Origin: Moritella sp. 24
GTDB taxonomy: Bacteria; Pseudomonadota; Gammaproteobacteria; Enterobacterales; Moritellaceae
DNA: 64,000 nt
Assembly (NCBI RefSeq): GCF_018219155.1
Contig: NZ_CP056123.1
Span: 4,225,505 to 4,289,504, forward strand
Direction: 5' to 3'
The translations under genes and the position numbers were made by a program. Below are positions 1 to 64,000 of the stretch, piece by piece (within the stretch, counting starts at the first letter, position 1; each line of letters begins with the position of its first letter). The notes under the pieces are model-generated. The model saw nothing but the letters and a program-made list of their open reading frames with translations. It ran no database searches and was not told the origin of the DNA.

Positions 1-1
1 A

Positions 2-766
2 CAATTAGCCTTAGCAGGACATGAAAAACAGATCGCATTACTCGAAAAAGCACTCGCTGTATTTGGTGCAAAAGACGGTAAATGCATGATGACCTTTGGC
101 TTAACAGGCACAAAATTCCAATGCCGTAGTGCATTAAAGCAATTAAAGAAAATCACCAAAGCGTATCAAGGGTTATATACGGGTTCATTCATGGGGAATA
201 AGTGGGCTGAAAAACGCTTTACCATGCCGTACTTCCGCGAAGCATTATGGCAAAAAGGTTATGTCGTGGATACGCTTGAAACAGCAACAGACTGGCACAA
301 TGTCGATAACCTATTAGCTAAAATAGAAACCAATCTACGCACCATACTCGCGCAAGATCCAACAGACGGTTCGCCGCAATTACATGTATTTACTCACCTG
401 TCTCATTTTTATCAACAAGGCTCTAGTATTTACACGACCTATATTTTTAAAGCCGGTGAAAATTACCAACAGACACTCGCACAATGGGCTAAATTAAAAC
501 ACACAACATCAGAGATCATTGTTAATAACCAAGGCACGATCAGTCATCAACATGGTGTAGGTAAAGATCATCAACCTTACTTACCTACAGAAAAAGGCGA
601 CTTGACGATAAAAACGATTCAGTCTTTATGCGATACATTTGATCCACAACAGATCATGAACCCACATTGCTTGATTGAATCTAAACCAGCGTCTGTAGCT
701 ACGCTTAATATATTACCAAGCGGCAATGCAGATAAAGACTCAAACCAAGAACAGGTCATCAGTTAG
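2..766 (+). CDS. FAD-binding oxidase, alkyl-DHAP synthase-like (3' part, start outside window)
   Basis: C-terminal part of an FAD-linked oxidase of the glycolate-oxidase/alkylglycerone-phosphate synthase superfamily. The frame is open to the window edge, so the FAD-binding N-terminal half lies upstream. The SHQHGVGKDH stretch followed about 30 residues later by FDPQQIMNP is the family's C-terminal signature (active-site His pair, then 'DP..I.NP'). The gene ends 9 bp before the GlpD-family gene and is on the same strand as it and the FGGY kinase, so an operon handling a glycerol phosphate or glyceryl-ether compound is plausible. The exact substrate cannot be told: alkyl-DHAP synthase-like is the nearest family I recognise, but lactate/glycolate-type oxidases share this fold. 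Confidence 0.75.
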   Translation, partial: QLALAGHEKQIALLEKALAVFGAKDGKCMMTFGLTGTKFQCRSALKQLKKITKAYQGLYTGSFMGNKWAEKRFTMPYFREALWQKGYVVDTLETATDWHNVDNLLAKIETNLRTILAQDPTDGSPQLHVFTHLSHFYQQGSSIYTTYIFKAGENYQQTLAQWAKLKHTTSEIIVNNQGTISHQHGVGKDHQPYLPTEKGDLTIKTIQSLCDTFDPQQIMNPHCLIESKPASVATLNILPSGNADKDSNQEQVIS

Positions 767-775
767 GGGGGGCGA

Positions 776-2461
776 ATGAGCAATATATTAACCAGTTTAA
801 GTCGTGCACAACAACTTTCTCAGCTGCAACAAAATAACGCTAAGACAACGTGGGATATGATCGTCATTGGCGGCGGGATCACTGGTGCAGGCATACTACT
901 CACCGCTTGTCAGGCAGGGTTAAAGGTATTATTAATCGAGCAACAAGATTTTGCGTGGGGAGCATCAAGTAAGTCATCAAAAATGGTACACGGTGGATTA
1001 CGTTATTTGGGTAGCGGTCAATATAATATGACGAAAGACGCTGTCACCGAACGTGAAAAACTGCTGAATGAGTTACCCGGTTTAGTCAGTCCTCTACAAT
1101 TTTTGATGGGTCATTATAAATTTCAATTTCCAGGGCCTTTTATATTTAATAGTTTGTTGACCATATATGACTGGATTGGCGGTAAACGTAATCATCGTTA
1201 TATCAATCATGCTATTGGTGATTTTCATGTACCGGGTATTGAACAAAGTAAATTACAAGGTGCGACTCAGTTTGCAGACGCGGTCACTGACGATGCTCGA
1301 TTAGTCATGCGAGTATTACAAGAAGCGCAAGAACTCGGTGGCAGTATCATTAATTACCTTAGCGCAGAACAAGTCATTAAAACCGCGGATAAAGTCACTG
1401 GCATCAAGGTATCTGATCAGGTGCTAGGTCAGCAATTTAACTTAACTGCAAAAGTAGTGATTAATGCAACAGGCCCATGGACAGATAAATTACGCCAGCA
1501 ACTGCAAGCTAAAAAAGCCATTAGGCCCTTACGTGGTAGCCATTTAATTGTACCGAACTGGCGCTTACCCCTCGCCTATTCCGTCAGTTATTTTCATCCA
1601 CAAGATAAGCGCCCTATTTTTGCTTTTCCTTGGGAAAATAGCAGCGTCATTGGTACCACGGATCTTGATCATGACTGCGATTTAGATCAACAACCCAGCA
1701 TTAGCCAAGCCGAAGTTGATTACTTGCTTACGGGGATCAATAAACAATTTCCACAAGCCGATATCACCGAAGCAGATGTCATTTCGACCTATGCGGGGAT
1801 CCGCCCCGTGGTGAGTAACAGTGATAATTTAAAAAGTACCAAACCATCGGATGAGAAGCGGGAACATTCGATCTGGGATGAACAAGGCATGATCAGTGTT
1901 GCCGGAGGAAAACTAACGACCTTTCGGTTAATTGCGCTCGACGTTTTAAAAGCTGCGCAACCTTATTTATCCGATATCAAACTCAAGCAATTAAAAAACG
2001 CACTTTTATTTAAACCTGTCACCGACAAACCAGCAGATACACAGTTACATCCGCAGAAAATACAGCGTTTAAAAAGTCAGTATGGTAAACATTACATACA
2101 TCTGATTAATGATATGAAAGACAATGAGCTCAAGCAAATTGGTACAACGAATACCTTATTTGGTGAACTGAAGTGGATACTACAACACGAGATGATCGTA
2201 CACCTTGATGATCTATTACTACGTCGAACGCGTATTGGCCTATTACTCGAAAATGGCGGAGAGTCTTTATTGCCGCAACTACGCTCCCTGTGCCAAACAG
2301 CATTAGCCTGGGATGACGCTCAATGGCAGCAAGAGGTTAACCGCTATCAAACGATTATCCAGCAGTATTATAGCTTGCCAAAACAAACGGACCGTTTATC
2401 TACAAACCATAGCAACTTACTCAAAGAGAGCAATGGTTTACCTAACGAGCTTGTAAACTAA
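776..2461 (+). CDS. FAD-dependent glycerol-3-phosphate dehydrogenase (GlpD family)
   Basis: 561 residues. The dinucleotide-binding motif VIGGGITGAG (about residues 30-39), then SSKMVHGGLRYL, ATGPW, IGTTD and SVAGGKLTTFR are the hallmarks of GlpD/GlpO flavoproteins, which oxidise sn-glycerol 3-phosphate to DHAP and pass electrons to quinone at the inner membrane. It is about 60 residues longer than E. coli GlpD, mostly in a divergent C-terminal region, so it may be a paralogue rather than the housekeeping enzyme. The start has a G-rich ribosome-binding site overlapping the end of the preceding gene. It sits between an alkyl-DHAP-synthase-like gene and an FGGY kinase, which suggests a dedicated glycerol (ether) phosphate pathway (inference). 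Confidence 0.88.
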   Translation: MSNILTSLSRAQQLSQLQQNNAKTTWDMIVIGGGITGAGILLTACQAGLKVLLIEQQDFAWGASSKSSKMVHGGLRYLGSGQYNMTKDAVTEREKLLNELPGLVSPLQFLMGHYKFQFPGPFIFNSLLTIYDWIGGKRNHRYINHAIGDFHVPGIEQSKLQGATQFADAVTDDARLVMRVLQEAQELGGSIINYLSAEQVIKTADKVTGIKVSDQVLGQQFNLTAKVVINATGPWTDKLRQQLQAKKAIRPLRGSHLIVPNWRLPLAYSVSYFHPQDKRPIFAFPWENSSVIGTTDLDHDCDLDQQPSISQAEVDYLLTGINKQFPQADITEADVISTYAGIRPVVSNSDNLKSTKPSDEKREHSIWDEQGMISVAGGKLTTFRLIALDVLKAAQPYLSDIKLKQLKNALLFKPVTDKPADTQLHPQKIQRLKSQYGKHYIHLINDMKDNELKQIGTTNTLFGELKWILQHEMIVHLDDLLLRRTRIGLLLENGGESLLPQLRSLCQTALAWDDAQWQQEVNRYQTIIQQYYSLPKQTDRLSTNHSNLLKESNGLPNELVN

Positions 2462-2481
2462 TCAAGGCGGAGACAATTAAC

Positions 2482-4086
2482 ATGGATAGTCGAACTCCAA
2501 CAGTATCAACGCCAGCCTCTGCGCAAAAGCGCTATTTGTTGAGCATTGATAATGGCACTCAAAGCGTACGCGCACTGCTTTATGATACCGAAGGTAACTT
2601 GATCGCCAAAGGGCAGCATGTGATCAGTCCTTATTTTTCAGCACATCCCGGCTGGGCCGAACAAGATCCTGACTACTATTGGCTAGCAGTAAAGAAAGCC
2701 TGTGATTTACTTTGGCAAGATCTTGAACACTACCCTGCGATCGAAAAGCAGCATATTGCCGGTATGTCGATCACCACTCAGCGCGGCACGGTGATCAACC
2801 TAGACAGTGCAGGTGAACCATTGCGTCCTGCGATCATCTGGTTAGATCAACGCCACGCCGAACAAGAAGAAATAAAGTGGCCTTGGAACTGGTTATTTAA
2901 AATCGCTCGCGTAGAAGATATTATTCAACGCTTTCAAGAAAAATCACAAGCCATTTGGATCCGTCAGAATCAACCTGAAATATGGCGTGATACAGCTAAA
3001 TACTTACTGCTATCAGGTTTTCTAAATTATAAGTTCACCAATAAAATGACTGATTCTATCGGTAGCCAAGTTGGTTATATTCCCTTTGATTACAAAAAAC
3101 TAACCTGGTTAAAAAAATCAGATTGGCGTTGGGATATGCTAGCTATTGATCCGAAGATGCTACCCAAATTAATTGAACCCGGTGAGCTTGTCGGTTATGT
3201 CACTGACGACGCTGCAGCTTATACAGGTATTCCAGCAGGATTACCTGTCATCGCCTCCGCTTCAGACAAAGCCTGTGAAATTATAGGTTCCGGTGGTAAT
3301 CGGCCACATATTGCTTGTTTAAGTTATGGTACAACGGCGACGATTAATATCACCACAGACAAATACGTCGAGGCGACACCACACCTCCCGCCTTTTCCTT
3401 CTGCAATTCCGAGACACTACTCGTCTGAAATCATGATTTACCGTGGTTTCTGGTTAATCAGTTGGTTTAAAAAAGAGTTTGGTTTACGTGAACAACATAT
3501 TGCAGATGCAGAAGGCATTGCACCTGAAGTATTATTTGATCGCTTAGTCGCAAAAATACCACCCGGTTCAATGGGTCTGATGCTACAACCCTATTGGACA
3601 CCCGGCGCTCGGGATCCCGGTCCAGAAGCTAAAGGCGGCATTATTGGTTTTGGTGATGTGCATACCCGTACCCATATTTATCGCGCAATATTAGAAGGGT
3701 TGGCTTATGCATTACGAGAAGGCAAAGAACGGATCAGTAAACGGAACAAGGTCAAGATAACCACATTACGCGTATCAGGAGGGGGTTCGCAAAGTGACGT
3801 TGCAATGCAGCTAACGGCAAATATTTTTAATATGCCAGCAGAACGACCACATACGTTTGAAACGTCAGGATTAGGCGCAGCCATTGTGACAGCGGTAGGT
3901 TTGGGAATTTATACTGATTTTGATCAGGCGATTGCAGCAATGACACGAGTCAGTACCGTATTTCAACCACAGCCAGAGGTCGTCGAGACTTATGATGCTC
4001 TCTATAACCAAGTCTATTTGAAAATGTATAAGCAATTACAGCCGCTTTATAAATCTATTCGGGAGATTACCGGTTATCCAAAATAG
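2482..4086 (+). CDS. FGGY-family carbohydrate kinase
   Basis: 534-residue two-domain sugar kinase of the ASKHA fold. The N-terminal phosphate loop region reads LLSIDNGTQSVRALLYD; residues WLDQR (about 114-118) and the C-terminal VSGGGSQSD adenosine motif with TSGLGAAI are typical of FGGY kinases such as glycerol kinase and xylulokinase. The family phosphorylates polyols or sugars with ATP in the cytoplasm; the substrate is not evident. It follows the GlpD-family gene by 20 bp with an AAGGCGGAG ribosome-binding site, so a polyol whose phosphate feeds the adjacent dehydrogenase is a reasonable inference. It is the last gene of the operon. Confidence 0.85.
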   Translation: MDSRTPTVSTPASAQKRYLLSIDNGTQSVRALLYDTEGNLIAKGQHVISPYFSAHPGWAEQDPDYYWLAVKKACDLLWQDLEHYPAIEKQHIAGMSITTQRGTVINLDSAGEPLRPAIIWLDQRHAEQEEIKWPWNWLFKIARVEDIIQRFQEKSQAIWIRQNQPEIWRDTAKYLLLSGFLNYKFTNKMTDSIGSQVGYIPFDYKKLTWLKKSDWRWDMLAIDPKMLPKLIEPGELVGYVTDDAAAYTGIPAGLPVIASASDKACEIIGSGGNRPHIACLSYGTTATINITTDKYVEATPHLPPFPSAIPRHYSSEIMIYRGFWLISWFKKEFGLREQHIADAEGIAPEVLFDRLVAKIPPGSMGLMLQPYWTPGARDPGPEAKGGIIGFGDVHTRTHIYRAILEGLAYALREGKERISKRNKVKITTLRVSGGGSQSDVAMQLTANIFNMPAERPHTFETSGLGAAIVTAVGLGIYTDFDQAIAAMTRVSTVFQPQPEVVETYDALYNQVYLKMYKQLQPLYKSIREITGYPK

Positions 4087-4130
4087 TGAACGGTTCCTAA
4101 CTGCGCAGTAATCGTCATGCCAAATTTCAG

Positions 4131-4168
4131 GTATAAAAAAAGCCATGGCATACACCATGGCTTTATAC
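4131..4168 (-). terminator. Rho-independent terminator of the rpsF-rpsR-rplI operon
   Basis: A perfect 10-bp stem (AAAGCCATGG / CCATGGCTTT, 6-nt loop) with an A-run on the + strand side, which gives a T-run after the stem when read on the - strand. It sits 30 bp past the rplI stop codon. On the + strand it could also help end the FGGY kinase transcript, but there is no good T-run in that direction. Confidence 0.8.
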
Positions 4169-4196
4169 TGAAATTAATTTAAAGTTAAACTTTAAA

Positions 4197-4649
4197 TTAA
4201 GCGTCAGCTACGATTTCTAAGTTTACTGTAGCGAATACTTCGCTGTGTACTTGGATGCTAACTTCGAACTCACCAAGAGTACGTAGAGCGCCTTCAGGAA
4301 GACGAACTTCACTTTTAGCAACTTCAACACCAGCAGCAACGATCGCATCAGCGATGTCACGAGTACCAATAGAACCGAAAATCTTACCTTCGTCACCAGC
4401 TTTAGTTGCAATTACAACAGCTTCTAGAGCGTTGATTGTTGCAGCTTTAGCTTCAGCAGTTGCTTTAACAGCAGCTACGTTAGCTTCTAGTTCAGCACGA
4501 CGTGCTTCGAAAGATTCAACGTTAGATTTAGTTGCTAGAACCGCTTTACCTTTTGGTAAAAGGAAGTTACGAGCATAACCAGCTTTAACGTTAACAGTCT
4601 CGCCTAAGTTACCTAACTTAGCGATCTTGTCTAATAAAATTACTTGCAT
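4197..4649 (-). CDS. rplI: 50S ribosomal protein bL9
   Basis: 150 residues, the usual length. The N-terminal domain ([35 protein letters not shown]) is the L9 signature; a long alanine-rich connecting helix (about residues 45-75) leads to the C-terminal domain with GKIFGSIG. L9 binds 23S rRNA near the base of the L1 stalk and influences frame maintenance. It is the last gene of the rpsF-rpsR-rplI operon, 48 bp after rpsR, with a GAGGAAAGG ribosome-binding site. Confidence 0.98.
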
Positions 4650-4697
4650 TACCTTTCCTCAGAAATGTAGAGTTAGTCTTGACGACCAAACAATAGC

Positions 4698-4937
<240 letters not shown>

Positions 4938-5010
4938 CTAAAATCTTCTCAAAAATTGGATAACTAAATGCTATCCAACAAAACAAATACCTATAGCTAA
5001 AACGCTATTA

Positions 5011-5376
5011 TTAAGCAGCTGGTGCTTCAGTAGCAGCAGGCGCTTCACGGCGTTCTTCTTTAGCTTTAGCCATTGGAGAAGCTTCAGTAACTACACCTTT
5101 AGTACGTAGGATCATGTTGCGGATCACTGCGTCGTTAAAGCGGAAGTTATTTTCTAGCTCATCAATAACATCTTGGCCAGCTTCAATGTTCATAAGAACA
5201 TAGTGAGCTTTATGAAGTTTGTTGATTGGGTATGCTAATTGGCGACGACCCCAGTCTTCTAGACGGTGGATAGTACCATTTGCTTCAGTGATTACAGCGC
5301 TGTAACGCTCAATCATGCCTGAAACTTGTTCACTTTGATCTGGGTGAACCATAAATACGATTTCGTAATGACGCAT
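5011..5376 (-). CDS. rpsF: 30S ribosomal protein bS6
   Basis: 121 residues beginning [18 protein letters not shown] and containing GRRQLAYPI, both typical of S6. The acidic and alanine-rich C-terminal tail (about residues 103-121) is the part glutamylated in E. coli S6, though a glutamate-rich end is not present here. It is the first gene of the operon, with a strong GAGGAG ribosome-binding site and a promoter about 100 bp upstream. An mRNA hairpin in the leader may be the site of autogenous control by the S6:S18 complex. Confidence 0.98.
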
Positions 5377-5401
5377 CGTAAGCTCCTCACGGGTTTAATC
5401 A

Positions 5402-5434
5402 GCCTCGGCTCTGGCTTAGTCGGTCCATCGAGGC
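5402..5434 (-). promoter_or_regulatory. Leader hairpin of rpsF mRNA, candidate S6:S18 binding site
   Basis: In the rpsF leader (read on the - strand) a 6-bp stem GCCTCG / CGAGGC encloses about 21 nt that include ACCG and a short TGG/CCA pairing. A CCG-containing bulged stem in rpsF leaders, mimicking the S18 site in 16S rRNA, is known to bind the S6:S18 complex and repress the operon. The position (between promoter and start codon) fits; the detailed fold was judged by eye only. Confidence 0.45.
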
Positions 5435-5473
5435 AAGGAACGTATAGAAAATTGACTAATTTTGAGACCGCGA

Positions 5474-5502
5474 ATTATATAGTGTCACCCTCAACAATAC
5501 AA
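5474..5502 (-). promoter_or_regulatory. Promoter of the rpsF-rpsR-rplI operon
   Basis: On the - strand TTGTAT, a 17-bp spacer and a perfect TATAAT -10 box, followed by a GC-rich discriminator (TCGCGG) as is usual for growth-rate-controlled ribosomal promoters. It is the only good sigma-70 match in the 373-bp space upstream of rpsF; the rest of that space (to 5749) shows no clear feature. Confidence 0.65.
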
Positions 5503-5749
5503 CTCGACAACGAAGATAATCGTAAATATTTATAAGATTACGAATACAACCAAAGTATTAATTCAAAAGTATGAGTGCAAAATCATCTTTTAACTGTCAA
5601 CAAATCAAAGTATTAATAACAAATGCTGTTTTTTATTCTTATCATCAAGCTGTAAAGAATTGAGAATATTATGTGCCATATTGAATAAGACATATATCTG
5701 TAAACAATGTTGTGTGACTAAAGCACATCGACGAACCTAAGGAGTTGTT

Positions 5750-5893
5750 ATGATCAAAACGCTATCACCTTATATGCTATCGTGCTTGTTATTAGTATTA
5801 TTTGTTATGAGCTTTTCAAATACTAACCAGTCGCTTGCCAGCGCATACCAACGTGGGGAATTCCATCTTCCAAGTATTCTGTCGTCGCAGTAA
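5750..5893 (+). CDS. Possible small membrane or exported peptide (47 aa)
   Basis: A 47-codon frame starts at an ATG preceded by AAGGAG at ideal spacing (5 nt), the best ribosome-binding site in this intergenic region. The peptide begins with a short basic segment (MIKTLSPY), then a hydrophobic stretch of about 14 residues (MLSCLLLVLFVMSF), then a polar tail with an ALA-like SLASA. It could be a single-span membrane peptide or a secreted peptide with a signal sequence. Its last 71 bp run antisense to the 3' end of elaA. I do not recognise it; no upstream promoter was identified with confidence, so it may be a chance frame. Confidence 0.4.
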   Translation: MIKTLSPYMLSCLLLVLFVMSFSNTNQSLASAYQRGEFHLPSILSSQ

Positions 5894-6281
5894 CAAACTC
5901 ATAGCGCTGATAATAATGCTGTAAATGCGCTTGCGCAGAAAGATATAAATCTTGGCCGGGCCATGCTGATTTTGCAGCCTGTACACCGCGCTCTAATAAT
6001 TGATGACCAAGCCCCTGCCCGCGTGCAGATGCAGCGGTAACAACACGACCAATCGCGACATCAGGATAGCTGACACCTGCAGCTAAAATACGCAGGTAAG
6101 CAAGTAACTCTCCTGTCGCACTATAATGCAATAAATGGCGAGTTTCAGGATGCAGGTCTAAGCCATCAATGTCTTGATAAGGACAATTCTGTTCGACAAC
6201 AAAAATCGCACTACGTAATTGTAATACATCATAGAGTTGTACACTCGACAACTCACTAAACCGACAACACATCCAAGTCAT
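5823..6281 (-). CDS. elaA: GNAT-family N-acetyltransferase, ElaA type
   Basis: The FVVEQNCPYQDIDGLDLHPETRHLL segment and the acetyl-CoA loop region RVVTAASARGQGLGHQLL (motif R-x-x-G-x-G/A as RGQGLG) match the ElaA family of GCN5-like acetyltransferases; YLSAQAHLQHYYQRYEF and EDGIPHVGM near the end are also family-typical. The acceptor substrate is unknown. I place the start at the ATG of MTWMCC (6281), because GGGA lies 5-6 nt before it and E. coli ElaA begins at the same point; a frame four codons longer exists. It stands alone. Confidence 0.88.
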   Translation of the reverse strand: MTWMCCRFSELSSVQLYDVLQLRSAIFVVEQNCPYQDIDGLDLHPETRHLLHYSATGELLAYLRILAAGVSYPDVAIGRVVTAASARGQGLGHQLLERGVQAAKSAWPGQDLYLSAQAHLQHYYQRYEFVTATTEYLEDGIPHVGMRWQATG

Positions 6282-6457
6282 AATTAATCCCATATACTAA
6301 AATTAAAATCACCTAGCATAATAACAACAATCTTTACTCTGTGAATCAAAACTTCGATTCAATCAAATTAAGTGCGAGTAAATCTTGATTGTTATGTTAA
6401 GGATTGATTATTATCTATGTCTGAACTCCTGTTAACTAACTAATTTATAGAAGTCAT

Positions 6458-7024
6458 ATGCAACCTGAACCGTCATCATCTCGTCAATACGTTGAACTTG
6501 CTACGTTAGCTCAACGTTTTCAAGCCGCAATATTAGATAAAGTCATTTTTCCGACTGTTATGTTAGTCCCGTTTATTCTCGGTTTTGATTTACTTAATTT
6601 AAATGCAGGTATCGATGAAAACTTTACCATTTCATTTGCTACCCAAGTAAAAGTATCCTTACTTGAAATCGTGCTATTTATGGCCCTAAACAGCTACCTA
6701 CTAAAAGAATATGGGCAAACCCTAGGTAAACGTATTGTCGGCATTGCAGTCGTTGGCGAGAATGGCCAACGCTTAAGCTTACAAGAAATCATTCTTAAGC
6801 GTTATTTACCATTTTGGGCAGCAGCTTACTTACCAATCTTTGGTTTTGTTATTACGATCAGTAACTTTTTAGCTATTTTCAGAGGTGATAAACGTCGTTG
6901 TTTACACGATGATTTAGCAAAAACGCTAGTCGTGAAAATGCCGAAAGGTCGTCGTATTGCCAGCAGCGAAGCGCATGTCGATAGCGAAGGTAAAAGCGAA
7001 GCCTCTGATGTAATGGATGCTTAA
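6458..7024 (+). CDS. RDD family integral membrane protein
   Basis: 188 residues with three hydrophobic segments (about residues 30-48, 67-85 and 115-137). The first segment carries the R...D pattern of the RDD family (AQRFQAAILDKVIF), and GKRIVGIAVV plus GDKRRCLHDDLAKTLVV are the family's later conserved blocks. RDD proteins are poorly understood; some act in ion transport. The C-terminal tail is polar and glutamate/serine rich. A single gene ended by a clear terminator. Confidence 0.82.
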   Translation: MQPEPSSSRQYVELATLAQRFQAAILDKVIFPTVMLVPFILGFDLLNLNAGIDENFTISFATQVKVSLLEIVLFMALNSYLLKEYGQTLGKRIVGIAVVGENGQRLSLQEIILKRYLPFWAAAYLPIFGFVITISNFLAIFRGDKRRCLHDDLAKTLVVKMPKGRRIASSEAHVDSEGKSEASDVMDA

Positions 7025-7063
7025 CCGCAACTAAGAATGGCTCGAGCATAAAATAAAGTTAAT

Positions 7064-7092
7064 AAAAAAGCGTCCATGATGGACGCTTTTTT
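7064..7092. terminator. Bidirectional terminator between the RDD gene and rlmB
   Basis: AAAAAAGCGTCC / GGACGCTTTTTT, 12-bp stem with a 5-nt loop, A-run on one side and T-run on the other. It lies between two convergent genes and can serve both. Confidence 0.88.
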
Positions 7093-7152
7093 ATATCTAC
7101 GTATTGTTGTAAGCCAATAAGTTAAACCGATTGGCTAAACAACAACGTAAGA

Positions 7153-7905
7153 TTATTTAACTTGGCGTTGACGTACAACTTCAAACAAGCAAATACCAGT
7201 AGCTACTGATACATTCAAGCTTGAAACACTACCCGCCATTGGGATGCTAATTAGCTCATCACAATGTTCACGTGTTAGACGGCGTAAACCTTTTTCTTCC
7301 GCACCCATCGCAATTGCTAATGGACCCGTTAGTTTAGGTTGGTATAAGTCTTGTGTTGCTTCGCCCGCAGTACCTACGATCCAGATACGACGTTCTTGTA
7401 ATTCACGCATAGTGCGCGCAAGATTTGTAACAGCGATCAGTGGTACTGTTTCAGCTGCACCACATGCAACTTTACGTACAACTGAAGTAAGTTGTACTGA
7501 CTTATCTTTTGGTACGATAACAGCGTGAACACCAGCCGCATCAGCACTACGTAAACAAGCACCTAGGTTGTGCGGATCAGTAACACCATCAAGAATAAGT
7601 AATAATGGATGTTCTTCTTTTTCTTCAATACGGTTTAGTAACGTATCTAGATCAGATTCGTTTAACTTCTTACCTTCTTTAACGCGTGCTAATACACCGT
7701 TATGACGGCCGCCGTCGCACTTCTTGTCCAGTGTGTTACGGTTAACCAATTGCACTGAAATACCAATATCATTTAATTCAGCGATTAATGGTGTTAGACG
7801 ATCATCTTCACGTCCTTTTAATGCATATACTTCAATGAAGCGTTCTGGTTCATGCTCCAATAATGATTTAACTGCATGAATACCGAAAATTAGTTCACTG
7901 CTCAT
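7153..7905 (-). CDS. rlmB: 23S rRNA (guanosine-2'-O-)-methyltransferase RlmB
   Basis: 250 residues. SpoU/TrmH motifs are complete: motif 1 around [20 protein letters not shown], motif 2 [13 protein letters not shown], motif 3 [22 protein letters not shown]. These make the trefoil-knot SAM site and carry the catalytic Arg and the N-S residues. RlmB methylates G2251 (E. coli numbering) in the peptidyl-transferase loop of 23S rRNA. The N-terminal L30e-like substrate-binding domain begins [10 protein letters not shown]. It lies 20 bp after rnr on the same strand, the pairing also seen in E. coli. Confidence 0.96.
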
Positions 7906-7925
7906 TGTATCTCTCTACCTTATTA

Positions 7926-10469
7926 CTATTTATTTGCTTTTGCTTTTTGCTTTGAACGTTCAGCTCTGCCCGGGCGCGATTTAGATTTCGCTTTTACTTT
8001 TTTCTTCGCCGGTTTGGTTTTACCTTTCGGTTTAACCGCATCCACTGGTGATGTGCCTTTTTCAACAGCATCGCCCGTCTGAGGCTTCAACTTTGCAGCC
8101 ACACGCGCTTTATCAGCAGCGCTAACGACAACATCATCATTGGCCTTTAGCTTTACTTTATTTCTTTTTTTCGCTTTGCCATCTGCACTTGTTTCTTTCG
8201 CTGCACTGGCTACTTTGCGCTTCCCAGAAAATTCAGCTGGCTTACGCTTGCTACGACGGCTGTGTTGTACTGCACCTGCGATCTCAAGATCAATCTTCTT
8301 GTCGTTCATGTTGATTGCTAATACTTTAACTTCAACTTGATCGCCAATACGATATTCAACGCCGCTTTTCTCGCCACGTAATGTTTGACGCGCACCATCA
8401 AAATTATAGTAATCACCGCGTAAGCTAGATACATGTACCAAGCCATCGATGTTTAAATTTTTGATGCGAACAAAGAAACCAAAATTAGTGACCGCAGCAA
8501 TAACACCTTCGAATGTATCGCCTAAGTGATCTTGCATGTATTCACATTTCAAGAAATCAGATACATCACGTGTTGCATCATCAGCACGACGTTCTGTTAA
8601 TGAGCAATGCTCACCTAATTTCTCAACGTCTTCAACAAGGTAGCAATAGCCGCCAGTACTAGTCCAACGTTTTGTTAACGGTTTTTCTGCTTTAACAGCA
8701 GCTTGGTTTGCTAGTTCAAACTTAATTGCACGATGCAATACAAGATCAGGATAACGGCGAATTGGTGACGTAAAGTGACCATATGCCGTTAATGCTAAAC
8801 CAAAGTGACCGTTGTTTTCTGCTTGATACACCGCTTGTTTCATCGAGCGTAATAGCATTGTCTGAATCAGTTCTTTGTCTGGACGATCTTGAATACGACT
8901 AATCAAATCAGCGTAATCGAGTGGTGTAGGTTTTAAACCACCGCCAAGTTCTAGACCAGTTTCACTTAAGAAATTTCTAAAGTTAACGAGTTTTTCTTCA
9001 CCCGGAGTATCATGCACACGTAATAATGCAGCAGCTTTATGCTTACTCACGAAACGTGCAGATGCTACGTTCGCTAAGATCATGCACTCTTCAATCAGCT
9101 TATGTGCATCGTTACGAACAACAGGAACAATCTTGTCGATTTTACGATGTTCATTAAATACAAAGCGTGTTTCTAGTGTTTCAAATTCAATCGCACCACG
9201 TTCAGAACGTGCTGTTTTCAACACTTTGTACATGTTATGTAGTTCGTGAAGATGTGGTACTACCGCGTCGTATTCATTACGTAGTTCTGCATCACCATCA
9301 AGAATATTGGCAACCTTGGTATACGTTAAACGCGCATGTGAATTCATCACCGCTTCATAAAACTTATACCCAGATAAGCGACCAGCATCAGAGATAGTCA
9401 TTTCACAGACCATACAAAGACGATCTACGTGTGGGTTCAATGAACACAGGCCGTTAGATAATACTTCAGGCAACATAGGAACAACTTGCTCAGGGAAGTA
9501 AACAGAGTTACCACGGCTTTGTGCTTCTAAATCTAAATCTGAATTTGTTTTAACGTATGAACTTACGTCTGCAATCGCTACCCATAAACGCCAGCCACCG
9601 CTTTTTTTACGTTCACAGAATACTGCATCATCGAAATCACGTGCATCTTCACCATCAATAGTTAGTAAAGGTAAATAACGTAAATCAACACGGTCTAATT
9701 TTGACTCTTCAGGTACTTCTGGTGACAGTTTTGCCATGTCATCAAGAATATGTTCCGGCCATACATGCGGGATATCATGTGTGCGGATAGCAACTTGAAT
9801 TTCCATACCCGGCGCCATATTCTCGCCCAGTATTTCAACGACTTTACCTAACGCTGGTAAATTATAAGTTGGACGTTTTAAAATTTCAGTCACAACCATT
9901 TGGCCAGCGCGAGCACCAAGACGTTCTTCGTCACTAATGCGGATCTCTTGCTTAATTCGGCTATCATCTGGACGTACAAAAGCAACGCCTTTATCCAGAT
10001 AAACACGACCAACAAGTTGTAATGGTTCAGCATCTAATACACGAACGAAACGTGCTTCTTTACGACCTTTAAATTCTTCTTTAACAGGTTGTGCAAGAAT
10101 ACGATCACCGTGAAATAGCGTCGACATTTGACGAATTGAGATAAATAAATCTTTACCACCATCGTCTGGACGGAAAAAGCCAAAACCATCGCGATGACCT
10201 AATACCAGACCTTCCAACAGATCTAAGCGTTCAGGTAGTTCATAAGTTCTGTTACGAGCGAAAATCAACTGCCCATCACGTTCCATCGCACGTAAGCGAC
10301 GACGTAAAGCTTCTTCGTGTTCATCACCTGCTAATTTTAATCCTGCAAATATTTGCTCACGATTAATCGCATTTTCTAGGCTACGAAGATAATCAAGAAT
10401 AAATTCTCGACTAGGAATAGGATTGCTGTATTTTTCCTGCTCACGCGTATGGAAAGGGTCTTTACTCAT
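7926..10469 (-). CDS. rnr: Ribonuclease R
   Basis: 847 residues. Order of domains: N-terminal winged helix (about 1-80), cold-shock domains (about 80-250), catalytic RNB domain (about 270-600, with TIDGEDARDFDDAVF supplying the metal-binding aspartates and SPIRRYPDLVLHRAI near its end), S1 domain (about 650-735, FEGVIAAVTNFGFFVRI) and a long lysine-rich tail (about 740-847). It is a processive 3'-5' exonuclease that degrades structured RNA and is important in the cold. It lies between motX and rlmB, as in Vibrio. Confidence 0.96.
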   Translation of the reverse strand: MSKDPFHTREQEKYSNPIPSREFILDYLRSLENAINREQIFAGLKLAGDEHEEALRRRLRAMERDGQLIFARNRTYELPERLDLLEGLVLGHRDGFGFFRPDDGGKDLFISIRQMSTLFHGDRILAQPVKEEFKGRKEARFVRVLDAEPLQLVGRVYLDKGVAFVRPDDSRIKQEIRISDEERLGARAGQMVVTEILKRPTYNLPALGKVVEILGENMAPGMEIQVAIRTHDIPHVWPEHILDDMAKLSPEVPEESKLDRVDLRYLPLLTIDGEDARDFDDAVFCERKKSGGWRLWVAIADVSSYVKTNSDLDLEAQSRGNSVYFPEQVVPMLPEVLSNGLCSLNPHVDRLCMVCEMTISDAGRLSGYKFYEAVMNSHARLTYTKVANILDGDAELRNEYDAVVPHLHELHNMYKVLKTARSERGAIEFETLETRFVFNEHRKIDKIVPVVRNDAHKLIEECMILANVASARFVSKHKAAALLRVHDTPGEEKLVNFRNFLSETGLELGGGLKPTPLDYADLISRIQDRPDKELIQTMLLRSMKQAVYQAENNGHFGLALTAYGHFTSPIRRYPDLVLHRAIKFELANQAAVKAEKPLTKRWTSTGGYCYLVEDVEKLGEHCSLTERRADDATRDVSDFLKCEYMQDHLGDTFEGVIAAVTNFGFFVRIKNLNIDGLVHVSSLRGDYYNFDGARQTLRGEKSGVEYRIGDQVEVKVLAINMNDKKIDLEIAGAVQHSRRSKRKPAEFSGKRKVASAAKETSADGKAKKRNKVKLKANDDVVVSAADKARVAAKLKPQTGDAVEKGTSPVDAVKPKGKTKPAKKKVKAKSKSRPGRAERSKQKAKANK

Positions 10470-10651
10470 AGAAGGTCCAAATTGGTAGGAATATCGCTCG
10501 GATTATATACCCAAACTTCGTCAGGATACAGTTTTGTGCCATAACTAACTCGGTATACTAGAAGGATAGTGTTAAATGTACGGGGAATCGAATCAAAACT
10601 AACTCTAATTGACTATTCAGTTAGCCTTGATGGACTTTTTAGTGGTTGTGC

Positions 10652-11473
10652 CTATTGATACTTAGCAGCATTTTTTGCAGCTGTCACAACACGCTCTGGC
10701 ATTAAATTTTCTAATTGTGCTAATAATAAGGCAAGCTGATCATGTGTCTTTGCATCATCCGTTACCGTGCTATACAGGTAGCTGTAAGCTGTTTGATAAT
10801 CATAAGGACTACCGTAACCTTGCACTAATAACTCCGCCCATTGTATTTTTGCTGGCAGAAAACCTAGTTTAGCCGACTGTTCAAATAACGGTAATGCACG
10901 CTCAGTATCTTGTTGTACAAACTTACCTTGTACGTAATAACGACCAAGCTGCTCTAGCGCGCGAGGTTGCCCTTGTCTTGCAGCTGCTCGCATAAAATAA
11001 ATGCCTAGCTCTGCGTTCTTATCGACACAAACCCCCCATGCAAGCATATCTCCCCAGAGGAATTGATAGCTCGGTAGTTTCACTAATTCTGCACGGGCTT
11101 TAATATCAGCGACAAGCTGGCATGCATCTGCTCGAACGCGTTTTAAATGCGTATTTTTTGCAATCAATTGATTCAGTTCATCATCCGTATACAGCTCAAT
11201 GGCACTGGGAAAATCACCAAAGCTTAATGCTGACTTACCTGCATTTTCTGCTGCGACGGCACGTTTACCACTGTCGGTAATACGTTGCTCTTTTTCACCC
11301 ACAGGCTTACTTGAGATAGTTTTATTATCATTTGTCTCAGCACTTGCACTGTTCACAATAACTAAAGACGCACTCGTTATCGTGACTAACACGGTCATTT
11401 TTACATAATAAAAAGTTGCGGCTTTCACGTAATGACAAATTGTCGTTAACTTAGCTGTCGGTGTTATACGCAT
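10652..11473 (-). CDS. motX: Sodium-driven polar flagellar motor protein MotX
   Basis: Sel1-like repeat protein. From about residue 75 it closely follows Vibrio MotX: IELYTDDELNQLI, CQLVADIKARAE, YQFLWGDMLAWGVCV, LEQLGRYYVQGKFVQQDTERA, YGSPYDYQTAYSYLYSTVT. MotX sits in the T-ring of the Na+-driven polar flagellum and is needed with MotY to hold the PomAB stator. The ATG at 11473 is preferred over a TTG three codons earlier because it has AGG at a usable distance. The protein (273 aa) is about 60 residues longer than Vibrio MotX, all at the N-terminus: a basic start, a hydrophobic signal-like segment ending SASA, then a polar linker. The neighbouring rnr-rlmB supports orthology. Confidence 0.88.
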   Translation of the reverse strand: MRITPTAKLTTICHYVKAATFYYVKMTVLVTITSASLVIVNSASAETNDNKTISSKPVGEKEQRITDSGKRAVAAENAGKSALSFGDFPSAIELYTDDELNQLIAKNTHLKRVRADACQLVADIKARAELVKLPSYQFLWGDMLAWGVCVDKNAELGIYFMRAAARQGQPRALEQLGRYYVQGKFVQQDTERALPLFEQSAKLGFLPAKIQWAELLVQGYGSPYDYQTAYSYLYSTVTDDAKTHDQLALLLAQLENLMPERVVTAAKNAAKYQ

Positions 11474-11503
11474 ATCAATCAACCTAAGAGAAAATTTACT
11501 GTA

Positions 11504-11547
11504 ATAATAACTATTCTGATAATAACTACTGCCGTAATAGTTATTAT
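11504..11547. repeat. Three copies of a TAGTTATTAT motif upstream of motX
   Basis: Within 44 bp there are three copies of (A/G)TAGTTATTAT: two in direct orientation on the motX strand and one inverted, the outer pair forming a 12-bp inverted repeat (ATAATAACTATT / AATAGTTATTAT). It lies 31-74 bp upstream of the motX start, where an operator would be, but could also be simple AT-rich repetition. Confidence 0.4.
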
Positions 11548-11579
11548 ATCGACCAATATATCGTTTTCTTAAATAAAAA

Positions 11580-11605
11580 AACCCAAGTTAAAATAACTTG
11601 GGTTT
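11580..11605 (-). terminator. Terminator of mdh
   Basis: AACCCAAGTTA / TAACTTGGGTT, an 11-bp stem with a 3-nt loop, followed on the - strand by a run of T. It lies 42 bp past the mdh stop codon. Confidence 0.85.
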
Positions 11606-11646
11606 CGATTGTCATCATGATTAACCAAATAGGTTAAGCGCCATGA

Positions 11647-12585
11647 TTAACCAGCAACGAACTCTTCACCTAACGTGATGTTCGCTTTTAGTTCTTCTAA
11701 CATAGCATCGCGCGCGTTTGTTTCAAACTCGCTTAACTCACCGTATGCTAGTACTTCTTCAACGCCGTTTTTACCTAGTAATACAGGTTGTGCGAAGAAT
11801 GTAGCGTGTTCAGAACCGCCATCAACATAAGTACACTCAACGATACCTTCTTCACCTTGTAGTGCGCGAACAAGAGATAGACCGAAACGTGCAGCTGCTT
11901 GACCCATAGAAAGTGTCGCAGAACCGCCACCCGCTTTAGCTTCAACAACTTCAGTACCCGCGTTTTGAATACGTGGTGTTAGTGTCGCGATTTCTTCAGC
12001 AGTAAATTCAACGCCTTTAACTTGAGAAAGTAGCGGTAAAATTGTTACGCCTGAGTGACCACCGATAACTGGTACTTCAACGTCTGCAAGTGAAATGCCT
12101 TTAAGCTCACTAACAAAAGTTTCTGAACGGATAACATCCAGCGTTGTAATACCGAATAGTTTACGTTTGTCGTAAACGCCCGCTTGCTTAAGTACTTCAG
12201 CAGCGATTGGCACAGTTGTGTTTACTGGGTTAGTAATAATACCGATACATGCATTTGGGCATACTTCAGCACATTTACCAGCTAGATTCTTGATGATTCC
12301 AGCATTGATATTGAATAAATCTGAACGGTCCATACCTGGCTTACGAGCAACACCCGCAGAGATAAGTACCACGTCAGCACCAACAAGTGCATCAGTCGGA
12401 TCTGTACCAGCAAAACCAGCAATAGTAACGTCTGTAGGGATATGGCTTAAATCAACAGCAACACCCGGTGTAACTGGCGCGATATCATATAGCGACAGAT
12501 CAGAACCCGCAGGTAGTTGAGTTTTCAAAAGTAGGGCTAAAGCTTGACCGATACCACCAGCAGCACCTAATACAGCAACTTTCAT
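11647..12585 (-). CDS. mdh: Malate dehydrogenase
   Basis: 312 residues from the ATG at 12585, chosen because GGAG lies 6 nt before it and the protein then begins [21 protein letters not shown] exactly as gamma-proteobacterial Mdh; a four-codon longer frame exists. NAD site GAAGGIG, substrate arginines in [10 protein letters not shown] and the catalytic His in [11 protein letters not shown] are present. It interconverts malate and oxaloacetate in the TCA cycle. In E. coli mdh is the divergent neighbour of argR; here the art operon lies between them. Confidence 0.97.
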
Positions 12586-12882
12586 AGACGTCTCCATTAT
12601 CTTAATTGTTTATGTAGAATACAATATTCACAAATTCCTTTAATCACTGCTACCTTACTGCAACATTGACTGAAAAACAATTAACAACACGGATATGCAG
12701 AGTAAATAATGAATTACACATAAGTTTTAATGACGTAGCGTTCTATCTAGAAGATATTTGCTTTCAGATGAAATGATTTAATTTATCCACTGATTCTCAG
12801 GATTGCCGTCATTAAAGCTAGCAGCATGAGAATAAGTGAATAAGTCGTATGCGTTAAAATAACGTAGAGAGCGTACTTAAGA

Positions 12883-13548
12883 TTAAGACTGGAACGCGAG
12901 CGCTTTCTTCTCTAATTGCTTAAAGATTAATACCAAGATACCGTTCATACCCAAGTAGATAATGCCCGCGGCAGAAAATGCCATTAATGCATCATATGTT
13001 TGGCCATTGATCTGATTTGCATAACCCATCACATCCATAATCGTGATTGAGCTTGCTAATGATGTGCCTTTAAGTACCAAAATCACTTCATTAGAATAAG
13101 AGGGTAATACGCGACGTATCGCATGTGGCACGATAACCGATAACGTTTGCCCTCGGCTCATCCCCAAGGCTTTACACGCATCCCATTCACCACGAGGTAC
13201 TGATTCAATCGCACCTTTAAATAACAGTGATGAATAAGCTGCAGTATTAAACGCTAACGCAATAATGGCACAAATTTTAGCTTGGCTAAGGTAGTCCCAT
13301 AAGAAGCTATTTTTAATCACTTCAAACTGCGACGGTCCGCTGTAAACCAAAAATATTTGTATTAATAAAGGCGTACCAGTAAAAATTAAAATAATACCGC
13401 GTGATAATAAGTTTAATCCTGGAATTTTATTTATCATCGCAAGCGTTAAAAACACCGCAATGATAGAACCAAAGAATAAGCTAAAGAAGGTAATTTCAAG
13501 CGTGGTGCTCAAACCGTTAAATAATAACCAGAAGTGATCTAATGTCAT
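12883..13548 (-). CDS. artM: Arginine ABC transporter permease ArtM
   Basis: 221 residues, His/Glu/Gln/Arg-type ABC permease with about five membrane segments. The EAA-type loop ESVPRGEWDACKALGMSRGQTLSVIVPHAIRRVLPSYSNEVI is the contact with the ATPase. It overlaps the end of artQ by 4 bp (ATGA), showing translational coupling. Last gene of artPJQM. The 297 bp between it and mdh hold no gene; the mdh promoter must lie there, but I could not single it out. Confidence 0.92.
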   Translation of the reverse strand: MTLDHFWLLFNGLSTTLEITFFSLFFGSIIAVFLTLAMINKIPGLNLLSRGIILIFTGTPLLIQIFLVYSGPSQFEVIKNSFLWDYLSQAKICAIIALAFNTAAYSSLLFKGAIESVPRGEWDACKALGMSRGQTLSVIVPHAIRRVLPSYSNEVILVLKGTSLASSITIMDVMGYANQINGQTYDALMAFSAAGIIYLGMNGILVLIFKQLEKKALAFQS

Positions 13549-14219
13549 TTTTCTGCTCCGGTATCAAAACGGTTAATGTGATTATCAAGGTACTTTAGCA
13601 ACCATTGACTAATCAAAGTAATAATAAGATAAATCACGGCAGCCGCCACTAAGAAGGTAAAGGGCTTATAAGTACTGCCAGATAATAAATCCGCTTGCTT
13701 CATTAAGTCTGTCACACCAATTAGCGAGACTAATGCAGTGTCTTTTAATAACACCATCCATTGATTACCTAAACCCGGCAAAGCCAAACGCCATGCTTGC
13801 GGTAAGGTTACACGTATAAAGCAACGAACCGGCCCCATTCCAAGCGCTTGTGCTGCTTGCTGCTGACCTTTTGGCACAGATTGAATTGCCGCACGCAATG
13901 TTTGCGAAGCATAAGAGGCAAAAATCAATGACAGTGCGACAACACCACTCCAGAAAGGACTGATGTCATAAAACTCATCTGTTAATAAAAACAGAATATG
14001 GGTGCCACCGAAAAAGATGAAGAAAACAATCAAGATCTCAGGTAAGCCACGTAATACCGTGACAAACAAGCTAATCGGTTTAGCAATCAGTGGGTTCTTT
14101 TGCATTTCAGCAACACAGAACAAAATAGCGAGAACCAAGCCAACCAATAGTGAAGTCAGTGCAAGGCCTAAGGTGATTTTTGTTGCATCCAATAATAATT
14201 GAAGCTGCAAAAGATCCAT
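13545..14219 (-). CDS. artQ: Arginine ABC transporter permease ArtQ
   Basis: 224 residues from the ATG of MDLLQLQLLL (14219), preferred over an upstream ATG because CGGAG lies 5 nt before it and the longer form would begin inside the artJ-artQ hairpin. Polar amino acid permease with the loop AIQSVPKGQQQAAQALGMGPVRCFIRVTLPQAWRLALPGLGNQW. It pairs with ArtM to form the membrane channel. It follows artJ after a terminator-like hairpin, so it is probably made in lower amounts than the binding protein. Confidence 0.92.
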   Translation of the reverse strand: MDLLQLQLLLDATKITLGLALTSLLVGLVLAILFCVAEMQKNPLIAKPISLFVTVLRGLPEILIVFFIFFGGTHILFLLTDEFYDISPFWSGVVALSLIFASYASQTLRAAIQSVPKGQQQAAQALGMGPVRCFIRVTLPQAWRLALPGLGNQWMVLLKDTALVSLIGVTDLMKQADLLSGSTYKPFTFLVAAAVIYLIITLISQWLLKYLDNHINRFDTGAEK

Positions 14220-14241
14220 AAAAACTCCGGACGTAAAAACA

Positions 14242-14265
14242 AAAAGTGCCCCAAGAGGCACTTTT
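14242..14265 (-). terminator. Attenuator hairpin between artJ and artQ
   Basis: AAAAGTGCC / GGCACTTTT, perfect 9-bp stem with a 6-nt loop, followed on the - strand by TGTTTTT. It sits inside the art operon between the binding-protein gene and the permease genes, and would stop a fraction of transcripts there. Confidence 0.75.
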
Positions 14266-14353
14266 AAATGAATTATCTCGAGACCACAATAACTTGGCTA
14301 TTGAGCCCTGATACAGCGGAACAAATCAGGTCGAGATTAAACACTGTTATCTC

Positions 14354-15097
14354 TTATTTAGCAAAGTATTTTGCGTAAATCTTATCGTAAGTACCGTTTG
14401 CTTTAATCGTTTGCAAACCTTTGTTCAATTTAGTTAATAACTCAGCATTATCTTTACGTACTGCGATTGCAAAGCCACTACCAAAGTATTTTTCATCCGT
14501 TACTGCTTTACCCACAGTTTCGTAGTTACCACCGCTGTGTTTAGTTAACCAATCATGAGCAACAGCTGAGTCAGCAAATACACCGTTAATACGACCATTT
14601 TTAAGGTCTAAAAACGCTTTTTGGTATGATGGGAAGTTAAGTAATAATACTTTTTCATCCGCATAGTTATCTGTCATATAAGCTTGGTGAGACGTACCAT
14701 TTTGTACACCAACCGCTTTACCTGATAAATCAGAAACAACGTTATACTTACCTTTTTTAGCCACTAGCACTGCAGAATTCTCATAATAAATATCAGAGAA
14801 ATCAACTTGTTTCTTACGTGCTGGTGTTACGTCCATCGCTGCAATAGCTGCATCATAGCGACGGAATTTTAAACTTGGGATCAAACTATCAAATGATTGG
14901 TTAGCAAAACTACATTCCGCTTTTAATTCAGTACAAACCGCGCGGGCAATATCAATATCAAAGCCTTGGAATTCATTGTTTTCATCCATCATTTCAAATG
15001 GAGGGTACGTTGCTTCAGTTACAAATTTGATTTGTTCTGCGGCTGTTACTTGTGCCGTAGCTGAAGTTAGAATTAATGCAGTGAGTAATTTTTTCAT
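14354..15097 (-). CDS. artJ: Arginine ABC transporter periplasmic binding protein
   Basis: 247 residues. Signal peptide MKKLLTALILTSATAQVTAA, then the family-3 solute-binding signature (FVTEATYPPFEMMDENNEFQGFDIDIA) and RYDAAIAAMDVTPARKKQVDFSDIYYENSAVLVAKKG, typical of ArtI/ArtJ. It captures L-arginine in the periplasm. It lies 57 bp after artP and is followed by a strong hairpin, an arrangement that favours excess binding protein. ArtI and ArtJ cannot be separated with certainty. Confidence 0.92.
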   Translation of the reverse strand: MKKLLTALILTSATAQVTAAEQIKFVTEATYPPFEMMDENNEFQGFDIDIARAVCTELKAECSFANQSFDSLIPSLKFRRYDAAIAAMDVTPARKKQVDFSDIYYENSAVLVAKKGKYNVVSDLSGKAVGVQNGTSHQAYMTDNYADEKVLLLNFPSYQKAFLDLKNGRINGVFADSAVAHDWLTKHSGGNYETVGKAVTDEKYFGSGFAIAVRKDNAELLTKLNKGLQTIKANGTYDKIYAKYFAK

Positions 15098-15154
15098 TTG
15101 GGTCGTCCTATTCCTAATATTTTTAATAATTTAATGTTTTAAACTATTTGTAAA

Positions 15155-15895
15155 TTAATGCTTTAAGTAATTTGTAAATTGTGGCGTTTGTGGCTGCAGG
15201 AAGTGCTCAGCACCACCAAATTCAACAATTTCACCGCGTTCAAGATAGCAAACTTGACTAGCGACTTTACGCGCGAAGTCCACTTCGTGCGTCACAACAA
15301 CTTGAGTGATACCTGTCATTGAGAGTGATTTAATAATCTCAGCTACTTGATTGGTTACCTCTGGATCTAACGCCGCAGTCGGTTCATCAAATAACAACAC
15401 TTCAGGTTTCATCATTAAAGCACGTGCAATTGCTACCCGTTGTTGCTGACCACCTGATAACGCTAATGGAAATACATCGGCTTTATCAGCTAGCTGTAAT
15501 TGCTCAAGGATCTTCATGGCCTCTTCACGAGCTTGTTGTTTTGTTTGCTTTAAAATTTTAACTGGTGCTTCAATTAAGTTATCCATCACAGACATGTGTG
15601 GCCATAGGTTGTATTGTTGAAATACCATACCTACTTTCTGTCTTAGCATCTGACTACGCTTAGCTAATTTTTTATCACTAAGTGTGGCAGAAAAATCAAA
15701 TGTTTCACCTGCGATATTGATAGAACCATTATCAGGTGTATCAAGTAAGTTAAGTACACGCAGTAGCGAACTCTTACCTGCACCACTTGGACCAAGCAGT
15801 ACTAAGGTCTCGCCTTTTGCACATTTAAGGTCGATGTTTTGTAATACATCAAGTTGACCCCAAGATTTACAGATGTTTTTTAGTTCGATGCTCAT
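15155..15895 (-). CDS. artP: Arginine ABC transporter ATP-binding protein ArtP
   Basis: 246 residues from the ATG of [13 protein letters not shown] (15895), which matches the E. coli ArtP start; an in-frame extension of 22 codons to 15961 has no support. Walker [11 protein letters not shown]-loop [10 protein letters not shown], signature [15 protein letters not shown] and Walker [14 protein letters not shown] are all intact. First gene of the art operon, divergent from argR, with ARG boxes between them; arginine repression through ArgR is expected. Confidence 0.95.
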
Positions 15896-16043
15896 AACGA
15901 TAACTGAATATAATTGCACTAGATGCGAGTATAATAACCGAATAAACTTCAAAATCAACATAAATATTCACTTTAATTCGGTTTTTATGCAAAAACTCCG
16001 AATTAACCAAATTAGCTAGATAATTTATACCCTGCTGGTATCA

Positions 16044-16082
16044 TATGAATAATTATTCAGTTCACTGCTAACCTAATTCATT
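16044..16082. promoter_or_regulatory. ARG-box pair (ArgR operator) between artP and argR
   Basis: Box 1 (16044-16061) reads TATGAATAATTATTCAGT, a perfect match to the 18-bp ARG-box core (TGAATwwwwATTCA). Box 2 (16065-16082) has an intact ATTCA right half and a weak left half. They are 3 bp apart, the spacing of paired E. coli ARG boxes bound by the ArgR hexamer. They lie in the 311-bp gap between the divergent artP and argR genes, so both directions are probably controlled. The rest of the gap shows no other clear feature. Confidence 0.85.
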
Positions 16083-16206
16083 TACTAATTGCATTAATGA
16101 CTTAGTGACTTACTTTATAAAAAAGCTATAAAATTACTTACAGTTTCATTATAAAGTTACATTGAATTTAAGATTAGCTGCTTGAATTATAGATGAATCA
16201 ACTGAC

Positions 16207-16680
16207 ATGGTAAAAAGTATGAGCGAAAAACAAGATCAGTTAGTAAAAGCATTTAAAGGATTATTGAAAGAAGAACGCCTTGGCTCACAAGGTGATATTG
16301 TCGACGCGCTAAAAGACCAAGGTTTTGACAGCGTGAATCAATCTAAAGTATCTCGAATGCTAAGTAAATTTGGTGCAGTACGTACACGCAATGCCAAGGA
16401 TGAAATGGTTTATTGCTTGCCAGCAGAGTTGGGTGTACCGACGATTAGTAGCCAATTAAAAACATTAGTCTTAGATATTACGCATAACGAAAGTTTGATT
16501 GTGATCCAAACCAGCCCAGGCTCGGCACAGTTAATTGCCCGTTTATTAGATTCATTAGGTCGTACAGAAGGTATTCTCGGAACGATTGCAGGTGATGATA
16601 CTATCTTTATCACACCGACAAGTACCACGATAATTACTGACGTAGATCGTGCAGTAAAAGAGTTATTTGAATATATCTAA
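16207..16680 (+). CDS. argR: Arginine repressor ArgR
   Basis: 157 residues. N-terminal winged helix with [19 protein letters not shown] (recognition helix with the SR pair), then the C-terminal hexamerisation and arginine-binding domain with [14 protein letters not shown] and [12 protein letters not shown]. With bound L-arginine it represses arginine biosynthesis and uptake genes. The start at 16207 gives almost the E. coli length; an ATG four codons later ([13 protein letters not shown]) is also possible, and neither has a strong ribosome-binding site. It is divergent from artP and convergent with the iron transporter. Confidence 0.96.
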
Positions 16681-16717
16681 TCGCGTTCAGAAACGAGTAG
16701 CGACGCAATAAATTCAA

Positions 16718-16752
16718 TATGTTTGGCGACATCATTCATGTCACCAAACATA
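16718..16752 (+). terminator. Hairpin between argR and fbpC
   Basis: TATGTTTGG-c-GACAT / ATGTC-a-CCAAACATA, a 14-bp stem with one mismatch and a 5-nt loop. A second hairpin (ATACCGGT / ACCGGTAT, 16761-16787) touches the fbpC stop codon. They separate two convergent genes; neither has a good T-run, so factor-independent termination is only possible. Confidence 0.45.
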
Positions 16753-16786
16753 TAAACAGAATACCGGTTAATACAAACGACCGGTA

Positions 16787-17842
16787 TTAGTCACGATCAA
16801 ACAAAATAAGTGCGTGGTCTTCAACCCTCACACTCACAGCATCACCCACTGTCATCGGCTGCTGCATTGATACCGATAATAGCGTATTGCTATCGGTCAA
16901 CGTAATCGTCGCATTGGTTGTCATGCCTAAGAATTGTTGTTGCGTTATCGTTGCAATTCCCTGCTCTACAGCTGCTAGTTTGAGTTGCTGTGGTCGCAAT
17001 GCTAATAACTTCTCTTCACCGACAGTAAGCGATAACACCTGACTGCTAGTGATGATACCTAATGCCGTTTCCACACTGTATTCATCAACAACGACTGCAT
17101 CTAGATAATTAACCTTACCCAAGAAATCAGCCACAAAGCGTGTTGCAGGTTGATTATATAACTCCGTTGGTGTCCCTAATTGCTCAATCTTACCTTGATG
17201 GAAGACAGCCAAACGATCAGCAAATGCAAACGCCTCTTCCTTACTGTGCGTAACAAAAATAGCACTCATGTTATGTGACTTAAGTAAGCCTCTCATCTCT
17301 TCAATCAAATGATGACGCACTTGGCTATCAATATTAGAGAAAGGTTCATCAAGTAATAACAATTCAGGAGAACATGCTAAGGCACGTGCAATCGCGACAC
17401 GCTGTTGCTGACCACCTGATAGTTGATGCGGATAACGACCAGCAAACTCGGTTAAATTAACCAAATTAAGTACATAATCGAGCTTTTCTTTTTGCTTAGA
17501 TTGACTCTGTTTATGCAGGCTAAACAAGATATTGTCAGTCACAGTTAAATGAGGAAATAACGCGTAATCCTGAAAGATCATACCGACATTACGCTTTTCT
17601 GGTGCAAGGTTTAACTTAGCATTATCAACCACATTGCCATTAATTTCGATGCTACCTTGTGTTGGTGGTAACAACCCAGCAATCAACTTTAACGTCGTCG
17701 TTTTACCACAACCACTCGGACCTAATAAGCAAAGTATTTCATTTTTGCCTAATGTCAGATCAAGTCCAGTAAGAATATCGACACCAGCATAACTACAATG
17801 CAGATCTGAAATGGTTAATGCAGAAGAAGAAAGTGTAGTCAT
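16787..17842 (-). CDS. fbpC: Iron(III) ABC transporter ATP-binding protein
   Basis: 351 residues: ABC ATPase domain (Walker A GPSGCGKTT, Q-loop IFQDYALFPH, signature [15 protein letters not shown], Walker B LLLLDEPFSN) followed by a TOBE-like regulatory domain (about 240-351), as in FbpC/FutC. It energises ferric iron import. Its start overlaps the stop of the permease gene by one base (TGATG-type coupling). Third gene of the fbpABC operon, whose order is binding protein, permease, ATPase. Confidence 0.9.
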   Translation of the reverse strand: MTTLSSSALTISDLHCSYAGVDILTGLDLTLGKNEILCLLGPSGCGKTTTLKLIAGLLPPTQGSIEINGNVVDNAKLNLAPEKRNVGMIFQDYALFPHLTVTDNILFSLHKQSQSKQKEKLDYVLNLVNLTEFAGRYPHQLSGGQQQRVAIARALACSPELLLLDEPFSNIDSQVRHHLIEEMRGLLKSHNMSAIFVTHSKEEAFAFADRLAVFHQGKIEQLGTPTELYNQPATRFVADFLGKVNYLDAVVVDEYSVETALGIITSSQVLSLTVGEEKLLALRPQQLKLAAVEQGIATITQQQFLGMTTNATITLTDSNTLLSVSMQQPMTVGDAVSVRVEDHALILFDRD

Positions 17843-19473
17843 CAGTGCTGTTGCTCCAAAGAACGGTTCAAGAAAATAAGTGGAATTAACCCAACTAATA
17901 CAATAACAATGGCGGCTAATGCGGCTTGTTCTAACATTTCATCAGAGGCAAATTGAAATACATACGTCGCCAATGTTTCATAGTTAAATGGACGGAGCAA
18001 CAAGGCCGTAGGTAACTCTTTCATTGACTCAATAAATACCAACAAAAACGCTGCTAAGATACCTTTACGTATTAACGGAATATGCACTTTGCGGATCATA
18101 CTGTTCGGACTGTGCCCTAAGGTACGAGTAACCATGTCTAATGACGGTGATATTTTATCAATACTGCTTTCAACAGAGCCGACTGCAATGGCTGAAAAAC
18201 GAATAAGATAAGCAAAAATAAGTGCAAATGTGGTGCCAGTAAAGACAAGACCAGGAGTCCAATCCCAAAGCAATTCAGTTAAGTCATTTAAGAGAAAGTC
18301 TGCCGAAGTCAGTGGAATAATAATACCAATCGCCAATACGGTACCAGGTAATGCGTAACCCATGGTACTGATACGCGATGGAATCGTCGCGTACTTCGAA
18401 CCCACTAAACGACGGTATAACCCGAGTAATACAGCACAAACCACAGCTAAACCAGCAACAACAACCGCAAGAATTAAGCTATTTGCACTGTATTGAAAAA
18501 ACTCTTCAGTCCAAGATTCAGCAAAGTAATGCCATGCATAATTAACGAGAACAACAAACGGTAATAAGAAACCAGCAAATACCAATGCCCAGCACCAAGC
18601 CATTGCAAACAACTTAGCGCAACCCGTTAATTGGTAACGCACTTCTTGCTCGTGCAGCATGCTTTTTTGGAATACTTGCTGCTTACGACGTGCAAAGCGT
18701 TCTAAACCAACAAATAACAAAATTACCGATAACGTCATGACCGATAATTGTGCCGCAGCAGTTAAACTGCCATGACCAATCCACGTATCATAAACAGCCG
18801 TGGTTAAGGTATTTACCGCAAAATAATTAACCGTCGCAAAGTCTGCAACCGTTTCCATGGCAATTAATGATAAACCCACTGCAATAGCAGGACGAGCCAA
18901 AGGTAAAGACACTCGAATGCAGCTAGACAATGCAGAGCTACCTAGCATACGGCTTGCTTGAATAAGGCTGGTTGATTGTTCAAGAAATGATGTTCGTGCT
19001 AGCAAGTAAAGATAAGGGTATAACACCAAGGCTAGTACTGTGGCAGCACCCGGAATGGTGCGGATATCAAAGAACCAATAGTCACTCGCACTCTCCCACC
19101 CAAACAGTCCACGTAAGGCGATTTGAACAGGTCCTGCATAATCAAACATGTCAGTATAAATATAAGCAACGATATAAGCAGGCATTGCCATAGGTAACAT
19201 TAATGCCCATTGTAAGCTTTTTCGTCCGGGGAAGTCACACATGGCTATCAACCAAGCGGCTGGTAAAGCGATAACACTACAGATTAAACAAACAAGGAAA
19301 ACAAGGATAAGGGTATTTTGAACGTAGTCGAGAAGAACGGTATCAACAAGGTGTTGAAATACATCTGCACTGGGGCCAATTGCCTGATAAAACAACGCGG
19401 CAATAGGTAGCGCTAACATGATCGCAATAAACCAACTACTAGAATGCCAAGAAAAGGCTAACTTATGATTCAT
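17842..19473 (-). CDS. fbpB: Iron(III) ABC transporter permease
   Basis: 543 residues with about 12 membrane segments, a tandem duplication of the binding-protein-dependent permease fold as in FbpB/SfuB/FutB. The two EAA loops are seen as QASRMLGSSALSSCIRVSLPLARPAI (about 178-203) and MVTRTLGHSPNSMIRKVHIPLIRKGI (about 446-471). It forms the whole membrane channel for Fe3+. It follows fbpA after a 147-bp gap that contains a hairpin. Confidence 0.9.
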   Translation of the reverse strand: MNHKLAFSWHSSSWFIAIMLALPIAALFYQAIGPSADVFQHLVDTVLLDYVQNTLILVFLVCLICSVIALPAAWLIAMCDFPGRKSLQWALMLPMAMPAYIVAYIYTDMFDYAGPVQIALRGLFGWESASDYWFFDIRTIPGAATVLALVLYPYLYLLARTSFLEQSTSLIQASRMLGSSALSSCIRVSLPLARPAIAVGLSLIAMETVADFATVNYFAVNTLTTAVYDTWIGHGSLTAAAQLSVMTLSVILLFVGLERFARRKQQVFQKSMLHEQEVRYQLTGCAKLFAMAWCWALVFAGFLLPFVVLVNYAWHYFAESWTEEFFQYSANSLILAVVVAGLAVVCAVLLGLYRRLVGSKYATIPSRISTMGYALPGTVLAIGIIIPLTSADFLLNDLTELLWDWTPGLVFTGTTFALIFAYLIRFSAIAVGSVESSIDKISPSLDMVTRTLGHSPNSMIRKVHIPLIRKGILAAFLLVFIESMKELPTALLLRPFNYETLATYVFQFASDEMLEQAALAAIVIVLVGLIPLIFLNRSLEQQH

Positions 19474-19506
19474 GAACGGAAAAACAACTCCTGTCTAGAT
19501 ACGCGA

Positions 19507-19544
19507 AAAGGTTGGCTAGTTACAAAGTAACTATACCAACCTTT
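19507..19544 (-). terminator. Attenuator-like hairpin between fbpA and fbpB
   Basis: AAAGGTTGG / CCAACCTTT with an inner AGTTAC / GTAACT stem and a 3-nt loop: 15 paired bases separated by a small internal loop. On the - strand it follows fbpA and precedes fbpB; it ends in TTTTCG, a weak T-run. It may partly terminate or protect the fbpA message. Confidence 0.55.
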
Positions 19545-19620
19545 AAAGCAGTCTGTTAACAACTCAATTAAGTTGCAACTTCAACTGTTAACCCTAAGTA
19601 TTTTAGGGGCATACACTATT

Positions 19621-20640
19621 CTACAAGTCGAATTTAACTTCATCAAGTAGTCTAAGTGCTGCTTTACGATGTTTTGCAATTTCAGCTACAGGCATGTAGT
19701 CAGCATTGAACTCACCCCAAGATGAAACTAACTTAGATGCTTTGATACCCGCTTTAACTGGGTATTCCATGTTAACTTCAGCATACATTTCTTGTGCTTT
19801 CGCGCCTGAAAGGTATTCCATTAACTTAACTGCATTACCTTTGTTCGGTGCATATTTAGCTAATACCATACCTGACACGTTTACGTGTGCGCCGTGGTTT
19901 TCTTGGTTAGGGAAGTTAATGTTAACTGATTCAGCCCAAGCAACTTGTTTTGGATCTTTTAACATTTTACCTAAGTAGTAGCTGTTACCTAGTGCAACAG
20001 TACAAACACCTTCTTTAATCGCTTTAACTTGTGCACGATCGTTACCTTGTGGCTTACGTGCTAGGTTAGATTTAACACCTTCTAACCATTCTTTAGCTTC
20101 AGCTTCACCGTGATGCGAGATCATTGATGAGATAAGTGCTACGTTGTATGGGTGTTTACCTGAACGTGTACAGATTTGACCTTTATATTTAGGGTCTGCA
20201 AGTTCTTCGTAAGTGATGTTAGCAACGTCGCCATAAACTTCACGTGAAGTATAGATATTACGTACACGTGTTGTTAGTGCAAACCATTCGCCATCTGGGT
20301 CACGGTATTGCGCTGGAATGTTATCTTCTAATACGTCGCTTGATACAGGTTGAGTAACACCGCTATCAACAGCTTCAACTAAACGGCTGATATCAGTTGT
20401 TAATAATAGATCAGCTTTTGATAAGCGACCTTCACGTTCCATTCTATCTGCAAGTCCTTTCTTCGCAAATACAATGTTCACCTTCACACCAGTATCTTTA
20501 GTGTATTGTTCAAGGATCGGATTAAGCAGATTTGCTTGGCGATTTGAATAAATATTAACTTCTTCACCAGCAAAAGCAGTTGTGCTCATTAGTGACGTTG
20601 TTAATGCCAAAGCAGATAAACCAAATATTCCCTTTTTCAT
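19621..20640 (-). CDS. fbpA: Periplasmic iron(III)-binding protein
   Basis: 339 residues. Signal peptide to about residue 24 (MKKGIFGLSALALTTSLMSTTAFA), then EEVNIYSNRQANLLNPILEQYTKDTGVKV, the start of FbpA/FutA-type proteins. The NSYYLGKML segment carries the adjacent Tyr pair used to ligand Fe3+ in this family, and RTGKHPYN-like RSGKHPYN is also family-typical. It delivers ferric iron to the permease. It has a GAGGTAAGG ribosome-binding site and a Fur-type box about 75 bp upstream, so iron repression is expected. Confidence 0.92.
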   Translation of the reverse strand: MKKGIFGLSALALTTSLMSTTAFAGEEVNIYSNRQANLLNPILEQYTKDTGVKVNIVFAKKGLADRMEREGRLSKADLLLTTDISRLVEAVDSGVTQPVSSDVLEDNIPAQYRDPDGEWFALTTRVRNIYTSREVYGDVANITYEELADPKYKGQICTRSGKHPYNVALISSMISHHGEAEAKEWLEGVKSNLARKPQGNDRAQVKAIKEGVCTVALGNSYYLGKMLKDPKQVAWAESVNINFPNQENHGAHVNVSGMVLAKYAPNKGNAVKLMEYLSGAKAQEMYAEVNMEYPVKAGIKASKLVSSWGEFNADYMPVAEIAKHRKAALRLLDEVKFDL

Positions 20641-20715
20641 CCTTACCTCTAAATACGAATTGTTTACATTATGGAATGGAGTTTATAAGAATCACGCAAC
20701 TAGTACAAGTCTAAA

Positions 20716-20730
20716 TGATAACAATTATCA
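20716..20730 (-). promoter_or_regulatory. Fur box upstream of fbpA
   Basis: TGATAACAATTATCA matches the 7-1-7 Fur consensus TGATAATnATTATCA at 14 of 15 positions. On the - strand it overlaps a candidate -10 (GATAAT) with TTGATC 16 bp upstream as -35. It is 76 bp from the fbpA start codon. Confidence 0.85.
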
Positions 20731-20822
20731 CAAAGATTTAATCTAGATCAAGAAGCAAGTCCGGTTTTTATGTGCTAATAAAAACCGGACTGTTATGACG
20801 AAAATGACGATTACTATAGCGA

Positions 20823-23800
20823 TTACAGTTCTCGGTTATGGCGTATTTTCCATTCTAAAACATACCCATATAATGCCGGAATAATGATTAATGTAACGAG
20901 CATCGAAATAATACAACCCCAACCGACAACCAAAGCCATTGGCGACATGTAATTATCATACCCACCTAAACCATAAGCCAAAGGCACTAAACCAACCACC
21001 GTTGTTATCGTGGTCAGCAAAATAGGTCTAACACGGCTTTGGGTTCCGGCAATAATAAATGCCATTACATTATCGCGGTCAAGGTCTGTCATCTTTGCGC
21101 GGAAATGCCAAATCAATACAAGGCTATTGTTTACCATGATCCCGATTAAAGCGATGATCCCGATAATAGAAAAGAAACTAAGCACTTGATTATGAATAAA
21201 CAAAATAAACAATGCACCCGCGACACCAAACGGAATTACGGTCAATACCATCACCGCTTCTGTCGCACGATCAAACAAGAGTAATAACAAAAGACTAATC
21301 CCAGCAAACGCCATTAATATCGCAACACTAAAACCTTTCTGCGCTTCAGCAGTTTCTAATATTTGTCCTGCTGCGACTAACCGCGCGCCCTCATAATCCT
21401 GACCAGCAAACGCAGATGTTACATCATCAAACACTGCAATAGGGTCTGTTACTTTTGGATCTACCCCTGATGAAACACGGATCACTCGCTCCCCATTATA
21501 GTGACTAATCTGCGATGCAGAGGTCGTATCGACCCAACGAATCAGCTTGCTTAATGGAATTAAACTACCGTCGTTTGCTCTGACATTCAGATTATTTAAC
21601 TCTGCGAGGGTTTTATCATTTTCTTCTAAACTAATACGGAAAAATACTTCTTCCTCACCATTAAAGATACGTGAAATACGCTCACCTTCTACCGCATATT
21701 TAATTAAATCACCCACCGTCTGGGCACTAATTCCGTAATAATTAAGCCATTGATACTGCAATTGCGCTTCAATACGAGGCTGACTATCATGCAAGTCACG
21801 GCTAACACGACTGGTGCCATCTAACTGTTCCAAAAATGACACTAAATCATTGGCTAACTTGTCACGTCCAAGGTCACTACCACCCACCACTTTAATATCG
21901 ACAGGACGACCGACAGGTGGGCCACCACCATCTATATCAAATTCAATTTGTGCTAACCCTGCAATTTTTTCACCCGCTTCTTCCCATTCAGCAACGATAG
22001 CCTCGGCATTTCGCTCTCGACTATTGACGGGCGTTAGTGAAATAACCCAATAACTACTCGGCGTACCAATTTCACCATACCAAGAAGCCACTTCAGCGGT
22101 ATTTTCAAATAATGCTTCTAGTTTTTGTGTACGTAACCACACTTCATCAAGTGATAATTCAGGGTCAGTTTCGACACCCACTTCAATTAAATATGCGCCG
22201 TCAGTAGGAAAGAATAAAAAGCTCAATTGTTTATAAGAAAAACTACCGAGGCCAATGCAGATAACTAACGATAGGCTTAATACCCATTTACGTTTTGTTA
22301 ATGCCCAAGCGATGACATTATTGATGTGGCGAAAGCCTTCGGTATTCGTTTGCTTTAATGACTTGCGTTTTTCTAAGACACTTTGTAAATGCGCAGGAAT
22401 AAAAAACAGTGCATCAATAAAGGAGAAACATAATGCGACGATCACAGTCAACGGGATCACATACATCATTTGACCGCTATTTCCCGGCAAGAACAGTAAA
22501 GGAATAAAAGCAATCATAGTACTTAAAATACTGGCTGTAATCGCCGGTAATACCGCTTTAACACCATTACTGACAGCCTTTTTAATTGGCTGTCCTTCTT
22601 CAACAAGGGAAATAATCTTATCACTGACAACAACGGCATCATCAACAATAATACCGATAATCAAAATCAGCGCAGATAAGGTATAAGCATCTAAAATTTG
22701 TCCTAACGCAGGTAATACCGCCAGCGTCCCTAATAAACAAACAGGGATTGAAACAGCGACCCAAAACGCAATGCGCTTATCTAAAAATAATGCCAATACC
22801 ACCAGCACTAGCACTAAACCAACCAAACCATTGTTGCGTACAATCTCTGATTTAGCACCAATCTCATTCGCTAAATCAAAACCAACATCCAACTTATAAT
22901 CATCACCAAACTGCAGTTCCATCATTGATAATAAATCACGAACTTGTGCTGAAGTGGCAAGTACATCCGCACTTTCATCGGTACGTAAATCAAAAAGAAT
23001 ACTTTTTTGGCCATTCAGTGAACCAAAGGCTTCTGATTTCTTAAAGGTATTAGTGATATCACCTGCAATATCTTTTAATTGAATATTCGGCATGAAGCCA
23101 ATAAACATATCACCCAATTTATTAATATCATCGAGTTCTGCAATGGTAATAAGCTCTGGATTATCTTTTAATAATTCTAAACGGCCACCACTGATCAACA
23201 CATTTCGCTCGGCAATCAGTTGGGCTATTTCTCCAACGGTTAGCCCATAACGCTGTAGTTGTGCAGGCTCTAGTGCAATTAAAAATTCAGGATCGCGTAA
23301 ATCAATCGGATGAACTTGACCAATCCCGTCCACACGACGCAATGCAAGTTCTAATGTCTTTGCACGCTCTCTTAATAGGTCATAAGGTAAGTCACTGCTA
23401 ATACCAACAACCATGAAATCCAAACTGTAAGATTTTTTAATCTCTAAAGTCGGTGCATCAGTCACGCCACTCGGCAAATCCGATACCCTAGAGATAGCAT
23501 CACGAATATCTTGATAAACAATGTTAGGATCTGCAACGCCACTGTTTAACGCAAATTCAATCGTCGACACACCCACTTCAGACGTTGAGTTGAATTCTTT
23601 AATCCCAGAAATAGATAACAACTCTTTTTCTAATTTACTTGTAACATTACTCTCAATATCAGAGGCCGATGCGCCAGGATAAACTGTCGTAATCGAACCA
23701 TCACCCATATCAAATCGCGGTTTTTCGGCTAATGGTAATTTCATTAACGCAAATAATCCCAGTACGATGAGTGCGAGAGTGAGTATTTTGGCCGCTAATC

Positions 23801-23840
23801 GGCGTTGATTTAGCAACGTTAATAAAGATTGCATGATCAT
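20823..23840 (-). CDS. RND-family efflux transporter, inner-membrane pump
   Basis: 1005 residues, the size of hydrophobe/amphiphile efflux (HAE1-type) RND pumps. N-terminal membrane segment with a following DMGDGSITTVYPGASASDIE, two large periplasmic loops, and the proton-relay helix with the Asp pair GIIVDDAVVVSDKI; a second conserved block GIIALIGIMVNNSLVL lies near residue 900. It exports small molecules from the periplasm using the proton gradient; the substrates are not evident. It overlaps the adaptor gene by 4 bp. No outer-membrane channel is in the operon, so TolC (also in this window) is the likely partner. Confidence 0.92.
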   Translation of the reverse strand: MIMQSLLTLLNQRRLAAKILTLALIVLGLFALMKLPLAEKPRFDMGDGSITTVYPGASASDIESNVTSKLEKELLSISGIKEFNSTSEVGVSTIEFALNSGVADPNIVYQDIRDAISRVSDLPSGVTDAPTLEIKKSYSLDFMVVGISSDLPYDLLRERAKTLELALRRVDGIGQVHPIDLRDPEFLIALEPAQLQRYGLTVGEIAQLIAERNVLISGGRLELLKDNPELITIAELDDINKLGDMFIGFMPNIQLKDIAGDITNTFKKSEAFGSLNGQKSILFDLRTDESADVLATSAQVRDLLSMMELQFGDDYKLDVGFDLANEIGAKSEIVRNNGLVGLVLVLVVLALFLDKRIAFWVAVSIPVCLLGTLAVLPALGQILDAYTLSALILIIGIIVDDAVVVSDKIISLVEEGQPIKKAVSNGVKAVLPAITASILSTMIAFIPLLFLPGNSGQMMYVIPLTVIVALCFSFIDALFFIPAHLQSVLEKRKSLKQTNTEGFRHINNVIAWALTKRKWVLSLSLVICIGLGSFSYKQLSFLFFPTDGAYLIEVGVETDPELSLDEVWLRTQKLEALFENTAEVASWYGEIGTPSSYWVISLTPVNSRERNAEAIVAEWEEAGEKIAGLAQIEFDIDGGGPPVGRPVDIKVVGGSDLGRDKLANDLVSFLEQLDGTSRVSRDLHDSQPRIEAQLQYQWLNYYGISAQTVGDLIKYAVEGERISRIFNGEEEVFFRISLEENDKTLAELNNLNVRANDGSLIPLSKLIRWVDTTSASQISHYNGERVIRVSSGVDPKVTDPIAVFDDVTSAFAGQDYEGARLVAAGQILETAEAQKGFSVAILMAFAGISLLLLLLFDRATEAVMVLTVIPFGVAGALFILFIHNQVLSFFSIIGIIALIGIMVNNSLVLIWHFRAKMTDLDRDNVMAFIIAGTQSRVRPILLTTITTVVGLVPLAYGLGGYDNYMSPMALVVGWGCIISMLVTLIIIPALYGYVLEWKIRHNREL

Positions 23841-24673
23841 GCTCCTTCTTCAGCTAATTCAACACGTGCTTGCATACCTGGCTTTAAATTCCCTTGGCTA
23901 TTGTCTAGTAATACTTCCGCTAAAAAACCGGGTTCATTACTCTGAAAAGCAGGTGCGAGGATCACAACACTACCTGTTAATGTTTTATTGCCTAAAGCAG
24001 GAATAGTGACATTGACAATATCACCAACATGAATAGTGATGATATCTGACTCAAGTAGATAAAAACGTACCTTCACTTGGCTCATATCAACCAAGGTATA
24101 AAGTGGTTCACCCGTCGGTATGAACTGACCCAACTCTAAATTTCGCGTCAAAATAACACCTGAGAATGGGGCTTTGACTTCCGATTTATCTTGCTGACGC
24201 TTAGCCATGGCAAGTTTGATCTTATCGACTTCGACTTGTGCTTTATTGGTATTGGTTTTGCGGCGTTGCTCATCAAACTCACTCGCAGAAATACCCTTGG
24301 TTTTATATAACGCTTGGTAACGTTGTAATTGTTTTTCTTGTATCTTGAGTTCATTGAGGCTTACCGCCAACTCAGCTTCCGCCAGTTGTACATTCAATAA
24401 ATTATCTGCAATGGATAATTTAGCTAACGCTTCACCTGCACTCACTTTATCGCCAATATCTTTATTAAATTCATCAACGATCCCCGTTATTTCATTGCTA
24501 ATGAGAACACGACGAACTGCAACAAGTTGCCCTGTTACATAGTTATTCTCTAATTTAGAACTTGATGGTTCAGATAAAGGTGTAGGTTGAATTGCGCTTT
24601 CAGCGAATACGCTCGTTACCGTTACTGATAGCATCAAGAGTGTAAAATATTTAACTAAGTTATGAGTTGTCAT
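23837..24673 (-). CDS. RND efflux periplasmic adaptor (membrane fusion protein)
   Basis: 278 residues from the ATG of MTTHNLVKYFTLLML (24673), chosen because GAGG lies 5 nt before it and a signal peptide ending VFAESA follows; a 36-codon extension lacks support. The lipoyl/hairpin region (IVDEFNKDIGDKVSAGEALAKL, then a helical hairpin of about 60 residues, then VKAPFSGVILTRNLELGQFI) is the standard adaptor layout. It bridges the RND pump and the outer-membrane channel. It is rather short for the family because it lacks a long C-terminal domain. Confidence 0.9.
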   Translation of the reverse strand: MTTHNLVKYFTLLMLSVTVTSVFAESAIQPTPLSEPSSSKLENNYVTGQLVAVRRVLISNEITGIVDEFNKDIGDKVSAGEALAKLSIADNLLNVQLAEAELAVSLNELKIQEKQLQRYQALYKTKGISASEFDEQRRKTNTNKAQVEVDKIKLAMAKRQQDKSEVKAPFSGVILTRNLELGQFIPTGEPLYTLVDMSQVKVRFYLLESDIITIHVGDIVNVTIPALGNKTLTGSVVILAPAFQSNEPGFLAEVLLDNSQGNLKPGMQARVELAEEGA

Positions 24674-24818
24674 GTCTGCCTCGAACATCCATATAAATAA
24701 AGAGTTGGTCGAGCAAATTAAAAACTTTATTTGCTCATTACTGACAGCATACAAAAGTATATATGAATTAAAGATGAACAAGCTGAGGGTATATTTATTG
24801 ATATGACGTTATAAAATA

Positions 24819-24846
24819 AAAATGGCCGCAAAAACTGCAGCCATTA
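24819..24846 (-). terminator. Terminator of parE
   Basis: AATGGC..GC / GC..GCCATT hairpin followed on the - strand by TTTTATTTTAT, 48 bp past the parE stop codon. Confidence 0.7.
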
Positions 24847-24893
24847 TCTAGATTATAATTTTATTATGTGGGGCGTTAGCAGCGAGACAGTAA

Positions 24894-26783
24894 TTAACTA
24901 TCGCTCAGCATATTACCTTTGTCTTCTAACCAAGCTCGTCGATCTGCAGAACGTTTCTTAGCAAGTAACATATCCATCATTGCTAATGTTTCTTCTACGT
25001 TATCGACAGTTAGACGGACTAAGCGACGGGTGTTTGGATCCATCGTTGTTTCACGTAGTTGTAACGGGTTCATTTCACCCAGTCCTTTGAAGCGCTGTAC
25101 GTTAATCTTACCGCGTTTTTTCTCCGCTTCAATACGGTCGATAATGCCATTTTTCTCGGCTTCATCTAATGCATAGAATACTTCTTTACCGATATCGATG
25201 CGATATAACGGTGGCATAGCAACAAACGCATGTCCTGCTTCAACCATGGTTCTAAAGTGTTTATAAAATAGTGCGCAAAGTAACGTCGCGATATGCAAAC
25301 CATCCGAATCGGCGTCGGCTAAGATACAGATTTTACCGTAACGTAATCCCGAAATATCGTCAGAATCAGGATCAATGCCCAGCGCTACTGAAATATCATG
25401 CACTTCTTGTGAAGCTAAGACTTGGGTTGAATCAACTTCCCATGTATTCAAAATTTTACCACGCAGTGGCATTACCGCTTGGAATTCACGGTCACGGGCT
25501 TGCTTTGCAGAACCACCAGCAGAATCACCTTCCACTAAAAATAATTCTGAACGCATTGGATCTTGACCAGAACAATCCGTTAGCTTGCCGGGTAATGCTG
25601 GACCACTGGTAATACGTTTACGTGCAACTTTTTTACTCGCTCTTAAACGTTTCTGCGCATTGTTAATACATAAATCAGCAAGCAGTTCAGCAAGGTCTGT
25701 ATTTGAGTTTAACCATAATGAGAACGAATCTTTAACCACACCAGAAACAAAAGCGGCACATTGGCGTGATGATAAACGTTCTTTGGTTTGTCCTGCAAAT
25801 TGCGGGTCTTGCATCTTAACGGACAGAATATATGAGCAACGGTCCCAAATATCATCAGGCGTTAATTTAACACCGCGTGGCAGCAGATTACGGAATTCAC
25901 AGAACTCACGCATGGCATCTAGCAAACCTTGGCGTAAACCATTCACATGGGTACCGCCAAGTGCAGTTGGGATCAAGTTAACATAGCTTTCAGTAACCGA
26001 CTCTCCACCTTCTGGCAACCAGATAACCGCCCAATCAGCCGCTTCGTTGTTTGCAGAAAAACTACCAACAAAAGGTGTTTCAGGTAATGTAGTCCACCCC
26101 TGCAATGACTCCATTAAGTAATCTTGTAGGCCTTTTTCGAAGCACCAAACATGTTTTTCTTTATTCACTTTATCGTCAAACTTGATGCTTAAACCTGGGC
26201 AAAGTACCGCTTTCGCGCGTAAATTGTGCATCAAACGTTTAGACGAGAAATTACCCGAATCAAAATAGCTCGCATCAGGCCAGAAATGTACTTTAGTACC
26301 GGTATTACGGATACCGATCGTACCAATGACTTCTAACTCAGACACCTTCTCGCCATTTTCAAACGCGATTTGATAAATTTGACCACCACGTCGAATCGTA
26401 ATTTCAACGCGTTTAGATAATGCATTTACAACTGAAATACCTACACCGTGTAAACCACCCGAGAACTGATAGTTATCGTTCGAGAATTTACCACCCGCAT
26501 GTAACTTACATAAAATAAGCTCAACACCACTCACACCTTCAACAGGGTGAATATCTACCGGCATACCACGACCATCATCCGTCACTTCTAGCGACTGGTC
26601 GGCATGTAAGGTAACCGTGATATTTTGTGCATGACCAGCTAGCGCTTCATCGACACTGTTATCGATAACTTCTTGGCCAAGGTGATTAGGGCGTACTGTG
26701 TCGGTATACATACCGGGTCTGCGGCGTACTGGTTCGAGACCATTTAGGACTTCAATCGAGCCCGCATTATATTCTTGAGTCAT
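24894..26783 (-). CDS. parE: DNA topoisomerase IV subunit B
   Basis: 629 residues, usual length. GHKL ATPase motifs VIDNSVDEALAGHA, DDGRGMPVDIH and GLHGVGISVVNALS; transducer domain; TOPRIM domain with VEGDSAGGSAKQARDREFQAVMPLRGKILN and the metal-binding DADSDG. Together with ParC it decatenates daughter chromosomes. It is the last gene of the cpdA-yqiA-parE group, 26 bp after yqiA, as in E. coli. Confidence 0.98.
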   Translation of the reverse strand: MTQEYNAGSIEVLNGLEPVRRRPGMYTDTVRPNHLGQEVIDNSVDEALAGHAQNITVTLHADQSLEVTDDGRGMPVDIHPVEGVSGVELILCKLHAGGKFSNDNYQFSGGLHGVGISVVNALSKRVEITIRRGGQIYQIAFENGEKVSELEVIGTIGIRNTGTKVHFWPDASYFDSGNFSSKRLMHNLRAKAVLCPGLSIKFDDKVNKEKHVWCFEKGLQDYLMESLQGWTTLPETPFVGSFSANNEAADWAVIWLPEGGESVTESYVNLIPTALGGTHVNGLRQGLLDAMREFCEFRNLLPRGVKLTPDDIWDRCSYILSVKMQDPQFAGQTKERLSSRQCAAFVSGVVKDSFSLWLNSNTDLAELLADLCINNAQKRLRASKKVARKRITSGPALPGKLTDCSGQDPMRSELFLVEGDSAGGSAKQARDREFQAVMPLRGKILNTWEVDSTQVLASQEVHDISVALGIDPDSDDISGLRYGKICILADADSDGLHIATLLCALFYKHFRTMVEAGHAFVAMPPLYRIDIGKEVFYALDEAEKNGIIDRIEAEKKRGKINVQRFKGLGEMNPLQLRETTMDPNTRRLVRLTVDNVEETLAMMDMLLAKKRSADRRAWLEDKGNMLSDS

Positions 26784-26809
26784 GAGTTTCTTTATGCTGT
26801 TCGTTACAT

Positions 26810-27391
26810 CTATTTGAATGCAAGAAAGGTTAAAATATCGCTAAGATAACGTTCAAATTCGATAAAGGCATGATTACCGCCCTGCTCTACCGTCAATCTC
26901 GCCATTTCATATTTGGTTGTTGCTTGTCTATAGTCTAACACTTCATCGGCTGTCTGTAACAGCGCCCAGATTTTTTCTGGATGCACAAGAGACAAACAGT
27001 CCAAAGCGCGTAGCTCATCAATATGCTGTTCTGCAAGATTAAACTTAACCTGCGTATAAGGATTCGTATTCTCACCTAAGTAATCAACTAATAACTCATA
27101 AGGTTTTACAGCAGGATTAATGATCACAGCAGGACAGTTAAACTGTTGGTTTACCTTCGTTGCATAATAGCCACCAAGCGAACTGCCTACTACGCCTAAC
27201 TGATGCTCTGGATAACATGCGATAAGCTGTTCTATCTGTAGCCACGCCTGATGAGGATAAGGAGATAAATTAGGGATTTCGATAGTAATATCAGGATGGT
27301 GTAAGGCAATATAATCTGCCATTTGTTGTGCTTTAATCGATTTTGGTGAGCTATTAAAACCGTGTAAATAGAGCAGTAGCATAGGAGCCAT
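26810..27391 (-). CDS. yqiA: Esterase YqiA
   Basis: 193-residue alpha/beta hydrolase. LLYLHGFNSSPKSIKAQQ is the YqiA start, GSSLGGYYA carries the nucleophile Ser (G-S-S-L-G), and the Asp and His of the triad are near QTADEVLDY and GGNHAF. E. coli YqiA hydrolyses short acyl esters; the natural substrate is unknown. A start three codons later (MLLLYLHGF) is possible. It lies between cpdA and parE, the same as in E. coli. Confidence 0.92.
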   Translation of the reverse strand: MAPMLLLYLHGFNSSPKSIKAQQMADYIALHHPDITIEIPNLSPYPHQAWLQIEQLIACYPEHQLGVVGSSLGGYYATKVNQQFNCPAVIINPAVKPYELLVDYLGENTNPYTQVKFNLAEQHIDELRALDCLSLVHPEKIWALLQTADEVLDYRQATTKYEMARLTVEQGGNHAFIEFERYLSDILTFLAFK

Positions 27392-27465
27392 TTATTCATT
27401 TACCTCAATTATTGAGAGCCTAAATACGCTTTACTCCGAAGATATAGGAGTAACTCGCGTGATGG

Positions 27466-28290
27466 CTAGTAGCCTTTAGACTCGAGATCAGGATTAAAGT
27501 CATTATTAGACAAACGCCAGACCTGACTGTTAATACTACCGTCACTGTGCAGCTGTAAATAACGCCAGCCCGGCGCGCGCGAGTCTAGCGTAAACTCATC
27601 ACAATGAGGTTTAAATTGGAAACACGTCGATGGAGATGCCATAAAATGAATACCATCATGCACCTCATCCACCTGTTGGTGAACATGGCCAAATAATACA
27701 TGTTTCGCTTGCGGGTGCTTTGCTAATATCGCTAAAAAAGCATCAGGGTTACGTAAGATATGTTGATCTAACCATTTACAACCAACCGGATACGTATTGT
27801 GATGCAATACCACTAACGCATGCTTGTCTGGGTGTAAACTGAGTTGCTTATCAAGTAGCGCAAGCTGTTCTGGCGATAAATAACCTGAAGGAGAACCGGA
27901 TAATTGTGAATCTAACAGAATGATTTGCCAGTCACCAACGACTTTATGTTTATCTGATAGTACGCCTTCGGCTTTTAATGCATCAACCATTAAGGGAATA
28001 TTGTCATGATTACCAGGTAACCAATAACACGGCTTGTCTAAGCGTTTAATATGCTGAGCAAAGTATTGATAAGAAGCAAGGGTATTATCTTGAGAAATGT
28101 CGCCCGTAGCAAGTACAGCATCAAACGGTTGTTGATTCTGTAGAATAGCATCGATGACATGTCGATAGCTCAATTGTGTTTTAACACCAAGAAGATCCTT
28201 CTCAGCAGTTGCAAACAAATGAGTATCCGTCACCTGCAATAAATTAATGACGTTATGCTTTGCTGTTGATTTAGAAATGTCCGCGCCCAC
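27466..28290 (-). CDS. cpdA: 3',5'-cyclic-AMP phosphodiesterase CpdA
   Basis: 274 residues, class III cyclic nucleotide phosphodiesterase of the metallophosphatase fold. Metal-binding motifs are all present: QVTDTHLF, TGDISQD, PGNHD, VLHHNTYP and LFGHVHQQ. It hydrolyses cAMP and so adjusts CRP signalling. The start is a GTG (28290); no in-frame ATG precedes the first motif. It belongs with yqiA and parE; the yqiB gene that separates nudF from cpdA in E. coli is missing, leaving a 243-bp gap in which I see no gene. Confidence 0.94.
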   Translation of the reverse strand: MGADISKSTAKHNVINLLQVTDTHLFATAEKDLLGVKTQLSYRHVIDAILQNQQPFDAVLATGDISQDNTLASYQYFAQHIKRLDKPCYWLPGNHDNIPLMVDALKAEGVLSDKHKVVGDWQIILLDSQLSGSPSGYLSPEQLALLDKQLSLHPDKHALVVLHHNTYPVGCKWLDQHILRNPDAFLAILAKHPQAKHVLFGHVHQQVDEVHDGIHFMASPSTCFQFKPHCDEFTLDSRAPGWRYLQLHSDGSINSQVWRLSNNDFNPDLESKGY

Positions 28291-28533
28291 AATAATCTTT
28301 AACCCTTATCCTTATATGTTGCCTAGTTAATGCCGAATAATAAATAACTACACTGATTGTAACAGTAAATCAACGAGCCTGATTAAAAGATCTTTAAGAC
28401 TATTATAAGCATACCGAATAGCGCTTGAGAAATCTGTTGTCCAGCACACAATTCCACAACCTAGAATAAGAAACCGCTAACATCGTTAAATATTCAAACA
28501 ACTTAACCTGAAAATGTATAAAGCATTGTATCC

Positions 28534-29169
28534 TTAGAGCCAAGACTTTTGCAATATTTCAAAATTCAATTGTAACCACTGGATACCAATAATAGTCGAA
28601 GCGTTATTTATTCGCCCTGTTTGCACCATATTATAAGCAGTTTCTCGACTCACCACATGTACGCGAATATCTTCACCTTCACACGCTAAACCATGAACCC
28701 CTTCTGCTTTACTACTATCTACCTCGCCGACATACAAATCAATGGCCTCACTCGTACCACCAGGACTCGCAAGAAACTGCATAATAAAGTCACAACGACC
28801 AATCGTTAAACCGGCTTCTTCTACCGCTTCTCGTTTTACTACTTCGGCAGAATCCTCACCCTTTTTATCGATCATGCCTGCAACTAATTCTAATAGCCAA
28901 GGTTGCGAGCTCGACTCAATGGCAGGAATCCGGATCTGTTCAATCAGAACAACCTCATCCCTTACGGCGTCATAAGGAATAACCGCAGCGGCATGGCCAC
29001 GCTCAAACACTTCACGGGTAATTTCATTGCTCCAATCACCCGAGAACAACCTATGTTTAAAGGTATATGTATTAATTTTAAAGAAACCATTAAAAACTTG
29101 TTCTTTGTTTATGATCTCAATATCAGTAATATCATACTCTGATTGTATTTCTAACTTTCGACTTTTCAT
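28534..29169 (-). CDS. nudF: ADP-ribose pyrophosphatase
   Basis: 211 residues, Nudix hydrolase. The Nudix box is LVAGMIDKKGEDSAEVVKREAVEEAGL, preceded by SQPWLLELVAG and followed by FLASPGGTSEAIDLYVGEVD, which is the ADPRase (NudF/TrgB) pattern. It cleaves ADP-ribose to AMP and ribose 5-phosphate, clearing a reactive metabolite. It is divergent from tolC, as in E. coli, with a 280-bp shared upstream region. Confidence 0.95.
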   Translation of the reverse strand: MKSRKLEIQSEYDITDIEIINKEQVFNGFFKINTYTFKHRLFSGDWSNEITREVFERGHAAAVIPYDAVRDEVVLIEQIRIPAIESSSQPWLLELVAGMIDKKGEDSAEVVKREAVEEAGLTIGRCDFIMQFLASPGGTSEAIDLYVGEVDSSKAEGVHGLACEGEDIRVHVVSRETAYNMVQTGRINNASTIIGIQWLQLNFEILQKSWL

Positions 29170-29374
29170 TTACATCTCTCAAAATATACTGATAATAACG
29201 AGTTACAGTGAATACCATGTTGACTGCTAGGGTTTAGGGATAATAACTAGTAAATATACTAATAATTCCATATCAACATTGATTCAAGGTTCAAACTCGA
29301 GCTATGAGATAACGCCTAGAATAAGATTAAAATAATCTTATCTTCCTAACTATCCCTTTTGGATAATTATTAGT

Positions 29375-29403
29375 TTGACTAAGCAGTTATCATTACTTAT
29401 TGT
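29375..29403 (+). promoter_or_regulatory. Promoter of tolC
   Basis: TTGACT, 17-bp spacer, TATTGT, about 45 bp upstream of the tolC ATG. It is the best sigma-70 match in the tolC/nudF divergent region. Confidence 0.55.
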
Positions 29404-29449
29404 TATGCGAATTCATAACGGCAACTATTTACACTTAAGGTAACCACCA

Positions 29450-30790
29450 ATGAAGTTTAATAAAATTCTACTAGCCTGCGGCTTAGCATTTTTTGCAAGC
29501 TCTGCAAGTGCAGACAATTTACAACAAATATTTGAACAGGCCCTCACCAAAGATCCACAATATTTAGAAGCACAAGCAAATCGTGACGCAGCACTAGAGA
29601 AAATTACTGAACAAGAAGCAGCAAACTTACCACAAATTGGTTTAAGTGCTGATTTGGGTTACGGCATTACAAGTGACACCACAACAGCAGATACAACCTC
29701 TAACCGTAATGCCCTTACAGGTACCGTTGGTATTGGTCTAACGCAATCATTATATGAAGAAAGTAATTTCATTAATGTTAGCCAAGCAGCGAAACAAGCT
29801 GAACAAAGTGAACTTGCAGTTCAAGCAGAACTACAAGGCCTAATCTTACGTGTATCAAACGCTTACTTTAATGTGCTAAGTGCTAACGATACTCTAGAAT
29901 TCTCTAACCGTAATAAAGAAGCGGTAGAGCGTCAACTAGAACAAACAACACAACGTTATAATGTAGGTCTAACCGACAAAACGGATGTGCTAGAAGCGCA
30001 ATCAAGCTTCGATCTATCTGTTGCTGAAGTGATTAACGCTGAAAATACGCTTGCAAATAGCTACGAGTCATTAACTGAAATTACTGGTTTGATCCATACC
30101 GATATTTCACCATTGAATACAGCTCGCTTTAGCCCTTCAGCGCCAAATGGCCAACGTGATAACTGGTTAGATACAGCAAACAACCAAAATTTATCGATTC
30201 AAATCCAACGTATTGCTAAGCAAGTCGCAGAAGGTAATGTGGAATTAGCAGGTTCTGCTGATAACATGTCACTAAATTTAGTGGCAAATGCAGGCGCTCA
30301 GTATACTGGTTATGGCGATAATTATAATAATGGTGGCGATGGTATCGAGAGTACTGTTTCTTCAGCTAATGTTGGTATCGAATTTAGCATGCCGCTTTAT
30401 ACAGGTGGCGCGGTAACATCAGTAGAGAAACAAGCTGTTTACCAAGTAACTGCAAGCCAAGAGCAATTAACAAGAGCAAGCCGTGAAGTACAAACACAAA
30501 TTCGTACTTATTATAACAACGTAACGGCAGCATTAAGTTCTATCAAAGCTTACGAACAAACGGTTAAGTCATCTGAAAGTGCATTAGAAGCAACACAAGC
30601 TGGTTTTGGTGTTGGTACACGTACAATTATTGACGTGTTGAATGCAACGAAAAGCTTATACCAATCTAAGCAATCATTATCAGCATCGCGTTATAACTAC
30701 ATCATTAGTATGTTACAGTTAAAACAAGCCGCTGGTACCTTGAACGCTGAAGATATTAATTTAGTTAATGCAGGATTAGAAAGCAACTAA
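29450..30790 (+). CDS. tolC: Outer-membrane efflux channel TolC
   Basis: 446 residues. Signal peptide MKFNKILLACGLAFFASSASA, then NLQQIFEQALTKDPQYLEAQANRDAA and NLPQIGLSADLGYG, standard for TolC. The two structural repeats start near residues 25 and 235; GFGVGTRTIIDVLNATKSLY is the C-terminal repeat signature. It forms a trimeric channel used by RND, ABC and MFS exporters, probably including the RND system encoded here. Monocistronic, with its own promoter and a strong terminator; nudF is divergent. Confidence 0.96.
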   Translation: MKFNKILLACGLAFFASSASADNLQQIFEQALTKDPQYLEAQANRDAALEKITEQEAANLPQIGLSADLGYGITSDTTTADTTSNRNALTGTVGIGLTQSLYEESNFINVSQAAKQAEQSELAVQAELQGLILRVSNAYFNVLSANDTLEFSNRNKEAVERQLEQTTQRYNVGLTDKTDVLEAQSSFDLSVAEVINAENTLANSYESLTEITGLIHTDISPLNTARFSPSAPNGQRDNWLDTANNQNLSIQIQRIAKQVAEGNVELAGSADNMSLNLVANAGAQYTGYGDNYNNGGDGIESTVSSANVGIEFSMPLYTGGAVTSVEKQAVYQVTASQEQLTRASREVQTQIRTYYNNVTAALSSIKAYEQTVKSSESALEATQAGFGVGTRTIIDVLNATKSLYQSKQSLSASRYNYIISMLQLKQAAGTLNAEDINLVNAGLESN

Positions 30791-30813
30791 CTAGACTAAG
30801 CGTAATTCAGAAT

Positions 30814-30842
30814 AAAAAGCGACCTTCAGTGTCGCTTTTTTT
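30814..30842 (+). terminator. Terminator of tolC
   Basis: AAAAAGCGAC / GTCGCTTTTT with a 7-nt loop and a run of seven T after the GC part of the stem, 24 bp past the tolC stop codon. Confidence 0.9.
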
Positions 30843-30944
30843 ATATCTAAAGTAACATTACCAGTTAAATAAACTTCCATTTAAAATATGATTATCAGTC
30901 ACTTACAGCTACAATAAACAGTGATTCGTATTAATGAGATTTTC

Positions 30945-31901
30945 ATGACAAACAATATTAAAGCTGATAAGCCCATGGTTACCCAAGAAAACACCACATT
31001 TAAGCTCAGTTTTCTACACCCTAAAAATTGCCTGCTACTGCTTGCAGCAAGCTTCTTATGGTTTATATCTTTACTACCTAATACAGTACAAAACGTAATA
31101 GGTCGCTCTTTAGGCCATTTAGTGGGAAAAATATTACCCGGTCGTTTAAAAACAGCGCAACAAAATCTAGCCTTAAGCTTTCCAGATAAATCGGATGCAG
31201 AAATTAAAGCGCTAGCAAAAGAGAACTTTGAATATACAGGTTTAGCCGTTATTGATACTGCAAACGCTTGGTTTTGGCCTGATTGGCGCATCAAGAAAAA
31301 TATGGTTATCGAAGGCCAAGAACACATTGAACAAGCAAAAGCTGATGGTAATGGCATGTTAATACTAGGGGGCCACTTTTTGTCTCTAGAAATGTCGGCA
31401 CGTATTTTCGGTTTACTACGACCTGCCCATGCAATTTATCGTCCCAACAAAAACCCATTGATGGAATACCTGCAATGCCGTGGACGTACTCTTTCAAATA
31501 AAGGCTTGTTTGACCGCCGAGATATCAAAGGTATGTTACGTATACTCGATGAGGGTGAGCCATTATGGTATGCACCGGATCATGATTACGGCCGTCGCCG
31601 CAGTGTGTTCGTTCCCTTTTTCGCCGTTGAAAAAGCTTGTACTATCACAGGCACAACACTGTTTGCTTCAGGTAAAAACACCAAAACTTATCCAGCGTCT
31701 TCTTGTCGCCTACCAGATGGTCGTTATAAACTCACAATTAGAGCACCATTAGAAAACTTCCCAACAGGTAGTGAAGTGGAAGATGCCACTATCTGTAATC
31801 AAGAATGCGAAAAATCTGTTTTAGAGCAAATCCCACAATATATGTGGTTACATCGTCGATTTAAAACACGTCCAGAAGGTGAAGCGAGCTTATATAAGTA
31901 A
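30945..31901 (+). CDS. lpxL: Lipid A biosynthesis lauroyl/palmitoleoyl acyltransferase (LpxL/LpxP)
   Basis: 318 residues from the ATG of MTNNIKADK; a GTG eight codons earlier (30921) is possible. One N-terminal membrane segment (about residues 30-48), then the acyltransferase motif GGHFLSLEMSAR (H-x4-E), YRPNKNPLMEYLQ, WYAPDHDYGRRRSVFVPFF and the ending QYMWLHRRFKTRPEGE, all characteristic of LpxL/LpxP. It adds a secondary acyl chain to Kdo2-lipid IVA at the inner membrane. LpxL versus LpxP (cold-induced) cannot be decided. Stand-alone gene downstream of tolC. Confidence 0.9.
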   Translation: MTNNIKADKPMVTQENTTFKLSFLHPKNCLLLLAASFLWFISLLPNTVQNVIGRSLGHLVGKILPGRLKTAQQNLALSFPDKSDAEIKALAKENFEYTGLAVIDTANAWFWPDWRIKKNMVIEGQEHIEQAKADGNGMLILGGHFLSLEMSARIFGLLRPAHAIYRPNKNPLMEYLQCRGRTLSNKGLFDRRDIKGMLRILDEGEPLWYAPDHDYGRRRSVFVPFFAVEKACTITGTTLFASGKNTKTYPASSCRLPDGRYKLTIRAPLENFPTGSEVEDATICNQECEKSVLEQIPQYMWLHRRFKTRPEGEASLYK

Positions 31902-31945
31902 TCGGTTTAAATGACTAATCTCATTATCGATAAGTCATAAAATAA

Positions 31946-31993
31946 AAAATCCTATTGATAAAACACAATCATGTGCGCATCAATAGGATTTTT
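31946..31993. terminator. Terminator between lpxL and glnE
   Basis: AAAATCCTATTGAT / ATCAATAGGATTTT, a 14-bp stem with a 19-nt loop, A-run before and T-run after. A second perfect 10-bp stem (AGTACTTAAA / TTTAAGTACT, 32003-32026) follows. They separate two convergent genes. Confidence 0.78.
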
Positions 31994-32056
31994 AGTTTAA
32001 GCAGTACTTAAACTTATTTAAGTACTTAAATAAACTCTTCAATAGGTTCTATAAAA

Positions 32057-34930
32057 CTACACGGCAAAAAGCTGCTGCCAGTAGTCTGTAACAACCTTAC
32101 GCTGTTCTACAAATTCACTGTCCGCAACAATCCCCTTTTTACCTAATAAATTAAGTCGATGGATCTCATCACGCATTTGGCAATAACTGTTTGTTAAGCT
32201 TAATCCTAACGCTTCAGAAATTAATCCCTCTGCTACACAGCGACTAATAATGCGTACGTTATCAGGCCATAACTGCATTTTAGGAATCTGTGCAGCATAA
32301 CTTAATACCATGAACTGCATCATAAACTCTATATCAGTAATACCACCAGCAGATTGCTTAATATCAAATTTATCTGCGGGGGCTTTCAACAGATGCCCAC
32401 GCATTTTCAAACGCATTTCTACAACTTGCTTTTTTAACTCTGCTGTATCGCGAGGTTTGGCAATAATAGTGCGTTTCACGTCTGTAAAGCGCGCTTGAAT
32501 AAGCTTATCGCCATACACTAAACGCGTGCGAACCAGCGATTGATGCTCCCAAGTCCAAGCTTCCTTAGATTGATAATCCAAGAACCTTGATACCGGACAT
32601 GCCAGAACCCCCGAGTTGCCCGATGGACGTAAACGCATATCGACCTCATACAAAATACCGGTACTCGTTCGGGTACTAAATATATGAATAATACGTTGCG
32701 CTAAACGCAGATAGAATTGACGGCTATCAATCACTTTATCGCCATTGGTCATGCCTGCCGTTTCACAATTATGAATAAACACGAGATCGAGATCCGAACC
32801 ATAACCTAATTCGATACCGCCGAGTTTACCGTAGGCGACAACAGCAAAGCCTTTTTCACCACTTTCAACAACATTGTGAGGTATGCCATGTTTCTCTGTT
32901 AATTGTTGCCAAGCAAGATTCACGACATTATCAATCACAGCTTCCGCTAACCAAGTAAGATGATCGCTCACTTTCATTAACGCTAATTCACCGCCAATGT
33001 CAGCGGCTGCAATACGCAGTAATTGAGTCTGTTTATATTGACGTAAAGCTTCTAGTTGCTGCTCTTGGTCTTCTTCAGGTATACGTAACATAAACTGACG
33101 TAATTCACTGCGATATTCATGCAAGGGCGTCGGGTGATACAAGTGCGATGGCACAAGTAGTTCATCTAATAGAATTGGGTGGCTCGACAATTGTTTCGCG
33201 ACCATCGAACTGGCACTGCATAAACGCAATAACTGGGTTAGCGCAAGGTCATTCTCAGCCAACAATTCTAGATAAGCAGTACGATTTAAGATCTTTAATA
33301 ACAAGGCGATGATACGTGGTAATAAAGCCACTGGATCATCTGCTTTGAGGACTGAAAATAACAGTTTAGGTAATAACTTTTCTATTGTCTGTCGACCTCT
33401 AGGCCCAACTGTTTTACGCGCGTAATCCGTTTTAAAATGATTTAAATCACGAGCAAAAGTTTGTGCCTCTTGTTCGGCTAAACCATATTCAGCCAGCAAG
33501 GTGACCGCTTCGTCGGTTGAAAGCTCCAAATGCCATAAATCTAACGCGGGTAATGATTCTTCATGATCGTCATCATCGCCACCAATTACATGACTAAATT
33601 CGGTGTGGATGTTTGCCATCACTTGATTAACATAAACATAGAAGCTATCCCAATCAGCAAAACCCAATACGCTAATTAAACGGCTGCGATCAAGTTCTGA
33701 CTGCGGTAATGTCTGAGTTTGGCAATCATTAATCTGCTGGAGAATATTTTCAACTTGGCGTAAAAAGCAGTAACTCTCAGTTAATACGGTGTAGCTTTCA
33801 GGCGAGATTTCGCCAAGTGACGCGAGTTCTTTTAATGTCACTAACAATGACTTGATTTGTAATACGGGCTCGCGACCACCACGTATAAGTTGGAAGGTTT
33901 GTGCGACAAACTCTACTTCACGAATACCACCGCTACCCAATTTAATATTATCTTTTAATCCTTTACGGCGAACTTCTGCTTTAATCATGGCTTTCATATT
34001 ACGCAGAGCATCAATCGCACTAAAATCAACATAACGACGATAGATAAATGGGCGTAGCATTTTTTCTAGTTCAATTCTGGTTTCAGCATTACCACCTAAT
34101 GCTCGGGCCTTAACCATGGCATAACGTTCCCAATCTCGTCCTTGATTTTGGTAATATTCTTCAAAAGCATTGAAGCTCATGACCAATGGACCTGAATCGC
34201 CAAATGGGCGTAAACGCATGTCTACACGATAAGCAAACCCATCCATAGTAAGTTGATGCAATGCCGCAATTAAACGTTGGCCAAGACGTTGGAAGAACTT
34301 TTGATTTGATACAGTGCGCCCAGCACCAACAGTTTCACCTGTTTCTGGATACGTAAATATAAGATCGATATCAGAAGAGAAATTAAGTTCACCACCACCC
34401 AATTTACCCATTGCCAAGATAACAAGTTGCTGTTTAACCCCCGCTTCATTTACCGGGGTGCCTTGCTCTTTGCATTGCAATTGATATAACCATTCCAATG
34501 CACCTTCAATCAAACTGTCTGCAAGGTGTGAAGTATGGGTTAAACTTTCTTTTAGGTCAGCCTGTTGAAGTAACTCACGCCAAGCAATAATGCACATATG
34601 AAAGCGGCGGAACTGACGCACTGTACGTAGTAATGCCGTCTCAGAATCACACGCGGCAAGTTTAGTGGCTAATTGCGTTTCAACTTGGGCTGTTCGAGAT
34701 GATTGAGAAAGTAAGCCTGACTGCCAAATAGCCGTGAGTAGGCCAATATTATTAATACAGCTTTCAGCAATAAAATCACTTAACGAAAATACGCGCTGGC
34801 TCTGGGTAATTTGCTCTACGGACAACAACGCTAAATCGCTCTCGTGACGTTCACACCAACGCTGCCAATAAATACCACCAGTCTCAGCTAATACATCAAC
34901 AATTTTATTTTCTGTACTCATAAACGACAT
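32057..34930 (-). CDS. glnE: Bifunctional glutamine synthetase adenylyltransferase/deadenylase
   Basis: 957 residues with two nucleotidyltransferase domains: the N-terminal adenylyl-removase site GGGELNFSSDIDLIFTYPE (about residue 173) and the C-terminal adenylyl-transferase site GGIELGYGSDLDLVFIHN (about residue 705), each with the paired Asp. It switches glutamine synthetase activity in answer to PII state. In E. coli it is directly downstream of ygiF; here the YjfIJKL/PspA-like genes lie between the two on the other strand. Confidence 0.97.
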   Translation of the reverse strand: MSFMSTENKIVDVLAETGGIYWQRWCERHESDLALLSVEQITQSQRVFSLSDFIAESCINNIGLLTAIWQSGLLSQSSRTAQVETQLATKLAACDSETALLRTVRQFRRFHMCIIAWRELLQQADLKESLTHTSHLADSLIEGALEWLYQLQCKEQGTPVNEAGVKQQLVILAMGKLGGGELNFSSDIDLIFTYPETGETVGAGRTVSNQKFFQRLGQRLIAALHQLTMDGFAYRVDMRLRPFGDSGPLVMSFNAFEEYYQNQGRDWERYAMVKARALGGNAETRIELEKMLRPFIYRRYVDFSAIDALRNMKAMIKAEVRRKGLKDNIKLGSGGIREVEFVAQTFQLIRGGREPVLQIKSLLVTLKELASLGEISPESYTVLTESYCFLRQVENILQQINDCQTQTLPQSELDRSRLISVLGFADWDSFYVYVNQVMANIHTEFSHVIGGDDDDHEESLPALDLWHLELSTDEAVTLLAEYGLAEQEAQTFARDLNHFKTDYARKTVGPRGRQTIEKLLPKLLFSVLKADDPVALLPRIIALLLKILNRTAYLELLAENDLALTQLLRLCSASSMVAKQLSSHPILLDELLVPSHLYHPTPLHEYRSELRQFMLRIPEEDQEQQLEALRQYKQTQLLRIAAADIGGELALMKVSDHLTWLAEAVIDNVVNLAWQQLTEKHGIPHNVVESGEKGFAVVAYGKLGGIELGYGSDLDLVFIHNCETAGMTNGDKVIDSRQFYLRLAQRIIHIFSTRTSTGILYEVDMRLRPSGNSGVLACPVSRFLDYQSKEAWTWEHQSLVRTRLVYGDKLIQARFTDVKRTIIAKPRDTAELKKQVVEMRLKMRGHLLKAPADKFDIKQSAGGITDIEFMMQFMVLSYAAQIPKMQLWPDNVRIISRCVAEGLISEALGLSLTNSYCQMRDEIHRLNLLGKKGIVADSEFVEQRKVVTDYWQQLFAV

Positions 34931-35065
34931 CCATATAATTAAAGCTTGTGATCCAATTAATTCAACAATTTATATCAACAATGCACATATAGACACACTA
35001 TCTCTTACATGCTATTACTTACCGATATTAATTAACCTAGTAAACTTATCATTAGTAGGGAAATT

Positions 35066-35101
35066 ATGGCAGTTAAAATCGTAAAAGAAGGTCACCTTTA
35101 A
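35066..35101 (+). CDS. Possible 11-codon leader peptide upstream of the DUF350 gene
   Basis: ATG with AGGG five bases upstream opens a frame encoding MAVKIVKEGHL whose TAA overlaps the ATG of the DUF350 gene by one base. The arrangement is that of translationally coupled leader peptides: the DUF350 start itself has only a distant AAGGT. Too short to recognise; it may be chance, but the ribosome-binding site and stop-start overlap are good. Confidence 0.35.
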   Translation: MAVKIVKEGHL

Positions 35102-35997
35102 TGTCTGTTTTTGAATCGCTCTTATCCTCGGATCTATTACTTTTTTTAATTATCGATCTCGTCATTGCACTTATCCTGCTCTCCGCAATGCGTTTTTTCA
35201 CTGGTGCTGTAGATAACATAGATACCACCGATGAATTAGCCAAACGAGACAATTTTGCTTTTGGTATCAGTTTAGCCGGTGCAATCTTTGGCTTAGGACT
35301 CGTATTATCTGGCGCAATTACAGGTGAAAAAGCGGCAACCTTGCCACTTGAGATACTAAGCATCACTCTCTATGGTGTAACTGGATTGGTATTAATCAAA
35401 TTTGGTCGCTGGATCCATGACCATGTATCCCTCAACCATCTAGACAAAAATATTGAAATAGCCCAGCGTAATGTCGCCGTGGCGATTGTCGATGCCAGTG
35501 CTGCGATTGCGACAGCCATTATTATTCGTTCAACCTTAATTTGGGCTGACGGACTAGAAGTCATCACCTTTGTCGCTATTTTTAGCGCTTTCTTAATTTA
35601 TCAAACAATCATGCTACTGATGATGCGTTATCGTGAACACCGTTATTCACGTGGTAACCTTGGCACTACAATGCAGCAGGCCTTTAGAGATAATAATATT
35701 GCCGCTGCCGTTCGCCATGGTGGTTACCTTATTGCTGTCGCGATCTCAGTCACAGTGGGCAGTAACTATGTTTACTATGATACCGACAGTCTGATGACAA
35801 CATTAGGTTCGTGGATGCTATTTAGTTTTATCATGTTGACGACATTTACAGTGCTTGCCATCATCGCTAAAAAAATAATTCTTAACGGTGTCAATATTAA
35901 TAAAGAAGTCGACCTACAGAACAACGTTGGTGTGGCAACAATGGATGTGGCAATCAATCTATCGATTGCACTCATCCTCTCTGCATTATTAATTTAA
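35101..35997 (+). CDS. DUF350 family membrane protein (YjfL-like, duplicated)
   Basis: 298 residues with about eight membrane segments in two similar halves: DNFAFGISLAGAIFGLGLVLSGAI (about 49-72) and the parallel NVGVATMDVAINLSIALILSALLI at the end, and NVAVAIVDASAAIATAIIIRS in the middle. DUF350 (YjfL) proteins are inner-membrane proteins of unknown function often linked to PspA-like genes. E. coli YjfL has one copy of the unit; here it appears doubled. It lies upstream of the DUF2170-PspA-YjfK genes but has a 234-bp gap and a separate promoter before them. Confidence 0.82.
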   Translation: MSVFESLLSSDLLLFLIIDLVIALILLSAMRFFTGAVDNIDTTDELAKRDNFAFGISLAGAIFGLGLVLSGAITGEKAATLPLEILSITLYGVTGLVLIKFGRWIHDHVSLNHLDKNIEIAQRNVAVAIVDASAAIATAIIIRSTLIWADGLEVITFVAIFSAFLIYQTIMLLMMRYREHRYSRGNLGTTMQQAFRDNNIAAAVRHGGYLIAVAISVTVGSNYVYYDTDSLMTTLGSWMLFSFIMLTTFTVLAIIAKKIILNGVNINKEVDLQNNVGVATMDVAINLSIALILSALLI

Positions 35998-36163
35998 TGC
36001 ATTAAAGCTGCCGCAAGGGTGTTACTTTAGGTTATCGATGATACTTAATATGTCCAGTTTTATAGCTACACTGAGTTATTATCGACAATGAACTTTAGTC
36101 TCATTTACCGGACAAATAAAACAGCGCTAATATATAAAATATAATAAATAAGTTGCAAGTCGC

Positions 36164-36219
36164 TTGACATATTATGTCTCGAGGCTTAAAGTTAATCTCA
36201 CTTAGACATAATATGTCAA
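36164..36219. promoter_or_regulatory. Perfect 16-bp inverted repeat flanking the promoter of the DUF2170-pspA operon
   Basis: Arms TTGACATATTATGTCT (36164-36179) and AGACATAATATGTCAA (36204-36219) are exact reverse complements, 24 bp apart. Each arm is itself close to a palindrome (GACATA-n-TATGTC), so this looks like two operator sites. The left arm contains a TTGACA -35 box; TAAAGT at 36187 (17-bp spacer) is a possible -10. The right arm ends 12 bp before the start codon of the DUF2170 gene, next to its AAAGGA ribosome-binding site. A repressor bound here would block the promoter. Confidence 0.75.
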
Positions 36220-36231
36220 AAAAGGAACAAG

Positions 36232-36645
36232 ATGAACATTCATAAAATTGCAAATTATCTTAATGATCTTGGCGACAAGTCTGACACTGGTTATAAATTT
36301 GACTGTACACCAATTTCAGGTGACGTTGATGTATTACGTGTTGACGTTGAAGGTCGTGAAGAAATTCCAATTTTTGTTTCTGTCACCGATGAGCAAATAC
36401 TATGTATCGCTTATCTATGGGGCGAAAACGAAGTTAAAACCGAAAAACGTGTTGAGATGCTAGAAGCAATGTTAGAGCTTAACATCCCAATGCCGCTATC
36501 ATCATTCGCAAAAATTGATGATATGTATGTAGTTTACGGTGCATTATCAGTGCAATCAGCAATCACTGATGTAGAGCATGAATTAGTTGTATTAAGCGAT
36601 AACAGCCTAGAAGTTATCTCTGAATTATCAGATTATTTAATTTAG
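36232..36645 (+). CDS. DUF2170 family protein (YjfI-like)
   Basis: 137-residue soluble protein. MNIHKIANYLNDLGDK at the start, ILCIAYLWGENEV and MYVVYGALSV inside match the small YjfI/DUF2170 family that accompanies PspA-like proteins in enterobacteria and relatives. Function unknown. First gene of an operon with pspA (23 bp on) and the yjfK-like gene; expressed from the promoter with the 16-bp inverted repeat. The protein is acidic with no membrane segment. Confidence 0.82.
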   Translation: MNIHKIANYLNDLGDKSDTGYKFDCTPISGDVDVLRVDVEGREEIPIFVSVTDEQILCIAYLWGENEVKTEKRVEMLEAMLELNIPMPLSSFAKIDDMYVVYGALSVQSAITDVEHELVVLSDNSLEVISELSDYLI

Positions 36646-36668
36646 TCCCTACTTCTAAGGAGAAGTTT

Positions 36669-37361
36669 ATGAGTATTTTTAAAAAGATTATGACCGCTAT
36701 CCGCGGTGGCGCCCGTGAAGTAGGTGAAGGTATTGTTGATGCAAACTCAATGCGTATTTTCGAACAAGAAATTCGCGACGCAGAAACACACTTAACCAAT
36801 GCTAAACGTAACTTAACTGACGTAATGGCAAAGCAAATGCAATCAAGCCGTGAACTTGAACGTGTTAAAGCTAATTTAACCGAACATGAAGGCTATGCAG
36901 TACAAGCATTAAACGCAGGTAACGAAGCGCTTGCACTTGAAGTTGCAGAAAAAATTGCACAGCTAGAGAAAGAAGTTATCGACCAACAGCAAAACCTAGA
37001 TAATTTCACTAATAGCGCAACGAAGCTAAAAGATTTAGTGAAGAAAAGTGAACGTCAATTGGCTGAACACCAACGTCAATTAACAATGGTGAAAACCACT
37101 GATAGTGTTCAAAAAGCAACATCAGCAATCACAGATAACTTCAGTGCAAGTAACTCAAAACTACTTAGCGCAAAAGATTCATTAGAGCGTATTAAGCAAA
37201 AACAACAAGATTTTGATGATCGTATGCTTGCTGCTGATGAACTACAAGCTGAAGGTAGCGACCAGTCGTTAAAAGCAAAACTAGCAGAAGCTGGTATTGG
37301 TCAGCAACAAAGTAATGCGAACTCAGTACTAGAGCGTTTAAAAGCCAAGCAAAATAGCTAA
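36669..37361 (+). CDS. PspA/IM30 family protein (YjfJ-like)
   Basis: 230 residues, almost all alpha-helical coiled coil, beginning MSIFKKIMTAIRGGAREVGE, the amphipathic start of PspA/IM30 proteins; IFEQEIRDAETHL and LTEHEGYAVQALNAGNEALALEVAEKI are the family's conserved blocks. These ESCRT-III-related proteins assemble on damaged inner membrane. The context (DUF2170 before, YjfK-like after, DUF350 upstream) identifies it as the YjfJ type rather than the PspABC phage-shock type. AAGGAG ribosome-binding site. Confidence 0.9.
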   Translation: MSIFKKIMTAIRGGAREVGEGIVDANSMRIFEQEIRDAETHLTNAKRNLTDVMAKQMQSSRELERVKANLTEHEGYAVQALNAGNEALALEVAEKIAQLEKEVIDQQQNLDNFTNSATKLKDLVKKSERQLAEHQRQLTMVKTTDSVQKATSAITDNFSASNSKLLSAKDSLERIKQKQQDFDDRMLAADELQAEGSDQSLKAKLAEAGIGQQQSNANSVLERLKAKQNS

Positions 37362-37521
37362 GCTTAATCGTACAAACTGATGACAACACAACTACAAGGT
37401 TAACAGCGCCATTAAAAGCCTGTTAATATTCAATAGGAGCAGCATACGTGATAACACGTACTGTTCCTATTTGTCATTCTGCTATACCCTAATGTTCTAA
37501 TAGCTTAATACTTTAGGATCC

Positions 37522-38166
37522 ATGATGAGCTTCTTCAAAAATTTATTTAAAAAATCAGAACCAACAACGCCAGTCCGTGACCTCAATCATGTCAGTAAAT
37601 TGATTCTTGGTGATATTATCGAATTTAGCGATAGCTTCACTTTACCAAGTGAGATTCGCCAACAAAAGTTCGAAGTGATTTCGGTTGAGACATTAGAATT
37701 TGAGCATCAACATTACCCACGTTTTAAACTGCAAGGTACTCAACAAACCTACGTGTGGTTATCGTTACCCGGTCACGACCACAATAATTTCCAGCTTAGC
37801 CTTGAGATAACCCGCGAAGAAGTATCCCAGCTATTTGATTTAGACCAATTCAGCGATGTATTTGAAGAAGGCTTCACAGAGTTACCAAGTCAACTACCAG
37901 TCTCACTCGGTGATTGGCACGCAGAACGCTATTTCCAACAAGATATCGCGACTGTCGGTTATCATCACAGAACTGATTTTAGAACATCAGCGCCTTCAAA
38001 ATATGCAGATGATAACCCAGGTCAACAATTTGATTTTTACCATTTACATGATGCTAAAGAAAACAAATTAATCGATATAATGGTACTTAATAATGGCGAT
38101 ACTGACGTGTACTTGACCGTACAGCTTGGTAATGACAGTATTACAGGATACTGGCCAATAGCATAA
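37522..38166 (+). CDS. YjfK-like protein (DUF2491 family)
   Basis: 214 residues. Starts MMSFFKNLFKKSEP, a membrane-proximal basic segment, followed by a mostly beta-strand-looking region (LILGDIIEFSDSF, RFKLQGTQQTYVWLSL, QFDFYHLHDAKENKLIDIMVLNNGDTDVYLTVQL). Length, start and position after the PspA-like gene fit YjfK/DUF2491, of unknown function. I am less sure of the family than for its neighbours. 160 bp after the pspA-like gene, so it may have an additional promoter. Confidence 0.65.
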   Translation: MMSFFKNLFKKSEPTTPVRDLNHVSKLILGDIIEFSDSFTLPSEIRQQKFEVISVETLEFEHQHYPRFKLQGTQQTYVWLSLPGHDHNNFQLSLEITREEVSQLFDLDQFSDVFEEGFTELPSQLPVSLGDWHAERYFQQDIATVGYHHRTDFRTSAPSKYADDNPGQQFDFYHLHDAKENKLIDIMVLNNGDTDVYLTVQLGNDSITGYWPIA

Positions 38167-38189
38167 ACACAGTACAAGGCAGATTGAAG

Positions 38190-38510
38190 ATGGTTAAATC
38201 ACGTGAATTACCAGAAAAATGGCAATCATCACAAAAAGCGATGAAGGCTGTTCAGGTAGCGTTTGATATGGATGAAAAAATCCAATACAAGATCCGAAAA
38301 GCAGCATTAGATCATAACCTAAGCCCATCAGAGCAGATCCGGGATATTCTAGGTTTAACTGTTAACAAACGACCAAAAAGGCCACGTTTAACGGTATCAC
38401 TGAATAACCAAGACTATATTGAATTAGCTGAAAAATACGGGTTACAGCCAGAACAGCAACTCGAAATTAAAAAATTAGTAATTGAAGATCTTGTTCGATT
38501 TTCAGAATAG
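38190..38510 (+). CDS. Unknown protein with two ribbon-helix-helix-like segments
   Basis: 106 residues from the ATG at 38190; a TTG two codons earlier with AAGG at good spacing is an alternative start. The segments VQVAFDMDEKIQYKIRKAALDHNLSPSEQIRDILGL and RLTVSLNNQDYIELAEKYGLQPEQQLEIKKLVIEDLV each look like a strand followed by two helices, the ribbon-helix-helix pattern of small DNA-binding proteins, joined by a basic stretch (VNKRPKRPR). This is a judgement by eye. It follows the yjfK-like gene by 23 bp and is the last gene of the cluster, so it may be the module's own regulator. Confidence 0.6.
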   Translation: MVKSRELPEKWQSSQKAMKAVQVAFDMDEKIQYKIRKAALDHNLSPSEQIRDILGLTVNKRPKRPRLTVSLNNQDYIELAEKYGLQPEQQLEIKKLVIEDLVRFSE

Positions 38511-38580
38511 AAACCGCTAATGAACAATCAGTGACACACTCATGTCACTGATTGCTATACCCTACTCATATACCGTACGC

Positions 38581-40074
38581 TTAATCAGCTAACCAATATG
38601 GCTGCATCGTTAACGCTTGATGACGGGTTTGCTCTAATGCATCCAGTAATGATCGCTGCTTACGCATTAATACCTTCTCAATTTGCACTGCAATTGTATC
38701 TGGTTGCTGCTTTGCAACAGCCATTAGTACCTGCAATACAGTTAAGTCATCAATCCCCTGCAAAATATCCTGCCAAGGTAAACGAAATTTATCTCGCTTT
38801 TCTGATGAATAGTAATGACTAAAACAACGGCCAATTAATAAGTTTTGCTTTAATTTTTCATGTAATGCTAAATAATCATCCGCATTAAGCGTCGAAGCTG
38901 ACAACGCAGAATCAAGCACACTCTGCCAACTCGACTCTAAACGCATGTTAGCAAATGAAGCGACATTAACACTATCAAGCTTAACACTGCTCAGGCCTTG
39001 GCTTAAGAATTTACTCACAGACAGCATCAGGCTGGCATAACGCGGTGTATTAAACAGGGTGTCGATTGCTGCAAAGTCCACATAACTCGCTTGTAGATCC
39101 TGCAACTCTTTGGTTATACGCTTATGTTCAGGAAATTTACGAATAAACTGACTATTATCGGTCATCACTTGCTGCAATTGTGATGCTTGAGTAACTGCAG
39201 ATAACTCCGCCAACAACCACGCCAATTCTGTTTGTTTTAATTCGATCTCAGGCAGTATATTGGTATACCCCTTCAATGTTTGCTGAATAAGCTCTACCGC
39301 TGAAACAACTTCAACTAACGCGTTAATGTCCTTTGTTTCAAGATAAAATTGCTCATGGTGCTGCCAATGCGTATAGCTCTGCGTTAATGTCGCTAAAAAG
39401 ATGTCACCCAAACTTTCAGTTTCTACTTTAGGCATTTTTAACGTAAGCGGTTTAATTTTTGGCGTGTACAAACCTGCAAGTTGATACCCACGTTTAGCTT
39501 TACTGACATTACCTAAACGCACATTACCTAACTGCGTAATTTTCTGCGCTAAAGTAAAGAGGTCATCCACATCACCGTGAACCAACTCTAATTCAATTTC
39601 ACAAATTGGATAACTGTGCTCACCGCTGCGTGCCATACCAAAATCAAAAACCACTTCAATTTCAGCATTGTTCGCCAGCTTAAGTTGCCACATGGTACGT
39701 TCAAAATCAGTCGTAAATAAATCCACCAGATCAGACTGTAACTGTGCCACATCGGTATTTTCAGGCCAGATCTCAGCCGGGAAATCTGCTAATGTAGGTA
39801 AATCTCCCTCTAACGGTAAATTATACTCAGGGCGTGAATGTAAGCCTCCTCGCACAATACCTGCTGTTTTTATCGTTTGCTCTGCAAAATTTAAACTTTT
39901 GCGCGTGCGTAAACCAAAATCAAACTGACGAAATTGGGATGTCGTTGTATCAAAATAAGTATTAGATAAAGGCTTAATAGCCTGTTCGATTATCACATAG
40001 TCAGCTAATAGCATGGCTAATTGTGGTTTAACCTCTGGTTTAACAACAAATTTTATTTCAACTTCCGTACTCAT
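38581..40074 (-). CDS. ygiF: Inorganic triphosphatase, CYTH-CHAD protein (YgiF)
   Basis: 497 residues. The N-terminal CYTH domain starts MSTEVEIKFVV (ExExK motif as EVEIK) and keeps SNTYFDTT, LRTRK, FERTMW and EIELELVHGD, whose charged residues line the triphosphate tunnel. The C-terminal CHAD-like helical domain (about 215-490) is degenerate but recognisable. E. coli YgiF hydrolyses inorganic triphosphate. Usually next to glnE; here separated from it by the PspA-like module. Confidence 0.9.
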   Translation of the reverse strand: MSTEVEIKFVVKPEVKPQLAMLLADYVIIEQAIKPLSNTYFDTTTSQFRQFDFGLRTRKSLNFAEQTIKTAGIVRGGLHSRPEYNLPLEGDLPTLADFPAEIWPENTDVAQLQSDLVDLFTTDFERTMWQLKLANNAEIEVVFDFGMARSGEHSYPICEIELELVHGDVDDLFTLAQKITQLGNVRLGNVSKAKRGYQLAGLYTPKIKPLTLKMPKVETESLGDIFLATLTQSYTHWQHHEQFYLETKDINALVEVVSAVELIQQTLKGYTNILPEIELKQTELAWLLAELSAVTQASQLQQVMTDNSQFIRKFPEHKRITKELQDLQASYVDFAAIDTLFNTPRYASLMLSVSKFLSQGLSSVKLDSVNVASFANMRLESSWQSVLDSALSASTLNADDYLALHEKLKQNLLIGRCFSHYYSSEKRDKFRLPWQDILQGIDDLTVLQVLMAVAKQQPDTIAVQIEKVLMRKQRSLLDALEQTRHQALTMQPYWLAD

Positions 40075-40317
40075 CTGGCCTCGCTAGACTCATCAACGAT
40101 AAAAATAATGCTGTGATAAAACAAAATACCCAGCACTTTCAGAGACAAAATTTACCAATTATTTTAAAAGCTGTCTAAGGTTAAATACTTAATTAAAGAA
40201 TAAGATCACCAACTAAAAATAAAAATATATTGATTTTGGTCTAATTCAATCACTAATAACGCAATTTTTATATTGCAAACTCCTGAGAGTTGTTTAACAT
40301 TCCCGACATCTTCAAAA

Positions 40318-40335
40318 GTGTCATCATATTGTCAC
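40318..40335 (+). promoter_or_regulatory. Possible Pho box before the DUF47-pit operon
   Basis: GTGTCATCATATTGTCAC has two TGTCA(T/C) repeats 11 bp apart and agrees with the PhoB box (CTGTCATAwAwCTGTCAy) at 14 of 18 positions. It ends 17 bp before the start codon, which is too close for an activator site and would suit repression; chance is possible. The rest of the 278-bp gap to ygiF shows nothing else. Confidence 0.4.
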
Positions 40336-40352
40336 ATACATGGATTATGGCT

Positions 40353-41033
40353 ATGCCAGTAAATACTATTTTAGGACTTTTTGCTAAGTCTCCGATCACC
40401 CCGCTACAAGAACACATCACGAAAGTGCATGAGACTTGTGAATTACTTGTGCCATTTTTTGCTGCTACAACGCAGCAAGATTGGAATAAGGCGGAAACTA
40501 TCCGCCAGCAGATCTCACAATGTGAGAGAGACGCTGATGTATTAAAACGTGAAATTCGCCTAAAGCTACCACGCGGTATCTTTATGCCTGTCGATCGTAC
40601 CGATATGTTAGATCTACTGACGCAACAAGATAAAATCGCCAATCGTGCGAAAGATATTGCCGGTCGAGTAATCGGTCGCAATCTGCAACTCCCGGTCGAA
40701 ATTGCTGATGATTTCACGCTTTATCTAAAACGTTGCATTGACGCAACGGCGCAGGCTAAGAAAGCCATTAATGAACTAGATGAATTGCTTGAAACTGGCT
40801 TTAAAGGTCGTGAAGTAGATCTTGTTGAAAACATGATCAACGAACTGGATTGCATCGAAGATGATACGGATGCAATGCAAATAGTACTACGCCAGAAATT
40901 ACGTAAAATTGAAAATAACTACAATCCAATTGATGTTATGTTCCTTTACAAAATCTTAGAGTGGGTGGGCGGATTAGCTGACCAAGCTGAAACTGTTGGC
41001 GCTCGTCTCGAACTAATGCTAGCGCGTAATTAA
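40353..41033 (+). CDS. DUF47 family phosphate transport accessory protein (TIGR00153)
   Basis: 226 residues from the ATG of MPVNTILGLFAKSPI, the usual start and length of this PhoU-like family; the open frame extends 21 codons upstream with no support. All-helical, with DVLKREIRLKLPRGIFMPVDRTDMLDLLTQQDKIANRAKDIAG as the diagnostic block (metal-binding E/D clusters like PhoU). It is encoded 22 bp before the PiT transporter and is thought to regulate it. Confidence 0.93.
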   Translation: MPVNTILGLFAKSPITPLQEHITKVHETCELLVPFFAATTQQDWNKAETIRQQISQCERDADVLKREIRLKLPRGIFMPVDRTDMLDLLTQQDKIANRAKDIAGRVIGRNLQLPVEIADDFTLYLKRCIDATAQAKKAINELDELLETGFKGREVDLVENMINELDCIEDDTDAMQIVLRQKLRKIENNYNPIDVMFLYKILEWVGGLADQAETVGARLELMLARN

Positions 41034-41055
41034 GATCACTACAGGTATATAAATA

Positions 41056-42330
41056 ATGGAAATCATTCAAGCATACGGTCCTTATCTATTGATGATGGCG
41101 GCAGCCTTTGGCCTTTATATGGCATGGGGTATTGGTGCAAATGACGTTGCAAATGCAATGGGCACATCAGTTGGTACCAAATCATTAACAGTGAAACAAG
41201 CAATTCTTATTGCGATGGTTTTTGAATTTGCCGGGGCTTACTTAGCTGGCGGTGAAGTGACTGATACAGTACGTAAAGGTATTGTTGATCTTGCGGTCTT
41301 TAAAGAAACTAACCGTCCAGATGCCTTAGCATTTGGTATGATCTCAGCATTGCTTGCTGCAGGTACTTGGTTAATGATCGCCTCTATATTTGGCTGGCCA
41401 GTATCAACAACGCACTCTATTGTTGGTGCTATCGTTGGTTTTGCACTTGTTAGTGTAGGCCCTGAAGCTGTTCAGTGGGGTAAAGCAGGTGGTATCGTAG
41501 GTAGCTGGGTGGTAACCCCAATACTCTCCGGACTCATCGCCTATGTCACCTTTATGAGTATTCAAAAACTCATATTTGACACCAAAGATCCTCTGTCTAA
41601 TGCAAAACGTTATGTGCCTTTCTATATGGCTTTAACAACGTTTGTTATCGCAATGGTTACAATTAAGAAAGGTCTAAAACACGTTGGTTTACACCTTACA
41701 ACAACAGAAGGTTTAATCGCTTCTGCTGCAATCAGCTTACTTGTTGCGATTATTGGTTCAATTTATATCAGCAAACAAAACTACAGCCCAAGTGATGACA
41801 AAGATATGCATTTCTCTAACGTAGAGAAAGTATTCGGTATCTTAATGATCATCACAGCGTGTGCAATGGCATTTGCCCATGGTTCGAACGACGTAGCAAA
41901 TGCGATCGGTCCACTAGCTGCGGTTGTATCGATTGTTGAACACGGTGGCGAAATTGCCGAGAAAGCAGAACTGACATGGTGGATTTTACCACTGGGTGGT
42001 TTAGGTATTGTTATTGGTCTAGCGACAATGGGACACAAAGTAATGTCTACTGTTGGTACCGGCATTACTGAATTAACACCAAGTCGCGGTTTTGCTGCTC
42101 AGTTAGCAACAGCAACGACTGTTGTTATTGCATCAGGTTCAGGTCTACCTATCTCGACAACGCAAACCCTTGTTGGTGGCGTGCTGGGTGTGGGTATGGC
42201 GCGTGGTATCGCAGCCTTAAATCTAAATGTTGTTAGAACAATTGTTGTATCTTGGGTTGTAACACTACCTGCTGGTGCAATCTTAGCAATTATCTTCTAC
42301 AAAATTTTAGAAGCTATCTTTGTAGTGTAA
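41056..42330 (+). CDS. pit: Inorganic phosphate transporter, PiT family
   Basis: 424 residues with about ten membrane segments. The duplicated PiT signature is present twice: GIGANDVANAMGTSVG (about 26-41) and AHGSNDVANAIGPLAA (about 274-289), plus GWPVSTTHSIVGAIVGF and GLPISTTQTLVGGVLG. It imports metal-phosphate with protons or sodium as a low-affinity route. Sodium coupling would suit a marine host but cannot be read from the sequence. Operon with the DUF47 gene; a strong terminator follows. Confidence 0.95.
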   Translation: MEIIQAYGPYLLMMAAAFGLYMAWGIGANDVANAMGTSVGTKSLTVKQAILIAMVFEFAGAYLAGGEVTDTVRKGIVDLAVFKETNRPDALAFGMISALLAAGTWLMIASIFGWPVSTTHSIVGAIVGFALVSVGPEAVQWGKAGGIVGSWVVTPILSGLIAYVTFMSIQKLIFDTKDPLSNAKRYVPFYMALTTFVIAMVTIKKGLKHVGLHLTTTEGLIASAAISLLVAIIGSIYISKQNYSPSDDKDMHFSNVEKVFGILMIITACAMAFAHGSNDVANAIGPLAAVVSIVEHGGEIAEKAELTWWILPLGGLGIVIGLATMGHKVMSTVGTGITELTPSRGFAAQLATATTVVIASGSGLPISTTQTLVGGVLGVGMARGIAALNLNVVRTIVVSWVVTLPAGAILAIIFYKILEAIFVV

Positions 42331-42347
42331 TTGATTATATTGTTATT

Positions 42348-42378
42348 AAAAGGCCATCATTTATTGATGGCCTTTTTT
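42348..42378 (+). terminator. Terminator of the DUF47-pit operon
   Basis: AAAAGGCCATCA / TGATGGCCTTTT with a 5-nt loop and a run of six T, 17 bp after the pit stop codon. Confidence 0.9.
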
Positions 42379-42489
42379 ATAAATCCATTAAATTTCTATT
42401 TTATAGCGGGAAAATATCATCTGAGGCTTGTCGAAATTCAATTTTATACTTACTATGCCTATCTGAATATTTCCTCTACGGGACAACTT

Positions 42490-43137
42490 GTGAAGATTAA
42501 ACAACTCATTTTAGCATCATTGTTAACACTAATTAGCTTATCTAGTGTGGCAAAAGAAACGCGTTATATCAGTGATGACGTGTCTATTTTTATGCATTCA
42601 GGTCCTGGCACCCAGTATCGTATTATTGGTACCGTTAAAGCCGGTGAAGCTGTTACTTATTTACAGACTAATGCTGCCTCTAAATATACGCAAATCATGA
42701 CAAGTAAAGGTAAAACAGCTTGGATTGATGGTAAATCGCTTTCTCGCCAAGTTAGTTTGAAAGTCCGTACACCAAAATTACAAGCTGAATTAGCAAAAAC
42801 CAAAGATGCGCTTGCTAAAATCAATAACAAGAACTCTGCTGCGATGGCTGAATTAACAGATGCCAACCGTGATGAACTTGCTGGTAAAGAAGCTGATATC
42901 GCGACACAAGTAAACAAGATCGCATCATTAACCGCTGAGAACACAGCGTTAACAGATGAAGCGGTACGCTTACGTGAAGAGAACGAGCAATTATCAACTC
43001 GCTTAGATACGAAAGAAGAAGACGAACAACATCGCTTCATCATGCTAGGTGCATTAATTCTTGCTGTAGGCTTAATTGCTGGATTAATCATCCCGTCAAT
43101 TAACTTCCGCAAGAAGAAAAATAATGGCTGGGATTAA
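42490..43137 (+). CDS. SH3 domain-containing membrane protein (TIGR04211/YgiM-like)
   Basis: 215 residues from a GTG start (42490); the frame is open further upstream through the pit terminator, but only this start gives a signal peptide (MKIKQLILASLLTLISLSSVA). Then a bacterial SH3 domain (about 24-88: RYISDDVSIFMHSGPGTQYRIIGTVKAGE), a coiled coil (about 95-175) and a single C-terminal membrane span (about 184-203) with a basic end. The family (YgiM in E. coli) is periplasmic, anchored by the C-terminus; role unknown. Ribosome-binding site is weak (GGGA). Confidence 0.88.
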   Translation: MKIKQLILASLLTLISLSSVAKETRYISDDVSIFMHSGPGTQYRIIGTVKAGEAVTYLQTNAASKYTQIMTSKGKTAWIDGKSLSRQVSLKVRTPKLQAELAKTKDALAKINNKNSAAMAELTDANRDELAGKEADIATQVNKIASLTAENTALTDEAVRLREENEQLSTRLDTKEEDEQHRFIMLGALILAVGLIAGLIIPSINFRKKKNNGWD

Positions 43138-43178
43138 TCGTTTAACGACTGAGTTAAGTGACATTTATCGCTAAATGT

Positions 43179-43210
43179 AAAAAAGGATATTCAATTGAAT
43201 ATCCTTTTTT
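43179..43210. terminator. Bidirectional terminator between the SH3 gene and yaaA
   Basis: AAAAAGGATATTC-AATT-GAATATCCTTTTT, a perfect stem with a 4-nt loop, A-run on one side and T-run on the other, between convergent genes. Confidence 0.9.
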
Positions 43211-43245
43211 ATTATCGGTAATTTATCGCAGTAGAGACAAGCTAA

Positions 43246-44025
43246 TTACTTAAATATCTCATCACGCTTGAACACCAACTCAATATCAGTTGATTCCGCT
43301 TCACAATAATAATAACCATCCGTATCAAATGCCTTTAACTCGGCAACGTCTTTCAACTGGTTATCAATAATGTAACGGGCCATGAGCCCACGTGCTTTCT
43401 TCGCGTAAAAGCTAATGATCTTGTATTTACCTGCTTTACAGTCTTTAAATACCGGTGTGATCACTTGCCCTTTTAAGCGCTTCTTTTGTACCGCTTTAAA
43501 GTACTCGTTGGATGCTAAATTAATTAATACTTTATCACCCTGTGCAGCAAGAGTGTCATTCACTTTATCAGTAACAATATCACCCCAGAACTGGTATAAG
43601 TTTGTACCACGCCCATTAGTAAGCTTCGTCCCCATTTCTAAACGGTACGCCTTTATTAAATCTAATGGTCGTAGTAGCCCGTATAGGCCAGATAGAATAC
43701 GGAAATGTTGCTGTGCAAACGCCATATCAGTCTCACTGAAACTTTCTGCGTCTAAGCCTGTATACACATCACCTTTAAACGCGAATACCGCTTGCTTTGC
43801 ATTTTCAGGGGTAAAATCAGCCGTCCATTCAGTAAAACGAGCTGCATTTAATCCAGCTAATTTATCACTGATTTTCATCAATGATGATAGGTCCATCGGT
43901 GTTAACTGACGACACACATCAATCAACTCTGCGGAATGTACTGTTAAGTCCGCTTGACTGTACTGCTCAGTTGTCGGCGGAGTCTCAAAATCGAGTGTTT
44001 TAGCCGGTGATACCACGATTAACAT
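43246..44025 (-). CDS. yaaA: Peroxide stress protein YaaA
   Basis: 259 residues. [58 protein letters not shown] and [11 protein letters not shown] are the fixed blocks of the UPF0246/YaaA family. E. coli YaaA lowers free intracellular iron under hydrogen peroxide stress and belongs to the OxyR regulon; it has a DNA-binding-like fold. Single gene between the SH3 protein and pilU. Confidence 0.96.
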
Positions 44026-44105
44026 AAATTTTCCTTACTTCTCTTAAACTCTAGCTTACGATTAAACGTTTATCGCTATCACGATAAGTGTTTATGATCG
44101 AACAA

Positions 44106-45221
44106 TTACAACGCTTCAATCGTCACACCGTCGAGCATACTATCACTCGCAGCTTGCCCTTGATTTAACTTAATCATTAAGCGTAAATCATTCGGTGAAT
44201 CCGCATGGTGCAACGCTTCACTGTAACTAATCATGTTGGTGTTATAAAGTTCTAATAATGCTTGATCAAAAGTCTGCATGCCCTGCTCTATCGATTTAGA
44301 CATCAGCTCTTTAATCTTATGCAATTCATTCTTACGAATATGCTCGCTCACCAACGGGGTATTGAGTAAAATTTCAAATGCACCACGTCGACTTGTACCA
44401 CCTTGCACAGGTATTAACTGCTGGGCAATAATGGCTTTTAAGTTTAGCGACAAATCATATAATAACTGCGCGTGTTTTTCTTTTGGAACCAAATGTAAAA
44501 TACGGTCGATAGCCTGATTCGCGTTGGTTGCGTGCAGTGTCGCCATACATAAATGACCCGTTTCAGCAAATGCGAGCGCAAACTCCATTGTTTCTTGCGA
44601 ACGGATCTCACCAATAAGAATGACATCCGGCGCTTGACGCAATGAGCTCTTTAGCGCATCTTCAAATGATTCGGTATCAATACCCACTTCACGCTGTGTC
44701 ACAATACAACTATCATGTTCATGCACAAACTCAATCGGATCTTCAATCGTTAAAATATGCCCCGATGAATTTTGATTTCGATAACCAACCATTGCAGCTT
44801 GCGTCGTTGACTTACCCGAGCCTGTAGCACCAACAACCAATACCAAACCGCGTTTTTCTAATGCAGTGTGTTTTAATATTTGTGGCAGGTATAATTCATC
44901 CATCGCTGGTATGTCCGTTTCAATACGACGAATAACCATGCCAGCTTTTTCTAATTGCCAAAATGCACTCACACGGAAACGACCAATCTCTGGCATAAAA
45001 ATACCAAAGTTAGACTCCTTAGTGCGGCAAAAAGAAGCATACTCATCTTCTGACATTGCTTCTTTCACTAATGATAATGATTGCTCTGCCGTTAACTTAT
45101 GCTCTGAAAGCGCACGTAGCGAACCATGTACCTTCACTGTTGGCGCAATACCAGCAGAAATATACATATCAGAACCCTCGAGCTTTTTCATTGCACTAAA
45201 GAGTTGCGGTAACATCCCCAT
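44106..45221 (-). CDS. pilU: Type IV pilus retraction ATPase PilU
   Basis: 371-residue secretion-type hexameric ATPase. Walker A GATGSGKSTT, Asp box TIEDPIEFVHEHD, Walker B/His box PDVILIGEIRSQETMEFALAFAETGHLCMATLHA. The start LPQLFSAMKKLEGSDMYISAG and the acidic ending match PilU rather than PilT, its paralogue encoded just upstream (11 bp away). PilU helps PilT retract pili under load. AAGGA ribosome-binding site 8 nt before the ATG. Confidence 0.92.
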   Translation of the reverse strand: MGMLPQLFSAMKKLEGSDMYISAGIAPTVKVHGSLRALSEHKLTAEQSLSLVKEAMSEDEYASFCRTKESNFGIFMPEIGRFRVSAFWQLEKAGMVIRRIETDIPAMDELYLPQILKHTALEKRGLVLVVGATGSGKSTTQAAMVGYRNQNSSGHILTIEDPIEFVHEHDSCIVTQREVGIDTESFEDALKSSLRQAPDVILIGEIRSQETMEFALAFAETGHLCMATLHATNANQAIDRILHLVPKEKHAQLLYDLSLNLKAIIAQQLIPVQGGTSRRGAFEILLNTPLVSEHIRKNELHKIKELMSKSIEQGMQTFDQALLELYNTNMISYSEALHHADSPNDLRLMIKLNQGQAASDSMLDGVTIEAL

Positions 45222-45232
45222 GTCATTAATCC

Positions 45233-46267
45233 TTAAAAGTTTTGTTGATCTACAGCTCTAATACGCGCTTCTTCGCTCGTCACAATACCCATGTTCACTA
45301 ATTCACGTAGTGATTGATCTAATGTTTGCATACCATGCATCATACCCGTTTGGATCACTGAATACATCTGCGCCACTTTATCTTCACGGATCAAGTTACG
45401 AATAGCAGGTGTGCCTATCATGATCTCATGAGCAGCAACACGACCGCCACCAGTACGCTTTAATAACGTTTGTGAAATTACCGCACGTAATGATTCAGAC
45501 AACATAGAGCGAACCATGTCCTTTTCTTGTCCTGGAAATACATCAACAATACGGTCAATCGTTTTAGCAGCTGACGTGGTATGTAACGTACCAAACACCA
45601 AATGCCCCGTTTCTGCGGCTGTTAATGCCAAGCGGATCGTTTCTAAATCTCGCATTTCACCCACTAAAATAATATCGGGATCTTCACGTAACGCTGATCG
45701 TAATGCGGCATTAAAACTCTTGGTATCACGGAACACTTCACGCTGATTAACCAAGCTTTTTTTATTCTGATGAACAAATTCAATTGGATCTTCAATCGTC
45801 AGAATGTGTTTATGTTGATTCTCATTAATATGATCAATCATAGCTGCCAATGTGGTCGACTTACCTGAACCAGTTGGCCCTGTCACCAACACTAAGCCAC
45901 GTGGTAATTCTACAAAATCATGAAAAATATCAGGCGCGTTTAACTCCGCCATTGTTTTCACTTCACTTGGAATAGTACGGAATGTTGCAGCCGGACCACG
46001 ATGCTGATTAAAGGCATTCACACGAAAACGAGCAACGTTATTAATTTCAAAAGAAAAATCGACTTCTAAATGTTCTTCATAGTCTTTGCGTTGTTTATCA
46101 TCCATAATGTCATAAATTAACGCATGTACTTGTTTAGCATCAAAAGCGGGTAAGTTTATTTTACGTACGTCACCATCCACACGGATCATCGGAGGAACAC
46201 CAGAAGAAAGGTGTAGATCTGATGCATTATGCTTTACACTAAATGTAAGTAACTCTGTAACATCCAT
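45233..46267 (-). CDS. pilT: Type IV pilus retraction ATPase PilT
   Basis: 344 residues. N-terminal PAS-like domain (MDVTELLTFSVKHNASDLHLSSG), Walker A GPTGSGKSTT, Asp box TIEDPIEFVH, Walker B LVGEMRDLETIRLALTAAETGHLVFGTLHT, and the AIRNLIRE C-terminal motif needed for retraction (AIRNLIREDK). It depolymerises type IV pili for twitching and DNA uptake. Divergent from yggS with only 30 bp between the start codons, the arrangement also seen in E. coli and Vibrio. Confidence 0.96.
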   Translation of the reverse strand: MDVTELLTFSVKHNASDLHLSSGVPPMIRVDGDVRKINLPAFDAKQVHALIYDIMDDKQRKDYEEHLEVDFSFEINNVARFRVNAFNQHRGPAATFRTIPSEVKTMAELNAPDIFHDFVELPRGLVLVTGPTGSGKSTTLAAMIDHINENQHKHILTIEDPIEFVHQNKKSLVNQREVFRDTKSFNAALRSALREDPDIILVGEMRDLETIRLALTAAETGHLVFGTLHTTSAAKTIDRIVDVFPGQEKDMVRSMLSESLRAVISQTLLKRTGGGRVAAHEIMIGTPAIRNLIREDKVAQMYSVIQTGMMHGMQTLDQSLRELVNMGIVTSEEARIRAVDQQNF

Positions 46268-46297
46268 ATTCTTTTTAACCTCATTGCAAGTAACATC

Positions 46298-46993
46298 ATG
46301 AATAGTATATCAACACGATTACAACAGGTTCTGACTCAAATTGAAAACGCGGCAGACACATCTTTCAAAAAAAGGTGTGAAATTAGCCTGCTTGCAGTCA
46401 GTAAAACTAAACCTGTCGAACAAGTTATGGCAGTTTACGCACTCGGACAGCGTAAATTTGGTGAAAACTACCTTCAAGAAGCCGTAGAAAAAATTACTGT
46501 ACTGCAAGAAGACGGTAATTATACGGATATAGAGTGGCACTTTATTGGTCCTATTCAGTCTAATAAGACTCGTCCAATTGCCGAACATTTTGATTGGGTA
46601 CAAAGTATTGACCGTCTAAAAGTCGCCCAACGACTGAATGATCAACGCCCAGCAGATATGGCTAAATTAAATGTGTGCATCCAAATTAATATCAGTGCTG
46701 AAGACAGCAAGTCTGGCGCTGATTTACAACAAGCTCGCCTATTAGCCGAGCAAGTATCGACACTGCCAAATTTAGTATTACGCGGGATCATGGCGATTCC
46801 TGAAAAAACAAATGATCTCGATAAACTTAAATCACAATTTAACCAACTCGAATCGTTGTATTTATCACTTCAGCACCAATATAACCAGATAGATACTTTA
46901 TCAATGGGTATGACTAACGACATGGAACTTGCCATTTCACAAGGAAGCAACATGGTACGTGTGGGTACTGCTATTTTCGGCGCACGAGGCTGA
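46298..46993 (+). CDS. yggS: PLP homeostasis protein YggS
   Basis: 231 residues, single-domain alanine-racemase-like barrel (COG0325). LLAVSKTKPVEQV carries the PLP-binding Lys; FGENYLQEAVEKI, WHFIGPIQSNKTR, SMGMTNDMELAISQGSNMVRVGTAIFG are the family's other fixed blocks. It buffers pyridoxal phosphate and affects amino-acid pools. It heads the yggS-proC-yggT run. Confidence 0.95.
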   Translation: MNSISTRLQQVLTQIENAADTSFKKRCEISLLAVSKTKPVEQVMAVYALGQRKFGENYLQEAVEKITVLQEDGNYTDIEWHFIGPIQSNKTRPIAEHFDWVQSIDRLKVAQRLNDQRPADMAKLNVCIQINISAEDSKSGADLQQARLLAEQVSTLPNLVLRGIMAIPEKTNDLDKLKSQFNQLESLYLSLQHQYNQIDTLSMGMTNDMELAISQGSNMVRVGTAIFGARG

Positions 46994-47051
46994 TCACTCC
47001 GTTTTTATGGGGTTAAACAGTAATGATCAAAATATAAGGAATTAAACAATA

Positions 47052-47879
47052 ATGATCACGAATAAAAAAATCGCCTTTATTGGCGCTGGAAACATGGCTT
47101 CAAGCCTCATTGGCGGCATGATCACAGATGGCTACCCTGCGGAGCTTATTTATGCTGCAAATCCAACCCGCACACGTTTAGATGTATTAGCAGAAAAATT
47201 TTCGATTAATACCACTCAAGATAATAACCATGCAGTTGCCTCTGCAGATATTATTTTTCTTGCAGTAAAACCGCAGTTAATGGCAGAAGTTTGCTCTCAA
47301 TTAGCAGAGCACAGTGCTAACTATCGCGGTAAGTTGTTTGTTTCTGTCGCTGCAGGCGTGACTGTAGAACGCTTACAAAGCTTATTAGCTGACAATCAAC
47401 CGATTGTACGAACGATGCCAAACACTCCGGCATTGGTACAAAAAGGCATGACAGGTTTATTCCCATCACCTGAAGTATCAGATGACGAGATAAAAACCAT
47501 TGATAAGATCATGACTGCAGTGGGTAAAACCTGCTGGGTAGAAGATGAATCAGATTTAAATACGATTACAGCTGCAACGGGTAGCTCACCTGCGTATTTC
47601 TTCCTGTTTATGGAAGCAATGCAAGAAAGCATTATTCGCATGGGGTTCACACAACAACAAGCGAGAGAATTAGTGCAGCAAGCGGCATTAGGTTCTGCCG
47701 AGCTAGTACAACAAAATCCACATATTGATTTAGCGACCCTACGTCAAAATGTCACCTCAAAAGGTGGGACGACCGCGGAAGCGATACGCACTTTTGAAGA
47801 ACACAATTTACGTGATACGGTCGACACTGCAATGCAGGCAGCCGTTACACGTGCAGAACAAATGTCAAAATTATTTTAA
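47052..47879 (+). CDS. proC: Pyrroline-5-carboxylate reductase
   Basis: 275 residues. NAD(P) site IAFIGAGNMASSLIGGMI, then AVKPQLM, VRTMPNTPALVQKGMTGL and the dimerisation helix block AATGSSPAYFFLFMEAM with TSKGGTTAEAI. It makes L-proline from pyrroline-5-carboxylate. Follows yggS by 58 bp with an AAGGAA ribosome-binding site. Confidence 0.97.
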   Translation: MITNKKIAFIGAGNMASSLIGGMITDGYPAELIYAANPTRTRLDVLAEKFSINTTQDNNHAVASADIIFLAVKPQLMAEVCSQLAEHSANYRGKLFVSVAAGVTVERLQSLLADNQPIVRTMPNTPALVQKGMTGLFPSPEVSDDEIKTIDKIMTAVGKTCWVEDESDLNTITAATGSSPAYFFLFMEAMQESIIRMGFTQQQARELVQQAALGSAELVQQNPHIDLATLRQNVTSKGGTTAEAIRTFEEHNLRDTVDTAMQAAVTRAEQMSKLF

Positions 47880-47936
47880 TTCACTTACTCGCAACTGTTT
47901 ATCTGAGCAGTTAGCAATAAACTTGAAGGGCTATTT

Positions 47937-48482
47937 ATGAACGCGGCTAACTTTTTGGTCAGTATTTTATTTGAAACATACATTCTTATCATACTATTAC
48001 GTGTATGGTTGCAAATGGCTCGCGCCGATTTTTATAATCCAATGAGCCAATTTATTGTCAAAGCAACACAGCCAGTTGTTAGACCATTGCGCCGTGTTAT
48101 TCCAAGTGTAGGCGGCCTAGACTTAGCATCTGTTATATTCGCTTATGCCGTTGCCTGTGCAATGATTTATACTTTATTCGGCTTACAAACAGGTGCCGTT
48201 GCACCGATCCAAGACGTATTAATCTTGGCTGCAATTAAACTATTAAAGCAGTGCTTTAGCTTAGTATTCTACGTATTAATTTTACGTGCTATTTTAAGCT
48301 GGGTGAGCCAAGGTAATAGCCCAATTGAATACGTGCTATCACAGCTTAGTGAACCAATTTTAGCACCAATCCGCCGTATTATTCCTGCAATCGGTGGTCT
48401 TGATTTATCAATGTTAGTAGCCATTTTAGGCCTACAGTTTTTACAAATCTTAATTGGCGATCTCACTGGTATTCCATTCTAG
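47937..48482 (+). CDS. yggT: YggT family membrane protein
   Basis: 181 residues with two YGGT repeats, each of two membrane segments: FETYILIILLRVWLQMARADFYNPMSQFIVKATQPVVRPLRRVIPSVGGLDLAS and LVFYVLILRAILSWVSQGNSPIEYVLSQLSEPILAPIRRIIPAIGGLDLS. Function is unclear; E. coli YggT has been linked to osmotic resistance. Follows proC by 57 bp. A hairpin (48493-48519) follows it without a T-run. Confidence 0.93.
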   Translation: MNAANFLVSILFETYILIILLRVWLQMARADFYNPMSQFIVKATQPVVRPLRRVIPSVGGLDLASVIFAYAVACAMIYTLFGLQTGAVAPIQDVLILAAIKLLKQCFSLVFYVLILRAILSWVSQGNSPIEYVLSQLSEPILAPIRRIIPAIGGLDLSMLVAILGLQFLQILIGDLTGIPF

Positions 48483-48595
48483 TCTCCGCTTTTAAATGCA
48501 GGGTATTGCCCTGCATTTAATCAGCAACAAGCTAAACGTTAAGGCTCTCGTCTTGATCTCGTTCATTCCTTTTATTCTTTAATGTAGGAACTCAT

Positions 48596-49024
48596 ATGCC
48601 ATCATTATTTAAATCTCTATTACTCACAATTACCTTATTATGTTCAGCAACAGTAAGTGCAGAACAAATGCAAAAATTGGGAGATTGGGATGTGCATTAC
48701 ATTGCTTTTCCAAGTACATTTTTAACCGCTGATGTAGCATCAGATTATGATATCGATCGCAGTAAATACCTTGGTATTATCAATATTTCAGTGCTTGATA
48801 GTGATACAAAAAAAGCACAAGCGGTAAAAATGACAGTCACCGCGCGTAATTTATTAGGTAACATCCGAGAGTTAGACGTACGTGAAATTCGTGAACAAAA
48901 TGCGATTTACTATATCGCAGAAGTGCCTCACCGTAACGAAGAGACTTACCGTATCAAGGTTACATTAAGTAGCGGAAACCAAACTCAAGAGCTAAAATTC
49001 CAACAAAAGTTTTATGTTGATTAG
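48596..49024 (+). CDS. DUF4426 domain-containing exported protein
   Basis: 142 residues. Signal peptide MPSLFKSLLLTITLLCSATVSA, then QMQKLGDWDVHYIAFPSTFLTADVASDYDI and ALNLLGN-like ARNLLGNIRELDVREIREQNAIYYIAEVPHRNEE, the features of DUF4426. Function unknown; a periplasmic beta-sandwich is likely. It takes the place of yggU (present in E. coli) between yggT and rdgB. Confidence 0.85.
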   Translation: MPSLFKSLLLTITLLCSATVSAEQMQKLGDWDVHYIAFPSTFLTADVASDYDIDRSKYLGIINISVLDSDTKKAQAVKMTVTARNLLGNIRELDVREIREQNAIYYIAEVPHRNEETYRIKVTLSSGNQTQELKFQQKFYVD

Positions 49025-49126
49025 GCTTTATCCGTGATCCGCAATCCTGTATAACCTGATTGCATAAATGAGTCGTATCGCTCATCGTATTTTTAACTTT
49101 CTATTAATTATTGATAAAGGCGCACC

Positions 49127-49741
49127 ATGTCTAAAGTTGTTCTCGCTACTGGTAATCCAGGCAAAGTTCGTGAAATGTCAGCACTGCTTGCTGACTTTGG
49201 TCTTGAAGTACTTCCACAAAGTGATTTCAATATTGTCGAAGCCGACGAGACTGGCACAACGTTTATTGAAAATGCCATTATCAAAGCCAAGCATGCCGCG
49301 ACACTAACAGGTCATCCTGCGATTGCAGATGATTCAGGATTAGCAGTTGATGCTCTACAAGGTGTTCCTGGTATTTACTCTGCGCGTTATGCAGGTGCAG
49401 ATGCCAGTGACCGTGATAACTTATTAAAGTTACTTGACGCACTAAAAGGCGTACCAACAGCGCAACGTACCGCGCGTTTCCATTGTGTATTGGTTTACAT
49501 GACTCATGCAGAAGATCCAACACCACTCGTATGTCACGGCAGCTGGGATGGCGTTATTACAGAACAACCAAGTGGTGAAGACGGCTTTGGTTACGATCCA
49601 ATTTTCTTCGTTGAATCTGAAGGCTGTACTTCGGCTGAATTAACCAAGCAACGTAAAAGTGAATTAAGCCATCGTGGCCAAGCATTGACTAAATTGTTCG
49701 CCGCAATGCACGAACAACAAGCTCGATTAGCTGCACAATAA
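49127..49741 (+). CDS. rdgB: dITP/XTP pyrophosphatase
   Basis: 204 residues, Ham1/RdgB family. [57 protein letters not shown] and [12 protein letters not shown] form the substrate and metal site. It removes deaminated purine nucleotides (dITP, XTP). Its TAA overlaps the hemW ATG by one base (TAATG), so the two are translationally coupled. Confidence 0.97.
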
Positions 49742-50928
49742 TGACTAATACAGTAATAGCAACACCAGACGACGCAATGACAGCTGTACCAATGCAATTG
49801 CCTCCACTTAGTTTATACGTACATATTCCATGGTGTGTGCAGAAATGTCCATATTGTGATTTTAACTCGCATACGCAAAAAGGTAAGATCCCTGAAGATG
49901 AATATATAGATGATCTGCTCGCCGATCTTCGTAGCGAATTACCACGTGTATTCCAACGATCATTACATTCGATCTTCATTGGTGGCGGTACACCTAGCCT
50001 CATTAGTGCCGAAGGCATCGCTAAAATACTAAATGGTGTTGAAGCCATGATCCCATTTAGTGAGAACATAGAGATCACGATGGAAGCGAATCCGGGAACG
50101 GTTGAAGCGGATCGTTTTCACGGTTATGTGACCGCTGGTATTAACCGGATCTCGATTGGTGTACAAAGCTTACAGGCTGAAAAATTGAATTTATTAGGCC
50201 GTATTCACGATCCTGATGAAGCCATTAGAGCGGCTAATATTGCCACTGAATCACAGCTTAATTCGTTCAACTTAGACCTGATGCATGGCTTGCCACATCA
50301 AGATTTAAGTGATGCGTTATATGACTTGAATAAGGCTGTAGAACTAGCGCCTCCACACTTATCTTGGTATCAATTAACGATTGAGCAGAACACCCAATTT
50401 TACTCTAAACCACCTACCTTGCCGGATGAAGATATTCTTTGGGATATTTTTGAACAAGGTCATGCGTTATTGAGTAAAGCGGGTTATGAGCAATATGAGA
50501 TTTCAGGCTATGCTAAAACAGGCAAGCAATGTCAGCACAATCTAAACTATTGGCGTTTTGGTGATTACATCGGAATCGGCTGTGGGGCTCACGGTAAGCT
50601 TACCGATCCAGAAACAGGTCAGATACTCCGTCGCAGTAAAGTAAAGCACCCGCGCGGTTATATGGACGCAAATAAGGCCTTCTTAGATAGTGAACATGTC
50701 GTGCCTCAAGATGAACTGCCTTTTGAGTTCTTCATGAATCGTTTCCGCTTAATCGAAGCAACACCAAAACAAGATTTTTGTGATTTTACTGGATTACCAC
50801 TTTCAGTCATAAACGCGCAAATTGATACCGCGATACAGAAAGGTCTATTGAGTGAAACAGAAACGCACTGGCAAGTAACCAAACTTGGTCATCGTTATCT
50901 AAATAGCTTGTTCGATCTGTTTATCTAA
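49741..50928 (+). CDS. hemW: Radical SAM protein HemW, heme chaperone
   Basis: 395 residues. The radical SAM cluster motif is CVQKCPYCDF (CxxxCxxC, plus the extra Cys-Phe/His pattern typical of HemW), with GGGTPS, TMEANPGTVE, RISIGVQSLQ and GLPHQ following. HemW looks like coproporphyrinogen oxidase HemN but acts as a heme-binding chaperone; the short N-terminus without the HemN extension supports HemW. Last gene of the operon, converging on the glutaminase gene. Confidence 0.95.
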   Translation: MTNTVIATPDDAMTAVPMQLPPLSLYVHIPWCVQKCPYCDFNSHTQKGKIPEDEYIDDLLADLRSELPRVFQRSLHSIFIGGGTPSLISAEGIAKILNGVEAMIPFSENIEITMEANPGTVEADRFHGYVTAGINRISIGVQSLQAEKLNLLGRIHDPDEAIRAANIATESQLNSFNLDLMHGLPHQDLSDALYDLNKAVELAPPHLSWYQLTIEQNTQFYSKPPTLPDEDILWDIFEQGHALLSKAGYEQYEISGYAKTGKQCQHNLNYWRFGDYIGIGCGAHGKLTDPETGQILRRSKVKHPRGYMDANKAFLDSEHVVPQDELPFEFFMNRFRLIEATPKQDFCDFTGLPLSVINAQIDTAIQKGLLSETETHWQVTKLGHRYLNSLFDLFI

Positions 50929-50972
50929 AATAAAAGGGACGCAATAATTAATTATTGCGCCCCTTTTATTTT
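50927..50972. terminator. Bidirectional terminator between hemW and the glutaminase gene
   Basis: AAAATAAAAGGG-ac-GCAATAAT / ATTATTGC-gc-CCCTTTTATTTT, a long stem with a small mismatch and a short loop, A-run and T-run on the two sides, starting at the hemW stop. Confidence 0.85.
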
Positions 50973-51007
50973 AAGCTGTATTGAGTCAATCTGTAATCAA
51001 ATTCTGT

Positions 51008-51925
51008 TTAAAAAATTGAATGACCAAAACGTTCACTAAACAACTCTAATAATGCCGTACCGACTAATGAATTACCTGATTCGTTTAATTCTGGTGACCA
51101 TACACAAATCGTTAATAATCCAGGGATCACGGCAACAATACCACCGCCAACACCACTTTTAGCTGGCATTCCAACACGGAAAGCAAAATCACCCGATTCA
51201 TCATATAAACCACAAGTCGCCAGCAACGCATTTAATCGGCGATTACAACGCTCATTCACTAAACTCTTGTTACGATGACAAGGAACGCCTTTTTTCGCTA
51301 AAAATGAGAATGCTGTCGCCAATTCAATACAATTCATATTAATCGCACAGTAGCTAAAGTAACTTTGCAATACCGTTTCTACATCGTTATTGAAATTGCC
51401 ATGTGATTTCATTAAATAAGCAATCGCAGCATTACGAGCCATGTGCTCAAATTCTGAATCAGCAACATCATGATCAATATAAATTTCAGTAGAATTAGCC
51501 AACTTTCGTAATAATTCCAGCATACGTTGTTTTGGCGCAGATAAACGGCTTTGTAGCATGTCAGCCACCACTAATGCACCAGCATTAATAAATGGATTAC
51601 GCGGTTTACCTTTTTCAAATTCAAGCTGAATCAATGAATTAAATGCTTGTCCGGAAGGTTCTCGCCCTACTCTGGTCCATAACTCGTCTTCAGAAAAACG
51701 CGTTAACGCCGCCGTTAATGCAAACACTTTAGAAATACTTTGAATCGAAAATCGTTGGTCAGCATCACCCGCTGTAAATATATCACCGTTCGCCATACAC
51801 ACTGCAACACCCAATTGGTTAGGGTCTACGTTCGCTAATGCCGGAATGTAGTCTGCGACATGTCCTTCACCAATTAACGGGCGGACTTCGTCGAGGAGTT
51901 CTTCTAAGGATGCGTTAGATAGCAT
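51008..51925 (-). CDS. glsB: Glutaminase
   Basis: 305 residues, the serine-dependent glutaminase family. [12 protein letters not shown] carries the Ser-x-x-Lys catalytic pair, [46 protein letters not shown] is the family's C-terminal core. It releases ammonia from glutamine, raising pH and supplying glutamate. It occupies the place held in E. coli by yggM-ansB-yggN between hemW and yggL. Monocistronic. Confidence 0.96.
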
Positions 51926-52029
51926 AGATAACCTATTTTAAATGCAGTGTTCGATGGCTGTAGATATAGCGGGAACAAAATGAAAATAAAGGGAGAGCTG
52001 TCAAAGCGTAGAAACAAGACAACAAATAA

Positions 52030-52063
52030 CCAGCGGCTTAAAAATGATATTTTAAGCCGCTGG
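52030..52063 (-). terminator. Terminator of the trmB-yggL operon
   Basis: CCAGCGGCTTAAAA / TTTTAAGCCGCTGG, a perfect 14-bp stem with a 5-nt loop, 22 bp after the yggL stop. The T-run on the - strand is broken (TTATTTGTT). Confidence 0.75.
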
Positions 52064-52085
52064 TGTTAGTAACTAGTGAGCAGGC

Positions 52086-52424
52086 TTATGCGCCTTCTTC
52101 ACCGTACCACAAATCAAATAACGGACTAACAACAAGGTTTTGAACACCTTTTGCTTCTAACCAAGTTTTCACTTGTTCACGTTGTTCATCAGTACATTTA
52201 CCGTGGGTTTCAGTACAAACCATACCATCCCATTCCAAATTACCGTCTGCAGCAAATGCAAGTTTATTTGGATCGATAACTTCAGCAATTAGACCATCTA
52301 AGATAGCGTCAATTTGATCTTCAGTTGTACCTTCAGCGAAATCCCAAGAAAGATCAAAACCTAGCTCTTGGAATTCATCTAGACGTAGTTTCTTACGTAG
52401 ACGACGATTACGATTTGTAGCCAT
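52086..52424 (-). CDS. yggL: YggL family protein (50S ribosome-binding)
   Basis: 112 residues, DUF469 family. RNRRLRKKLRLDEFQELGFDLSWDFAEGT at the start and WLEAKGVQNLVVSPLFDLWYG at the end are the family's fixed blocks. It binds the large ribosomal subunit; its function is not settled. The start codon lies 12 bp after the stop of trmB, with GAGGTAATA as ribosome-binding site. Confidence 0.95.
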   Translation of the reverse strand: MATNRNRRLRKKLRLDEFQELGFDLSWDFAEGTTEDQIDAILDGLIAEVIDPNKLAFAADGNLEWDGMVCTETHGKCTDEQREQVKTWLEAKGVQNLVVSPLFDLWYGEEGA

Positions 52425-52436
52425 TATTACCTCGAA

Positions 52437-53162
52437 TTACTTAGTACGTTTATAAATAATATCCCAAACGCCGTGCCCTAAACGGTGACCACGTTGTTCG
52501 AATTTAGTTAATGGACGCCAATCTGGACGTGGCACGAAATGCCCTTCTGCTGCAGTATTTTCATAACCAGGTGCAACAGCCATTACTTCAATCATATGCT
52601 CGGCATAGTTTTCCCAGTCCGTAGCCATATGGAAGATACCACCAAGAGCCAGTTTTTGGCGAATACTTTCTGCAAAACTAGCTTGTACGATACGACGTTT
52701 GTGATGACGCGCCTTGTGCCACGGATCTGGGAAGAATAATTGCATGCCACCTAGGCTACCATCAGCAATACAATCAGCTAATACTTCAACAGCATCATGA
52801 CAGAATACACGTAGATTAGTGACACCACGTTCGCCAGCAGCCATTAGACATGCGCCAACACCGGGTGAATGCACTTCAATACCGATAAAGTTTTTCTCTG
52901 GTGAAGCGGCAGCCATTTCAACTAAAGATGCGCCCATACCAAAACCAATTTCTAATGTTACTGGGTTATCGTTACCGAAAACTTCAGCAAAATCGAGCAT
53001 GCCCATGTCATGATCTAGACCCATTGTTGGCCAAAAATCTTTCATAGCGGCTTCCTGGCCTTTAGTTAAACGTCCTTCACGTAAAACAAAACTTCTCACT
53101 TTACGGATACGTTTACCGTCTTCTGTTAATTCAGGATCTGCTATTCTTTTATGTTCAGTCAT
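52437..53162 (-). CDS. trmB: tRNA (guanine-N7-)-methyltransferase
   Basis: 241 residues. SAM site [26 protein letters not shown], and the substrate region [19 protein letters not shown] with [14 protein letters not shown]. It makes m7G46 in tRNA. Divergent from mutY, as in E. coli, with 151 bp between the starts. Operon with yggL. Confidence 0.97.
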
Positions 53163-53313
53163 TTTTTATCCAGTCGCCGTTATGACAGTTTAGTCGCCAT
53201 AATCTATATAAATTTATCTGTTAATTCGGGCATTATCCAAAGATAGCTGAATTTGGCAAGTTTTGTGTGGCATAATTTCACCCTAAATTTCCCATAATTG
53301 CTAAAAATACCCG

Positions 53314-54387
53314 ATGATACCGCTATTAGAAAATAATAAAGACACCTTTGCCCCGCGGGTACTTGCTTGGTTTAAAGACTTTGGCCGCAAGGATTTACCT
53401 TGGCAACAGTATCACGAACCTTACCCAACTTGGTTAAGTGAAGTAATGTTACAACAAACCCAAGTCAGCACAGTGATCCCATATTTCACCACCTTTATGG
53501 AAAAATTCCCAACCGTAACCGATTTAGCGAATGCCCACATCGATGAGGTTTTACACTTATGGACGGGACTGGGTTATTACGCACGAGGCCGTAATTTACA
53601 TAAAGCCGCACAGTTAATCCGTGATGAATATCAAGGTATATTTCCTACCGAATTTGAGCAAGTATTAGCACTACCGGGTGTAGGTCGCTCAACTGCAGGC
53701 GCGATATTATCATTATCACTAGACCAACCACACCCGATCTTAGATGGTAACGTCAAACGCGTATTAACCCGCTGGGGCGCAATTGAAGGTTGGTATGGTG
53801 TAAAAGCAGTAGAAAATACACTGTGGGCGCTATCTGAAGAACTAACGCCACAACAACAGACCGCAAATTATAACCAAGTAATGATGGATCTAGGTGCAAC
53901 AGTTTGCACTCGTAGCCGACCTGATTGTGATATTTGCCCCGTTAATGACGATTGTAAAGCGAATGCAATGGGAACCCCTACCGCATTTCCAACACCGAAA
54001 CCGAAAAAAACAATCCCGGTAAGAACAGTACAAATGCTATTGCTTAAGCAAGGTTCGAGAGTGTGTTTACAACAACGACCGCCAACAGGTATCTGGGGCG
54101 GACTGTGGTGTTTCCCTGAGCGTGATGACAACGTATCATTAGAAGAACAACTGATGCAGTTTGGTATCAGTGAGTTTACGACACAAGAACTCGATGGCTT
54201 TAGACATACTTTTAGTCACTTCCATCTTGATATCAGCCCATTGTTAGTGGAAATAAATGCCACAACAAGTACGCAAATAATGGAACCTCAAGGTACTCTT
54301 TGGTATAACATAGAGCAACCGGCAACTGTGGGATTAGCAGCTGCAACTAAAAAATTATTAACATCTCAAGCATTGAGAGAGGCATAA
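53314..54387 (+). CDS. mutY: A/G-specific adenine glycosylase
   Basis: 357 residues. Helix-hairpin-helix [14 protein letters not shown] with the catalytic Asp in [12 protein letters not shown], then the iron-sulfur loop C-x6-C-x2-C-x5-C ([17 protein letters not shown]), and a C-terminal MutT-like domain (about 225-350) that reads 8-oxoG. It removes adenine mispaired with 8-oxoguanine. It ends just before yggX (1 bp apart), giving a tight mutY-yggX-mltC operon. Confidence 0.97.
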
Positions 54388-54388
54388 C

Positions 54389-54658
54389 ATGGCTAGAATG
54401 GTTTTCTGCACACGCTTACAAAAAGAAGCGGAAGGTTTACGTTTTCAACTTTACCCTGGTGAAGTAGGCAAACGTATTTTTGATCATATTTCCCAAGAAG
54501 CATGGTCTGAATGGCAGCAAAAACAAACAATGCTGCTAAATGAGAAAAAATTAAACATGATGGATGAAAATGATCGTGCATTTCTAGAACAAGAAATGAT
54601 CAAATACCTATTTGAAGGTGAAGACGTGGTCATTGAAGGCTTTACACCTAAAGCTTAA
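54389..54658 (+). CDS. yggX: Fe(2+)-trafficking/oxidative damage protection protein
   Basis: 89 residues. [19 protein letters not shown] with the single conserved Cys, then [39 protein letters not shown], is the whole family signature. YggX protects iron-sulfur clusters, including that of MutY. Belongs to the mutY operon and is under SoxRS control in enterobacteria (known there, not seen here). Confidence 0.97.
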
Positions 54659-54721
54659 TCCGATTGCCTAGCGTAATACTCTAGCGCTAGGCAAGCTTTA
54701 ACCTAGAGACAAATCAATTAC

Positions 54722-55870
54722 ATGCCTATATTCCGTATACTATTTTTCGTTGTCAGTTGCAGTGCATTAACCGCCTGTTCGATGAGCGATTACCAACATT
54801 CTGTTGAACTTGCCAGTCTTAATAACACATCTCAAGCACTAGAGCGCCTCTCTTATCAGCAACCTGATTATCGCGCCAAAACTAAAAAAACAGACGAGAA
54901 AGACAACACCGCACTTAAAACCTTAAAAGACAACTTCCATAAACAGGTTAGTAATCTCTGGGGTAATACCAACAATGCATTTTCTACTAATTACCGTTAT
55001 ATAAAATATACGAACGACTACCGCAGTCGCTCTATTATTGATTTTAAGCAAAATAGTGTTCGCATTGAGACCCTAGACAACCAGCAATATCTTAAACAGG
55101 CGATTGAATATACGCTACTCGCCCCTGAACAGCCTAAATACACTGATTTTTACAGCAGCTACACTTCAGAAGTAAAAGGGACACCGTTTCTTTATCAGCA
55201 AGTGAAAGACAACGACGGTAAAACGATAAAATGGCACTGGCGAGCATCTCGCTATGCGAACTATCTTATCAAGCACAAGCGTAAACAAGTCACAATTAAT
55301 GGCAATAGCGTTAATACAGTCACTTTTAAGCTAACAGCAAACCATACCGCGATTAGAGCGAAACGTTATCAGTCTAAAATTAGTCAATCTGCCCGACGCT
55401 ATAATATTGATAAAAATATCGTAACAGCAATGATTAATGTCGATAGCTTATTCAATCCTTACGCACTTAGCCGTAATGGACGCATTGGCCTAATGCAAAT
55501 ATCAGACTCGATTGGCCAAGATGTGTTCCATCAACAAAAGAAATATCCTTTTAAACCACAGCCAAACTGGTTGTTTGATAACAGCAATAATCTAGATATT
55601 GGCATTAGCTACCTCGATTTATTAAACAAACAGTACCTTAAAAAAATTAAAAACCCGAAATCTCGCTATTATGCGATGCTCGCAAGTTACATTGCAGGGC
55701 CACAACATATGCTGCAAACCTTCTCAAAGAATAAAAATGAAGCACTTACCATCATAAATGGTTTATCTTCGTACGAAGTTTATCAAAGTTTCACCAATGC
55801 GCAGTCACGCGCCGAAATCAAAAGTTATGTTTACGCTGTTAACGGGCATTTTCGTCAGCTAGACCGCTAA
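54722..55870 (+). CDS. mltC: MltC-family lytic transglycosylase lipoprotein with altered active site
   Basis: 382 residues. Lipoprotein signal with lipobox LTAC (Cys19), a family-specific N-terminal domain, then the SLT domain (about 220-340). Compared with E. coli MltC (motif I IIQTESSFNPYAVS), this protein reads AMINVDSLFNPYALS: the catalytic Glu is an Asp (residue 241, codon GAT at 55442-55444). GLMQI of motif II is intact, but motif III, AYNGG in E. coli, is SYIAG here. The protein may be weakly active or a binding protein. Position after mutY-yggX supports mltC orthology. Confidence 0.88.
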   Translation: MPIFRILFFVVSCSALTACSMSDYQHSVELASLNNTSQALERLSYQQPDYRAKTKKTDEKDNTALKTLKDNFHKQVSNLWGNTNNAFSTNYRYIKYTNDYRSRSIIDFKQNSVRIETLDNQQYLKQAIEYTLLAPEQPKYTDFYSSYTSEVKGTPFLYQQVKDNDGKTIKWHWRASRYANYLIKHKRKQVTINGNSVNTVTFKLTANHTAIRAKRYQSKISQSARRYNIDKNIVTAMINVDSLFNPYALSRNGRIGLMQISDSIGQDVFHQQKKYPFKPQPNWLFDNSNNLDIGISYLDLLNKQYLKKIKNPKSRYYAMLASYIAGPQHMLQTFSKNKNEALTIINGLSSYEVYQSFTNAQSRAEIKSYVYAVNGHFRQLDR

Positions 55871-55955
55871 ACGTCAACAAAATGCACGTATTGTTGATTA
55901 ATCAGACAGAGCATGGGGCTGTTGCATATTATTTTAATTAAACAGGGCGAAACAG

Positions 55956-55984
55956 TTGACGGATCGGCCTAAATTCTATTTAAT
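55956..55984 (+). promoter_or_regulatory. Promoter of the tRNA cluster
   Basis: TTGACG, 17-bp spacer, TTTAAT, then GCGCTCC as a GC-rich discriminator, the form of stringently controlled stable-RNA promoters. It ends 11 bp before the first tRNA. Confidence 0.75.
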
Positions 55985-55995
55985 AGCGCTCCATT

Positions 55996-56071
55996 GCCCG
56001 AATAGCTCAGTTGGTAGAGCAGAGGATTGAAAATCCTCGTGTCCCTGGTTCAATTCCGGGTTCGGGCACCA
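55996..56071 (+). tRNA. tRNA-Phe (GAA), copy 1
   Basis: 76 nt with encoded CCA. Acceptor stem GCCCGAA / TTCGGGC, D-loop AGCTCAGTTGGTAGAGC, anticodon loop TTGAAAA (anticodon GAA at 56029-56031) and T-loop GGTTCAATTCC. Separated from the next tRNA by 78 bp that hold a possible internal promoter (TTGTTT-16 bp-TATTAT with a GC-rich discriminator). Confidence 0.98.
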
Positions 56072-56149
56072 AAATTTGGAAAGAATAAAAAAGTGTAATA
56101 TTGACTTGTTTTTTAAAATGAAGATGATATTATGCGACTCGCATTTAGT

Positions 56150-56225
<76 letters not shown>

Positions 56226-56228
56226 TTT

Positions 56229-56304
56229 GCCCGAATAGCTCAGTTGGTAGAGCAGAGGATTGAAAATCCTCGTGTCCCTGGTTCAATTCCGGGTTCGGGC
56301 ACCA
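56229..56304 (+). tRNA. tRNA-Phe (GAA), copy 2
   Basis: Identical in sequence to copy 1; 3 bp after tRNA-Thr copy 1. Confidence 0.98.
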
Positions 56305-56361
56305 TATTTAAAAGGTAGAGATATTTAATTAATAGGTATCTTTATTTAAAACGCATTTAGT

Positions 56362-56437
<76 letters not shown>

Positions 56438-56440
56438 TTT

Positions 56441-56516
56441 GCCCGAATAGCTCAGTTGGTAGAGCAGAGGATTGAAAATCCTCGTGTCCCTGGTTCAATT
56501 CCGGGTTCGGGCACCA
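56441..56516 (+). tRNA. tRNA-Phe (GAA), copy 3
   Basis: Identical to the other Phe copies; 3 bp after tRNA-Thr copy 2. Confidence 0.98.
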
Positions 56517-56569
56517 TATTAATAAGTAGAGATGTTTTAATTGTAGATATCTTTATTAGCGCATTTAGT

Positions 56570-56645
<76 letters not shown>

Positions 56646-56648
56646 TTT

Positions 56649-56724
56649 GCCCGAATAGCTCAGTTGGTAGAGCAGAGGATTGAAAATCCTCGTGTCCCTG
56701 GTTCAATTCCGGGTTCGGGCACCA
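56649..56724 (+). tRNA. tRNA-Phe (GAA), copy 4
   Basis: Identical to the other Phe copies; 3 bp after tRNA-Thr copy 3 and 6 bp before tRNA-Asn. Confidence 0.98.
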
Positions 56725-56730
56725 TACAAT

Positions 56731-56806
56731 TCCCCTTTAGTTCAGTTGGTAGAACGGTGGACTGTTAATCCATATGTCGCTAGTTCAAGTCTAGCAAGGG
56801 GAGCCA
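56731..56806 (+). tRNA. tRNA-Asn (GTT)
   Basis: 76 nt with encoded CCA. Acceptor TCCCCTT / AAGGGGA, anticodon GTT at 56764-56766, T-loop AGTTCAAGTCT. Last tRNA of the cluster, followed by the terminator. Confidence 0.98.
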
Positions 56807-56815
56807 ATTAAAAAG

Positions 56816-56848
56816 ACCCAGTTATTTATATAACTGGGTTTTTTTTTC
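56816..56848 (+). terminator. Terminator of the tRNA cluster
   Basis: ACCCAGTTA / TAACTGGGT with a 6-nt loop and a run of nine T, directly after tRNA-Asn. Confidence 0.93.
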
Positions 56849-56943
56849 GTCCAAAATTTAGCACGGCCTCATATTTAAACTCATCTCTTCAATCCCCTAC
56901 TCGATTTAAGTACCACTCTCCTATTTATATGAATCAACAGGCA

Positions 56944-56970
56944 TAAAAAAACCGAACACTTGGTTCGGCT
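56944..56970 (-). terminator. Terminator of the OmpA-like lipoprotein gene
   Basis: CCGAAC / GTTCGG stem with a 5-nt loop, followed on the - strand by seven T, 61 bp past the stop codon. Confidence 0.75.
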
Positions 56971-57030
56971 TCGTAATATCACCAGCACTCATTTAATAAT
57001 GACTGATACTTACATTCATTATTAACAATA

Positions 57031-57675
57031 TTAATTAGCTGTAATACTAATTTCTACACGACGGTTAGCTGCTCGGCCTTGTTTCGTATCATTTGATGCA
57101 ATTGGACGACGTTCACCATAACCACGCGTTGATAAACGGCCTGATTTGATACCACGTTTATTTAAATATGCGCTCACAGATTCAGCACGCTCTTCAGAAA
57201 GCGTTAAATTAGACTCTGCACTACCTACGCTATCTGTATGACCAATAATACGTAATGATGACTCAGGGTACTCATTCAGGATTTTAGCAACACTGTTTAA
57301 GCTTGAGTAGATATCAGAGCTCAAGTTATAACCAGCTGTTTGGAAGCCGATACCTTTCGCCATGATAAGTTGTAGTTCATTTTCGCCTACACGTTTAACT
57401 TGCACACCAGAACCCGTCAATTCTTGACGTAATGCCTCTTCTTGACGATCGAAGTAATGACCAATACCACCACCAATTGCCGCACCACCTAATGCACCAA
57501 ACAAGGCACCATTTTTCTTACCTGTAGACGCGCCAATTAACGCACCCGCAATTGCACCGCCAATCGCTGATTTCGTTGCTGTATTCGTTTCTTCTTCGCC
57601 TGTTGTCGCATTTTGGCGAGCACAGCCAGTCAGTGCTGCAACAATCATTATTGCTGTCATTGTTCTTTTCATCAT
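57031..57675 (-). CDS. OmpA-family lipoprotein with glycine zipper (YiaD-like)
   Basis: 214 residues. Lipoprotein signal with lipobox LTGC (Cys18), a glycine-zipper region (about 37-72: AIGGAIAGALIGASTGKKNGALFGALGGAAIGGGIG), and a C-terminal OmpA peptidoglycan-binding domain (about 100-214) with IIGHTDSVGSAESNLTLSEERAESV and GYGERRPIASN...GRAANRRVEI. It probably anchors the outer membrane to the cell wall. Single gene. The 265 bp upstream, shared with a divergent gene, show no feature I can name. Confidence 0.9.
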   Translation of the reverse strand: MMKRTMTAIMIVAALTGCARQNATTGEEETNTATKSAIGGAIAGALIGASTGKKNGALFGALGGAAIGGGIGHYFDRQEEALRQELTGSGVQVKRVGENELQLIMAKGIGFQTAGYNLSSDIYSSLNSVAKILNEYPESSLRIIGHTDSVGSAESNLTLSEERAESVSAYLNKRGIKSGRLSTRGYGERRPIASNDTKQGRAANRRVEISITAN

Positions 57676-57940
57676 TGGATAAGCCTTAATTATAGAAACG
57701 ATATTGAGAGTTAGTGATCGCGAACACTGTAACTCAAATAAAATACAAGTGCATCGGTATATTTACTAGTTAATTAACCGAATACGCTTAAATAAGTGAT
57801 TTCACTCTCACTATTCTACAATATAGACGCTTCTTACACAGCTTTACAATGACCTACCTTGAATTGTGACTCTGCGCACTCATCTATTACTAAGTATCGT
57901 AATACAATAATGCGAATGCGTTTTCTCAAAAAGGATACCT

Positions 57941-58732
57941 ATGTATAGCTTTCTCAGAACATCATTAATTTTAGTGCTAATGCTAGCCGGTAAAGCGCCG
58001 CTCGAAGCCGCTACCATGCTTAGCCTTAGCCAAGCCTCTAATAACGGCAGTGCAACGAACCGAGTTCGCACACAGTTAAGCAAAGACTTAGCCGGTCTTT
58101 ACCAGCTTCCTGATATGAACAGTACTAATATCATTCAACCTTATGACAACTTCGACGCGCTCTATTCATTAGCTGAGTCAGCACAAAATGAACTAGCAAC
58201 ACTTACTCAACAAATCGCCCTAATGTCTCAAACCAGTGCAGTTATTCCTGCTATTAAAAGTGTTGAACGTGCCCAAGCTAAAATTACAAACAAACACGAT
58301 GGTGCAGTAGAAAAAATTACCGATTTAGCCCGTAGTTCTATTATTGCAAAAAACAGTCATGAGCTAATTAGTGCTTATGAGCTGTTAGAGCAAGAAACTG
58401 ATATTATCCAAGTAAAAAATCGTTTTAATAACCCAAAACAAAATGGCTACCGTGATATCAACTTGCTCGTTCGATTACCTAAAACGCAGATGGTGGTTGA
58501 AGTGCAATTACATTTAGATCGTATCGAAGCGATTAAGAATGGTCCAGAGCATGACAATTACGCAAAAATTCAACAGATTACCCACAACGCTAAACAACAG
58601 CTGCGTGACGTATCAGAAATTGAATCATTTAAAGTTGCGCAACTAAAAGAAGAGTCGACTAGTTTATACCAAGTCGCTTGGCAGCAGCAGTTAATGCTAG
58701 AGCTAAAAACAAGCTTTAAACAAATGGCTTAA
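57941..58732 (+). CDS. Exported protein with RelA/SpoT-like nucleotidyltransferase fold
   Basis: 263 residues. N-terminal signal peptide MYSFLRTSLILVLMLAGKAPLEAAT, a helical region to about 110, then a segment resembling the RelA/SpoT synthetase fold: ITDLARSSIIAKN (Asp128 at the metal-binding Asp position), RFNNPKQNGYRDINLLVRLP (compare the synthetase NPKPNGYRSLH) and MVVEVQLHLDRI (Glu187 at the Glu of VEIQIRT). The pyrophosphate-binding basic residues upstream are weak (AKITNKHDGAVEK). A (p)ppGpp-type activity outside the cytoplasm would lack ATP, so an altered function is likely. AAAAAGG ribosome-binding site. Assignment is by motif only. Confidence 0.7.
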   Translation: MYSFLRTSLILVLMLAGKAPLEAATMLSLSQASNNGSATNRVRTQLSKDLAGLYQLPDMNSTNIIQPYDNFDALYSLAESAQNELATLTQQIALMSQTSAVIPAIKSVERAQAKITNKHDGAVEKITDLARSSIIAKNSHELISAYELLEQETDIIQVKNRFNNPKQNGYRDINLLVRLPKTQMVVEVQLHLDRIEAIKNGPEHDNYAKIQQITHNAKQQLRDVSEIESFKVAQLKEESTSLYQVAWQQQLMLELKTSFKQMA

Positions 58733-58760
58733 TCGTTTATTTAAATAATCATGATTATAA

Positions 58761-58794
58761 AAAAGGCTCAACCATTATGTAAATGGTTGAGCCT
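58761..58794 (-). terminator. Terminator of the unknown gene at 58858-59208
   Basis: AGGCTCAACCATT / AATGGTTGAGCCT, perfect 13-bp stem with a 5-nt loop, followed on the - strand by six T. It also closes the convergent RelA/SpoT-like gene. Confidence 0.85.
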
Positions 58795-58857
58795 ACTCTC
58801 TTCTAACCCTAATAGCTTAAACGTAAAAAACGAAAGCCTTACACGTAAGTATAGGGT

Positions 58858-59208
58858 TTACGCGTAACCCCATTTCCAGTTGAACCTGATTTGATCTTGC
58901 ATACCAAAACGCACCATCAACCAAGGAACCAGAGGTAACACTTTATAATGTGCAGCTTTCTTCAATACGCTTTTACCTGTACGGAAAAAGGTAACTTCTT
59001 CACCGCTATTTAAGATGCGAACAACAATCCTTTTTTGCTTGCCCTCTTCAGGTGTTACAACTTGCGCTAGGCTATATTCATGCGTCATCCCAGACCCGTT
59101 ATAAACCAAAATAATTTGATCTTCAGTTAACTTATTACGCTCTAAGTAGCTTTTAAGCTCGCTACCCTGAAAACCAAACAAGGGATCTCTATTCATGTTA
59201 TTTTCCAT
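58858..59208 (-). CDS. Conserved-looking protein of unknown function (116 aa)
   Basis: I do not recognise the family. It is a soluble, basic protein: MNRDPLFGFQGSELKSYLERNKLTEDQIILVYNGSGMTHEYSLAQ, then a strand-rich middle (KRIVVRILNSGEEVTFFRTGK) and a hydrophobic, tryptophan-containing end (YKVLPLVPWLMVRFG, RFNWKWGYA). The ATG at 59196 (MNRDP) has GGA at better spacing and may be the true start. It lies 95 bp downstream of rpoH on the same strand, beyond the rpoH terminator, with its own terminator. Confidence 0.7.
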   Translation of the reverse strand: MENNMNRDPLFGFQGSELKSYLERNKLTEDQIILVYNGSGMTHEYSLAQVVTPEEGKQKRIVVRILNSGEEVTFFRTGKSVLKKAAHYKVLPLVPWLMVRFGMQDQIRFNWKWGYA

Positions 59209-59250
59209 TTTTCATTAACTACAATTAAACTTTATTTAATTTCTTGCCAA

Positions 59251-59280
59251 AAAAAATGAGGCCTCCATTGGAGACCTCAT
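59251..59280 (-). terminator. Terminator of rpoH
   Basis: On the - strand ATGAGGTCTCC / GGAGGCCTCAT with a 3-nt loop (one G-U pair) followed by eight T, 24 bp past the rpoH stop. Confidence 0.88.
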
Positions 59281-59303
59281 CTTTTAACAATTCTGTGTGG
59301 TTA

Positions 59304-60167
59304 TTATTCTGCAATAAACTCGCGAAGTTTTTTCATTGCATTTTTTTCTAACTGACGAACACGTTCAGCAGAAACACCATAACGATCTGCTAGCTCTTGA
59401 AGTGTTGCTTTATCTTCAGCTAACCAACGAGAATTAACGATATCTTGGCTACGGTCATCTAATTCAGAAATTGCTTTAGATAAACGTTGAGATGCACTTT
59501 GATCCCAATTTTCACGCTCAACTTGTTGCGCAACATCTGAAGAATTATCTTCTAAGTACTGTGCTGGAGAGAAGCTCATTGAACCAGAATCTTTATCGCT
59601 ATCGTCATCAGCATATAAATCAAATGCTTGATCTGAATAAGACATTCTCGATTCCATTTCTACTACATCTTTGGTCGAAACACCCAATGTATCAGCAACA
59701 GTTTTCACTTCATCACTGGTAAACCAGCCTAAACGTTTCTTCGATTTTCGTAAATTGAAGAATAATTTACGCTGCGCTTTCGTTGTTGCTACTTTAACAA
59801 CACGCCAATTACGAAGTACAAATTCATGAATTTCCGCTTTTACCCAATGCACCGCAAAAGACACAAGTCTTACGCCAACGGCAGGGTTAAATCGCTTCAC
59901 TGCTTTCATTAAGCCAATATTACCTTCTTGGATTAAATCAGCTTGTGAAAGTCCATAACCTGCGTAACCACGGGCAACGTGAACAACAAAGCGTAAATGT
60001 GACATGATCAACTGACGTGCAGCACCAACATCACCTTCATTCTGCAAGCGTTCGCCTAGTTCCTTTTCTTGTTCAGCAGTTAACATTGGAATACTATTCA
60101 CGCCCTGTATGTAGGCTTCAATGCTACCCTGAGGAACTAATGCCATACTTTGCATATCTTTGCTCAT
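59304..60167 (-). CDS. rpoH: RNA polymerase sigma-32 factor RpoH
   Basis: 287 residues from the ATG of [10 protein letters not shown] (60167), chosen because GGGAGA lies 7 nt before it; a five-codon longer frame exists. Region 2 ([83 protein letters not shown]) contains the RpoH box (QRKLFFNLR), which separates it from other group-3 sigma factors; region 4 helix-turn-helix is [27 protein letters not shown]. It directs the heat-shock regulon. The usual ftsE-ftsX neighbours are absent. Confidence 0.97.
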
Positions 60168-60203
60168 CAACAATTCTCCCATTATTACACGTTAATCCGC
60201 GAG

Positions 60204-60232
60204 ATCTTATCACGCCTGATACTTATCGACAA
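60204..60232 (-). promoter_or_regulatory. Candidate rpoH promoter
   Basis: On the - strand TTGTCG, 17-bp spacer, TAAGAT, about 40 bp upstream of the rpoH start codon. The remaining part of the 414-bp gap up to the dmsBC gene (60582) holds only an 8-bp inverted repeat (60359-60381) and the terminator at 60537; I see no other gene or site. Confidence 0.35.
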
Positions 60233-60536
60233 ATTCGACAGCCCGCGCAACCCCACAAATAAAGTATTATTGTATTGAATATTTTAAATCTATAATTCAG
60301 CTTACTGATAAATAACCAAAAAATACGTTACCCACATTAAAACTGTATTATTTATATACAATCTAGTTTAACCCTAGATTGTCAAAGCTCTAGTTTACTT
60401 ACAGAAAATTACATTAACATGACAAATTAAACGGAATCAATCAGCAAATGCTCAGCCTTTCGTATGACTTTGCGTTATGAATAAAATTCAATGTTTCTTC
60501 TGTGATTATTCCTATCAAAATAATCAGTGCCAAAAT

Positions 60537-60561
60537 AAAAAGGGCAGCCGATGCTACCCTT
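60537..60561 (-). terminator. Terminator of the molybdoenzyme operon
   Basis: On the - strand AGGGTAGC / GCTGCCCT (one G-U pair) with a 4-nt loop and TTTTATTTT after it, 21 bp past the stop of the fused DmsBC gene. Confidence 0.82.
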
Positions 60562-60581
60562 CTCAGTATTCCCTTTTAAAT

Positions 60582-62498
60582 CTAGTGTAAGTCTGGCACA
60601 ACACCCACTTGTGGCATATCCGCTAAACCAACATCACGTGCATGCTGCTCAAAACCTTTATTTTTCCAGAAAAATGCACCCGGCATCGTTGTTGGAATAA
60701 CAAGCACATAAAACAGTGAACGGCTAACTGTTGCAGCCAACGCCACAGACACAATTGGCAATAACCATAACAAGCTTAATACGCCTGACGGTGCGAGTAA
60801 TGCAAGTAACGTCACCGCAATAATATTTACTGCAACAGCAAGGTTACGTAGCTTGTACGTCTTACCGAATGTAGTACATTGCACATAATGCGACGCAGCG
60901 CCTTCACCCTGTTCAACATTTAAATGTTTTGCATGTGAGTACAGACCAAACGCTTCAATAACCAAGCCTGTAATAGCGATAGGCGCAAGCTCTGTTAGTA
61001 ATGGATACAACTCTACTTCACCACTAACAGCGCTACCAATCACAGCGACAACGGCAGTTAATATCGTACCAAGAGCAATGGCAGAACCAACAAATGAACA
61101 TGCGGTTTGCCAATGGTCCCAAAATGGACGTGCTTTAATACGATAGCTACGGTACATGTAATACAAGCCACCAGCAGTTCCAACTAAAGCAAATGCACCA
61201 AAGAATGCGGCAACATAACTAAAGAAGCTCAACTCAAAGAACCATGCCACACCTTGGAAAAAGGTAAATGCACCCATGAAACCAAAGAACAAAGCAACAC
61301 CTAATCCTTCTCTACTTACTGGAGAATGCGCTAAGTTATTAAAACCACGATAGAAACGCTTAGGTTTACCAAGATGAAGAGTCGACATTAATAAACCGAT
61401 AGCTTGCATCGCCATTAATAGAATAAGCAGTGATAAACCAGTTCCGGATTCAGCAAAGCCAGCTAAGCTATCAATACCCAATAACGGACCAAGAAAGATC
61501 AGTGCAAACGCACCCATGGCTGTTTGAGAAAACAGGGTGAAAATAACTAATGGATTTTCGCGCGAACTCAAACGGCCTAAGTTCCATGATTGTTCTTTAC
61601 CGTCTTTTTCATCAACAACAGAACGGAATGAACCGTCATCTTGTTTATGGTATTTAAGTGGCATGTTATCAGTACGCGTCATTTCACGCTGAGTACTGGT
61701 TGTCTGTTGGAAGCGAATATTTGGGTTAGTGATACTTGGGTCAGGGAAACCAGGAATCGATGTTTTCGCTTGAATGCGATTTTCAGGCGTATTCTCAACA
61801 ACACCAAAATTAAGTGCATTACCTAAACACGCAGATACACACGCTGGTTTTAAACCCACTTCTAAACGGTCTACACACATATTACATTTTGATACCTGAC
61901 CTTTAATCGGATCAAGTTGTGGCGCATTGTAGGGACAAACCCACGTACAATAACCGCACCCAAAACAGGTATCAGGATCTTGTAATACCGCACCGTATTC
62001 AACGTGTTTCGTATAGGCTTTAGTTGGGCAACCTTTTAAGCAAACGGGATCATCACAATGATTACATGCCATCGAGATATTAATACGTTTGTAATCAGGG
62101 TAACTGCCACTCTCGACATAGCCCACACTACGGAATGCAATATGTGCAGGGTTATCATTCTTTTCACTACACGCTGCTTCACAGGCGTGACAGCCAATAC
62201 AGTTATCCGCAGTAAAGTGAAAGGCATGTTGTTTATTACGATTAGGATTATCACCTACCGCTTTATTTTCATTAATGTTCATTGAACGGCCAGCTGGTAA
62301 TTTACCTTCTGTTCGTTCAATTAAATCAATTTTTTTACCGTAAGTATTAACATCAAATATTTCTACATCGGCTAATTTTGCATAACTTTGTTCACCAACA
62401 CGAGTATCAAAGATAGGCGTGCCTTCTTTAACAACCGGTTTTTCTGCCGCACCGATTTGATCAAGGCGGTCTCTAAATTGTTCTAACTTGTCTAACAT
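60582..62498 (-). CDS. Fused DmsB-DmsC: four-cluster ferredoxin and membrane anchor subunit
   Basis: 638 residues. The N-terminal half has 16 cysteines in four [4Fe-4S] motifs: C100-C103-C106-C110, C145-C148-C153-C157, C178-C181-C184-C188 and C205-C208-C220-C224. The C-terminal half (about 310-600) has eight membrane segments of the DmsC/NrfD-like anchor type. Separate subunits in E. coli DMSO reductase are joined here. The protein passes electrons between the quinone pool and the molybdoenzyme encoded upstream (75 bp away). No Tat signal, so the ferredoxin domain is either cytoplasmic or exported with its partner. Confidence 0.93.
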   Translation of the reverse strand: MLDKLEQFRDRLDQIGAAEKPVVKEGTPIFDTRVGEQSYAKLADVEIFDVNTYGKKIDLIERTEGKLPAGRSMNINENKAVGDNPNRNKQHAFHFTADNCIGCHACEAACSEKNDNPAHIAFRSVGYVESGSYPDYKRINISMACNHCDDPVCLKGCPTKAYTKHVEYGAVLQDPDTCFGCGYCTWVCPYNAPQLDPIKGQVSKCNMCVDRLEVGLKPACVSACLGNALNFGVVENTPENRIQAKTSIPGFPDPSITNPNIRFQQTTSTQREMTRTDNMPLKYHKQDDGSFRSVVDEKDGKEQSWNLGRLSSRENPLVIFTLFSQTAMGAFALIFLGPLLGIDSLAGFAESGTGLSLLILLMAMQAIGLLMSTLHLGKPKRFYRGFNNLAHSPVSREGLGVALFFGFMGAFTFFQGVAWFFELSFFSYVAAFFGAFALVGTAGGLYYMYRSYRIKARPFWDHWQTACSFVGSAIALGTILTAVVAVIGSAVSGEVELYPLLTELAPIAITGLVIEAFGLYSHAKHLNVEQGEGAASHYVQCTTFGKTYKLRNLAVAVNIIAVTLLALLAPSGVLSLLWLLPIVSVALAATVSRSLFYVLVIPTTMPGAFFWKNKGFEQHARDVGLADMPQVGVVPDLH

Positions 62499-62573
62499 AA
62501 TTTATCCCTCTTATGTTATCGCATTATTTATAATCCAATATGTCCGTACACCACAGCGTATTCCGAATATGAT

Positions 62574-64000
62574 TTAGTATGTCCGTCTTTCGCGGTTCAT
62601 CTTCGCTGCTAGTTTCTGATCAATATGTTCAATACGAATTGAACTCTGCTTAAATGCAGGCTGACGTGAATGAGGGTCAAGTAACCCTAACGACAATCGA
62701 TTAACGCAATCATGAAAATGGAATGGAATAAAGACAGCGTTAGGCGCGACACGCTGCGTTAATTGCACCATAACAACAGCATCGCCACGACGAGAGGCCA
62801 AGCGAACATAACTTTGATGCTTAATACCGAGCTTAGCAGCCGCGTCCGGATTCATTTCCATATACGGGGTTGGGCTATATTTGTTGAGGTTACCCATTTT
62901 ACCGGTACGTGTACGCGTATGAAAATGCTCTACCACACGCCCACTATTAAGCCAGAATGGATATTCGTCACAAGGATGTTCATTATTATCAACCCAAGGT
63001 AACGGAATTAAATTAGCCTTACCTGTCGGTGTTGGGAATACACCATCGCTATATAAACGAGGGTTACCTTTATCAGTGTCATCACCTTCACGGTGTGGCC
63101 ATTGGATACCACGGGCCTTTTCAATTTTTTCGTACGTCATACCTGAGATATCAAGATTACGCCCAGCCCCTTTTGATAGAGACTTCATTTCTTCAAACGC
63201 TTCTTCCGTCGTCACAGGGAAAGTTATTTTTTTACCATTCTCAAAACGTTTCGATAATTCAGAAAAAATCCAAAAATCAGATTTAGAATTACCCTTAGGT
63301 GCTTGCACGTTACTGACTCGGTTTACACGTCGTTCAGTATTGGTAAATACCCCTTCCTTCTCAGCCCAAACGGCAGCTGGTAAGAACATATGCGCATATT
63401 GCGTTGTTTCTACATCTTGATACGCATCTTGAACCACAAGAAAATCTAATTTTTCTAGCGTTTTACGGATACGTGAAGTATTTGGCATCGACGTCATTGG
63501 GTTTGTCGCTACTAACCACAGACCTTTAATTTGTCCCGTTTCAATGGCAGGAAAAATATCTGTTTGTGCTAAACCTCGTTTTTTCGGAAAGAACTCTGGG
63601 TCTATGCCCCAAAATTCAGCAATGTCGTTACGGTCTTTTTCTTTCTCTAATAAACGGTAACCCGGTAAACCAGAACAAGAAGACCACTCACGTGTGCCCA
63701 TCGCATTACATTGACCAGTAATTGATAAGCTCGTCCCGCCAGGTACACCTATATTACCGGTAATAAGCGATAACGAATTACAACCAGTGATAGCATCACT
63801 ACCATGGGTACTTTGATTCAGCCCCATCGTCCAGATACTCATGGCACGTCCCGCCTTCGCAAATAAACGCGCCACATGGCGGATCGTATCTTCATCGATG
63901 CCACAAATTTTAGCCGCTGATGTTGGATCAAAATCAGCAACACAAGCTCTTAACTCTTCAATGCCGTTGGTATATTTTTCGATATAGTCTTTATCTTCTA
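62574..64000 (-). CDS. Molybdopterin oxidoreductase, NasA/NapA type (C-terminal part, 5' end outside window)
   Basis: At least 475 residues; the frame continues without a stop to the window edge, so the N-terminal [4Fe-4S] and cofactor-binding part is missing. RAMSIWTMGLNQSTHGSDAITGCNSLSLITGNIGVPGG and SITGQCNAMGTREW match the bis-MGD-binding region of nitrate reductases of the NasA/NapA type, and the C-terminal molybdopterin dinucleotide-binding domain starts at GKANLIPLPW with SGRVVEHFHTRTRTG. Its partner is a DmsBC-type anchor rather than NapB or NasB, so the substrate (nitrate or another oxo-anion) is open. First readable gene of the operon. Confidence 0.88.
   Translation of the reverse strand, partial: EDKDYIEKYTNGIEELRACVADFDPTSAAKICGIDEDTIRHVARLFAKAGRAMSIWTMGLNQSTHGSDAITGCNSLSLITGNIGVPGGTSLSITGQCNAMGTREWSSCSGLPGYRLLEKEKDRNDIAEFWGIDPEFFPKKRGLAQTDIFPAIETGQIKGLWLVATNPMTSMPNTSRIRKTLEKLDFLVVQDAYQDVETTQYAHMFLPAAVWAEKEGVFTNTERRVNRVSNVQAPKGNSKSDFWIFSELSKRFENGKKITFPVTTEEAFEEMKSLSKGAGRNLDISGMTYEKIEKARGIQWPHREGDDTDKGNPRLYSDGVFPTPTGKANLIPLPWVDNNEHPCDEYPFWLNSGRVVEHFHTRTRTGKMGNLNKYSPTPYMEMNPDAAAKLGIKHQSYVRLASRRGDAVVMVQLTQRVAPNAVFIPFHFHDCVNRLSLGLLDPHSRQPAFKQSSIRIEHIDQKLAAKMNRERRTY

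What the first reader, a model, noticed from the sequence alone, without database searches (positions are those of the whole stretch)
57941..58732. RelA/SpoT-like fold protein carrying a signal peptide
The NPKQNGYRDINLLV and VVEVQLHL blocks and the Asp in ITDLARSS resemble the (p)ppGpp synthetase core, yet the protein starts with a clear export signal. A nucleotide pyrophosphokinase has no obvious ATP in the periplasm; related folds are used by secreted toxins. It could be a periplasmic enzyme with a new substrate, an effector, or a pseudo-enzyme.
Basis: partly seen in the sequence, partly recalled or inferred. Interest (0 to 1): 0.6.

Follow-up and report, generated by a model that had tools for sequence, protein, structure and literature searches.

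The report
Exported alarmone synthetase of Moritella
This gene makes an enzyme of the kind that produces the bacterial 'starvation alarm' ppGpp, but carries an export tag so it leaves the cell's interior; such exported alarm-makers were described in 2025 in Vibrio, Shewanella and Streptomyces, and this is the Moritella version.

Summary
In detail: 57941-58732 (+) encodes a 263-aa protein with a RelA/SpoT synthetase domain (Pfam 35.9 bits, cut-off 27) behind an N-terminal Sec-type signal peptide. The model (pLDDT mostly above 90) matches Tas1/Apk1 (6ox6) and the Streptomyces exported alarmone synthetase SaEAS (8vx3) best. The catalytic positions are intact, so a pseudo-enzyme is unlikely. The gene is in 11/11 Moritella genomes (88-93%), with relatives in Vibrio-like, Shewanella-like and other marine Gammaproteobacteria; every family member inspected begins with an export-type signal. 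Gene order differs between genera and I saw no immunity gene. This fits the 'exported alarmone synthetase' (EAS) cluster B of Ahmad et al. 2025 (PMC12691689), which includes V. parahaemolyticus VpEAS and V. cholerae RelV: a new member of a known kind. Two additions: the signal peptide is invariant in 11 Moritella species, unlike most other signal peptides nearby, and Vibrio-like homologues share a sigma-32-like promoter, weaker in Moritella. What the enzyme does outside the cytoplasm remains unknown for the whole family.

The parts
57941..58732 (+). relV/EAS-type gene: exported alarmone synthetase, 263 aa
   Evidence: ORF; PF04607 35.9 bits; fold match to Tas1 and SaEAS; 11/11 Moritella genomes
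57941..58009 (+). Sec-type signal peptide (about codons 1-23), invariant in 11 Moritella species
   Evidence: hydropathy and A/LxA motif; no amino-acid change at codons 2-23; most other signal peptides nearby vary
58253..58573 (+). SYNTH (RelA_SpoT) catalytic domain, residues 105-211
   Evidence: Pfam match 105-205; alignment A1; AlphaFold2 model
58322..58324 (+). D128 (TDLAR), equivalent of the SaEAS catalytic D121; R131 follows
   Evidence: invariant in all 29 aligned sequences; same D+3=R spacing as D121/R124 of SaEAS (PMC12691689)
58415..58417 (+). K159 (KNRF), equivalent of SaEAS K154
   Evidence: 90% or more conserved in A1; alignment to 8vx3
58460..58462 (+). N174 (GYRDIN), equivalent of SaEAS N169
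   Evidence: alignment to 8vx3; N in Moritella and Vibrio-like members, S or K in some other genera
58499..58507 (+). E187 and Q189 (EVQLHL), equivalents of SaEAS E182/Q184
   Evidence: invariant in A1; alignment to 8vx3
57858..57885 (+). possible sigma-32-like promoter CTTGAA-N14-ACTCATCT (weak -10)
   Evidence: conserved in all 11 Moritella upstream regions; score 11 against a shuffle mean of about 8.7; Vibrio-like homologues carry TTG[GA]-N13-15-CCCCA
57031..57675 (-). divergent neighbour: YiaD-family glycine-zipper/OmpA lipoprotein; not part of the system
   Evidence: NCBIfam NF053611 240.8 bits
58858..59208 (-). convergent neighbour, 116 aa, no known family; opposite strand, so not co-operonic and not an obvious immunity gene
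59304..60182 (-). rpoH (sigma-32), next but one gene; the only over-cut-off RpoH of this genome
   Evidence: TIGR02392 413.6 bits; whole genome

Best explanation
It is the Moritella member of the RelV/VpEAS-type exported alarmone synthetases. The protein is made with a Sec signal peptide, exported unfolded to the periplasm (inferred), and folds there into a single-domain SYNTH enzyme that transfers pyrophosphate from ATP to the 3'-OH of GDP/GTP, giving (p)ppGpp (inferred from VpEAS and VcRelV, which make only (p)ppGpp, and from the intact active site). Export protects the producer: relatives without the signal peptide stop growth of E. coli. My preferred role, inferred only: a latent enzyme outside the cytoplasm that acts when it meets nucleotides, released by lysed cells in its surroundings or in another cell's cytoplasm.
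For: Pfam RelA_SpoT over cut-off. PDB profile search: Tas1 9e-13, B. subtilis YwaC 8.7e-8, SaEAS 8vx3 0.009. Confident model whose top Foldseek hits are Tas1 and SaEAS. D128, R131, K159, N174, E187, Q189 match the SaEAS active site listed in PMC12691689. Export signal in all family members aligned, five families; dN/dS 0.069 with no change in the signal peptide. Present in 11/11 Moritella, 58/296 genomes of the order, 1 other of 369 in the class sample at 1e-20. Isolated locus without a co-directional partner gene, neighbours different between families, as described for EAS genes. The paper's Sec-bearing cluster B is Vibrio plus Shewanella with VpEAS and RelV.
Against: No biochemical data for the Moritella protein. 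VpEAS/VcRelV sequences were not compared directly: I inferred that genus g21 is Vibrio from genome shape, protein length, a Photobacterium hit and the ihfA-like neighbour. Older V. cholerae genetics credits RelV with raising cellular (p)ppGpp in relA spoT mutants (PMC3089054), hard to square with a purely periplasmic enzyme. The Moritella cleavage region (PLEAA, Glu near the site) is not ideal, so the protein might stay membrane-tethered.
Confidence: 0.88

Rival explanations
1. It is a cytoplasmic small alarmone synthetase that adds to the stringent response, as RelV was first described; the hydrophobic N-terminus is incidental or bypassed by internal initiation.
For: V. cholerae relA spoT mutants still make (p)ppGpp through relV (PMC3089054). 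In Moritella a Met (M26) directly follows the signal peptide in all 11 genomes.
Against: The signal is kept in every family member inspected and invariant in Moritella; no clear ribosome-binding site precedes M26, and a Met there is not conserved in other genera. Signal-less VpEAS/VcRelV stop growth, full-length ones do not.
Confidence: 0.06
2. It is an antibacterial effector that is carried into other cells after leaving the producer, like Tas1/Apk1. (This differs from the best explanation only in where the enzyme acts.)
For: Tas1 is the nearest solved relative by sequence and fold; relatives are toxic in the cytoplasm.
Against: No delivery domain, immunity gene or secretion-system gene beside it; present in all Moritella, mostly vertically inherited within families, and strongly constrained, unlike typical variable effector loci.
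Confidence: 0.2
3. It is an exported pseudo-enzyme that uses the SYNTH fold only for binding.
For: Low identity to canonical synthetases; the Asn174 position is Asn, Ser or Lys across the family.
Against: All catalytic positions tested are present and invariant in Moritella; relatives of the same cluster are active (PMC12691689).
Confidence: 0.04

Closest known systems
VpEAS (V. parahaemolyticus VP1295) and RelV (V. cholerae VC1224), EAS cluster B (PMC12691689)
   Same: Single SYNTH domain behind a Sec signal, isolated locus, marine Gammaproteobacteria; g21 (Vibrio-like) homologues of 256-259 aa are 41-46% identical to ours
   Different: Moritella is not named in the paper's main text; activity of the Moritella protein is untested; its gene neighbourhood (yiaD/rpoH) differs from the Vibrio-like ones
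SaEAS, Streptomyces albidoflavus (PDB 8vx3)
   Same: Sec-exported SYNTH enzyme; same active-site residues; second-best fold match
   Different: About 18-19% identity; released to the medium by an actinomycete; [quoted passage not shown]
Tas1/Apk1 of Pseudomonas aeruginosa PA14 (PDB 6ox6)
   Same: Best sequence-profile and fold match; shares the IKS.ERA..KI...DLAR block
   Different: Delivered by type VI secretion, has an immunity protein, makes (p)ppApp
Cytoplasmic small alarmone synthetases RelP/RelQ (YwaC, YjbM)
   Same: Same fold and reaction class
   Different: No signal peptide; His rather than Asn at the N174 position (YwaC and S. aureus RelP)

Membership tests
RelA/SpoT SYNTH domain family | Significant profile match over the curated cut-off | tested here: met
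   PF04607 35.9 bits, cut-off 27
RelA/SpoT SYNTH domain family | Fold matches solved SYNTH structures | tested here: met
   Foldseek E 2.6e-8 Tas1, 3.9e-8 SaEAS, many SAS structures
RelA/SpoT SYNTH domain family | Catalytic residues present | tested here: met
   D128, R131, K159, N174, E187, Q189
Exported alarmone synthetases, cluster B (RelV/VpEAS) | N-terminal Sec signal peptide, conserved in homologues | tested here: met
   hydropathy, motif and alignment in 26 sequences; no SignalP available
Exported alarmone synthetases, cluster B (RelV/VpEAS) | Isolated locus without adjacent immunity gene | tested here: met
   divergent and convergent neighbours, not conserved between families
Exported alarmone synthetases, cluster B (RelV/VpEAS) | Groups with VpEAS/RelV sequences | tested here: inconclusive
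   41-46% identity to Vibrio-like genomes whose names are hidden, and a named Photobacterium member; VpEAS/RelV themselves were not compared
Exported alarmone synthetases, cluster B (RelV/VpEAS) | (p)ppGpp synthesis; toxic without signal peptide | not testable with these tools
   needs expression and nucleotide assay
T6SS effectors of the Tas1 type | Delivery domain and cognate immunity gene | tested here: not met
   no further significant Pfam domain in the protein, no such neighbours

The most novel reading that the evidence does not exclude
RelV-type exported alarmone synthetases belong to the sigma-32 (RpoH) protein-stress regulon, and their signal peptide is under unusually tight sequence constraint because leakage of even a little active enzyme into the cytoplasm harms the cell (or because the signal has a second function). 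The enzyme would then be a stress-induced, exported alarm-maker rather than a starvation enzyme.
Probability: 0.3. Interest if true: 0.55.

Novelty: new member of a known kind. Interest (0 to 1): 0.32.

Why it matters
It shows that an exported alarmone synthetase is a core, strongly selected gene of the genus Moritella, so the unsolved question of what an alarmone enzyme does outside the cytoplasm applies beyond Vibrio. The invariant signal peptide supports export being essential to the protein, which bears on the conflict between the old view of RelV as a cytoplasmic stringent-response enzyme and the 2025 view. The sigma-32-like promoter gives a simple, testable hint about when the enzyme is made.

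Tried and rejected
Phage or mobile origin: no relative in viral contigs, only weak phage hits, one plasmid-filed Photobacterium replicon, present in all Moritella: rejected. Defence system: one weak PADLOC hit (20.4 bits, PDC-S33), no system around it: rejected. Conserved operon partner: neighbours differ between families: rejected. Sigma-32 promoter in Moritella: canonical sites in this genome read CTTGAA...CCCCATnT upstream of DnaK- and RpoD-like genes, whereas this gene has ACTCATCT as -10, so it is only suggestive. Signal-peptide control: my simple rule also called false signal peptides (for example a malate-dehydrogenase-like protein), so the control set is approximate.

Full report
WHAT IS THERE. 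The ORF at 57941-58732 (+) is real: ATG start, AAGGA ribosome-binding site, 263 codons. The host is a Moritella (named relatives at 88-90% identity; the ten other genomes of the genus at 88-93%). The gene stands alone, divergent from a YiaD-type lipoprotein gene (57031-57675, -) and convergent with a small unknown gene (58858-59208, -), beyond which lies rpoH (59304-60182, -).

FOLD. Pfam RelA_SpoT matches residues 105-205 with 35.9 bits (cut-off 27). The same genome has two further RelA_SpoT proteins in long open frames (749 and 722 codons, E 3e-41 or better), presumably RelA and SpoT, so the stringent response looks complete without this gene. A profile of 29 family members finds Tas1 at 9e-13, YwaC at 9e-8 and SaEAS (8vx3) at 0.009 in the PDB. 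AlphaFold2 on the same alignment gives pLDDT of 90 or more for 198 residues, with residues 1-41 of low confidence. Foldseek ranks Tas1 first (2.6e-8) and the exported Streptomyces enzyme SaEAS second (3.9e-8).

ACTIVE SITE. PMC12691689 lists SaEAS D121 (inactivating when changed) and ATP-binding R124, K154, N169, E182, Q184. Ours are D128, R131, K159, N174, E187, Q189, with identical D/R, N/E and E/Q spacing; D128, R131, E187, Q189 are invariant in all 29 sequences, K159 in at least 90%, and none varies within Moritella. N174 is Asn in Moritella and Vibrio-like members but Ser or Lys in others. The enzyme should be active; a pseudo-enzyme is unlikely.

EXPORT SIGNAL. MYSFLRTSLILVLMLAGKAPLEAA has a basic n-region, a hydrophobic core and a plausible cleavage region; the relatives from Vibrio-like, Photobacterium, Shewanella-like and other genera begin with an equivalent, e.g. 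MSLFLRTTALMLLMLSRAPAFAA. Over 11 Moritella species the protein has dN/dS 0.069, and codons 2-23 show no amino-acid change against 63 variable positions of 240 in the rest (Fisher p 0.003). Other secreted proteins of the same region mostly show more change in the signal than in the mature part (pooled 34% against 24% variable in a five-genome sample). Synonymous change is also reduced there (dS 0.22 against 0.79 in the catalytic domain), but many genes show this at their 5' end, so part of the effect may be at RNA level. The control set is small and its signal-peptide calls are by a home-made rule.

DISTRIBUTION. 58 of 296 genomes of the order, 9 of 99 genera, have a relative; in 369 genomes of the class only one genome besides our own reached 1e-20. 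The tree groups sequences largely by family, Moritella as one clade (100/100), consistent with mostly vertical descent within families; deep forks are unresolved and there are long branches. Gene order is not shared between families, though Shewanella-like (f5) genomes share it among themselves. One Vibrio-like locus (L040) lies next to an IHF-alpha-like gene and a 795-aa/327-aa pair of the size of pheT/pheS, which from memory fits the relV region of Vibrio; this is a lead, not a test.

COMPARISON WITH THE KNOWN. Ahmad et al. 2025 (PMC12691689; [quoted passage not shown] cholerae RelV, whose signal had been overlooked). VpEAS makes only (p)ppGpp and is toxic only without its signal; the genes are isolated and lack immunity genes. 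Every feature I could test is met except direct comparison with VpEAS and RelV, whose records were not in the collections I could reach. The Moritella gene is therefore best called a new member of that known kind.

HOW IT WORKS. Shown here: fold, active site, export-type signal, purifying selection. Inferred: Sec export, (p)ppGpp product, protection of the producer by export. Unknown for the whole family: substrate source and purpose outside the cytoplasm.

A NEW LEAD. All 15 Vibrio-like upstream regions aligned share TTG[GA] about 13-15 bases before CCCCA, the form of a sigma-32 promoter; three match CTTGGA-N13/14-CCCCATTT, reached by at most 0.5% of shuffles. All 11 Moritella share CTTGAA-N14-ACTCAT(C/A)T, a good -35 with a poor -10 compared with the canonical sites at DnaK- and RpoD-like genes of this genome. 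The one paper search I made for relV with RpoH showed no link. I take the sigma-32 reading as likely for the Vibrio-like genes and open for Moritella.

Noticed in passing
L055:1895-3103 (-), L056:22-1179 (-), L057:6705-7769 (+): Distant relatives in two other genera are 354-402 aa predicted lipoproteins (lipobox GC) with a ParB/sulfiredoxin-like stretch (VVKRGDG.F.VLDG) ahead of a weak RelA_SpoT match (23-30 bits, cut-off 27): an exported SYNTH fold in another format.
   Followed up: partly
L019-L036 upstream regions: Vibrio-like relV genes share an invariant CCCCA with TTG[GA] about 13-15 bases before it, like a sigma-32 promoter.
   Followed up: partly
window 57941-58009: A basic residue directly after the hydrophobic core of the signal (K18 here; R in Vibrio-, Photobacterium- and Shewanella-like members) is kept in most genera, unusual for the c-region of a signal peptide.
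   Followed up: no
window 55996-56806: Eight tRNA genes in tandem, alternating Phe(GAA) and Thr(TGT) and ending in Asn(GTT).
   Followed up: no
L047 and L048 (G038): One genome (family f5) carries two diverged copies of the exported synthetase.
   Followed up: no
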